Positions 1 to 33,280 of a stretch of 33,280 bases of DNA are shown piece by piece (the stretch's first letter is position 1; the number at the start of each line of letters is the position of its first letter). The stretch is from Chitinophagales bacterium (lineage in GTDB: Bacteria; Bacteroidota; Bacteroidia; Chitinophagales; UBA2359), in contig JAHDEE010000007.1 of NCBI GenBank assembly GCA_020629005.1, positions 33,996 through 67,275 of the forward strand, in the 5' to 3' direction. The notes below the pieces were generated by a model that ran no database searches, had not been told where the DNA came from, and saw only the letters and a program-made list of their open reading frames with translations. Both the position numbers and the translations under genes were made by a program.

Positions 1-28
1 GAGAAAAGAGAAAAGAGAAAAGAGAAAG
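1..28. repeat. Heptanucleotide tandem repeat GAGAAAA
   Basis: The window opens with about four copies of the 7-mer GAGAAAA, the last ending in G. The array may continue upstream of the window. Two other 7-bp-period arrays occur further on (26335-26360 and 27778-27812). It lies about 270 bp before the ABC-3C operon and overlaps no gene. Confidence 0.8.
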
Positions 29-75
29 ATTAGGGAGACAAGATTTCAATACTTGTGTAGCTGTTTTTTCAGTGT

Positions 76-120
76 GGAGTGTTCAATTAACTGTGTCAGC
101 GTTAGTTAATTGAACACTCC
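76..120. repeat. Perfect 17-bp inverted repeat
   Basis: Arms GGAGTGTTCAATTAACT (76-92) and its exact reverse complement (104-120) flank an 11-base spacer. No T-tract follows on either strand, so it is not a clear intrinsic terminator. It lies about 175 bp upstream of the first ABC-3C gene and could be an operator, a cruciform-forming site, or the end of an upstream element. The remaining 121-295 is AT-rich leader in which I see no gene. Confidence 0.75.
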
Positions 121-295
121 CTTGCCCGTTAAAACGGCCCTACATACGCACAAAATCACATATTTTATTGTATATTAGAGCCGAAAAGCTCCTCAACAGT
201 TTTGCTAAATTTCTTGATTCATTGCATCGGTATGGATTTGCTTGCCATTTTATACAATGCAAGGTGCTTTCTCACTGACAGTATTTGAATTCATT

Positions 296-1261
296 ATGAA
301 TAGATCAAACTATTTTGATACGATTGAAGAAAAGATCAATGCTCTAGCAGAAAGGATTAAATCCCGCAGCAGACTGAATTTGTTAAACCTCAATATACAT
401 AGCGAGAATTTCTATTTTCAATTTCTTAATCGTCTCTTTGGCTGGAAAACCCAAAATGTCAACGCTGTCAGAGGAAATGTTGAGGGTATAGATTTGATTG
501 ATCATCAAAATAAGATCATTGTACAAGTCAGCTCTACAAATACAAAGAGAAAGATAGAGAAGAGTCTTGAAAAGGATATTATTAAGCAACATTCCAGCTA
601 TCGCTTTAAGTTTGTATCAATCGCAAGAGATTGCGATAATCTCAAGAAGGCCTCGTTTGCAAATCCCCACAACTGTCTATTCGACCCAGTTAGCGACATT
701 ATTGACAAACACTTTATCCTAAGTCATGTACTACAACAGGACATCACTGTGCAAAAAGAGTTGTGCAGTTTCATCCTTGAGGAGCTGGGTAATCCAGTTG
801 AGGAACTTGTATTGGAATCGACCATCGCGGAACTAATCAATTTCTTGCACAAAAATAAACCAACAAATGCAAGTTTGGCTCTAACAGTAGATGCATTCGA
901 TATAGATAGTAAAATTCAGTTCAATGGCCTGGAGTTGTCGCGTGAGATTATTGAGGAACATAGCGTCTATTATTCCAGTATCAGCAGCAAATATGAGATC
1001 TATGATAGAGAAGGAATCAACAAGAGTAGGTCAGTGCTCCATGCCATTTCAAGATTTTACAGACTTGAATCAATCGATGGAGGGGACCCCAACCGTATCT
1101 TCTTGAATATTGTGGATAAGGTAGCGGATTTTGCAAGGGGAAGTGGTAGCTTTATCCTGACTACAAAGGAGATTCTACAGCTTTCGGCCGAAATCTTGAC
1201 GGTTGATACGTTTCTTCGGTGTAAAATTTTTAAAAACCCTCCCAACCGTGCTACTACCTAA
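296..1261 (+). CDS. SMEK-domain protein, ABC-3C system effector/sensor component
   Basis: This is the first gene of a three-gene ABC-three-component (ABC-3C) operon. The N-terminal ~160 residues match my recollection of the SMEK domain: an opening of the type MNRxxYFxxIEEK, then LNLLNLNIHSENF, then EGIDLID (63-69), IIVQVSS (74-80) and KIEKS (86-90). The E/D...QxS pattern resembles a PD-(D/E)XK nuclease core with an altered lysine position; that reading is inference. Residues ~185-321 look like an ABC-3C C-terminal domain, ending in a VDTFLRCKIF motif. The ATG at 296 was preferred over a TTG at 242 because the domain starts right there. The end overlaps the next gene by 14 bases when its GTG start is used. 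Base composition is AT-richer than the metabolic genes further along, which fits transfer. Confidence 0.8.
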   Translation: MNRSNYFDTIEEKINALAERIKSRSRLNLLNLNIHSENFYFQFLNRLFGWKTQNVNAVRGNVEGIDLIDHQNKIIVQVSSTNTKRKIEKSLEKDIIKQHSSYRFKFVSIARDCDNLKKASFANPHNCLFDPVSDIIDKHFILSHVLQQDITVQKELCSFILEELGNPVEELVLESTIAELINFLHKNKPTNASLALTVDAFDIDSKIQFNGLELSREIIEEHSVYYSSISSKYEIYDREGINKSRSVLHAISRFYRLESIDGGDPNRIFLNIVDKVADFARGSGSFILTTKEILQLSAEILTVDTFLRCKIFKNPPNRATT

Positions 1262-1475
1262 CAATATTCATCCTAAAGACTCCCTCTATTTCAATGGAGC
1301 AGTTGTTCTCTCTCAGCTATTGAAACTTAAAAAAGTGAACCTCTTCGAGCTGTACGGTATGGTAAATGAACAACGGAACATGACTATGCCTGTATTTGTT
1401 CTTACACTGGACTGGCTCTACCTTGCGGATGCAGCCAAAGTTGATGAAGACTCAAACGTCGTACTATGTATTTGA
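1248..1475 (+). CDS. ABC-3C system middle component (MC6-like)
   Basis: This small 75-residue protein lies between the SMEK protein and the ABC ATPase, the usual place of the middle component in ABC-3C systems. The start LLPNNIHPKDSLYFNGAVV resembles the LPxKHIxxxxSLLGxGA opening of middle component 6, followed by a predicted winged-helix-like body (LFELYGMVN...LTLDWLYLADA). The GTG at 1248 places that motif at the N-terminus; the TTG at 1203 would add 15 unlikely residues. The gene overlaps its upstream neighbour by 14 bases and its downstream neighbour by 10, which implies translational coupling and fixed stoichiometry. In the family this protein is thought to link ATPase and effector. Confidence 0.72.
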   Translation: MLLPNNIHPKDSLYFNGAVVLSQLLKLKKVNLFELYGMVNEQRNMTMPVFVLTLDWLYLADAAKVDEDSNVVLCI

Positions 1476-3187
1476 AAGAACTTAATATCATCAAGAGAAA
1501 TGAGCTGATAAGGAAAGTCAATTTTCGAAATGGGATAAATCTGATTGTAGATATCACCGGCAAAGATGGGACTGGGAATGATGTAGGCAAAACCACAACA
1601 TTGAAGTTAATGGATATGTGCTTGGGTTCAAGCAAGAATGTCATCTACGCCAGTGCGGAAAACCCAAGAGACGAAAATCTTCTAGTAAAAAAATTCCTTA
1701 TTGACAATGAAGTGGTTATCCAATTGCGTCTGGTTGAGGATCTAAATGATCCCATGAATGAAATTGTAATCGAACGAAATTTTTTAAAGAGGAATAGTGC
1801 AATACGCACTATAAACGGAATAGAGTATAGCAATGACAATCTGTTTGAAGACGGTTTAGCGAAAGCTCTATTTGGGGATACAATACTCAAGAAACCATCT
1901 TTCCGTCAATTGATTTCCCACAATATCAGGTATGAAGATGATAGTCTTGTAAACACGCTAAAAACGCTGAACAAATACAGTAAAGCTGTGGAATATGAGT
2001 CGTTACATTTGTTCATGCTTGGCTGTGATATTGAGCATGGGGAGAAGCGGCAAGAGTTATCTTATAAATTAAAGCAAGAAGTTGCTTTTAAAGCGCGACT
2101 GGAAAAGCACCAAACCAAAAACGCATATGAAGTTTCTCTAAATGCAATAAATTTGGAAATCAAACGACTGAAAAGCCAAAAGAAAGACCTTAATTTGAAT
2201 GAGAACCTAGAGGGAGATTTAAGCGTCCTTAGTACTGTTCGACTTGAAGTCAGTAATGTCAGCAAACGAATCTCCAATCTAGAAGTTCGTCGAAAGCTGA
2301 TACAAGATGCAAAAGACAGTTTGAAGCAAGACATACAAGAAATTGACACAGACCAACTAGTCGCTATTTATGAAGAAGCAAGCACATATTTGCCCGAGTT
2401 AAACAAAACATTTGAGGACTTGGTCGACTATCACAACAGGATGATTGCGAATAAGATTTCTTTTGTTGCCCAGAGCCTCCCAAAAGTCGAAAATGATTTA
2501 GAGGACTTTTATTCAGAGCTTAGGACTTTGAGAGATAAGGAGGCAGAGATTAGTCAGAGAATTGCCGCTTCTGATTCCTTTGAGCAGTTAGATTCAATCG
2601 TAACTTCTTTAAACAATCAGTATCAAAAGAAGGGAGAATACGAACAAACCATCGAACAGTTGGAGGCTGTAGAGAATGAGATCAAGGAAATTGAGGAAAT
2701 GCTTGAGCTGATTGACAATGAACTTTTCTCCGATAGCTTTGAGTCCGTCGTCAAGAGGCAAGTCAACAAATTTAACGTTTTCTTTTCACGCGTCTCAAGG
2801 GCTATATATGGTGAAACCTACGGCCTAACGTATAAAATTTCCGTCAATAAAAAGACTGGAAAGAAAGTATATAGTTTTTCCACTTTTGATGTTTTAAATC
2901 CCAACCTATCGACAGGGAAAAAGCAAGGGGAAATCTCCTGTTTTGAAATTGCGTATATCATGTTCGCTAGGGCTGAAAACATTCCCCACCTGCCATTTGT
3001 GCTAAATGACAAGAAAGAGTTAATGCATGGAAATCAACTTGTGAAGATTGCGTCTCTTGTGAAGGAGGAAAACATCCAATTTGTATGTTCAATTCTGGAA
3101 GACAAACTTCCCCAGGAGTTGAGGAAGAAGCCTTATTATGTGCTGGAGCTGTCACAGGATGATAAGTTATTTAGAATTGAGAGCTGA
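1466..3187 (+). CDS. DUF2326 ABC/SMC-like ATPase of an ABC-3C system
   Basis: A 573-residue ATPase with an SMC/RecN-like plan. The N-terminal half-site has a P-loop (NDVGKTT, residues 38-44) followed by LKLMDMCLG. A long charged heptad-rich region (about 190-420) is a predicted coiled coil, and the C-terminal half-site carries STGKKQGEI and a Walker-B-like LPFVLND. This matches DUF2326 family ATPases, the shared component of ABC-3C systems, which are proposed to sense foreign nucleoprotein and license the effector. The ATG at 1466 overlaps the middle-component stop by 10 bases. The glycine normally at the first Walker A position appears to be threonine (DGTGNDVGKTT). A MITE-like element begins 13 bases after the stop codon. 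Confidence 0.85.
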   Translation: MYLKELNIIKRNELIRKVNFRNGINLIVDITGKDGTGNDVGKTTTLKLMDMCLGSSKNVIYASAENPRDENLLVKKFLIDNEVVIQLRLVEDLNDPMNEIVIERNFLKRNSAIRTINGIEYSNDNLFEDGLAKALFGDTILKKPSFRQLISHNIRYEDDSLVNTLKTLNKYSKAVEYESLHLFMLGCDIEHGEKRQELSYKLKQEVAFKARLEKHQTKNAYEVSLNAINLEIKRLKSQKKDLNLNENLEGDLSVLSTVRLEVSNVSKRISNLEVRRKLIQDAKDSLKQDIQEIDTDQLVAIYEEASTYLPELNKTFEDLVDYHNRMIANKISFVAQSLPKVENDLEDFYSELRTLRDKEAEISQRIAASDSFEQLDSIVTSLNNQYQKKGEYEQTIEQLEAVENEIKEIEEMLELIDNELFSDSFESVVKRQVNKFNVFFSRVSRAIYGETYGLTYKISVNKKTGKKVYSFSTFDVLNPNLSTGKKQGEISCFEIAYIMFARAENIPHLPFVLNDKKELMHGNQLVKIASLVKEENIQFVCSILEDKLPQELRKKPYYVLELSQDDKLFRIES

Positions 3188-3199
3188 TTTTCTGCTTTA

Positions 3200-3359
3200 G
3201 GGATAGGGAGGGAATCAATAACTATCCGATTTTGACGCCGCTGGAAATGATTTATACGAGGCATTTTTTGACAGCATCCTTGCTGGATGGTGGAGAAAAT
3301 TAATGATGGATAAAGCATTTCTAGCAAGTCAAAATGGACAGTTATTGATACGCTGTCCC
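3200..3359. mobile_element. MITE-like element, copy 1 (160 bp)
   Basis: A short non-coding element with terminal inverted repeats. The left end holds ATCAATAACTATCCGATTTT (3214-3233) and the right end holds its near reverse complement AAAATGGACAGTTATTGAT. The arm symmetry continues inward for about 45 bases (GACGCCGCTGGAAATGA against the complement of GCATTTCTAGCAAGTC). Both ends start GGGA and are flanked by TTA. A second copy lies at 15916-16071 with the same ends and a highly similar centre (TTTTTTGACAGCATCCTTG). It has no coding capacity, so any transposase must act in trans. Copy 1 has four extra bases at its left tip relative to copy 2. Confidence 0.8.
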
Positions 3360-3415
3360 TTAGTGAAGCCAGGCTTTTCAGTCTCACTGCCCTGTACCTG
3401 CGGTGGAGAAACAGT

Positions 3416-3601
3416 GCAAAATAGCCCCGGGCGAAACGGTATGAGGTGCCCAGCCAGCGTGGAGAGTGCAGGGCCAATGGCGGCTCGGAGCCTGCGGAGA
3501 GACGGCAGTGGCCTTGCACGAGCAGCTGGATGGGTGCCGAATAATAGTGGAGCACGGGACTGCAGCTTCCGCGTGCGAATGCTGTTTGGCTCCAAATTAT
3601 T
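3416..3601 (+). ncRNA. Candidate structured RNA element, copy A
   Basis: A GC-rich intergenic element of 186 nt sharing ordered motifs with copies at 28701-28884 and 19158-19342: GCAAAATAGCCCCG at the 5' end, GGCTCG (3482-3487), GAGAGACGGCAG (3497-3508), a purine-rich GTGGAGCACGGGACT block, and GCTCC plus an A/T-rich tail. Predicted pairings are P1 AGCCCCG (3423-3429) with CGGGACT (3555-3561), one mismatch; P2 GGTGCC-CAGC (3445-3454) with GCTG-GATG-GGTGCC (3525-3538), where GATG bulges; P3 GTGCAGGGCC (3466-3475) with GGCCTTGCAC (3510-3519); and a 3' hairpin CAGCTTC/GAATGCTG. The G.U pairs in P2 and P3 work only if the plus strand is the RNA. Open frames across it are not conserved as protein. 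Function is unknown. Confidence 0.55.
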
Positions 3602-3702
3602 ATGATTTTGTAGCCGTTTAGCTTTGACTCATTTGTCATTCAGACTTTCATATGACCGGTAGAATTTGTGATTGTCCTGCAAAGTTGCGAGATTAAGGGA
3701 CG

Positions 3703-4530
3703 ATGCATTGGAGGCTTATCCCGATATTTCTGTTGCTATGCTGCGGACTTTCCGGCCAGAATTTTAATGGTCACTGGGAAGGTCTGTTGCATAAGATTGA
3801 CGAGACTGCGTTTCGGAAATCTCTGGACCTCGTGCATGAGGGGGACAGGGTTAGTGGCACTTCCAAATCTGTAGTTGTTGAGGATACGGCCTGTTACATC
3901 ATTTACGCTTTGGAGGGCGAGATTCGGGATGGGAAGTTGTTTATTGAGGAGACCGAAGTGCTGGAGGAGGAATCTTTCAATCAGTGGTATTGGTGTACTA
4001 AGCTAACCTGGCTGGATTGGGAATATACGGACAGTACGATGGTGCTGAGTGGAACCTGGAAGGCGAATGGCCCGAGTTACTATCGGGGAAAAATGACTAT
4101 TGGCCCTTGCGAGCCTACGAGCATTCGTGGTACTGTTTCGGTGAGCAGACCATTGCTTGAACCTGATCTTTCGCGAAGTGCAATTCCCGATTTGCTGGAG
4201 CGGCGATTGTTGAATCCAATAGATACGATCTTTTTGAATTCGAGGTCTGTGGAGCTTACGGTGTGGGATGATCTTGAAGCGGATGGTGATGTTGTCTCTC
4301 TCTTTTTGGATGGCCGCTGGATACTGCGCGATCACCTGATAGCCAGTGAGCCGCTTAGCATGAGCCTCGAACTAAGCGATAGGTCTTACCTGGTATTGCA
4401 TGCTGAGAGCATCGGAAATACCTATCCAAATACGGCTGCGATCAGTTTTGACGATGGAAAAGTGTCTGATCGGGTCAAGTTACGCTCAAATTACGAACAG
4501 AGCCATTTGATTGTATTTGCGTTTTACTAG
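3703..4530 (+). CDS. Secreted protein of unknown function
   Basis: A 275-residue protein with a clear signal peptide (MHWRLIPIFLLLCCGLSGQ, cleavage expected near residue 19), so exported to the periplasm or beyond. Residues ~20-130 form a lipocalin-like or beta-rich section (NFNGHWEGLLHKID, VSGTSKSVVVED, repeated GKLFIEE/GTWKANG strands). The last ~90 residues (SVELTVWDDLEADGDVVSLF onward, then LVLHAESIGNTYPNTAAISF) match a C-terminal domain I have seen in many secreted Bacteroidota proteins, but I know no function for it. It lies on the same strand as, and 35 bases before, the DUF2905 gene. Similarity to named families is too weak to assign a role. Confidence 0.75.
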   Translation: MHWRLIPIFLLLCCGLSGQNFNGHWEGLLHKIDETAFRKSLDLVHEGDRVSGTSKSVVVEDTACYIIYALEGEIRDGKLFIEETEVLEEESFNQWYWCTKLTWLDWEYTDSTMVLSGTWKANGPSYYRGKMTIGPCEPTSIRGTVSVSRPLLEPDLSRSAIPDLLERRLLNPIDTIFLNSRSVELTVWDDLEADGDVVSLFLDGRWILRDHLIASEPLSMSLELSDRSYLVLHAESIGNTYPNTAAISFDDGKVSDRVKLRSNYEQSHLIVFAFY

Positions 4531-4565
4531 AAAGACTATCTTAGATAATAACATAAGCACAAATC

Positions 4566-4787
4566 ATGCAGGCATACGGGAAATACATCATTGGATTGGG
4601 CGTGATCATCATTGTGGTGGGTTTGATTTTTAGCCTGTTTGGAAGCAAGCTGGGCTGGATTGGCAACCTTCCAGGGGATATCAAAGTGGATCGGGGCAAT
4701 TTCAAGCTCTATGCACCAATTACTACGATGATCCTCTTTAGTGTGCTTGCTACGATTCTTCTTCGAGTTTTTCGAAAGTTCTTCTAG
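4566..4787 (+). CDS. DUF2905 small membrane protein
   Basis: A 73-residue protein with two hydrophobic segments (about residues 6-26 and 50-68) joined by a short loop, WIGNLPGDIKVDRGNFKLYAP. The G(R/N)LPGDI(R/K)xxRGNFxxYxP loop is diagnostic of the DUF2905 family, which is widespread in bacteria and has no known function. The length is typical of the family. It begins 35 bases after the upstream secreted protein and may be co-transcribed with it. It ends 206 bases before the T9SS protein, a gap that carries a candidate promoter for that gene. Confidence 0.88.
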   Translation: MQAYGKYIIGLGVIIIVVGLIFSLFGSKLGWIGNLPGDIKVDRGNFKLYAPITTMILFSVLATILLRVFRKFF

Positions 4788-4935
4788 AAGTTCCGCACCA
4801 GGAACGGCTTTCTGCCTGATTGTTTACGCACATTTAACACTGGAAGAGCGTGACCTCCACATCGCTTAACATTCACTTATCATCTTGACTTATAAACAGT
4901 TGCATCATTAACACTTACTTGACCACAGAGTAAGA

Positions 4936-4963
4936 TTGAGGTAAAGGCACGCAGCTACATTTG
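4936..4963 (+). promoter_or_regulatory. Candidate Bacteroidota promoter
   Basis: TACATTTG (4956-4963) matches the Bacteroidota -7 element TAnnTTTG, with a TTG 17 bases upstream (4936-4938) as a possible -33 element. The spacing is slightly short of the usual ~19. It lies 31 bases before the ATG of the T9SS protein gene. Confidence 0.5.
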
Positions 4964-4993
4964 CAGTATTGAAAAGCAAATCTACTGAGTACG

Positions 4994-6688
4994 ATGACTA
5001 GACTTTACACAGCAATAAGCTTGCTGCTCCTTTTGATGCCCTTCTTTATAAAGGCGGATACCATTACCATTTCAGATGCTGATCTGACAGGTGGACAGAC
5101 CTATGACTGGACTGCTGAAAACGTCTATCTGTTAGATGGTTTCGTGTACCTGGAAGAAGGAGGTGTGCTTAATATTGAACCTGGCACTGTTATAAAAGGG
5201 AAATCGGTACCGAGTAGTACTGATTTGGCCTCAGCCTTAATTATCACCAGAGGTGCCCAGATTTTCGCGGTGGGAAGAGCAGATGCACCTATAGTATTTA
5301 CTGCTGAAACCGACAATACCGATGTTGGGTCTGATTTGGGTCTTAACAATCGAGGTCTATGGGGAGGACTGATTGTACTGGGTGCCGGCCTGGTGTCGGA
5401 AGATGGTGGAGAGGATTATATAGAGGGTCTTCCTTCCAGTGAGACTCGTGCCTTCTATGGTGGGGCTATTGCAGATGATAATTCTGGTGTGCTTAAATAT
5501 GTATCCGTACGACATGCCGGTGCCGAACTAGAGCCAGATGTGGAGATCAATGGTATTACGCTTGGCGGAGTTGGGTCTGGGACTACGGTAGATTTCGTAG
5601 AAGTGGTTTCTAATCTGGATGACGGGATAGAGATTTTTGGCGGTGATGTATCTGTAAAGCATCTTGTGATTGCCTATTGCGGTGATGAGAGCCTTGACTA
5701 TGATGAAGGCTGGAACGGCAATGCCCAGTTTGTATTCGCAATGGTCGGGATTGACAAGGGTGATCAGCCAGGAGAGCATGATGGTTCTGAGGCCACAGCC
5801 GGATCCGAGTTTGACCGCGCCTCATTCCCACATATTTACAATGCCACCTACATAGGACCAGGAGCGCAGGCTACTGCTGTCAAGTGCCCAAGCGTATTGA
5901 CTTTCAAGTCAAGAGGTGGTGGCATCTATGCTAACAGTATTTTCTGCGACTATGCCAAAAAGGGTTTGCGTGTAGAAGATAAGCCAGCAGGCGAGGGAGA
6001 TGACAGCTACGCGATGTACCAGCGTGATAGCCTGAAGATCATGAACACTATTTGGATGTCGGATCACTGGAATTCTATCGACGACATAGTGGCTGTAGAA
6101 GACAATGCCGAAGATGTCGGTGCAACTGCCCTCAAGTCCGATATGACGGGAGCATGGGCCAACACGATTGAAGACGCCCAATTGGGCAATATTGATCGTG
6201 GATCCTATCAGTTTCTCACAGAGATACTTGGCAACGGTAACCTCGATCCTCGACCACAAGAAGGTGGGGCTGCCTACCAAAATCTCGCCTCCTACGATGG
6301 CCTTCCTGACTTTTTTGATCCGGTCAGTTACAAGGGAGCTTTTGGTGGTAGTAACTGGGCATTGGGATGGACGGCGCTTAGCAGCTATGGATTCTTTGAT
6401 TCCGCCTCTCCTGTCGATGATTTGCAGCAAATAGGTGCTATAAGCCTAAGTCCAAATCCGGCGCAAAATCGCTGTACCCTACACTTGGATATCAAGGAAT
6501 CCGGTAAGCTTGAGATAAATCTTTTGAACAGCGCTGGTCAACTGGTGCGAGCATTTTCGCCTGGAGCTGCCGCAATGGGAAATCAGCAGATTGATCTTGC
6601 TTTGGAGGGCCTTGACAATGGCGTCTACTTTGTCAGAATCAGCAACGAGTTTGGGAGCAAAATTGAAAAACTGGTAAAGACTAAATAA
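4994..6688 (+). CDS. T9SS-exported beta-helix-like surface protein
   Basis: A 564-residue secreted protein. It has a signal peptide (hydrophobic residues 7-21, cleavage near KADT) and a large Gly/Asp-rich body with the phrases GVLNIEPGTVIKG, PIVFTAE, GLWGGLIVLGAG and DDGIEIFGGDVSVKHLVI, which suggest a right-handed beta-helix. The C-terminal ~80 residues (LSPNPAQN, SGKLEINLLNSAGQLV, LDNGVYFVRI, KLVK) are a type A T9SS sorting domain, so the protein should cross the outer membrane by the Por machinery and be released or lipid-anchored. A TonB receptor gene follows 98 bases downstream on the same strand, and pairs of this kind are common in the phylum, so it may capture that receptor's ligand. 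The ligand cannot be told from sequence. Confidence 0.85.
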   Translation: MTRLYTAISLLLLLMPFFIKADTITISDADLTGGQTYDWTAENVYLLDGFVYLEEGGVLNIEPGTVIKGKSVPSSTDLASALIITRGAQIFAVGRADAPIVFTAETDNTDVGSDLGLNNRGLWGGLIVLGAGLVSEDGGEDYIEGLPSSETRAFYGGAIADDNSGVLKYVSVRHAGAELEPDVEINGITLGGVGSGTTVDFVEVVSNLDDGIEIFGGDVSVKHLVIAYCGDESLDYDEGWNGNAQFVFAMVGIDKGDQPGEHDGSEATAGSEFDRASFPHIYNATYIGPGAQATAVKCPSVLTFKSRGGGIYANSIFCDYAKKGLRVEDKPAGEGDDSYAMYQRDSLKIMNTIWMSDHWNSIDDIVAVEDNAEDVGATALKSDMTGAWANTIEDAQLGNIDRGSYQFLTEILGNGNLDPRPQEGGAAYQNLASYDGLPDFFDPVSYKGAFGGSNWALGWTALSSYGFFDSASPVDDLQQIGAISLSPNPAQNRCTLHLDIKESGKLEINLLNSAGQLVRAFSPGAAAMGNQQIDLALEGLDNGVYFVRISNEFGSKIEKLVKTK

Positions 6689-6710
6689 TATTCAAAATCC
6701 CTTTTTCAAT

Positions 6711-6748
6711 GAGTCCGAAAGTACCTCTTTGGTGCTTCGGACTCTTTT
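6711..6748 (+). terminator. Hairpin terminator or attenuator between T9SS protein and TonB receptor
   Basis: GAGTCCGAA (6711-6719) pairs with TTCGGACTC, extended by an inner GTACC/GGTGC stem around a TCTTT loop, and is followed by TTTT. It sits 22 bases after the upstream stop and 39 before the receptor ATG, so it could limit read-through into the receptor. Confidence 0.75.
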
Positions 6749-6786
6749 GAGAGTGGGGACAAAAACTGTCATAAACAAGAATCTAA

Positions 6787-9705
6787 ATGAAAAAGGGATT
6801 TTCATGTATTCTAGCTGTTCTCCTGTGGGGGGTTTATGCATTCGCTCAATCAGGCAACGGGATATTGATCGGTACCATCACCGACAGTAACTCTGGCGAG
6901 CCTTTGATTGGCGTAAACATCGTTATTGATGGAACCAGTCATGGTACCATTAGTGATTTTGACGGCAACTATAGATTGGAGAAAGTTGACAACCGGCTTT
7001 GTTCGGTGCGATTCTCTTATATTTCCTACCAGTCGCAACTTGTCGACGAGGTAGACATGCGCGGTTCTGAGCCAGTGATCCTGCATATTGCTCTCGAAGA
7101 GGAATCCACCACACTAGAGCAGGTGGTGGTAAAGTCTCGAAAAATAACTAACACTGAAAATGCATTATTGAGTCTGCAGAAGCTTGCTCCTTCAATTGGC
7201 GATGGAATTTCTTCACAGCAAATTGCCAAGCTAGGCTCTTCCAATGCGGCTCAGTCGATGAAGTACACCACTGGAGCCTCCGTGGTTGATGGCAAATATG
7301 TCTATGTTCGAGGTCTCGGGGACCGCTACAGCAACACGCAGTTAAATGGGTCAAATATTCCGTCAAATGACCCCTACAGAAACAGCTTTCAACTGGATCT
7401 GATTCCGGCATTTATGATTGATAATATCATTGCTCAAAAGGCTTATACGCCGGATCTTCCAGGCACCTTTACAGGTGGTAATGTGAACATCAAAACCAAG
7501 GCCTATCCAGACAACTTCTATTGTGCTATTGGTCTTGGCTTAGGATTTAATGAGCGCTCTTCATTTCAAAAGGAGTTCTTGACACATGAGGGAGGCAAGG
7601 GAGATTACTTCGGTTTTGCCGGTGAAGAACGAGCCATTCCTGCAGAGCTACTAGACCCAAATGTGCAGCAGCAGATTGCTGGGCGTTATGACGTGGATGC
7701 TCGTTTTGATACAGAGCTAGCCAATCTCTCAAACAGGGTGAGCAAGGCGCTCAACAACCAGATGGTACCTACAAACAAGACTAGTGGGTTGAATCAAAAC
7801 CTCAGCCTGTCTTTAGGAAATCAGACCAAGGTCAGTAAGATTCCTTTGGGATATAACTTCGGACTGCGTTATAGCCGATCTTATTCGCACTATGGACAGG
7901 CAAGAAGGTTGGCTTACGATCCTCCTGCAGGTGGTGAATTGTTGCCCTTGCTTCAGAATTTTGATGTTATTCAGAGTTCGGAAACACCGACCCTGGGTGC
8001 ACTTGCAGATTTCCATTTGAAGCTAAGCCCAAACAACCAGATCAGCTACAATGTAATTTATAATCATACAGCTGATAAGTCTACCCAATATCTTTTGGGT
8101 CAAAATCTTGCAAGTGCCACTGCCACCGAGTACACTGAATCACGTGCATTGCGCTTTGTAGAACGTAGCTTTCTCTATAACCAATTGAAAGGTAAGCACG
8201 TAGTAATGGGTTTGAATGGCTTGAAGATGGAATGGGCACTAAATACCGTGAAGTTAAATCAGGATGAACCGGATTCCAGATTTTTCGCTAATAAGCTGAC
8301 CATTGAAGATGGTGTGATGACAGATTATCGACTGGATGTCAATGAAATCAGTCGGCCTGCTCATTACTTCAGGTCGCTGGAAGATAGTAAGTATGAGGCG
8401 AAACTAGACTTCACATATCCACTTGGCGGGCTGAACTCTAAGAACAAGTTGAAAATTGGAGCCAATTTCTATGAGAAAAGCAGGACTTTCTACGAAGATC
8501 AGTTTGGTTATGATCGCTATGATGTGCCGGTATCGCAAGGTGGTTCCGTGTCTTATGACAACAATCCTGACATTTATTTCGGCCAAGAAAATCTTGGTAT
8601 GGTAACGGATACCTCATTCAATGGGACTCCGTTCCATATCCTGGGCGTATACACCCGATACGATAGCAATGAGACATATAGCTATGATGGCAGGGAGGAT
8701 GTTTCCTCTGCTTATGCTATGCTGACCTACAATATTAGCCCTCGTTTGGAGCTAGTTACCGGAATGCGATTTGAAAGAACGAGCATAGAGATTTCGCCGA
8801 GTCGAGTGGACAACTGGTCGGTAGGAGACAGCACTATTGCGGCAGCAAACATTGAAAACAGCTACTTACTACCGTCGGTTAATGCGAAGTATAAAATCAC
8901 CGAAGTGTCTAACCTAAGGGCTGCTTTTTCGCAGACGGTGGCAAAACCAAATATGCGCGAATTGGCTCCCTTTCTGAGTTTCGACTTCCTCGGCGGAGGA
9001 TATCGCTACCTAGGTAATCCATTTCTGGAGCTATCGAGGGTGAATAACTTCGATTTGCGTTATGAGCTATTCCCAAAGCCAGGCGAATTGATCGCTGTGA
9101 GCGCATTTTACAAGGATTTCAAGAATCCGATTGTACGTCGATTTTCCACGATTTCTAACCCGACAGAAATTACCTGGGTAAATGGAGAGGACGGTAGTTT
9201 GTTTGGTGTTGAGTTAGAGTTTCGAAAGAGCCTTTCAGCACTTTCAACTAAGCTCTCAAACTTTGAATTTGGCACTAACTTCTCCTATATCTACTCTCGT
9301 CTCCCAATTGACGAGGAGGAGCTTGAAATCATCCGATTGAATGATCCAGAGGCAAAAGCATACAGACCATTTCAAGGTCAGAGCCCGTACTTGTTCAATG
9401 CGCTCTTGGGTTATAAACATGAAGCTACGGGAGTCAATGCCAATCTGAATTTGAACTTATTCGGGCCCAGGCTGGAAGTGGTCGGCGCGACTGGATTGCC
9501 GGATGTGTATGAGCAATCCTACCCGATACTGAACTTCAACATTAGCAAGCGAGTGACACAGTCTATCGCTTTGTCATTTGCTGCCAACAACCTTTTGGAT
9601 CAGGAGGCCAAAAGACTGCAATCATACCGAGATCAGGATTTTGTTGTTTCGACAGACAGGAATGGCAGGTCTTACAATGTATCGGCCAAAATCAATCTAC
9701 GTTAA
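6787..9705 (+). CDS. TonB-dependent outer-membrane receptor with carboxypeptidase-like domain
   Basis: A 972-residue outer-membrane transporter. It has a signal peptide (residues 1-20), then a carboxypeptidase-regulatory-like domain (GTITDSNSGEPLIGVNIVID...GTISDFDGNYRL, residues ~27-110). A plug domain follows (SLQKLAPSIGDGISSQQIAKL..., VYVRGLGDRYSNTQLNG, TGGNVNIKTK), then a long beta-barrel with alternating aromatic strands to residue 972. The GLGDRYSNTQLNG motif is typical of a receptor subclass found next to T9SS-exported partners, as here. Substrates are imported using proton-motive force through TonB-ExbBD. No substrate is indicated. A hairpin terminator precedes the gene and a very strong terminator follows 26 bases after the stop. 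Confidence 0.92.
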   Translation: MKKGFSCILAVLLWGVYAFAQSGNGILIGTITDSNSGEPLIGVNIVIDGTSHGTISDFDGNYRLEKVDNRLCSVRFSYISYQSQLVDEVDMRGSEPVILHIALEEESTTLEQVVVKSRKITNTENALLSLQKLAPSIGDGISSQQIAKLGSSNAAQSMKYTTGASVVDGKYVYVRGLGDRYSNTQLNGSNIPSNDPYRNSFQLDLIPAFMIDNIIAQKAYTPDLPGTFTGGNVNIKTKAYPDNFYCAIGLGLGFNERSSFQKEFLTHEGGKGDYFGFAGEERAIPAELLDPNVQQQIAGRYDVDARFDTELANLSNRVSKALNNQMVPTNKTSGLNQNLSLSLGNQTKVSKIPLGYNFGLRYSRSYSHYGQARRLAYDPPAGGELLPLLQNFDVIQSSETPTLGALADFHLKLSPNNQISYNVIYNHTADKSTQYLLGQNLASATATEYTESRALRFVERSFLYNQLKGKHVVMGLNGLKMEWALNTVKLNQDEPDSRFFANKLTIEDGVMTDYRLDVNEISRPAHYFRSLEDSKYEAKLDFTYPLGGLNSKNKLKIGANFYEKSRTFYEDQFGYDRYDVPVSQGGSVSYDNNPDIYFGQENLGMVTDTSFNGTPFHILGVYTRYDSNETYSYDGREDVSSAYAMLTYNISPRLELVTGMRFERTSIEISPSRVDNWSVGDSTIAAANIENSYLLPSVNAKYKITEVSNLRAAFSQTVAKPNMRELAPFLSFDFLGGGYRYLGNPFLELSRVNNFDLRYELFPKPGELIAVSAFYKDFKNPIVRRFSTISNPTEITWVNGEDGSLFGVELEFRKSLSALSTKLSNFEFGTNFSYIYSRLPIDEEELEIIRLNDPEAKAYRPFQGQSPYLFNALLGYKHEATGVNANLNLNLFGPRLEVVGATGLPDVYEQSYPILNFNISKRVTQSIALSFAANNLLDQEAKRLQSYRDQDFVVSTDRNGRSYNVSAKINLR

Positions 9706-9731
9706 GTAAGAACCGTAGACCCCAATATGGG

Positions 9732-9764
9732 AAAAGGCGCGAAGTTAGTCTTCGCGCCTTTTAT
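9732..9764. terminator. Strong bidirectional intrinsic terminator
   Basis: A perfect 13-bp stem, AAAAGGCGCGAAG (9732-9744) with CTTCGCGCCTTTT (9750-9762), around the 5-base loop TTAGT. T-tracts are present for both strands. It ends the TonB receptor transcript. Confidence 0.93.
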
Positions 9765-9768
9765 ATAC

Positions 9769-10186
9769 CTTTCCACCTAACCAAATTGGAGCACAAAAGC
9801 AGCGGAAGCTGCTTCTCTCCGTAGCCTGATTACAGGCCAAATTTGCTCGCAAAATAGCTTTGAATACGGACAAGATAACCCTTTTCGATCATAGATTCTA
9901 TGAAAAAAGCCAATCGAAAGGGTAAATCTGTTAATTATTGAATACAAAAGCTTTACCTCCAATAGACAATGATGCATGCCAAATTGGCAGTCCAATTACC
10001 CAATCTATTGGTTATGAAGCTTTTCCGAAGGCTTTCAGAAAACCGTTCAAGGCAAATACGCCATGCTTAGACTTAACAATGTAAAACATAAGAAAACGGA
10101 AGTTGTCGGTATTGCAGGACAAAATCTGATGATTTTTAGGCTTATCACCACACCAATCCCAATTCTCATGCATTGTTAAGAACCGC
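9769..10186. other. Intergenic stretch with palindromes, no convincing gene
   Basis: About 420 bp between the TonB-receptor terminator and the 3' end of the P450 gene. It holds two CCAAATTGG palindromes (9780-9788 and near 9979) and a nested inverted repeat: ACCCTTTTCGAT (9878-9889) with ATCGAAAGGGT (9913-9923), enclosing CATAGATTCTATG (9890-9902). Short open frames exist on both strands (e.g. a plus-strand frame ending TAA near 10180), but none has a recognisable domain or a good start. It could be a decayed gene or insertion remnant. Confidence 0.4.
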
Positions 10187-11557
10187 TCATGCAGGCTCGT
10201 GTTCAGTCCTGTTTGTGATCAACATGGGCATATTATTGAGCGGTCGAAGCGTCACTAGCGGAAAGAGTTCTGGCTCGCTTTCATCAGCATAGCTAAAGTC
10301 AAATCTATTAGCTAACTCTGCTACGATTATTTGCATCTCCAACATGGCAAAGCCTTGTCCAATGCATAGACGCGGACCTCCACCAAAAGGAAAATAGCTA
10401 AATTTCACCTGCTGCTTGATTTTTTCAGGAGTAAATCTGTCCGGGTCAAACTTTTGTGGTTCCGGCCAAAGCTCAGGATCATGATGAATTCCATATATCA
10501 GTAGATTAACAGGAATGTCTTTAGGCAATTTGTATCCTGCTACCTGATCATCTTCCAACGCCACTCTGTCAACAATCCAGGCAGGAGGGTACATTCGCAT
10601 CCCTTCCATCAACACCTGCTTTATATAATGTAGCTGATTAACTTTATCGAAGTCGAGTGCTCCACCCTGTGACACGGTATCCACTTCTGCCCTTACTTTT
10701 TGCAATACCTCCGGATGCTTGCTGAGGAGATAGAAGACCCAGGTAAGTGCATTGGCAGAGGTCTCATGTCCTGCCACAAAGAAGATCAAGCTCTCATCGC
10801 GAATCTGCTTGTCTGTCATTCCCAGACCAGTATCCTCGTATCTGGAGTCGAGCAACATATCTAGTAAATCTCCTTGCTGCTCTCCGCTGGCTCTTCGTTC
10901 AGCCACTATCCCATAAATGATGGCATCAATGTCCTTGATGTAAGACTGCACTTTTCGCTCCTTTCCCAACAAATGCAGTAAAGGTTTGACCATGGGTTTT
11001 CGCACAATTGTGACCAAATGTTGTTGCACCTCGGTCAAAGCCCTGTCAATTTGCCCAAGGTCTTCATCATTTAAGCCCGAACCAAATAGTCCTCTGGCCA
11101 CGACTTTCATCGTCACCTCCATCATTTCCTTTGCCATTAGGATTGGTTCGCCACGATCTGCGGTCGTGGCGAGCTCCTGCATAAAATCTTCCGTTTCTGA
11201 AAGCATGATCTCAGTCAACTGCTGAAGCTTGGCTTTGTGAAAACCCGGTTGCAACAATCTTCTTTGTCTTCTCCAATAGGCACCATCAACGGTAAGCAGC
11301 CCATGTCCTATATAGGGTGTAAACTCCGTTACAATTTTTGACTTTATATAATTCCGATGATTCTGTTGCAGAATATGTCTGGCAATTTCATGCTTTCGGG
11401 TGAGGTACATTTTCTGCATGCCTAGAGAAATCTCGCATAAGCCGTCCGTCTCATCGAGAAATTGCTGCATAAAAGGAATAGGATTCTGGGAAAACTTGCG
11501 AAGCCGTGTTAGAATACGTAATATCGGAATACGCTTCGCCGTCTTTAGTTCTGACAT
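10187..11557 (-). CDS. Cytochrome P450 monooxygenase
   Basis: A soluble 456-residue P450 with every diagnostic motif: the WRRQRRLLQPGF C-helix region (95-106), the oxygen-activation I-helix AGHETS (262-267), ExxR as EGMR (318-321), and the haem-thiolate loop FPFGGGPRLCIG with the axial Cys398. It should insert one oxygen atom into a lipophilic substrate using electrons from a ferredoxin or reductase that is not encoded nearby. The substrate is unknown; overall form resembles the fatty-acid/terpenoid hydroxylases of the CYP102/CYP4-like bacterial group. The ATG at 11557 was chosen over a TTG at 11620, which would add 21 atypical residues. It is divergent from the DUF3810 gene with 73 bases between them. 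Confidence 0.92.
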   Translation of the reverse strand: MSELKTAKRIPILRILTRLRKFSQNPIPFMQQFLDETDGLCEISLGMQKMYLTRKHEIARHILQQNHRNYIKSKIVTEFTPYIGHGLLTVDGAYWRRQRRLLQPGFHKAKLQQLTEIMLSETEDFMQELATTADRGEPILMAKEMMEVTMKVVARGLFGSGLNDEDLGQIDRALTEVQQHLVTIVRKPMVKPLLHLLGKERKVQSYIKDIDAIIYGIVAERRASGEQQGDLLDMLLDSRYEDTGLGMTDKQIRDESLIFFVAGHETSANALTWVFYLLSKHPEVLQKVRAEVDTVSQGGALDFDKVNQLHYIKQVLMEGMRMYPPAWIVDRVALEDDQVAGYKLPKDIPVNLLIYGIHHDPELWPEPQKFDPDRFTPEKIKQQVKFSYFPFGGGPRLCIGQGFAMLEMQIIVAELANRFDFSYADESEPELFPLVTLRPLNNMPMLITNRTEHEPA

Positions 11558-11630
11558 ATATTTTGGTTTATGACCTGAAGTGCGAGACCTAATGCACTTT
11601 GAAATGTAGCATTCTAACAATCCAACAGAC

Positions 11631-12725
11631 TTGAAGTTACGCAGATTGCTTATTTATTCGTTCCCGATTCAATTTCTTGCAGTTGCTACTATTAGCTTCT
11701 TTCCGGATTTTGTAACCAAGCATTATACTTTTGGGGCGTATCAGTCCTTTGCAGCAATGCTACGAAAGTTAAGTGGCCTCACAAGTTTTCCCATTGGGCA
11801 GTTTGTGTTCTACGCATTGCTAATGCTGCTTGTGGTTTTGATCACCCGGGAAGGCTACGCCTATCGTAAGCGATCGAAGTCGGCGAAGATGGCCATCAAA
11901 CATGCTGCTATTAATGCAGGAGCTCTGCTTTCATTGGTTTACTTTGCCTTAATGTGCGTGTGGGGGCTCAACTACTTTCAACGATCCCTTGCAGATAAAC
12001 TTGGCTATGAGGTGAAGCAAGAGTACAGCCAGTCCGAACTCGAACAACTCACCGATGAGCTAATTGACACCTGTAATGCACTTAGGACGGAGGTGCAGAC
12101 AGATGAAGCAGGAGTGTTCACTACCGGCCTATCCACTGAAGAACTGTTTGAGCAGTCCATTCAGGCTTACCAGTCACTGCCTAAGTCCTATCAAATATTT
12201 GACTATCATACGCCCTCCATTAAGGCAGTTAAAATACCGCAGCTGATGTCATTTTTTGGTGTTTCCGGCATCTATTTTCCTTTCACCGGAGAAGCAAATG
12301 TGAATATGGATATCCCAGAAGTCCTTTTGCCTTCCACTATCACCCATGAGATGTCCCATCAGATTGGTGTGGCCGAAGAAGGGGAGGCAAATTACCTGGC
12401 CTATGTGAGTTGCATTAATCACCCCGAAATCTCCTTTCAGTATTCTGGCAACTATTTGGCCCTGCATTATTGCTTGCGCAGCCTGTATAGGATGGATAGT
12501 TTGTCGTATAAAATACGAAAGCAGAACTGCCACCCGGGAATTCGCAGAGACGCCAGGCATTTGCAGAAATACTGGCGTTCGTACCAAAATCCAATAGAGC
12601 CCTGGACAGATCAGTTCTATGATTTTTTCCTGAAGGCTAATCAGCAAAAGAAAGGAATTGAGAGTTACAGTGGCGTAGTAGCCCTCATAATAGCACACAA
12701 AAGACGAGGTTTTAGGAGTATTTAA
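11631..12725 (+). CDS. DUF3810 membrane protein with HExxH motif
   Basis: A 364-residue member of the DUF3810 family, found mainly in Bacteroidota and Firmicutes. Three hydrophobic segments occupy the N-terminal third (about residues 8-24, 55-72 and 92-112). The rest contains THEMSHQIG (HExxH at 239-243) followed by EEGEANY (249-255), the layout of a zinc metallopeptidase with a downstream Glu ligand. Activity is inferred; the family is formally uncharacterised. The start is a TTG at 11631, since the first in-frame ATG (residue 43) would delete the first membrane segment. It is divergent from the P450 gene and 89 bases upstream of the thioredoxin-like lipoprotein. Confidence 0.85.
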   Translation: MKLRRLLIYSFPIQFLAVATISFFPDFVTKHYTFGAYQSFAAMLRKLSGLTSFPIGQFVFYALLMLLVVLITREGYAYRKRSKSAKMAIKHAAINAGALLSLVYFALMCVWGLNYFQRSLADKLGYEVKQEYSQSELEQLTDELIDTCNALRTEVQTDEAGVFTTGLSTEELFEQSIQAYQSLPKSYQIFDYHTPSIKAVKIPQLMSFFGVSGIYFPFTGEANVNMDIPEVLLPSTITHEMSHQIGVAEEGEANYLAYVSCINHPEISFQYSGNYLALHYCLRSLYRMDSLSYKIRKQNCHPGIRRDARHLQKYWRSYQNPIEPWTDQFYDFFLKANQQKKGIESYSGVVALIIAHKRRGFRSI

Positions 12726-12771
12726 GACCCTATTAACGTTCTATAACGCTAACTCCTTAGCCAAAATACAT

Positions 12772-12779
12772 TAACTTTG
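12772..12779 (+). promoter_or_regulatory. Candidate -7 promoter element
   Basis: TAACTTTG matches the Bacteroidota TAnnTTTG element exactly, 35 bases before the ATG of the thioredoxin-like lipoprotein gene. A clear -33 TTTG was not found. Confidence 0.45.
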
Positions 12780-12814
12780 TGGTTCAATCTTAAGTATTAT
12801 CTGAAAGTCAAGAC

Positions 12815-13618
12815 ATGAAACAGTTATCCTTATTGCTCGCTTCCTTGTTGATTTGCTGCTTTTGCATCAGCTGTAATAACTCAGGAGGTGAAACCGCAAA
12901 AGCAGAAACCAGCACAGCAGTAGCTGGAAAAACTGCGAAAGATGCAAAGGCAAAAAAGCAAATTTCTCAGAAGACAGCAGTCAATAAAGTAAATACAAGT
13001 AATAACAGTCAGGCAGCACAGGGTGGTGGAAAGGTGAACTGGGTGTCTGTAACAGAGCTTGAAAGCAAGATGAAGAAAGAACCTCGTCCTGTGATGGTCG
13101 ACCTCTACACAGATTGGTGTGGATGGTGTAAAAAGATGGATAAGGCTACCTTCCAGCATCCAAAGATTGCGGAGTACATGAACGAGAATTACTATGCAGT
13201 GAAATTTGATGCAGAGACAAAAGACAATCTCAAGTTTAAAGGTGCTGATTACAAGTTCGTTCCTGCAGGTAGAAAGGGATACAATGAACTGGCCCATAAG
13301 TGGGGAAATAGAGGCGGAAGAATGGGATATCCAACCATTGCATTCCTGGATACTAATCTAGAACGAATCGAGGCTATTTCTGGATTCAAGCAAGCTGCTG
13401 ATTTTGACGCTTTGCTGAAGTTCTACGGAGAGGATCACTACAAAACGCAAAAGTTCAACCAATTTGCAGCTAACTACACTAGCGAGATTCCTGCAGCGGC
13501 TCCGCCACAGAATCGTCGTAGTAATGCGAACAATAAGACGATCCGCGTAAATCAGAACGGCCAGAAGGTTGATATTCAAAAGATTTTGGAACAACAGCGA
13601 GCCAAAGGAGGAAGCTAA
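12815..13618 (+). CDS. Thioredoxin-like lipoprotein (thioredoxin_7 type)
   Basis: A 267-residue lipoprotein with a signal sequence ending in a lipobox (ISC, Cys20). It continues with a low-complexity Ala/Lys/Asn linker (25-70) and then a thioredoxin fold (about 74-190) with the redox motif WCGWC (Cys102 and Cys105) and the cis-proline loop GYPTIAFLD. Proteins of this kind act as periplasmic disulfide reductases or help cytochrome maturation. The exact partner is unknown. The C-terminal tail (SNANNKTIRVNQNGQKVDIQ) is polar and may be flexible. A terminator hairpin lies 62 bases beyond the stop. Confidence 0.88.
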   Translation: MKQLSLLLASLLICCFCISCNNSGGETAKAETSTAVAGKTAKDAKAKKQISQKTAVNKVNTSNNSQAAQGGGKVNWVSVTELESKMKKEPRPVMVDLYTDWCGWCKKMDKATFQHPKIAEYMNENYYAVKFDAETKDNLKFKGADYKFVPAGRKGYNELAHKWGNRGGRMGYPTIAFLDTNLERIEAISGFKQAADFDALLKFYGEDHYKTQKFNQFAANYTSEIPAAAPPQNRRSNANNKTIRVNQNGQKVDIQKILEQQRAKGGS

Positions 13619-13679
13619 GATTCAACCTAGACCACTCGCACTGCCCGGAGACAATAGGATGTCTGTGAGCAGCTCTATC

Positions 13680-13730
13680 AAGACCCCAGCAGGTATTTAT
13701 CAAGTACGTGCTGGGGTCTTCGTCTTAATT
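13680..13730 (+). terminator. Intrinsic terminator hairpin
   Basis: AAGACCCCAGCA (13680-13691) pairs perfectly with TGCTGGGGTCTT (13709-13720) around a 17-base loop, with a short T-rich stretch after it. It separates the thioredoxin-like lipoprotein from the acylase gene. Confidence 0.8.
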
Positions 13731-13796
13731 AGTATATCTTGCGGCCGATTCGTTTTCTTATACAAAGGGCAAATTTGTACACTTTAAACGTTTGTA

Positions 13797-15869
13797 ATGA
13801 AAATTTGCTCTGTAGCAATATTGCTACTCTTGTCCCTCCTCTGTCAAGCTCAAGTTAATCCTCAGGACGTAACCATTGTTCGAGATCAATGGGGTGTTCC
13901 CCATATTCATGGAAAGACCGATGCAGATGCTGCCTACGGACTGGCATGGGCGGAAGCCGAAGACTGCTTTCCGATTATGCAGGAAACCTTGTTGGCTACG
14001 AAAGGCCAGCTGGCCAGTGTCAAAGGAAAGGAGGGCGCTATTCAGGATTTCATCGCATTCCTTATTGATACCAAAGGAGCAGTTGACGACCAGATGGACG
14101 GGGCAATGTCTCCGGAGTTTCGTAAAGTAGCAGAAGCATATGTGCAAGGCATTAACGACTACGCAGCCCAAAATCCAAAGGAAGTCTATCGCAAAAAGGT
14201 GTTTCCAGTCTCGGTGGAAGATCTGATGGAGGGATACATCCTTTCTTTGACCTTTATGACCAATGTTCAGTACGACCTGATTCGCATTTTTGAGAATCTC
14301 TTTGGCGAAGAACAAAGCCCTCTTGCCAGCGGGTCCAATGGTATAGCAGTGAGTTCCTCACGAACCGTAGGCGGCGACACTTACCTCGTCGCTAATTCGC
14401 ATCAACCGCTTAAGGGACCGTATGCCTGGTATGAAGCGCATGTTGTGAGCGATGAAGGCTGGAATATGCTCGGAGGTACCTTCCCGAGTGCTCCTACGAT
14501 TTTTGTTGGCGCTAATCCGAATCTTGCATGGACGCACACAGTGAATTATCCCGACCTAACCGATGTCTATGAACTCGAAATGCACCCAACTAACAAGTTA
14601 CAGTACAAGTATGATGGCGAATGGAAAACCCTTGAAAAAAGAAGACATACTAGCATGGTCAAGGTATTGGGGCCATTCAAAATTCCTGTCCCAAAAACCT
14701 TCTACTGGAGCGAATACGGCCCAACGGTCAAAAATAAAAATGGCTTTTTCTCTATCAGATTCCCTGCTCGTTGGGCAATCAAGGCGGCGGAGCAATGGTT
14801 CAGAATGAATAAAGCAAGTAGTAAAGAAGAGTTTATGGAGGCTGTAGAGATTCAGGGTTTACCCGGACTAAACATCATATATGCTGACAAAGAAGACAAT
14901 ATTTTCTTCCTGGGTAATGGTCTTTTCCCTTACCGCGATCCTGCTTACAATTGGATGGATGTGCTTCCTGGAAATACCTCCCGGACCAAGTGGGCACCAG
15001 AATTCATGCCTCTGGACAGTTTAGTGATGGTATCTGATCCCAAATGTGGATATGTATACAATTCCAACAACACACCCTTCGATTGCACTGCTCCTGACGA
15101 AAACCCCCTCGCCAAAGATTACCCGAAAACGATCGGTTACCTTCAGGGAAATACCGCAAGAGCCTCCCGATTTCAAGAACTAATGGCGGAACATGACAAA
15201 CTTAGCTATGAGCAAATGCTTGATATCAAATACGACCTTAGCTATCCTTCTATCAAGTCAACCCGCACCTTGCAAAATCTACATGTCTTGTTCAACCTAA
15301 GTCCAGAAAAATATCCTGACCTAGCTGATATTATTGCTGTCTTGAAAAAGTGGGATTACAGCACGGATGTTAAAAATATGCAAGCGGCAGCGTTTACTGT
15401 TTCTGTCCAGTACCTGTTAAAGTATATGTTCAAAGCAGGCTTGCTTGACAAAAATAATGACCTGCAAGAGTCAACCTATGCCGATGCATTGCGCTTTTCG
15501 AAAAAACATCTAATGCGGCATTTTGGGAAACTGGAGGTGGAACTGGGAAAGGTTCAGGTACACAAAAGAGGAGATGTAGAGTTTGGTATCTGGGGAGCGC
15601 CAGAGGTGCTGGCTGCTATGTACACCTTGCCTGGAAAGAAAGGAAAATTTGAATCATTCTCAGGAGATTCTTACATATTGATTGCTCGATTTACGGATGA
15701 AGGAGTGGTTCTCGAAACTGTCAATTGTTACGGGGCATCTTCCAGAAAAAAGAGTCCTCACTACACCGATCAAATGGAAATGTTCGTCAAGCAGGAACGC
15801 AAACCGATGACACTGGATTGGCAAAAAGTGATGAAAGAGGCTAAACGTCAATACCATCCCGGCGAGTAG
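13797..15869 (+). CDS. Penicillin-acylase-family Ntn hydrolase
   Basis: A 690-residue secreted precursor. It has a signal peptide (1-18), an alpha-chain region opening VTIVRDQWGVPHIHGKTDAD, and an autoprocessing site GSN at 179-181. Ser180 would become the N-terminal nucleophile of the beta chain (SNGIAVSSSRT). The downstream motifs YLVANSHQPL and GANPNLAWTHTVNYPDLTDVY are conserved family features. Members cleave amide bonds of beta-lactams, acyl-homoserine lactones or N-acyl amino acids in the periplasm. AHL acylase activity (quorum quenching) is possible, but substrate specificity cannot be read from the sequence. A terminator stem follows immediately and has a MITE inserted in its tail. 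Confidence 0.9.
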   Translation: MKICSVAILLLLSLLCQAQVNPQDVTIVRDQWGVPHIHGKTDADAAYGLAWAEAEDCFPIMQETLLATKGQLASVKGKEGAIQDFIAFLIDTKGAVDDQMDGAMSPEFRKVAEAYVQGINDYAAQNPKEVYRKKVFPVSVEDLMEGYILSLTFMTNVQYDLIRIFENLFGEEQSPLASGSNGIAVSSSRTVGGDTYLVANSHQPLKGPYAWYEAHVVSDEGWNMLGGTFPSAPTIFVGANPNLAWTHTVNYPDLTDVYELEMHPTNKLQYKYDGEWKTLEKRRHTSMVKVLGPFKIPVPKTFYWSEYGPTVKNKNGFFSIRFPARWAIKAAEQWFRMNKASSKEEFMEAVEIQGLPGLNIIYADKEDNIFFLGNGLFPYRDPAYNWMDVLPGNTSRTKWAPEFMPLDSLVMVSDPKCGYVYNSNNTPFDCTAPDENPLAKDYPKTIGYLQGNTARASRFQELMAEHDKLSYEQMLDIKYDLSYPSIKSTRTLQNLHVLFNLSPEKYPDLADIIAVLKKWDYSTDVKNMQAAAFTVSVQYLLKYMFKAGLLDKNNDLQESTYADALRFSKKHLMRHFGKLEVELGKVQVHKRGDVEFGIWGAPEVLAAMYTLPGKKGKFESFSGDSYILIARFTDEGVVLETVNCYGASSRKKSPHYTDQMEMFVKQERKPMTLDWQKVMKEAKRQYHPGE

Positions 15870-15880
15870 TACAAAAGAAG

Positions 15881-15914
15881 AAGGGCGAAAGCAGCAATCG
15901 CTCCATTCGCCCTT
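15881..15914 (+). terminator. Terminator hairpin interrupted by MITE
   Basis: AAGGGCGAA (15881-15889) pairs with TTCGCCCTT (15906-15914) around a 16-base loop, 12 bases after the acylase stop. The T-tract expected after the stem is replaced by the left end of MITE copy 2 (GGGA at 15916). Confidence 0.65.
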
Positions 15915-15915
15915 A

Positions 15916-16071
15916 GGGAGTGGGAATCAATAACTGTCCGATTTTGACGCCGCTAGAAGTGATTTAGACGAGGCATTTTTTGACAGCATCCTTGATGGCT
16001 GGTGGAGAAAAATAACGAAGGATAAATCATTTCTAGCAAGTCAAAATGGACAGTTATTGATTCTCCATCCC
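15916..16071. mobile_element. MITE-like element, copy 2 (156 bp)
   Basis: A second copy of the element at 3200-3359. The terminal inverted repeats here are nearly perfect: GAATCAATAACTGTCC on the left (15923-15938) and its complement GGACAGTTATTGATTC on the right (16048-16063). Symmetry extends inward through ATTTTGAC and GCTAGAARTGATTTA, about 45 bases in all. Both tips begin GGGA and are flanked by TTA, so TTA or TA is a possible target duplication. It contains no open frame of note. The element lies between two convergent genes, the acylase and the VWA lipoprotein. Confidence 0.82.
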
Positions 16072-16134
16072 TTAATACTCAAATCATTCTCTTGTTCTTA
16101 AGAACAGTATATTGTACAGTACATTGGTCATGCA

Positions 16135-17496
16135 CTACTCTACGTAGCGATTAACCAACCTTACCATTTGATCATTTAAGAATTCAACCACGTAACCTGC
16201 AGTTGTTGGATCAATGTGATCGTTACCTATACCACTGTGGTCAGTTAGGAATGTATAAGTTCCACCAGTAGCCATCGCGGAGAATCTCATTAGATATTCA
16301 GTTTCCTTATTGATACCGCTTGATGTTACAGGAATCACACGAATACCCTTTCTGGCACCCTCTGCGATCAATAGTCTCATTTGCTCTTGGATACAGTCAG
16401 AACCATGAGGCGGCGCATCAAGAATCAGGAACATGATTCTGGCTCTTGCACTTTCTGACCATGATTCTTCAACAATTCCTTCCTGCAAAGCAATATGTAC
16501 TGCTTCAGGGAAATCACCACCACCCGAGGCAGCTTGTGAATCAATAAAGGATTCTACAGTAGCAATTGAAGGATCCAAAGGTGTGCTTACACTCAAGTAC
16601 TGATCGCCATAGTCTCTGTAAAATACAGACCCAAATCGGAAGTTTACATCTGGATTTTCACTGGAAACTCTCGAGAAGATATCGTTCACCTCATCCTTGA
16701 TGTATTCCAGCTCATCTCCCATAGATCCTGTGGCATCGAAAGCAATCATTACATCTGCCGCGTTTGGTTTTGCAACCGTTACAGGTACCGAAGACTCGTT
16801 TACGCCTTCGCTGACAAACATTGGATTCGGGATCGTAACTGTAAGGTCATTGGTGAATACCAACAGGTCCAAATCACCGTCAACATCTGGGCCATAAGCA
16901 TTGGCATACAAATGAGCAGTTCCCTTGTTGTCAGTTCTACTGCGCCACACTGCCTTTGAGCCATCAATCAGCCACACACGAGCGTCTACCAGAGCTGCGC
17001 CGGTTTCATCTACCAAATTCACCTCGATACGGTCATCGGCATTCATCTCCCAGTCGTGAGCGAAATCCGTAAAATCCGCCTTATCTACTTGCCATGCATT
17101 CCAGTTCTCAAGGTCATGAACCTCTCCAGCTGTTAAGGTACCAGGCTCACCACCACTGTATACAGTCCCAGTCCCTCCACCACCGGTGGATAATACTCCT
17201 GAATAATCTGACTCATAGCCGCCACTAGTAGGGCCTGAAGGACCACTTGGCCCGCTGGCACCCGACGGTCCTGTAGGACCAACTGGACCAACTACCGGGC
17301 CTGAGGGATCATATGGCTGGGTTTCAGGAATACAAGGGTCACTGAGCAAACTAGCGTCAGTTGTTTCGTTAATTGAGGAATTGGCCACTTCTACTCCATT
17401 ATAAGAGAACACTGGATCTTCTTCGCGCTCACAAGCGGTAAAAACCAGCAAGGACAGCAAAAACATAGCCGTCAACAGTCTTGAAAATGATGTCAT
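16135..17496 (-). CDS. VWA-domain lipoprotein with collagen-like triplets
   Basis: A 453-residue lipoprotein with a lipobox ending at Cys22 (VFTAC). A Pro/Gly-rich spacer contains seven uninterrupted Gly-X-Y triplets (residues 70-90, GPV GPT GPS GAS GPS GPS GPT), then a Gly/Ser linker. A beta-sandwich-like section (157-245, IEVNLVDETGAALVDARVWL) resembles carboxypeptidase-regulatory or Ig-like folds. The C-terminal ~205 residues form a von Willebrand A domain with the MIDAS DATGSMGDE (254-262). It is probably anchored in the outer membrane and displayed for adhesion or matrix contact; the ligand is unknown. A 140-base upstream gap contains an AAATCGC/GCGATTT hairpin and the palindrome ACCAAAATTTGGT. 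Confidence 0.85.
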   Translation of the reverse strand: MTSFSRLLTAMFLLSLLVFTACEREEDPVFSYNGVEVANSSINETTDASLLSDPCIPETQPYDPSGPVVGPVGPTGPSGASGPSGPSGPTSGGYESDYSGVLSTGGGGTGTVYSGGEPGTLTAGEVHDLENWNAWQVDKADFTDFAHDWEMNADDRIEVNLVDETGAALVDARVWLIDGSKAVWRSRTDNKGTAHLYANAYGPDVDGDLDLLVFTNDLTVTIPNPMFVSEGVNESSVPVTVAKPNAADVMIAFDATGSMGDELEYIKDEVNDIFSRVSSENPDVNFRFGSVFYRDYGDQYLSVSTPLDPSIATVESFIDSQAASGGGDFPEAVHIALQEGIVEESWSESARARIMFLILDAPPHGSDCIQEQMRLLIAEGARKGIRVIPVTSSGINKETEYLMRFSAMATGGTYTFLTDHSGIGNDHIDPTTAGYVVEFLNDQMVRLVNRYVE

Positions 17497-17636
17497 TTCT
17501 AAAATTTTAAGGTTCGCAAATCGCGCATTGGGCTGCGATTTCCTATCTGGACGAGTGCCAAACAGAAATTCGGAATGTCAGGAACCAAAATTTGGTCAAA
17601 AAATTGCAAATTTTCAATTATTGTCGCCAACGACGA

Positions 17637-18092
17637 CTACTTTTCTTCAATATTGACAAATCGGTAAGCTGAATCGCGGAAAAAGATGGTGTCAACCGCC
17701 ATTTCATAGAAGTAGTAATCATCACAATAATCCCCCATCAGCAAGGTATCTCTTCTGTGCTTAATACTATCAGTGACCAGTAGGTTCCAGAAGGAATCTG
17801 CTCTGCCAGTGTCCGGCCACAAAAATAGCTGATCATTCGTGCCATAGCCGTTGCAGTTAAATGAAGCGATTCCAGAATACACCTCAGTATGCAAATCCTC
17901 TATCGCCTTCACTAATACCGAATCACGGCGAATATAGAAGTTGCTTGCTGTGTAGCTATAATGGTCTACGGAACTGCTACCGTAGAAATCTGCATCAACA
18001 CGAATGGCCGGCTCATCCGAAGCCTTATTTTGACATGCGAGGTTCTTCCTCCAATCTTTCCTTGTGTACCACTTTGGCGACGGCATATCCAC
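17637..18092 (-). CDS. Hypothetical protein
   Basis: A 151-residue protein I do not recognise. It is rich in Asp, Tyr and Ser with beta-strand-like alternation (DADFYGSSSVDHYSYTASNF, DTLLMGDYCDDYYFYEM). No signal peptide or membrane segment is visible from the first ATG (18092), which overlaps the upstream gene by 68 bases; no later in-frame ATG gives a sensible start. Either the overlap is real, or a rare start codon further in is used, or the N-terminus was lost by frameshift. The sequence LAC near residue 19 resembles a lipobox but lacks a hydrophobic stretch before it. It lies last in a minus-strand run of three unknown genes. Confidence 0.55.
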   Translation of the reverse strand: MDMPSPKWYTRKDWRKNLACQNKASDEPAIRVDADFYGSSSVDHYSYTASNFYIRRDSVLVKAIEDLHTEVYSGIASFNCNGYGTNDQLFLWPDTGRADSFWNLLVTDSIKHRRDTLLMGDYCDDYYFYEMAVDTIFFRDSAYRFVNIEEK

Positions 18093-18459
18093 CCAGTATC
18101 AACTTTCTTGTCTCAAACGTCAGTCGATAGGTGTATCCCTCCTTCCGCATTGTCGATAATTCTGACCAAATTTCATCCCAGTCTTCAACAGAAACGAAGA
18201 GGAAGTGTTGCCCCTTATATGGCTCGTCAAGAAAGAGCCTTTTGTTTCCAAACCTTTTCTCAATTCCTGTCCTTAAAAGATCCCCCTGGCCAGCGTCAAT
18301 CATCTGAAACCGAACCTTCGATTTGATTGGTATGGTTTCGCCAATAGGAATTCGCCAGGACAGAATCCGAAATAGTAAAACAAATAGACCCAGAACAAAA
18401 AGTAATGCAATCACCTTTAAAACAATATTCATAGTACTATTCCCCGCTTTTTTGTTCAT
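18025..18459 (-). CDS. Hypothetical membrane-anchored protein
   Basis: A 144-residue protein with a single N-terminal membrane segment (NIVLKVIALLFVLGLFVLLF, about residues 11-30) and a soluble remainder of unknown fold (VSVEDWDEIWSELSTMRKEG, YRLTFETRKLILGGYAVAKVV). The second ATG at 18432 is an equally good start: it follows the upstream stop by only four bases, whereas the ATG at 18459 overlaps the upstream gene by 23. No family is recognised. Close spacing with both neighbours suggests a small operon of envelope-associated proteins. Confidence 0.6.
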   Translation of the reverse strand: MNKKAGNSTMNIVLKVIALLFVLGLFVLLFRILSWRIPIGETIPIKSKVRFQMIDAGQGDLLRTGIEKRFGNKRLFLDEPYKGQHFLFVSVEDWDEIWSELSTMRKEGYTYRLTFETRKLILGGYAVAKVVHKERLEEEPRMSK

Positions 18460-18988
18460 TTATAGGAACTTCTGGCGGAGCAGCAACCTGCCAATATGTG
18501 ATATACTTTACGCGCCCATCACTCATGACCGTGCAAGTCACCTCGTCCGTGGTATTATATATCAGTACCTGAAAATCCCCACCATCTTTGCTGATCTGCA
18601 GCTGCAAATTACCGTTTTCTATCTCCGAAAAAGAGACCCCAAGTTCTGTAGAGTTTTGCAATGCCTCACGCACAAAAGCCACTTGCTCTTCACTCAACTC
18701 ATCCTTCCTTTGATCCTCCATACCAGGTTCATTAATGGTAATTTTCAAATAGTCATACTCGGCAGCCTGTCCATCCTCATCAGGAAATTCAGGAACCCGA
18801 ATTGGCCTCGCCCTCATCACAAGGGCATTATCAGAAGTCCAAAAATAATGTATATGAGGTACTCCGCCAGGAGCCCATGTCTCGAAATACAAGGCCTCCG
18901 AAGAGCGTTCGTGCAAGCGATCCTGTGCTATCAGCCCTGAGATTGCAGGCAACACACAGACCAAAAAGGAAAGCGCGGTCTTATACAA
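18437..18988 (-). CDS. Hypothetical secreted protein
   Basis: The product is about 183 residues from a TTG at 18988, chosen because it puts a signal peptide (YKTALSFLVCVLPAISGLIAQ) at the N-terminus; the frame stays open up to 19060. The mature part has no domain I recognise. It contains ALYFETWAPGGVPHIHYFW, an acidic helical stretch (KDELSEEQVAFVREALQNS) and a C-terminal beta-rich section (NLQLQISKDGGDFQVLIYN, EVTCTVMSDGRVKYITYWQV). It heads a minus-strand group of three unknown genes. Structured element copy C lies 170 bases upstream in the same orientation. Confidence 0.6.
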   Translation of the reverse strand: MYKTALSFLVCVLPAISGLIAQDRLHERSSEALYFETWAPGGVPHIHYFWTSDNALVMRARPIRVPEFPDEDGQAAEYDYLKITINEPGMEDQRKDELSEEQVAFVREALQNSTELGVSFSEIENGNLQLQISKDGGDFQVLIYNTTDEVTCTVMSDGRVKYITYWQVAAPPEVPINEQKSGE

Positions 18989-19157
18989 AGTAAAGGAAGG
19001 TTTTGGGTCAGGATGGAGACCGCAATAATATAGCCGAACATACACATTATTGCAAACCAATTTGTGACGCTACCCGCAAATTGCAAACAAAACAAATGCT
19101 GTGCAATATTCCCGCAGCAAAGCTCCGCAATTGTAAAAGACGGCTCTATTGAAGAAT

Positions 19158-19342
19158 AAATTTTTGGAGCGAAACGGGGCTCCACCGCGCAAACTTCAGT
19201 CCCGCTATCTGTTCCAATGCAACTACCCTTCGCTGCTGTCTGCATCCACTGCTCCTGTCTCTCCTATCGTCGAGCCAGCATCAGTGGCGCAGCCAGGCGC
19301 TCAGTGCAGCTGCATTTCCACGTCTATCGGGGCTATTTTGCC
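19158..19342 (-). ncRNA. Candidate structured RNA element, copy C
   Basis: Reading the minus strand, this 185-nt element carries the family motifs in order: GCAAAATAGCCCCG (complement of 19328-19341), GGCTCG (complement of 19271-19276), GGAGAGACAGGAG, CGGGACT and CGCTCCAAAAATTT at the 3' end. P1 is AGCCCCG with CGGGACT (complements of 19328-19334 and 19198-19204). P2 is AATGCAGCTGC with GTAGTTGCATT (complements of 19306-19316 and 19216-19226), 11 pairs including two G.U. P3 is CCACTG with CAGTGG (complements of 19282-19287 and 19246-19251). P2 and P3 sequences differ from copies A and B yet remain paired. It lies between the HEPN pair and a hypothetical gene, all on the minus strand. Confidence 0.5.
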
Positions 19343-19427
19343 AACTGCCTTGCACGCGCAAACAACATCAAGAGAATCATCCTAAAACAATTGCTTCTCA
19401 CTAGCAGTTGATCACTGGCCTTTTGGT

Positions 19428-19721
19428 CTAAGCAATCTTGGATCGACGAACGATCGGTTGGCAAGCCTCTTTCAAGTTAAAGCAGAAAACCGAAATTCGA
19501 GTTTCTACAGTTGTGGTTTTCCATAAGGTATCTAGCAGTATCTCAAGGCTTTTAACTTGTCCTTGTTCCTTGATCCACCTTGCGGTTGGAGTCAGTACAT
19601 ACGATGAAGAAGAGTCACCAGGATATGCAGGCTCAAAAGTGAGGCTATCCAAAGCAAATCCTCGATCCTTCAACATCTCGCGAAAGGGTTCTAGTGCTTT
19701 CCTTAGTTGTTGCTTATCCAT
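19428..19721 (-). CDS. Small partner protein of HEPN gene
   Basis: A 97-residue protein overlapping the HEPN gene's 3' end by 19 bases, so translation is probably coupled. It has an N-terminal helix (MDKQQLRKALEPFREMLKDR), then a strand-rich section (LDSLTFEPAYPGD, SYVLTPTARWIKE, SLEILLDTLWKTT, ETRISVFCFNL). The GSxxxD signature of the minimal nucleotidyltransferases that often accompany HEPN proteins is absent, so it is not a standard MNT antitoxin. A role as antitoxin or specificity partner is inference from the overlap alone. The C-terminal tail (ACQPIVRRSKIA) is basic. Confidence 0.65.
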   Translation of the reverse strand: MDKQQLRKALEPFREMLKDRGFALDSLTFEPAYPGDSSSSYVLTPTARWIKEQGQVKSLEILLDTLWKTTTVETRISVFCFNLKEACQPIVRRSKIA

Positions 19722-20161
19722 TGTAACAATCCGTTTTCCTCTTGTAGAAACCCGACCAAGGCTTCAATAGTTTCTTTGCTCACTGTCCCTATTGGTTTGT
19801 ACCGACAATTTTCATCCCAGTTTGTAAACAGCAAGGAATTGATGATTGCGAAATCCTGACGTCTAGCCTTCGCTCTATCGAATTTAACCTTTAATCCACT
19901 CAAAAGCAGTAAAAAGTTTAGATCATGGGTCTTTAAGGTCTTCCTCAAGGTACCAATGCTCGCGATTCTGTTCATCTCAAGATGCTGAGCATCAAATAGA
20001 TTTGGAACGCCCAACCGTAAGCAGATCCTGGACTTTAGCATAAGCTCCACACTATATCCAGCCAGGTAAAAGGCTCCGTCAAAACAATCAGCTCTAAACA
20101 GGATTTCGGCTTCTCGCAAGCGAGCGAAGGCTAGCTGAGTGATTTGCTGTGGTGAATTCAT
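19703..20161 (-). CDS. HEPN-domain protein
   Basis: A 152-residue all-helical protein with the HEPN signature: a helix LAFARLREAEILF (10-22), DGAFYLAGYSVELMLKSRIC (28-47), and THDLNFLLLLSGL (78-90). An R-x5-H arrangement (Arg73, His79) falls in the spacing range of the HEPN RNase motif, but the HDL form is also seen in non-catalytic members. HEPN proteins often act as RNA-cleaving toxins or as nucleotide-binding partners in toxin-antitoxin and defence modules. It is followed by an overlapping small gene, a layout typical of two-gene toxin-antitoxin units. Confidence 0.8.
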   Translation of the reverse strand: MNSPQQITQLAFARLREAEILFRADCFDGAFYLAGYSVELMLKSRICLRLGVPNLFDAQHLEMNRIASIGTLRKTLKTHDLNFLLLLSGLKVKFDRAKARRQDFAIINSLLFTNWDENCRYKPIGTVSKETIEALVGFLQEENGLLQWISNN

Positions 20162-20244
20162 GATGTTCTACTTTCTGCAACTTCTTATAGGTAGCTTGCA
20201 GTTATAGAACGTCAATCTCAAAAAAGGTAAACAAAGAAGCTGAG

Positions 20245-20676
20245 CTACTGTTTCGACCAGTCGCAGATGGCCTTTACTTGTGCGTCGCTCAATCGGGCTT
20301 CAGAGTGTAAAATCTTGTAGGGAGTAAGCGGCATACGAGTGGCCTCAATTTCAACACACATTTCTCGCTTCTTATGCGCCTTTTGTTCAGCGGAAAGTTG
20401 CGACCATTCCGAAAAATTCAAGTCACTTCTCCCCTCTTCAATATGACCCGCCAACCACCAACTGATCGGTGCAATACTGGCGTACCAGGGATAAGCTGGT
20501 TGGTTACTATGGCAATCAAAGCAGGCAGCTTTCAAACTGGTCTTGATGTCATCCGGAACAGAGGCATCATCCATTATCGATGCTCCCGGCTTCACCGGAC
20601 CAACGATGCGCTTGATCGGAAAGAATTGCATGATCACCAAGGCCATAACTATAATTACTGGAATTAGTTTTTTCAT
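20245..20676 (-). CDS. Haem-binding-domain protein
   Basis: A 143-residue membrane-anchored periplasmic protein. It has an N-terminal hydrophobic anchor (residues 4-19) and then a domain with CFDCHSNQPAYPWYASIAPISWW: a CxxCH haem c site within the CxDCHS...YPWY...P pattern of the haem-binding domain family (PF14376-type). The conserved ending (MPLTPYKILHSEARLSDAQV) fits, as does the length. It probably takes part in periplasmic electron transfer, or is co-expressed with cytochrome c oxidases or peroxidases elsewhere. No redox partner is encoded next to it. Confidence 0.88.
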   Translation of the reverse strand: MKKLIPVIIVMALVIMQFFPIKRIVGPVKPGASIMDDASVPDDIKTSLKAACFDCHSNQPAYPWYASIAPISWWLAGHIEEGRSDLNFSEWSQLSAEQKAHKKREMCVEIEATRMPLTPYKILHSEARLSDAQVKAICDWSKQ

Positions 20677-20762
20677 TTAGACTGCATTTTGTTCATCATT
20701 CAATAAGAGCTCCGCGAAGTCGAGCACAAGTTTGACACGCAAAAGAAGCATTAGGCGCAAAC

Positions 20763-22637
20763 TCAAACCCACTCACTCAACTCCAGCCAGCGATCCCCCT
20801 TTTCATCCAATTCTTTCATAACCAGCCCCAGGCGTTCCGACATCTTTTGTAATTCCTCATAAGGACCGCCCTCACTCATCTTTTGATCTAACTCAGCCTT
20901 TTCCGCCTCTAATAATTCGATATCCTTCTCCAATTGTTCGAATTCACGTTTCTCATTAAAAGACAATTTTTTCTTCTCCCGAGGCGCCTTTGTTTCCGTT
21001 TGTTTGGCCTGTTTTACTACCTGTTGTTTTTCCCTCTTTTGCGCCAGTTTCCAATTCCTATAGTCGGAATAATTGCCTGGAAAGTCTCTGGTTTTGCCCT
21101 CTCCTTCCAGTACAAAGATATGATCTACGAGACGATCCATAAAGTATCGATCGTGCGATACAATCACCAGACAACCTTTGAACTCCTCCAGAAATTCTTC
21201 CAGAACATTTAAGGTCATAATATCCAGATCATTGGTAGGCTCATCCAGGATCAGGAAATTGGGATTGCTCATGAGAATAGTCAATAGATACAATCTTCTC
21301 TTCTCTCCTCCACTTAGAGTGGACACGTAGTTGCGATGTGTCTTGTAGGGAAATAGAAAGTTATGTAGCAACTCCTCAGCAGTCAGCCATTTCCCCCCTC
21401 CCAGGGGCAGACCATCTGCAATGTCCCGGATAACTTCCAATACACGCTTATCTTCTTTAAGCTGCATACCAGCCTGGGTATAGTAGCCGAATTCAACCGT
21501 CTGTCCCACTACAAAGTTTCCACGATCCGCTTTCATCTGTCCTGTCAGGATCTCCAGAAACGTTGTTTTACCCACGCCATTTTTCCCTACTACTCCCACT
21601 CGATCATAACGTGAAAAAATGTAGGTAAAATCATCCAGTATCTTCAAATCTCCGTATGACTTGTAGAGGTTGAACATCTCAATGATCTTCCCTCCTATCC
21701 TGGGGGTCTGGATTCGAAATCGCAACTCACCATCATCCCGCTTTTTAAAGGCCTTCTCTTTGATGCCTTCAAAACTACTGATGCGTGATTTCGCCTTGGT
21801 CCCCCTGGCTTGCGGACTTCTGCGAATCCACTCTAATTCTTTTTTGTATCGCTTTCTGGTTTTCTCCAGCTCCTGTCCCTCAATAAACTCCCGCTCGGCT
21901 TTCTTCTCCAGAAAATAACTGTAATTACCCTTGTATCTGTGAAGTTTTCCCTGATCGAGTTCGATGATCTCGTTCGTAACCCTATCGAGAAAATAGCGGT
22001 CGTGAGTCACTACCAGCAGGCTGATGTTTTGCTTTGCAATGTAGCTTTCCAACCATTCAATCATCTCCAAATCGAGATGATTGGTCGGCTCATCGAGTAT
22101 GAGCAGCTGAGGGGACTGTACCAGAATCGAAGCCATCGCTACACGCTTTCTTTGACCTCCAGAAAGCAATTTAACCGGCTGATCCAGGTTCCGAATTTCC
22201 AGTTGACTCAGGATTTGGCGAATCTTGACTTCATAATCCCAGGCGTGAAGCTGATCCAGCTTTTGCATCGCTCCCTGTAAAGCCTCCTGCGTTTCTGCAG
22301 TACCCTTTCGGTCGTGCATTTCCAGGCAGTACTCGTAATGGCGGATCTCTTGAAGCACAGGATTGTCCGAGTAGAAAACGGTTTCTATTACCGTGGTTTG
22401 ATCATTGAGATAGGGATTTTGATCCAGGTATCCGATCACAATATTCTTGTTGATACGAACTTCTCCAGCATCCGGGGGTTCGGTACCCATGATGATCTTT
22501 AACAAAGTAGATTTACCGGTACCGTTTCTGGCTACCAGCGCCACCTTTTGTCCCTCGTTGATAGATATGGTGATGTTTTCGAAGAGCAATTTTTCTCCGT
22601 AATACTTGCTCACCCCATCCACCGTGATGTAATTCAT
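20763..22637 (-). CDS. ABC-F family ATPase, Uup-like
   Basis: A 624-residue protein with two ABC cassettes and no membrane segments. The first cassette has Walker A RNGTGKST (37-44, preceded by Ala), LSGGQRKR and LLILDEPTNHLD. A linker of basic helices (EKTRKRYKKELEWIRRSPQA) follows. The second cassette has GKNGVGKTT, LSGGEKRR and FLILDEPTNDLD. A C-terminal coiled coil (KKLSFNEKREFEQLEKDIEL onward) is typical of the Uup subgroup. ABC-F proteins act on the ribosome or on branched DNA; Uup is linked to both replication-fork handling and translation. It is the first of the genes after the haem-binding protein, with no operon partner evident. Confidence 0.92.
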   Translation of the reverse strand: MNYITVDGVSKYYGEKLLFENITISINEGQKVALVARNGTGKSTLLKIIMGTEPPDAGEVRINKNIVIGYLDQNPYLNDQTTVIETVFYSDNPVLQEIRHYEYCLEMHDRKGTAETQEALQGAMQKLDQLHAWDYEVKIRQILSQLEIRNLDQPVKLLSGGQRKRVAMASILVQSPQLLILDEPTNHLDLEMIEWLESYIAKQNISLLVVTHDRYFLDRVTNEIIELDQGKLHRYKGNYSYFLEKKAEREFIEGQELEKTRKRYKKELEWIRRSPQARGTKAKSRISSFEGIKEKAFKKRDDGELRFRIQTPRIGGKIIEMFNLYKSYGDLKILDDFTYIFSRYDRVGVVGKNGVGKTTFLEILTGQMKADRGNFVVGQTVEFGYYTQAGMQLKEDKRVLEVIRDIADGLPLGGGKWLTAEELLHNFLFPYKTHRNYVSTLSGGEKRRLYLLTILMSNPNFLILDEPTNDLDIMTLNVLEEFLEEFKGCLVIVSHDRYFMDRLVDHIFVLEGEGKTRDFPGNYSDYRNWKLAQKREKQQVVKQAKQTETKAPREKKKLSFNEKREFEQLEKDIELLEAEKAELDQKMSEGGPYEELQKMSERLGLVMKELDEKGDRWLELSEWV

Positions 22638-22719
22638 GTGGTGAAATTAAGACTTTGAATTGAAGGATCGGAAGCTGGCGAACATAAAGTCCTTGCAGGG
22701 AACGATTCCTGTCATTGTA

Positions 22720-24114
22720 CTATATACGCTCAAAATATCGCTTTCGCTCCCAATCAGTTACAGCCAGCTGGTAGGCCTGCACTTCTGATTTATAGAAATG
22801 GCTGTAATGCTCTACGACCTCCTTGCCAAAGGTCATGCGGGCAAAGGTGCTATTTTCAAAGCGTTCGGCTGCCTCAGCAAGTGTATAGGGAACCCTGGGC
22901 AGATGACTTGCGGCATAGATATCCCCTTCAAAGATTTCAGGCGGCTCGATCTTGTTTTTAATGCCAGCTAGTCCAGATGCCAAAGAAGCCGCAAAGGCCA
23001 AGTAAGGATTGCAATCCGCTCCTGGTATACGGCATTCTATCCGCAAGCTGTTTCCCTTGCCGACCACTCGAAAGCCGGCCGTTCTATTGTCATAGCTCCA
23101 GGCCAGTCTTGTTGGAGCCCAGGAACCATCTACATAACGTTTGTACGAATTCACTGTCGGCGCATAGAAAGGCATCACATCAGGCACATGCTTGATCCAT
23201 CCTCCCAGAAACCAACGGAAGGCATCAGTTCCCATCACTGGTCCAAACTTCTTCTTGCCGGCAAACGCATTCTTTCCCTTTTTCCATAGGCTGAGATGAA
23301 TATGGGAGCTGGAACCCGCTTGGTCCTTGTCAAACTTCGCCATAAAGGTGACAGACATTCCCAGGCTGTCCGCCAATTCTTTCAGACACTGCTTGTACAC
23401 CACATGCCGATCGGCCATATCCAGAATGCCAGCATAGCGAATATTCAACTCATGTTGCCCCAGGCCCCACTCTCCTTTTGAAGTTTCCACAGGTACTCCG
23501 CTGTGCTTGAGATGCCTTCGAGCCAGCGCAGTAAAGTTCTCCGTTCTGGAGCCCTGCAAAATGTGGTAATCTTCAATGTAGTATCCTGCTGGTTTGAGGT
23601 AGTCATATTGCTGCTTTTGTGCAGCTCGATAGCTATTTTCAAAAGCATAATACTCTAGTTCCGAGGCTGCAAATGCCTCATAACCGGTCTTGGCAGCACT
23701 TTGCACAATTCGTTGTAAAACGGATCTTGGGGCAACATCCACATAGTCGTGCGTCTTTTCATTTTTGATGTCGCAAAGCACAAGAGCAGTCTTATTTAGC
23801 CAACTCGCTATGCGCAAGGTGCCCATGTCCGGCACCATATGAAAATCCCCGTAACCCAATTCCCAGTTTGCGAATTGATAGCCAGGTACGGGGTCCATCT
23901 CCATGTCGGTTGTCAGCAGATAATCGCAAGCGTGGGAGCCATCTTTTGCCGTGCTCTCAAGGAAAAAATCTACATCAAAACGCTTGCCCATCAATCGACC
24001 ATAGTGATCAGTGAAAGCGACTACTACTGTTTCAATTTCTTCCTGCTTTGCCAACTTGCTCAGCTCAGCAAGACTGAGCATTCCTTTTAGTTTGCTTTTT
24101 GTGGTCTTCGCCAT
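22720..24114 (-). CDS. Glutamine-synthetase-like gamma-glutamyl-amine ligase
   Basis: A 464-residue member of the glutamine synthetase superfamily. The beta-grasp N-domain spans about residues 15-120. The catalytic domain has ELEYYAFEN, GQHELNIRYA, SSSHIHLSLW, NSYKRYVDGSWAPTR and RIECRIPGADCNPYLA, which carry the metal, ATP and glutamate ligands. Its form is that of PuuA/GlnA4/IpuC-type enzymes that ligate glutamate to an amine, not of a biosynthetic GlnA (no adenylylation-site tail is seen). It lies 46 bases downstream of an ethanolamine-type permease and next to SDR, ALDH and glutamine amidotransferase genes, supporting a role in amine breakdown by gamma-glutamylation. An internal ATG at residue 12 is an alternative start. 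Confidence 0.88.
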   Translation of the reverse strand: MAKTTKSKLKGMLSLAELSKLAKQEEIETVVVAFTDHYGRLMGKRFDVDFFLESTAKDGSHACDYLLTTDMEMDPVPGYQFANWELGYGDFHMVPDMGTLRIASWLNKTALVLCDIKNEKTHDYVDVAPRSVLQRIVQSAAKTGYEAFAASELEYYAFENSYRAAQKQQYDYLKPAGYYIEDYHILQGSRTENFTALARRHLKHSGVPVETSKGEWGLGQHELNIRYAGILDMADRHVVYKQCLKELADSLGMSVTFMAKFDKDQAGSSSHIHLSLWKKGKNAFAGKKKFGPVMGTDAFRWFLGGWIKHVPDVMPFYAPTVNSYKRYVDGSWAPTRLAWSYDNRTAGFRVVGKGNSLRIECRIPGADCNPYLAFAASLASGLAGIKNKIEPPEIFEGDIYAASHLPRVPYTLAEAAERFENSTFARMTFGKEVVEHYSHFYKSEVQAYQLAVTDWERKRYFERI

Positions 24115-24160
24115 TTCAATTCTTCTTGAGTTTTCTAGTTGAACTACTTCTTAATACCTG

Positions 24161-25471
24161 CTATGTCTTCGACTGGCTGATGCGAAACCAGATGTAAGCC
24201 ACCAGCAGCAAGCCTACATAAATCGCCGCCAATAGTGGATTGTAAATAGTCATGGCAATCAGTGCAACTGTGGCGATGACTAAAGCGATGATTGGGAAAA
24301 CGGGGTATAGCGGTACTCTAAAGGGCCTCTCCAGATTCGGTTCCCTTTTGCGAAGTACCAAGAGCGAGATCATGGAGACAATATACAAACTCAAAGCGCC
24401 AAAACAGGCAATCGTTATGATGTCTCCTGTCTTTCCTGTAAACAAGGCGGCAATACCGATCAGCATATTGAATAGCAGCGCATTTGTAGGCGTGCGAAAC
24501 TTGCTATGTACCTTACCCAAGGCCTTGGGGGCTAGTCCTTCTCTTCCAAACTCAAATGTGGCCCTTCCTGCAGCCAAAATAATTCCATGAAACGATGCCA
24601 CCAGGCCGAAAAGCCCAATAGAAGTCACCAGATGATAAAGTATGTGATCTTGTCCAAATCGCTTAGCCAGCGCCAGTGGCAAGGGAGAATCCGAAGCCGC
24701 AGCACCAGGTGTCTCATAGACCACTGATTCCCATCCGTCTACACCGATGGAACCGCAAAATGTAAGCACACATAGCACCGCCAATGTAAGTATTGCCGAT
24801 CCAAATCCGATCAATATATTACGCTGTGGGTTGATGGTCTCTTCTGCCACATTTGCCACACCTTCAATTGCCAGAAAAAACCATATGGCAAAAGGAATGG
24901 CCGCAAAAGCACCAGACCATCCATTTGGCAGGGCATTTCTGGCCATGTTTTCATATTCAAATGCTGGCAAAGTAGCACCAGCGAAAATCAAAAGCTCGAT
25001 TACGGCGATTACCGTAATGATCAACTCGAAGCTCGCTGCAGCCTTTACTCCTGAGATGTTCAGTGCAGTAAAAATAAGATAAGCGATTACTGCTATCGCT
25101 ATGATGGGAACAGAGGGCAGAAAGATATTCAAATAGGCACCTATTGCAAAAGCAATCGCTGGAGGAGCAAAGATAAATTCTATATTTTGCGCCATGCCAC
25201 CTAGAAAACCCCAGTTTCGCCCCAGCGCCCTATCTGCATAGGTGAATGCGCCTCCCGCCTTTGGGATCATACAAGCTAGCTCTGTGTAACTGAAGGTAAA
25301 AGTCAGATACATAATCATAATGAAGAAGGTTGCTACTGCCAGCCCTAGTGTTCCTCCCTGCTCCAATCCCAGATTCCAGCCAAAATACATCCCGGAAATC
25401 ACATACCCGACACCAAGTCCCCATAGCATGAGGGGGCCGAGCGTCCTTTGAAGTTTTGATTGTTCCTCCAT
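24161..25471 (-). CDS. APC-superfamily permease, ethanolamine-permease-like
   Basis: A 436-residue inner-membrane transporter with about 12 hydrophobic segments. The first region (TLGPLMLWGLGVGYVISGMY, WNLGLEQGG) closely resembles ethanolamine permeases of the Eat type, and SYTELACMIPKAGGAFTYAD is a standard APC helix-2 motif. FLAIEGVANVAEET is the conserved helix-6 region. It should import a small amine or amino alcohol by proton symport. It is transcribed toward the gamma-glutamyl ligase, with a 46-base gap, and is divergent from the SDR gene with only 52 bases between starts, so the two arms may share a control region. Confidence 0.85.
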   Translation of the reverse strand: MEEQSKLQRTLGPLMLWGLGVGYVISGMYFGWNLGLEQGGTLGLAVATFFIMIMYLTFTFSYTELACMIPKAGGAFTYADRALGRNWGFLGGMAQNIEFIFAPPAIAFAIGAYLNIFLPSVPIIAIAVIAYLIFTALNISGVKAAASFELIITVIAVIELLIFAGATLPAFEYENMARNALPNGWSGAFAAIPFAIWFFLAIEGVANVAEETINPQRNILIGFGSAILTLAVLCVLTFCGSIGVDGWESVVYETPGAAASDSPLPLALAKRFGQDHILYHLVTSIGLFGLVASFHGIILAAGRATFEFGREGLAPKALGKVHSKFRTPTNALLFNMLIGIAALFTGKTGDIITIACFGALSLYIVSMISLLVLRKREPNLERPFRVPLYPVFPIIALVIATVALIAMTIYNPLLAAIYVGLLLVAYIWFRISQSKT

Positions 25472-25495
25472 TACGGTAAATTAAGGATTAGAATT

Positions 25496-25503
25496 TATCT
25501 TTG
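25496..25503 (+). promoter_or_regulatory. Candidate -7 promoter element
   Basis: TATCTTTG matches the TAnnTTTG element, 20 bases before the ATG of the SDR gene, inside the 52-base divergent gap shared with the permease. Confidence 0.45.
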
Positions 25504-25523
25504 CGCCTAAAACTCAAAACAAT

Positions 25524-26312
25524 ATGAGACTCAAGGATAAAGTAGCTCTGATTACCGGTGGCAGCAGCGGCATCGGAAAAGAAACAGCACTACTGTTTGC
25601 CAAACAAGGCGCAAGTGTGGTTTTGACAGATATCGATGGGGATGGAGGAATGGCTGTGCAAAAGCAGATTCAGGAAGCCGGTGGCAAAGCCGCGTTTTTC
25701 AAGGCAGATGTTTCCAAGGCAGAAGAATGCGAAGCCATGGTACTGTTTACCGAAAAGCAGTTCGGAGCTTTGCATATCTTATTCAATAATGCGGGCATCA
25801 TGCATAGTGAAGATGGCGACGCTGTAGGTACAGAAGAGGCTATTTTTGATCTAACTTTTGGCATCAATGTGAAGGGTGTCTTTTTTGGCTGCAAATACGG
25901 TATTCCGGCAATGAGAAGATCTGGCGGAGGATCGATTATCAATACAGCCTCCTTTGTCGCTCACCTGGGTGCTGCAACGCCACAGTTGGCTTATACAGCG
26001 AGCAAAGGAGCAGTTCTATCTATGACCCGCGAACTAGCAGTCATCCATGCAAGAGAAAATATTCGGGTAAACGCACTCTGCCCCGGTCCACTTCGCACAG
26101 AACTCCTGATGAAGTTTCTAAATACAGAAGAAAAGAAGCAGAGAAGACTTGTGCACATTCCTATGGGCCGATTTGGTGAGGCTAAGGAAATGGCTCAGGC
26201 TGCACTATTCCTGGCTTCGGATGAGTCGTCTTACACTACAGGATCAGAATTCCTGGTGGACGGTGGAATCACAGCAGCATATGTTACTCCGGAAAGCCCT
26301 AAGACCACCTAG
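25524..26312 (+). CDS. SDR-family oxidoreductase
   Basis: A 262-residue classical short-chain dehydrogenase. It has the cofactor loop TGGSSGIG (11-18), an acidic residue after strand 2 (Asp36, favouring NAD), NNAG (88-91), a catalytic YTASK motif near residue 157, and a C-terminal ASDESSYTTGSEFLVDGG typical of the family. It would oxidise a secondary or primary alcohol, or reduce a carbonyl. In this neighbourhood (amine permease, gamma-glutamyl ligase, aldehyde dehydrogenase, amidotransferase) the attractive substrate is the alcohol group of a gamma-glutamylated amino alcohol; that assignment is inference. ALDH follows 76 bases downstream on the same strand. Confidence 0.88.
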   Translation: MRLKDKVALITGGSSGIGKETALLFAKQGASVVLTDIDGDGGMAVQKQIQEAGGKAAFFKADVSKAEECEAMVLFTEKQFGALHILFNNAGIMHSEDGDAVGTEEAIFDLTFGINVKGVFFGCKYGIPAMRRSGGGSIINTASFVAHLGAATPQLAYTASKGAVLSMTRELAVIHARENIRVNALCPGPLRTELLMKFLNTEEKKQRRLVHIPMGRFGEAKEMAQAALFLASDESSYTTGSEFLVDGGITAAYVTPESPKTT

Positions 26313-26334
26313 TCCAAAACCCTGGTCTGTGTCC

Positions 26335-26360
26335 GTGATTAGTGATTAGTAATTAGTAAT
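26335..26360. repeat. Heptanucleotide repeat between SDR and ALDH
   Basis: GTGATTA x2, then GTAATTA and GTAAT, a 7-bp-period array in the 76-base gap between the SDR and ALDH genes. Confidence 0.75.
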
Positions 26361-26388
26361 CCAAAATTAACCCATACACCCAAAGCAA

Positions 26389-27771
26389 ATGCAATTCAAA
26401 ACCATCTCTCCTATCGACGGCTCCGTATACTGTGAGCGTCAACATGCAACAGGCAAGCAGATCGCAAAGGCGCTCAACGATGCCCAGGACGCTCAGCGAG
26501 CATGGAGAAATACTCAGCTAAAAGAACGCATAGCCATTTGCCAAATCGCTGTAGATTTTTTCAAACAACATGCCGACGAGATCGGCAAGGAGATTACCCA
26601 TATGATGGGAAGGCCGATACGTTACACGCCTTTCGAGATCACCAAGGGTTTTGTGGAGCGAGCTGAGTACATGATCAGCATTGCGGAAGAGAATCTTGTT
26701 GACATTAAGGTGCCGGAAAAGAAGGGATTTGTACGATACATTTCCAGGGAACCACTAGGTACTGTACTGGTGCTTGCTCCCTGGAATTACCCTTATCTCA
26801 CTTCTGTAAACGTAATCATTCCAGCACTGTTGGCAGGCAACTGCGTGATACTTAAACATGCAGAACAGACTCCCCTTTGCGCGGAACGTTATGCACAGGC
26901 TTTCGCAGCTGCTGGATTGCCCGAAGGCGTGTTTCAATATCTGCACATGAGCCACGATCAAGTGGCTGCTACGATCCAGGATACCGGCATAGACTACGTT
27001 GCCTTCACTGGCTCTGTGGCCGGAGGAAGGGCCGTGCAACAGGCAGCAAATAATCGATTTATTGGTGCTGGCATGGAACTGGGAGGTAAGGATCCTGCCT
27101 ATGTACGAGAGGATGCAGTCCTGGAAAGTGCAGTCGAAAATATCGTGGATGGAGCATTCTTCAATTCAGGACAATCCTGCTGCGGCATTGAGAGGGTGTA
27201 TGTGCACGAAAGCCTGTTTAAGGACTTCGTTGAAGCTGCTGTCAGCTTAACCAAAGATTATCAATTGGGCGATCCGCTTGACACCAATACAACATTGGGG
27301 CCGATGGTAAGAGCTTCAGCAGCCGCGAATGCGCAGGCTCATATTGACGAGGCACTGCAGAAAGGAGCCAGAGCACTGATCGACAGCAGTCATTTTCCTG
27401 CGCATCAATCGGGTAGTGCTTATATGGCACCACAGATATTGATCGGTGTGAGCAATCGCATGAAGATCATGTCGGAAGAAACCTTCGCACCAGTCGTCGG
27501 TATCGTGTCTGTTGCCGATGATGTAGAAGCCCTCAGGCTCATGAATGAGAGTCAGTATGGGCTCACCGCGAGCATTTGGACCAAGGATTTGGAATTCGCA
27601 AAACAAATGGGAAATGAGTTGCAAACGGGAACGGTCTTTATGAATCGATGTGACTACCTGGATCCTGCCTTGGCCTGGACGGGTGTAAAGAACTCGGGTC
27701 GTGGTTGCACTCTATCCGCTTTGGGTTATGCGGGTTTAACGAGACCGAAGTCGTTTCATTTGAGGATGTGA
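26389..27771 (+). CDS. NAD(P)-dependent aldehyde dehydrogenase
   Basis: A 460-residue aldehyde dehydrogenase. Cofactor-site motifs are VLAPWNYPY and FTGSVAGGRAVQ. GMELGGKDPAYV carries the general-base glutamate, and FNSGQSCCGIERVYVHESLF the catalytic cysteine. The ending SEETFAPVVGIVSV is the family's second glutamate region. It oxidises an aldehyde to the acid and resembles the succinate-semialdehyde/aminoaldehyde group. Together with the gamma-glutamyl ligase, SDR and amidotransferase it would complete oxidation of an amine or amino alcohol. It is convergent with the amidotransferase gene, with 30 bases of heptamer repeat between their ends. Confidence 0.92.
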   Translation: MQFKTISPIDGSVYCERQHATGKQIAKALNDAQDAQRAWRNTQLKERIAICQIAVDFFKQHADEIGKEITHMMGRPIRYTPFEITKGFVERAEYMISIAEENLVDIKVPEKKGFVRYISREPLGTVLVLAPWNYPYLTSVNVIIPALLAGNCVILKHAEQTPLCAERYAQAFAAAGLPEGVFQYLHMSHDQVAATIQDTGIDYVAFTGSVAGGRAVQQAANNRFIGAGMELGGKDPAYVREDAVLESAVENIVDGAFFNSGQSCCGIERVYVHESLFKDFVEAAVSLTKDYQLGDPLDTNTTLGPMVRASAAANAQAHIDEALQKGARALIDSSHFPAHQSGSAYMAPQILIGVSNRMKIMSEETFAPVVGIVSVADDVEALRLMNESQYGLTASIWTKDLEFAKQMGNELQTGTVFMNRCDYLDPALAWTGVKNSGRGCTLSALGYAGLTRPKSFHLRM

Positions 27772-27777
27772 GACTGG

Positions 27778-27812
27778 GGATTTGGGATTAAGGATTACGG
27801 ATTACGGGTTTG
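27778..27812. repeat. Heptanucleotide repeat GGATTAC-like
   Basis: Five 7-mers in a row, GGATTTG, GGATTAA, GGATTAC, GGATTAC and GGGTTTG. The array fills the convergent gap between ALDH and the amidotransferase and reaches about ten bases into the amidotransferase 3' end. A related inverted run lies at 28903-28945. Confidence 0.8.
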
Positions 27813-28506
27813 GGACTAGAAATTCCATCATCCATTTCTGGATCAGATCGCGGTCAACCTTTAGGTCCAGACTTGCTAAGCCCTCTTGTACGCGTTGCTT
27901 GCCAATTCTTTTTACCCTAGCTTCCATCAGTGCTTTATCGTAAGCCTTGCTGAATTCTGGATGTGCCTGGATACCTAGAATGTGCTCCCCAAGCTGAAAC
28001 ATGCCCTTGGGACACCTGTTAGTGCTAGCCAGTAGCCTGCTACCCTTTGGTAATTTTTGTACCTGATCCTGACACATCATCAACATGTTTAGCTTTGCAT
28101 GGGCAGGACGCATCCAACGCTGCACCCTACTTACGCTGAATTCTTGAACTCCGACGCACCATCCCAAATTCGACTTTGCGACCTTGCCTCCAAGTGCTTC
28201 GGCAATCAGCTGATGCCCGAAGCAGATACCCAGGCACTTCTTTCGAAGCTGGTGAATGTCCCGCACAAATTGCTTCAATTTCGCTATCCAGTCAATTGCT
28301 TCATAGACCGATTTTCGAGAACCATTGATGATATATGCATCATAGTCGTTCACTGAATTAGGAAATTGTCCTTGAAACACGCGATAGCAACTTAGCTTGA
28401 GTTCTGGAAAGAGCTGTTGATACATTTGATCATAGTCACCGTGCTGCTCTAGATACTCGTCGTTGACCTTATCACATAATAGTAAGGCTGTTCTTGGTTT
28501 TTCCAT
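27802..28506 (-). CDS. Class I glutamine amidotransferase-like hydrolase (PuuD-like role)
   Basis: A 234-residue GATase1 domain with nucleophile elbow LGICFGHQLIAEALGG (catalytic Cys) and GIQAHPEF (catalytic His-x-Glu), plus an oxyanion region YIINGSRKSVYE. It stands alone without a synthase domain, so hydrolysis of a gamma-glutamyl amide is likely, as PuuD does in the putrescine pathway. The position beside the gamma-glutamyl ligase, SDR and ALDH genes fits a final step releasing glutamate. The ATG at 28506 (MEKPRTALLL) was chosen because it sits behind an AAGAAAAGG stretch and the family starts there; an ATG at 28545 adds 13 residues. Sequence resembles GMP-synthase-type GATases more than PuuD proper. 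Confidence 0.82.
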   Translation of the reverse strand: MEKPRTALLLCDKVNDEYLEQHGDYDQMYQQLFPELKLSCYRVFQGQFPNSVNDYDAYIINGSRKSVYEAIDWIAKLKQFVRDIHQLRKKCLGICFGHQLIAEALGGKVAKSNLGWCVGVQEFSVSRVQRWMRPAHAKLNMLMMCQDQVQKLPKGSRLLASTNRCPKGMFQLGEHILGIQAHPEFSKAYDKALMEARVKRIGKQRVQEGLASLDLKVDRDLIQKWMMEFLVPNP

Positions 28507-28700
28507 CCTTTTCTTTTGTGCTTCCGATAACATACTTTGATCCATTGATTCTATAAGGTATATCCAGTTTTACTAAAAAACCAATCAATGATAGAATCAC
28601 TTCACGCATTGCCAATACTGGACTGAAGGTCGCTGTTTTTGCTTGTAATCCAGCATCAATCCCACACCATTTCCACATCCAGGCTGGACGGAATGCAGCA

Positions 28701-28884
28701 TCAGAATAGCCCCGGGCGAAACGGTACTCAGTGCCTGCATGCGCCAGTGAGCGCCAGCCTATGGCGGCTCGCCCTAAGGCGAGACGGCAGAGGCTGAGCA
28801 GCGAACAAGCAGGCAGGTGCTGAGTAAGAGTGGAGCACGGGCAAGCCGGTGCTGGAGTGAAGGACCATTCGCTCCTAAAAATTT
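28701..28884 (+). ncRNA. Candidate structured RNA element, copy B
   Basis: A 184-nt intergenic element with the family motifs AATAGCCCCGGGCGAAACGG (28705-28724), ATGGCGGCTCG (28761-28771), GAGACGGCAG (28781-28790), GTGGAGCACGGG (28830-28841) and GCTCCTAAAAATTT at the 3' end. P2 is ACTCAG-TGCCTGC (28726-28738) with GCAGGCA-GGTG-CTGAGT (28809-28825), GGTG bulging as GATG does in copy A. P3 is CAGCC with GGCTG. The apical hairpin CTCGCC-CTAA-GGCGAG (28769-28784) is perfect, and the 3' hairpin GGAGTGAA/TTCGCTCC (28854-28875) contains one U.G. It lies between the amidotransferase start and the DUF4249 3' end and is convergent with DUF4249. A minus-strand frame across it is not conserved between copies. 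Confidence 0.55.
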
Positions 28885-28902
28885 CAGGGCAACTGCATTT
28901 GA

Positions 28903-28945
28903 GATTTACGATTTGGGTAAGTGGCCAATCCGTAATCCGCAAACC
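28903..28945. repeat. Heptamer repeats in inverted arrangement
   Basis: GATTTAC, GATTTGG on the left (28903-28916) and CCAATCCGTAATCCGCAAACC on the right (28925-28945). The right part is the reverse complement of GGATTAC-type heptamers as at 27778-27812. They lie just outside the 3' end of the DUF4249 gene. Confidence 0.6.
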
Positions 28946-28958
28946 TTCAAGTCCAAAA

Positions 28959-29846
28959 TCACTGCAAATCAATCACCTGCTCATAACTACTCACCATGGC
29001 CAGATTGAACATACCTAGTACTTCTTCGCCTTCGTCGCTGGAGCGGATGTTGCCATCGACATTGGCGACTGGCAAGGCAAAAATCGTTGCATCGCCGTTG
29101 GTCATTTGCGTGAAAGCTTCGCCCATGAAATAAAATGCATCCAGATTTAGAGAGTGAATTTCGACCAGGCAAACATCGCCTACGACCCAGGCCTGGTTGT
29201 CCTCATCCTGTGGATTAATCGCATCGCGGATAGGAGGAATGAAGATGAGACCATCGGAATTAGAACCAGCGCTGAAGCCGGCATCGTAGGCCAGGTTCAT
29301 CTCCTGAGGACGGTTTAGAAACTGGCCGTTTTTGTAGGCCTTGATCCAGTAGGTATCGCCATCGCCTTCGAGGTCTCGGGCGAAAAACTCAGTGTAGATT
29401 CCATCATCTCGTCCGAGTTCGCTCTCGAAATACTCCTGGGCAATGGAATCGATCACTGGTACCCTGTTGAACCGGCTTTCGGCCGAGTAAGTTTTGCCAT
29501 TGTATTTGATTTCCAAAGCAAATTCGTCTTCTGCCTCACCGAGGGAATCGCCACCTTGAGATCCCCAACGGTAATTACCATCGCCGGCAGATGTGAAATT
29601 GAAGACAGTGCCATCATCGCGGGTCAGGTTAACTTCGGCTTCATCAAGCCCTTGTGTGAAAGCGCTATTGAAATAGTCGTGCGACCAGGAAAGGCGAATG
29701 TTTTGCACCTGAGGTCGGTTGTCCAGCCAGGCATCTACAATGAGTAAGGCGTCGGCATCCTGTAGGTCTACGTCTACCTGATCGGTGCATGATGAGAAAC
29801 CAATTACCAGCCAGATGAGTGCTAAGATTGCTGCTATATTTCTCAT
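28959..29846 (-). CDS. DUF4249 lipoprotein
   Basis: A 295-residue lipoprotein (signal segment with lipobox FSSC at residues 17-20, then TDQVDVDLQDADALLIVDAW). The opening, in which a short tail leads to LLIVDAWLDNRPQVQNIRLSWS, is typical of the DUF4249 family, which is regularly encoded just downstream of FecA-like TonB receptors in Bacteroidota. Here the start lies one base after the receptor stop, so the two form an operon. It presumably sits at the outer membrane and helps ligand capture by that receptor. The function of the family is unproven. Confidence 0.88.
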   Translation of the reverse strand: MRNIAAILALIWLVIGFSSCTDQVDVDLQDADALLIVDAWLDNRPQVQNIRLSWSHDYFNSAFTQGLDEAEVNLTRDDGTVFNFTSAGDGNYRWGSQGGDSLGEAEDEFALEIKYNGKTYSAESRFNRVPVIDSIAQEYFESELGRDDGIYTEFFARDLEGDGDTYWIKAYKNGQFLNRPQEMNLAYDAGFSAGSNSDGLIFIPPIRDAINPQDEDNQAWVVGDVCLVEIHSLNLDAFYFMGEAFTQMTNGDATIFALPVANVDGNIRSSDEGEEVLGMFNLAMVSSYEQVIDLQ

Positions 29847-29847
29847 T

Positions 29848-32253
29848 TTATTTGAATTTGAAGTTGTAGGATATAGATGGAATAAAGGAGCCGATTACAG
29901 AAAGTTGCTCGGCATAAGTCTGGACATTAGAGCCTGAGGGAATTCGGCCATCGTTTTGTGTGAAGTAGATCGAGAAAGGATTCTTGCGTGCGTACAGATT
30001 ATAGATAGAAAGCACCCACTGACCTTTCCAACGCTTATCCGGATTTTCTTTTGGGTCTAGTGTTAGGGACAAATCGAGACGATGGTAGGTTGGGATACGA
30101 ACATTGTTTCTCGTCTTGTAGGCATTGTGCGGAATCACATATCCCTGCTGCTCATAGCGACTTGTTGGGAAAGTAGCCGGGGTACCGGTAACTAGTGAGA
30201 AATTACCGCTGGTAGACCATCGCTTATTGATTTGGTAAAAGGCTGCAACTGTAAGGTTGTGGGTCTGATCGAAACGGGAAGGATACCAGTCATCGTTGTT
30301 GATGCCCTCAATCAATCGTTCTGTTCGACCTAAGGTATAGCTCACCCAACCACTGATATCTCCCTTTGCCTTTTTGACCTGGAGTTCCAGACCATAGGCT
30401 CGTCCATCCCCTTGTAGCAGATCGGCTTCGAGGAAAGGATTGAGCAGCAAGTCGGCACCATCTACATAATCGAGCAGATTGTACATCTTTTTGTAGTAGG
30501 TTTCCACATTGAACTCGTAGGTATTCTTTTTGAAATTCTGAAAGTAGCCGAGTGCTACTTGATCTGCCTTTTGGGGCTTGATGTTGTTGGTACTCGGAGT
30601 CCACACGTCCACTGGTGTAGCTGCTGTTGTATTGGAGACCAGATGTAGATATTGCACTGTGCGATTATAAGATGCTTTTACAGAGCTGTTTTCACCTGCC
30701 TGGTACTTGATTGATGCTCTTGGTTCCAGAGCCAGATAGGTCTCGATAGACTCCCATTGATCATGCTCTTCAATGCCTGTAAGTGGCTTGCGTTCGCCAG
30801 GATCAGCATCGCCAAAAGCATAGGAGAAACCCTTGCCCGTATAATTGAAGTGAGAGAGACGAAGGCCATAGTTGGTTTTAATTCGTGGCCCGATGTCCAG
30901 CTCGTTTTCCAAGTACACGGCACTTTCGATAGCATACTTCTTGGGCACGCCAAAATCCGCCTCTTCGCCGGAGCTTACCCCAATCGCATCTCCCGGTGAG
31001 AACTGATAGATGGTAGATTGACCACCAAATCGCAGGACATTTGAAGGCTGCAAATAGTAGGCAAACTCGGGTTTAACGCTATAGTTGAGAATTTGAGCAC
31101 TCCAGTCAAAGGAGTTTTCTGCCTCGTTTCCAAAGTTGATTTGGTAGTCGTAGTCGCTATAGAATACAGTAAAATTGGAGAATAGCTTATCGCTGAAGAG
31201 GTGATTCCAACGCAGGGTACCTGTACCATTACCCCAACTAAATCCAGCTGCATCACCGAAGCCAAAATTGTCCCTTCCAAGATAACCAGACAGGAAAATG
31301 CGATTCTTCTTGTTGATATCGGCATTGGCCTTCATGGTAAGATCGTAGAAGTTCAGTCTGGAATCTTCAAAACCATCCCGCAAAAATGGCTGGGCCAAAA
31401 TGTCTATATAGGATCGGCGACCCGCCACTATAAAGGAGGCCTTGTCTTTTGCCAGTGGCCCCTCTATCGCAAGTCTACTAAAGATGGTGCCTATACCGCC
31501 ATTGATGGCCAATTGCTTGCTGTTTCCCTCTTTCATACGTACATCCAGGATTGAGGACAAACGACCGCCATATCGGGAAGGGATTCCACCTTTGTATAGT
31601 TTGACATCCTTTACTGCATCCGGATTGAATACCGAGAAGAAGCCGAAGAGGTGAGAAGAATTGTATACCGGAGCCTCATCGAGCAGCACTAGATTCTGGT
31701 CTATACTACCACCACGAACATTGAAACCCGTGGCGCCCTCACCTACGGTGCTTACTCCCGGCAAAAGCTGTAGACTCCTTATGATTTCAACCTCACCAAG
31801 GAGCGTTGGCAATTTTTGAATGGTTTGAATATCGAGCTTTTCAACACTCATTTGCAGCTCGGCCACATTTTTGTTTTCTGCTTCCGACTTCACAACGATT
31901 TCTTCCAAGACAGCTGACTCTTCGAATAGCTCGATATCCAGCTTGAGATTGGATTTGAGGTCGATTTCTTGCTTCACCGGCTCGAATCCCAGATAGCCAT
32001 ACTCCAGAATATGTTTGCCCACCGGCACGGATAGGGAATAGAAGCCGTACTCGTTGCTTGAGGTACCTGCGCCTAATTCGCGTATAAAAACGGTGGCCCC
32101 AATTAGCGATTCTCCGTCTGAACCACTAGTGAGATAGCCGCTGATCGTAGCTTTTTCCTGTGCGGAAAGATTGGGCGAAAACAGGATCATTGATACCAGC
32201 AGGGCAGCAGTCATGTAAAAGCTACGCCGCAGGTACTTTGTTGGTTTATCCAT
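29848..32253 (-). CDS. TonB-dependent receptor with carboxypeptidase-like N-terminal domain
   Basis: An ~801-residue outer-membrane receptor. The signal peptide (cleaved near NLSAQEK) is followed by a carboxypeptidase-regulatory-like domain (ISGYLTSGSDGESLIGATVF...GFYSLSVPVG). The plug has VEIIRSLQLLPGVSTVGEGA, NVRGGSIDQNLVLLDEAPVY and KLYKGGIPSRYGGRLSSIL. The beta-barrel runs to the C-terminal SFIPSISYNFKFK. This architecture is the common partner of DUF4249 lipoproteins. Start choice: the ATG at 32253 fits better than that at 32262, because a -7 element (32267-32274) would place the transcript start close to the latter. Substrate unknown. Confidence 0.9.
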   Translation of the reverse strand: MDKPTKYLRRSFYMTAALLVSMILFSPNLSAQEKATISGYLTSGSDGESLIGATVFIRELGAGTSSNEYGFYSLSVPVGKHILEYGYLGFEPVKQEIDLKSNLKLDIELFEESAVLEEIVVKSEAENKNVAELQMSVEKLDIQTIQKLPTLLGEVEIIRSLQLLPGVSTVGEGATGFNVRGGSIDQNLVLLDEAPVYNSSHLFGFFSVFNPDAVKDVKLYKGGIPSRYGGRLSSILDVRMKEGNSKQLAINGGIGTIFSRLAIEGPLAKDKASFIVAGRRSYIDILAQPFLRDGFEDSRLNFYDLTMKANADINKKNRIFLSGYLGRDNFGFGDAAGFSWGNGTGTLRWNHLFSDKLFSNFTVFYSDYDYQINFGNEAENSFDWSAQILNYSVKPEFAYYLQPSNVLRFGGQSTIYQFSPGDAIGVSSGEEADFGVPKKYAIESAVYLENELDIGPRIKTNYGLRLSHFNYTGKGFSYAFGDADPGERKPLTGIEEHDQWESIETYLALEPRASIKYQAGENSSVKASYNRTVQYLHLVSNTTAATPVDVWTPSTNNIKPQKADQVALGYFQNFKKNTYEFNVETYYKKMYNLLDYVDGADLLLNPFLEADLLQGDGRAYGLELQVKKAKGDISGWVSYTLGRTERLIEGINNDDWYPSRFDQTHNLTVAAFYQINKRWSTSGNFSLVTGTPATFPTSRYEQQGYVIPHNAYKTRNNVRIPTYHRLDLSLTLDPKENPDKRWKGQWVLSIYNLYARKNPFSIYFTQNDGRIPSGSNVQTYAEQLSVIGSFIPSISYNFKFK

Positions 32254-32266
32254 ATGTTTCATGCTG

Positions 32267-32274
32267 CAAAAATA
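32267..32274 (-). promoter_or_regulatory. Candidate -7 promoter element
   Basis: Minus-strand TATTTTTG matches TAnnTTTG. The transcript would begin about 7 bases further on, near 32260, giving a very short leader for the receptor gene if its ATG is 32253. Confidence 0.45.
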
Positions 32275-32346
32275 GAAATGATCAAATGATTAAGGGTAGA
32301 ATAAGTGTTAAATAGCCATGTTTAAATTTAGTCTTCTAAGCCTTAT

Positions 32347-33280
32347 CTATCCGGCTTGCAAAGCTGCTTTGTACGTGTCAATTGCCCGTTGTCTGGCCAT
32401 CTTGTGCTCTACAATGGGCGCCGGATATTCCGCTGTTTCAAATTCAGGCACCCATCGGCGGATGTAACTCAGTTCTTTGTCAAATTTTTGGTATTGAGTC
32501 GAGGGATTGAATATGCGAAAGTAAGGCGCTGCATCACATCCAGTGCTACTAGCCCATTGCCAGCCGCCGTTGTTTGCAGCCAGATCGAAGTCCAGTAGCT
32601 TTGACGCGAAATAGGCTTCTCCCCACCTCCAGTCGATCAGCAAGTGTTTGGTCAAAAAACTAGCGGCGACCATTCGAACCCGGTTGTGCATATAGCCGGT
32701 CTGATTTAGCTCACGCATTCCGGCATCTACTAATGGATAACCCGTTTTGCCCTTGCACCAGGCGGCGAACTCCTCCTCGTTGTTTCTCCAGGGGATAGCT
32801 TCGTACTTTGGCTTAAAAGCTGAGGTAGCCACCTTTGGAAAATGGTATAGAATCATGTGGTAAAAGTCACGCCAAATCAACTCATTCAAATAGGTTTCAT
32901 TGTGCTGAAGTGCTTGACGAGCCAGACTTCGAATACTAATAGTACCAAAACGCAAATGTACCCCAAGCTTGCTGGTGCCGTTCAAAGCAGGAAAGTTTCT
33001 GGTTTTATCATAGCTTTTCACGATCACGAGATCAACCTCTTTCGGCGGAAAAACCGCATTTGTTGGCTCAAAACCCAAATCGGCCAGCTCAGGCATTGCC
33101 TCAGCAGTAAAAGAAGCCAGGTTTGAGCAATAGGCCAATGTAGGATATGATTTTAGGTAAAAGTCATTAAGTTTGGCCTTCCAAACCCGGCTATAAGGGG
33201 TGAAGACTGTATAAGGCTTCCCGTCTTTCTTCAAGACTTCATGCTTGTCAAAGATCACTTGGTCCTTATATCCTTTGAAG
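32347..33280 (-). CDS. Cryptochrome/DNA photolyase, 3' part (5' end outside window)
   Basis: The C-terminal ~311 residues of a class I photolyase-family protein; the frame is open to the window edge and the N-terminal antenna-domain part lies beyond it. FAD-binding domain motifs are clear: KLGVHLRFGTISIRSLAR, LNELIWRDFYHMILYHFP, GYPLVDAGMRELNQTGYMHN (followed by RVRMVAASFLTKHLL), and the flavin/lesion-binding signature NNGGWQWASSTGCDAAPYFR leading into FNP. It should repair UV-made cyclobutane dimers using blue light, though cryptochrome or 6-4 activity cannot be excluded. An internal GTG at 33258 is not the start. It ends 84 bases before the TonB receptor promoter region. Confidence 0.92.
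   Translation of the reverse strand, partial: FKGYKDQVIFDKHEVLKKDGKPYTVFTPYSRVWKAKLNDFYLKSYPTLAYCSNLASFTAEAMPELADLGFEPTNAVFPPKEVDLVIVKSYDKTRNFPALNGTSKLGVHLRFGTISIRSLARQALQHNETYLNELIWRDFYHMILYHFPKVATSAFKPKYEAIPWRNNEEEFAAWCKGKTGYPLVDAGMRELNQTGYMHNRVRMVAASFLTKHLLIDWRWGEAYFASKLLDFDLAANNGGWQWASSTGCDAAPYFRIFNPSTQYQKFDKELSYIRRWVPEFETAEYPAPIVEHKMARQRAIDTYKAALQAG

Follow-up and report, generated by a model that had tools for sequence, protein, structure and literature searches.

A dispersed repeat folded on one strand in a Chitinophagales genome, a long-arm relative of Flavo-1

Introduction

The window analyzed here is a stretch of 33,280 nucleotides from a Chitinophagales bacterium (assembly GCA_020629005.1, contig JAHDEE010000007.1), and it carries three related intergenic segments. 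What kind of element are they? The initial annotation had proposed an RNA family without a name, whose role could be that of a mobile palindromic repeat, a regulatory RNA, or the RNA part of a larger system. The nearest known family is Flavo-1, which has been listed since 2010 as a probable RNA without a function and which Weinberg et al. (PMC2864571) considered not to be cis-regulatory. We determined the extent, fold, relatives, and distribution of the element and weighed the explanations that these results allow.

Three copies of one unit in the window

Reading and aligning the three segments placed all of them where the initial annotation had them, and the short blocks that it listed as common were present in each copy. 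A covariance model of the core matched the window at exactly three places (3416-3558 and 28701-28841 on the forward strand and 19201-19341 on the reverse strand); the scores for copies A (E 2e-30) and B (Table 1) and for copy C (91.9 bits) come from a model whose training set includes these copies.

The unit is built around a core hairpin of 138 nt, which is preceded by a left arm (about 20 nt) and followed by a right arm (about 34 nt); the right arm ends in GCTCC, and an A-rich tract comes after it. In a sequence logo of 38 copies, both arms carried a CGCGNNGG-like motif, and the right arm terminated in TTCGCTCC before an A/T tract. The left arm with its CGCGNNGG-type motif places the start of the unit about 20 nt upstream of where it had been drawn. 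In all three window copies, the 3' end of the unit is GCTCC, and an A/T-rich tract comes next.

Table 1. Parts of the three window copies (CM, covariance model trained on a set that includes them; z, fold compared with dinucleotide shuffles)
Feature	Positions	Strand	Evidence
Copy A left arm, with a CGCGNNGG-type motif; hypervariable	3399..3419	+	Sequence logo (38 copies)
Copy A core, AATAGCCCCGGGC ... GCACGGG; a single long hairpin whose internal loops are conserved	3420..3558	+	CM 143.6 bits; fold z -3.4; covariation
Copy A right arm, ends GCTCC, then A/T-rich tract	3559..3593	+	Logo; arm comparison; fetched right arms
Copy B left arm	28683..28704	+	Sequence reading; logo
Copy B core, GGGC subtype	28705..28841	+	CM 135.1 bits; fold z -5.2
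Copy B right arm, ends GCTCC	28842..28875	+	Sequence reading; logo
Copy C left arm	19338..19361	-	Sequence reading; logo
Copy C core, GATA subtype; most similar to Flavo-1 of Rfam	19201..19337	-	Flavo-1 34.0 bits, E 6.8e-6, threshold 42; fold z -4.7
Copy C right arm, CGCGGTGG...TTCGCTCC	19166..19200	-	Sequence reading; fetched right arms

The core is related to Flavo-1

The initial annotation knew of no named family with this order of motifs. A core model built only from copies in the genome of the window (G000) found matches in 11 further genomes among 395 of the phylum. Rfam named Flavo-1 (RF01705) in 9 of 11 tested loci from genomes of other classes and in 6 of 9 tested loci from four relatives, G001 (which is of the same genus as G000), G004, G017, and G020, with 44.7 to 74.2 bits over the two sets together; loci of G004, G017, and G020 were among those so named. 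Relatives within the same order exceed Rfam's threshold for Flavo-1, and the model matches in relatives align as this family, so that a named family does exist for the core.

The window copies themselves scored lower. None of the three reached the Rfam gathering threshold of 42 bits, and no family passed in the whole window; copy C fell below the threshold (Table 1), and the Rfam scan of copy A gave no Flavo-1 match. A routine scan would therefore have missed the link, and because the gathering score was not reached, we filed the window copies as a variant rather than as plain members. In the cmscan alignment, copy C contains the consensus helices of Flavo-1 (CCC/GGG, a GAU/AGC step, and an AGCGG internal loop), which the covarying pairs 11-17/145-151 and 21-28/134-141 fit.

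Flavo-1 and the window element share a UAGCCCCGAU...AGCGG...AGCGGGA core, the order of helices and internal loops, and the GCTCC end. However, the Rfam model spans 76 nt, whereas the arm of the window element spans about 138 nt with additional conserved internal loops, and most copies have GGGC/GCAC where Flavo-1 has GAU/UAGC internal pairs. The variable P1 letters, the extra 5' and 3' arms, and the scores under threshold set the window element further apart. These comparisons identify the element as a divergent long-arm subfamily of Flavo-1 with a homologous core. The long-arm form had been unrecognized until now, and Flavo-1 itself is an already catalogued, unexplained family. Rfam thus misses a large and strongly amplified Flavo-1 subfamily.

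Copy number and distribution

With copy B as the blastn query against G000, the best 40 of 279 candidates all had E values of 2.5e-21 or better. The exact 10-mer AATAGCCCCG occurred 235 times in G000 (8 times for the reversed control), 514 times in G004, 66 times in G001, and 27 times each in G017 and G020; most of the family was near background. When 30 copies were picked by their right arm, only 8 of the 25 readable ones had CCCCG, and the others carried CCCT, CCTC, CCCG, CCCA, and the like, nearly always with matching partner letters downstream. We therefore estimate that G000 holds about 700 copies (roughly 450 to 1,500). These copies are about 70% identical to one another. The core covariance model gave at least 150 matches in G000, at least 150 in G001, 147 in G004, 130 in G020, and 38 in G017. 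Among named genomes, the long-arm pattern was seen only in the Chitinophagales metagenome-assembled genome JAHDDV01.

In one further genus (g60), 140 of 150 genomes contained Flavo-1, and the majority of them had 29 copies or more; none of 14 control genomes contained it. From its Flavo-1 content and number of species, this genus is presumably Flavobacterium.

With genes called as simple open reading frames, copies in G000 showed no preferred orientation relative to tandem genes (24 in the same and 25 in the opposite direction) and used all kinds of intergenic context (22 divergent, 29 convergent). In half of the complete Flavobacterium genome G565, 14 of 22 copies were concordant with the skew, which is no significant replication-strand bias.

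Selection acts on one folded strand

The RNAalifold consensus of 36 aligned copies from G000 was a single long hairpin with regularly spaced conserved internal loops. Pairing was kept in 97.1% of cells, and 32 of 40 pairs had changed on both sides. The covariation score was 0.623, whereas shuffles gave 0.184 and slid partners no more than 0.13, and cells with double changes numbered 297 against 73 in the control. The variable stems are thus compensatory, as the initial annotation had supposed. Pairs of the P1 helix were almost never broken among copies. Together with the blastn, motif, and covariance model counts, these results bear out in full its expectation of a selected fold of constant length with many further copies. 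The compensatory changes, along with insertions and deletions, rule out a conserved protein frame as the explanation.

In pairs with at least two Watson-Crick types, G-U occupied 75 cells and A-C only 4. In every one of 124 copies, the given strand folded more stably than its complement, whether RNA or DNA parameters were used. This strand preference and the excess of G-U show that the selected object is one single strand and not a cruciform. Selection acts on the strand that reads AATAGCC...GCTCC, as RNA or as single-stranded DNA.

Cores are mosaics with hypervariable arms

Every one of 30 fetched right arms adjoined a core at a constant distance, and the arms therefore belong to the unit rather than to an empty target. 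For the same reason, we rejected the right arm as a target site that predates the element. Among 99 copies, pairs with cores at least 95% identical had an arm identity of 0.55, compared with 0.53 for random pairs, and cores that are 97 to 99% identical can bear unrelated arms. The two parts of a core also differ in their nearest relatives: an inner core shared at 100% came with an outer core at 77%, and an outer core shared at 98% came with an inner core at 63%. This mismatch in kinship implies that parts have been exchanged between sites, and the cores are mosaics.

Taken alone, the arms were no more structured than shuffles, and a search for arm-arm covariation found that a copy's own arms pair weakly (z -2.7). 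No target duplication was found upstream or downstream of copies, and no arm matches were found in the immediate flanks.

Copies are maintained in place

At one g60 locus, the element lies downstream of a conserved gene and starts, read from the gene, at the terminator T-tract (...TTTTTTTTGGAGC). Among 30 loci fetched, GGAGC abuts this T-tract in 12 species, and the element is absent in the 18 others. Across the 12 species, identity is 84% in the gene, 88 to 91% in the outer core, and 63% in the arm; in the sequence just past the 5' end of the element it is 55% (51% when shuffled). In some of these species the apical hairpin has been swapped (28 to 51% identity) although the arm stays alike. 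A conserved outer core with replaced hairpins at one site indicates that copies are preserved while parts are exchanged in situ. Either selection or conversion thus keeps these copies whole at their site. In two of the g60 species (loci L290 and L292), a long near-perfect inverted repeat (AGGCTTCCAGCCTTT...) has replaced the apical hairpin at an otherwise orthologous site.

In G000, the association with terminators was weak (7 versus 3 in shuffles). No precise empty site was recovered; a search of G001 for empty sites orthologous to the window copies met broken synteny. In two intergenic regions common to G000 and G001, the elements of the two genomes differ in their cores, and in one of these regions they are oppositely oriented.

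Explanations for the repeat

Any explanation has to accommodate selection on one strand, exchange of cores and apical hairpins between sites, arms that are hypervariable but keep fixed motifs, the lack of an orientation rule, and independence from a Y1 transposase. With somewhat more confidence than doubt, we lean toward a nonautonomous, recombining dispersed repeat that acts via one folded strand. New sites would arise beside A/T tracts such as a terminator T-tract, in either orientation relative to genes; such siting was seen at the one Flavobacterium locus and elsewhere as a compositional bias, from which we infer a general rule of T-tract insertion. Enzymes acting in trans may recognize the folded strand and provide mobility. 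Cores, and apical hairpins within cores, would then be overwritten by copies from other sites, probably through gene conversion or core-only copying, and this overwriting would preserve resident copies even as their arms and flanks drift. Against a mobile repeat, resident copies stay intact across the species of a genus, unlike a dead insertion, and carriage by nearly all genomes of genus g60 looks more like long retention than like a recent invasion. Of the roles suggested by the initial annotation, the mobile repeat is still the best supported; the simple palindrome falls away, since the fold is confined to one strand.

We found no transposase, integrase, or reverse transcriptase tied to the element and no gene common to its neighborhoods, where only gliding-type C-terminal domains recurred; a role as the RNA part of a larger system accordingly could not be shown. 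There were no phage- or plasmid-borne copies in annotated collections and few in IMG/VR. One of the latter is an Rfam-confirmed Flavo-1 (45.4 bits) between genes of a 42-kb contig (L354, 9082-9148) that resembles a Bacteroidota phage with weak PHROG support.

Each copy could instead be a functional RNA, either a cis element or a member of a large small-RNA family, in which a conserved core is the scaffold and variable single-stranded arms address targets. The strand-specific fold fits this reading, as do little-structured arms that are unique to each copy and an outer core that is more conserved than the neighboring gene at the orthologous site in 12 species. However, the orientation relative to tandem genes is random, whereas a cis-regulatory RNA would be fixed relative to its gene. 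In addition, the arms have no matches in the immediate flanks, copy number varies by orders of magnitude among relatives, and Flavo-1 matches in the F. psychrophilum transcriptome are sense or antisense to transcribed regions or fall outside them (PMC9723704). We consider a functional RNA unlikely, and the regulatory role once suggested finds little support.

It seems quite improbable that the copies are relics of an extinct mobile element, homogenized by gene conversion alone and now free of function or mobility. Mosaic cores and the lack of a partner gene fit this reading, but conversion alone does not explain the near-universal one-strand fold, the arm motifs, or the rarity of broken P1 pairs. 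A comparably long shot is that Flavo-1, including the long-arm variant, is a bacterial equivalent of SINEs: a reverse transcriptase acting in trans would copy the folded RNA with its A-rich 3' tract, with priming at T-tracts, for example those of terminators, and template switching would give both mosaic cores and new arms.

REP and REPIN sequences with RAYT resemble the element in being dispersed, intergenic, structured, noncoding, and present in hundreds of copies. In REPs, GGAG is adjacent to the fold. On a REP-like reading, an HUH Y1 transposase (RAYT or IS200/IS605 TnpA) would move the element through its single folded DNA strand; the end of the opposite strand reads GGAG beside the fold, and one Y1 gene of G000 lies about 200 bp from an element. 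Yet five complete Flavobacterium genomes carry at least 29 copies without Y1_Tnp (G454, G274, G479, G501, and G502), three have Y1_Tnp and no element (G482, G530, and G569), no Y1 match was found in G001, where the copies number at least 150, and the element loci examined contained no Y1 gene. A Y1 transposase is thus neither necessary nor sufficient as a partner, and the element differs from REPs further in its 190 nt and its one-strand fold; we regard this reading as very improbable.

MITEs are also short, noncoding, and dispersed. The element lacks the terminal inverted repeats and target duplication of a MITE: no duplication was found, and the arms pair weakly. The window holds a second dispersed repeat of about 165 bp (3196-3365 and 15915-16077), an almost perfect inverted repeat whose ends resemble TTAAGGGA...GGGAATCAATAACTGTCC, which was found in 12 of 451 loci, had many copies in G001 at 95 to 97% identity, and had no Rfam match. 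It looks like a young MITE. In contrast to this repeat, which is 95 to 97% identical across the genus, the element is about 70% identical between copies, mosaic, and well folded on one strand only.

Our analysis recasts Flavo-1 as a dense structured repeat across Bacteroidota, and the question of its role is now directly testable in cultivable Flavobacterium.

Genes and rearrangements beside the window copies

Directly upstream of the 165-bp repeat and copy A, the genes at 242-3187 resemble an ABC-three-component defense system: one product combines SMEK_N with CTD10, and another is a DUF2326 ATPase similar to LmuB/PDC-M68B. Two small neighboring genes (19428-20161) adjoin copy C, and the second weakly matches the candidate defense family PDC-M28A (E 7e-4). 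The segment 22651-28966 is inverted relative to G001, and the intergenic region of copy B is one breakpoint; in G001, the same gene has at its 3' end an element with a different core.
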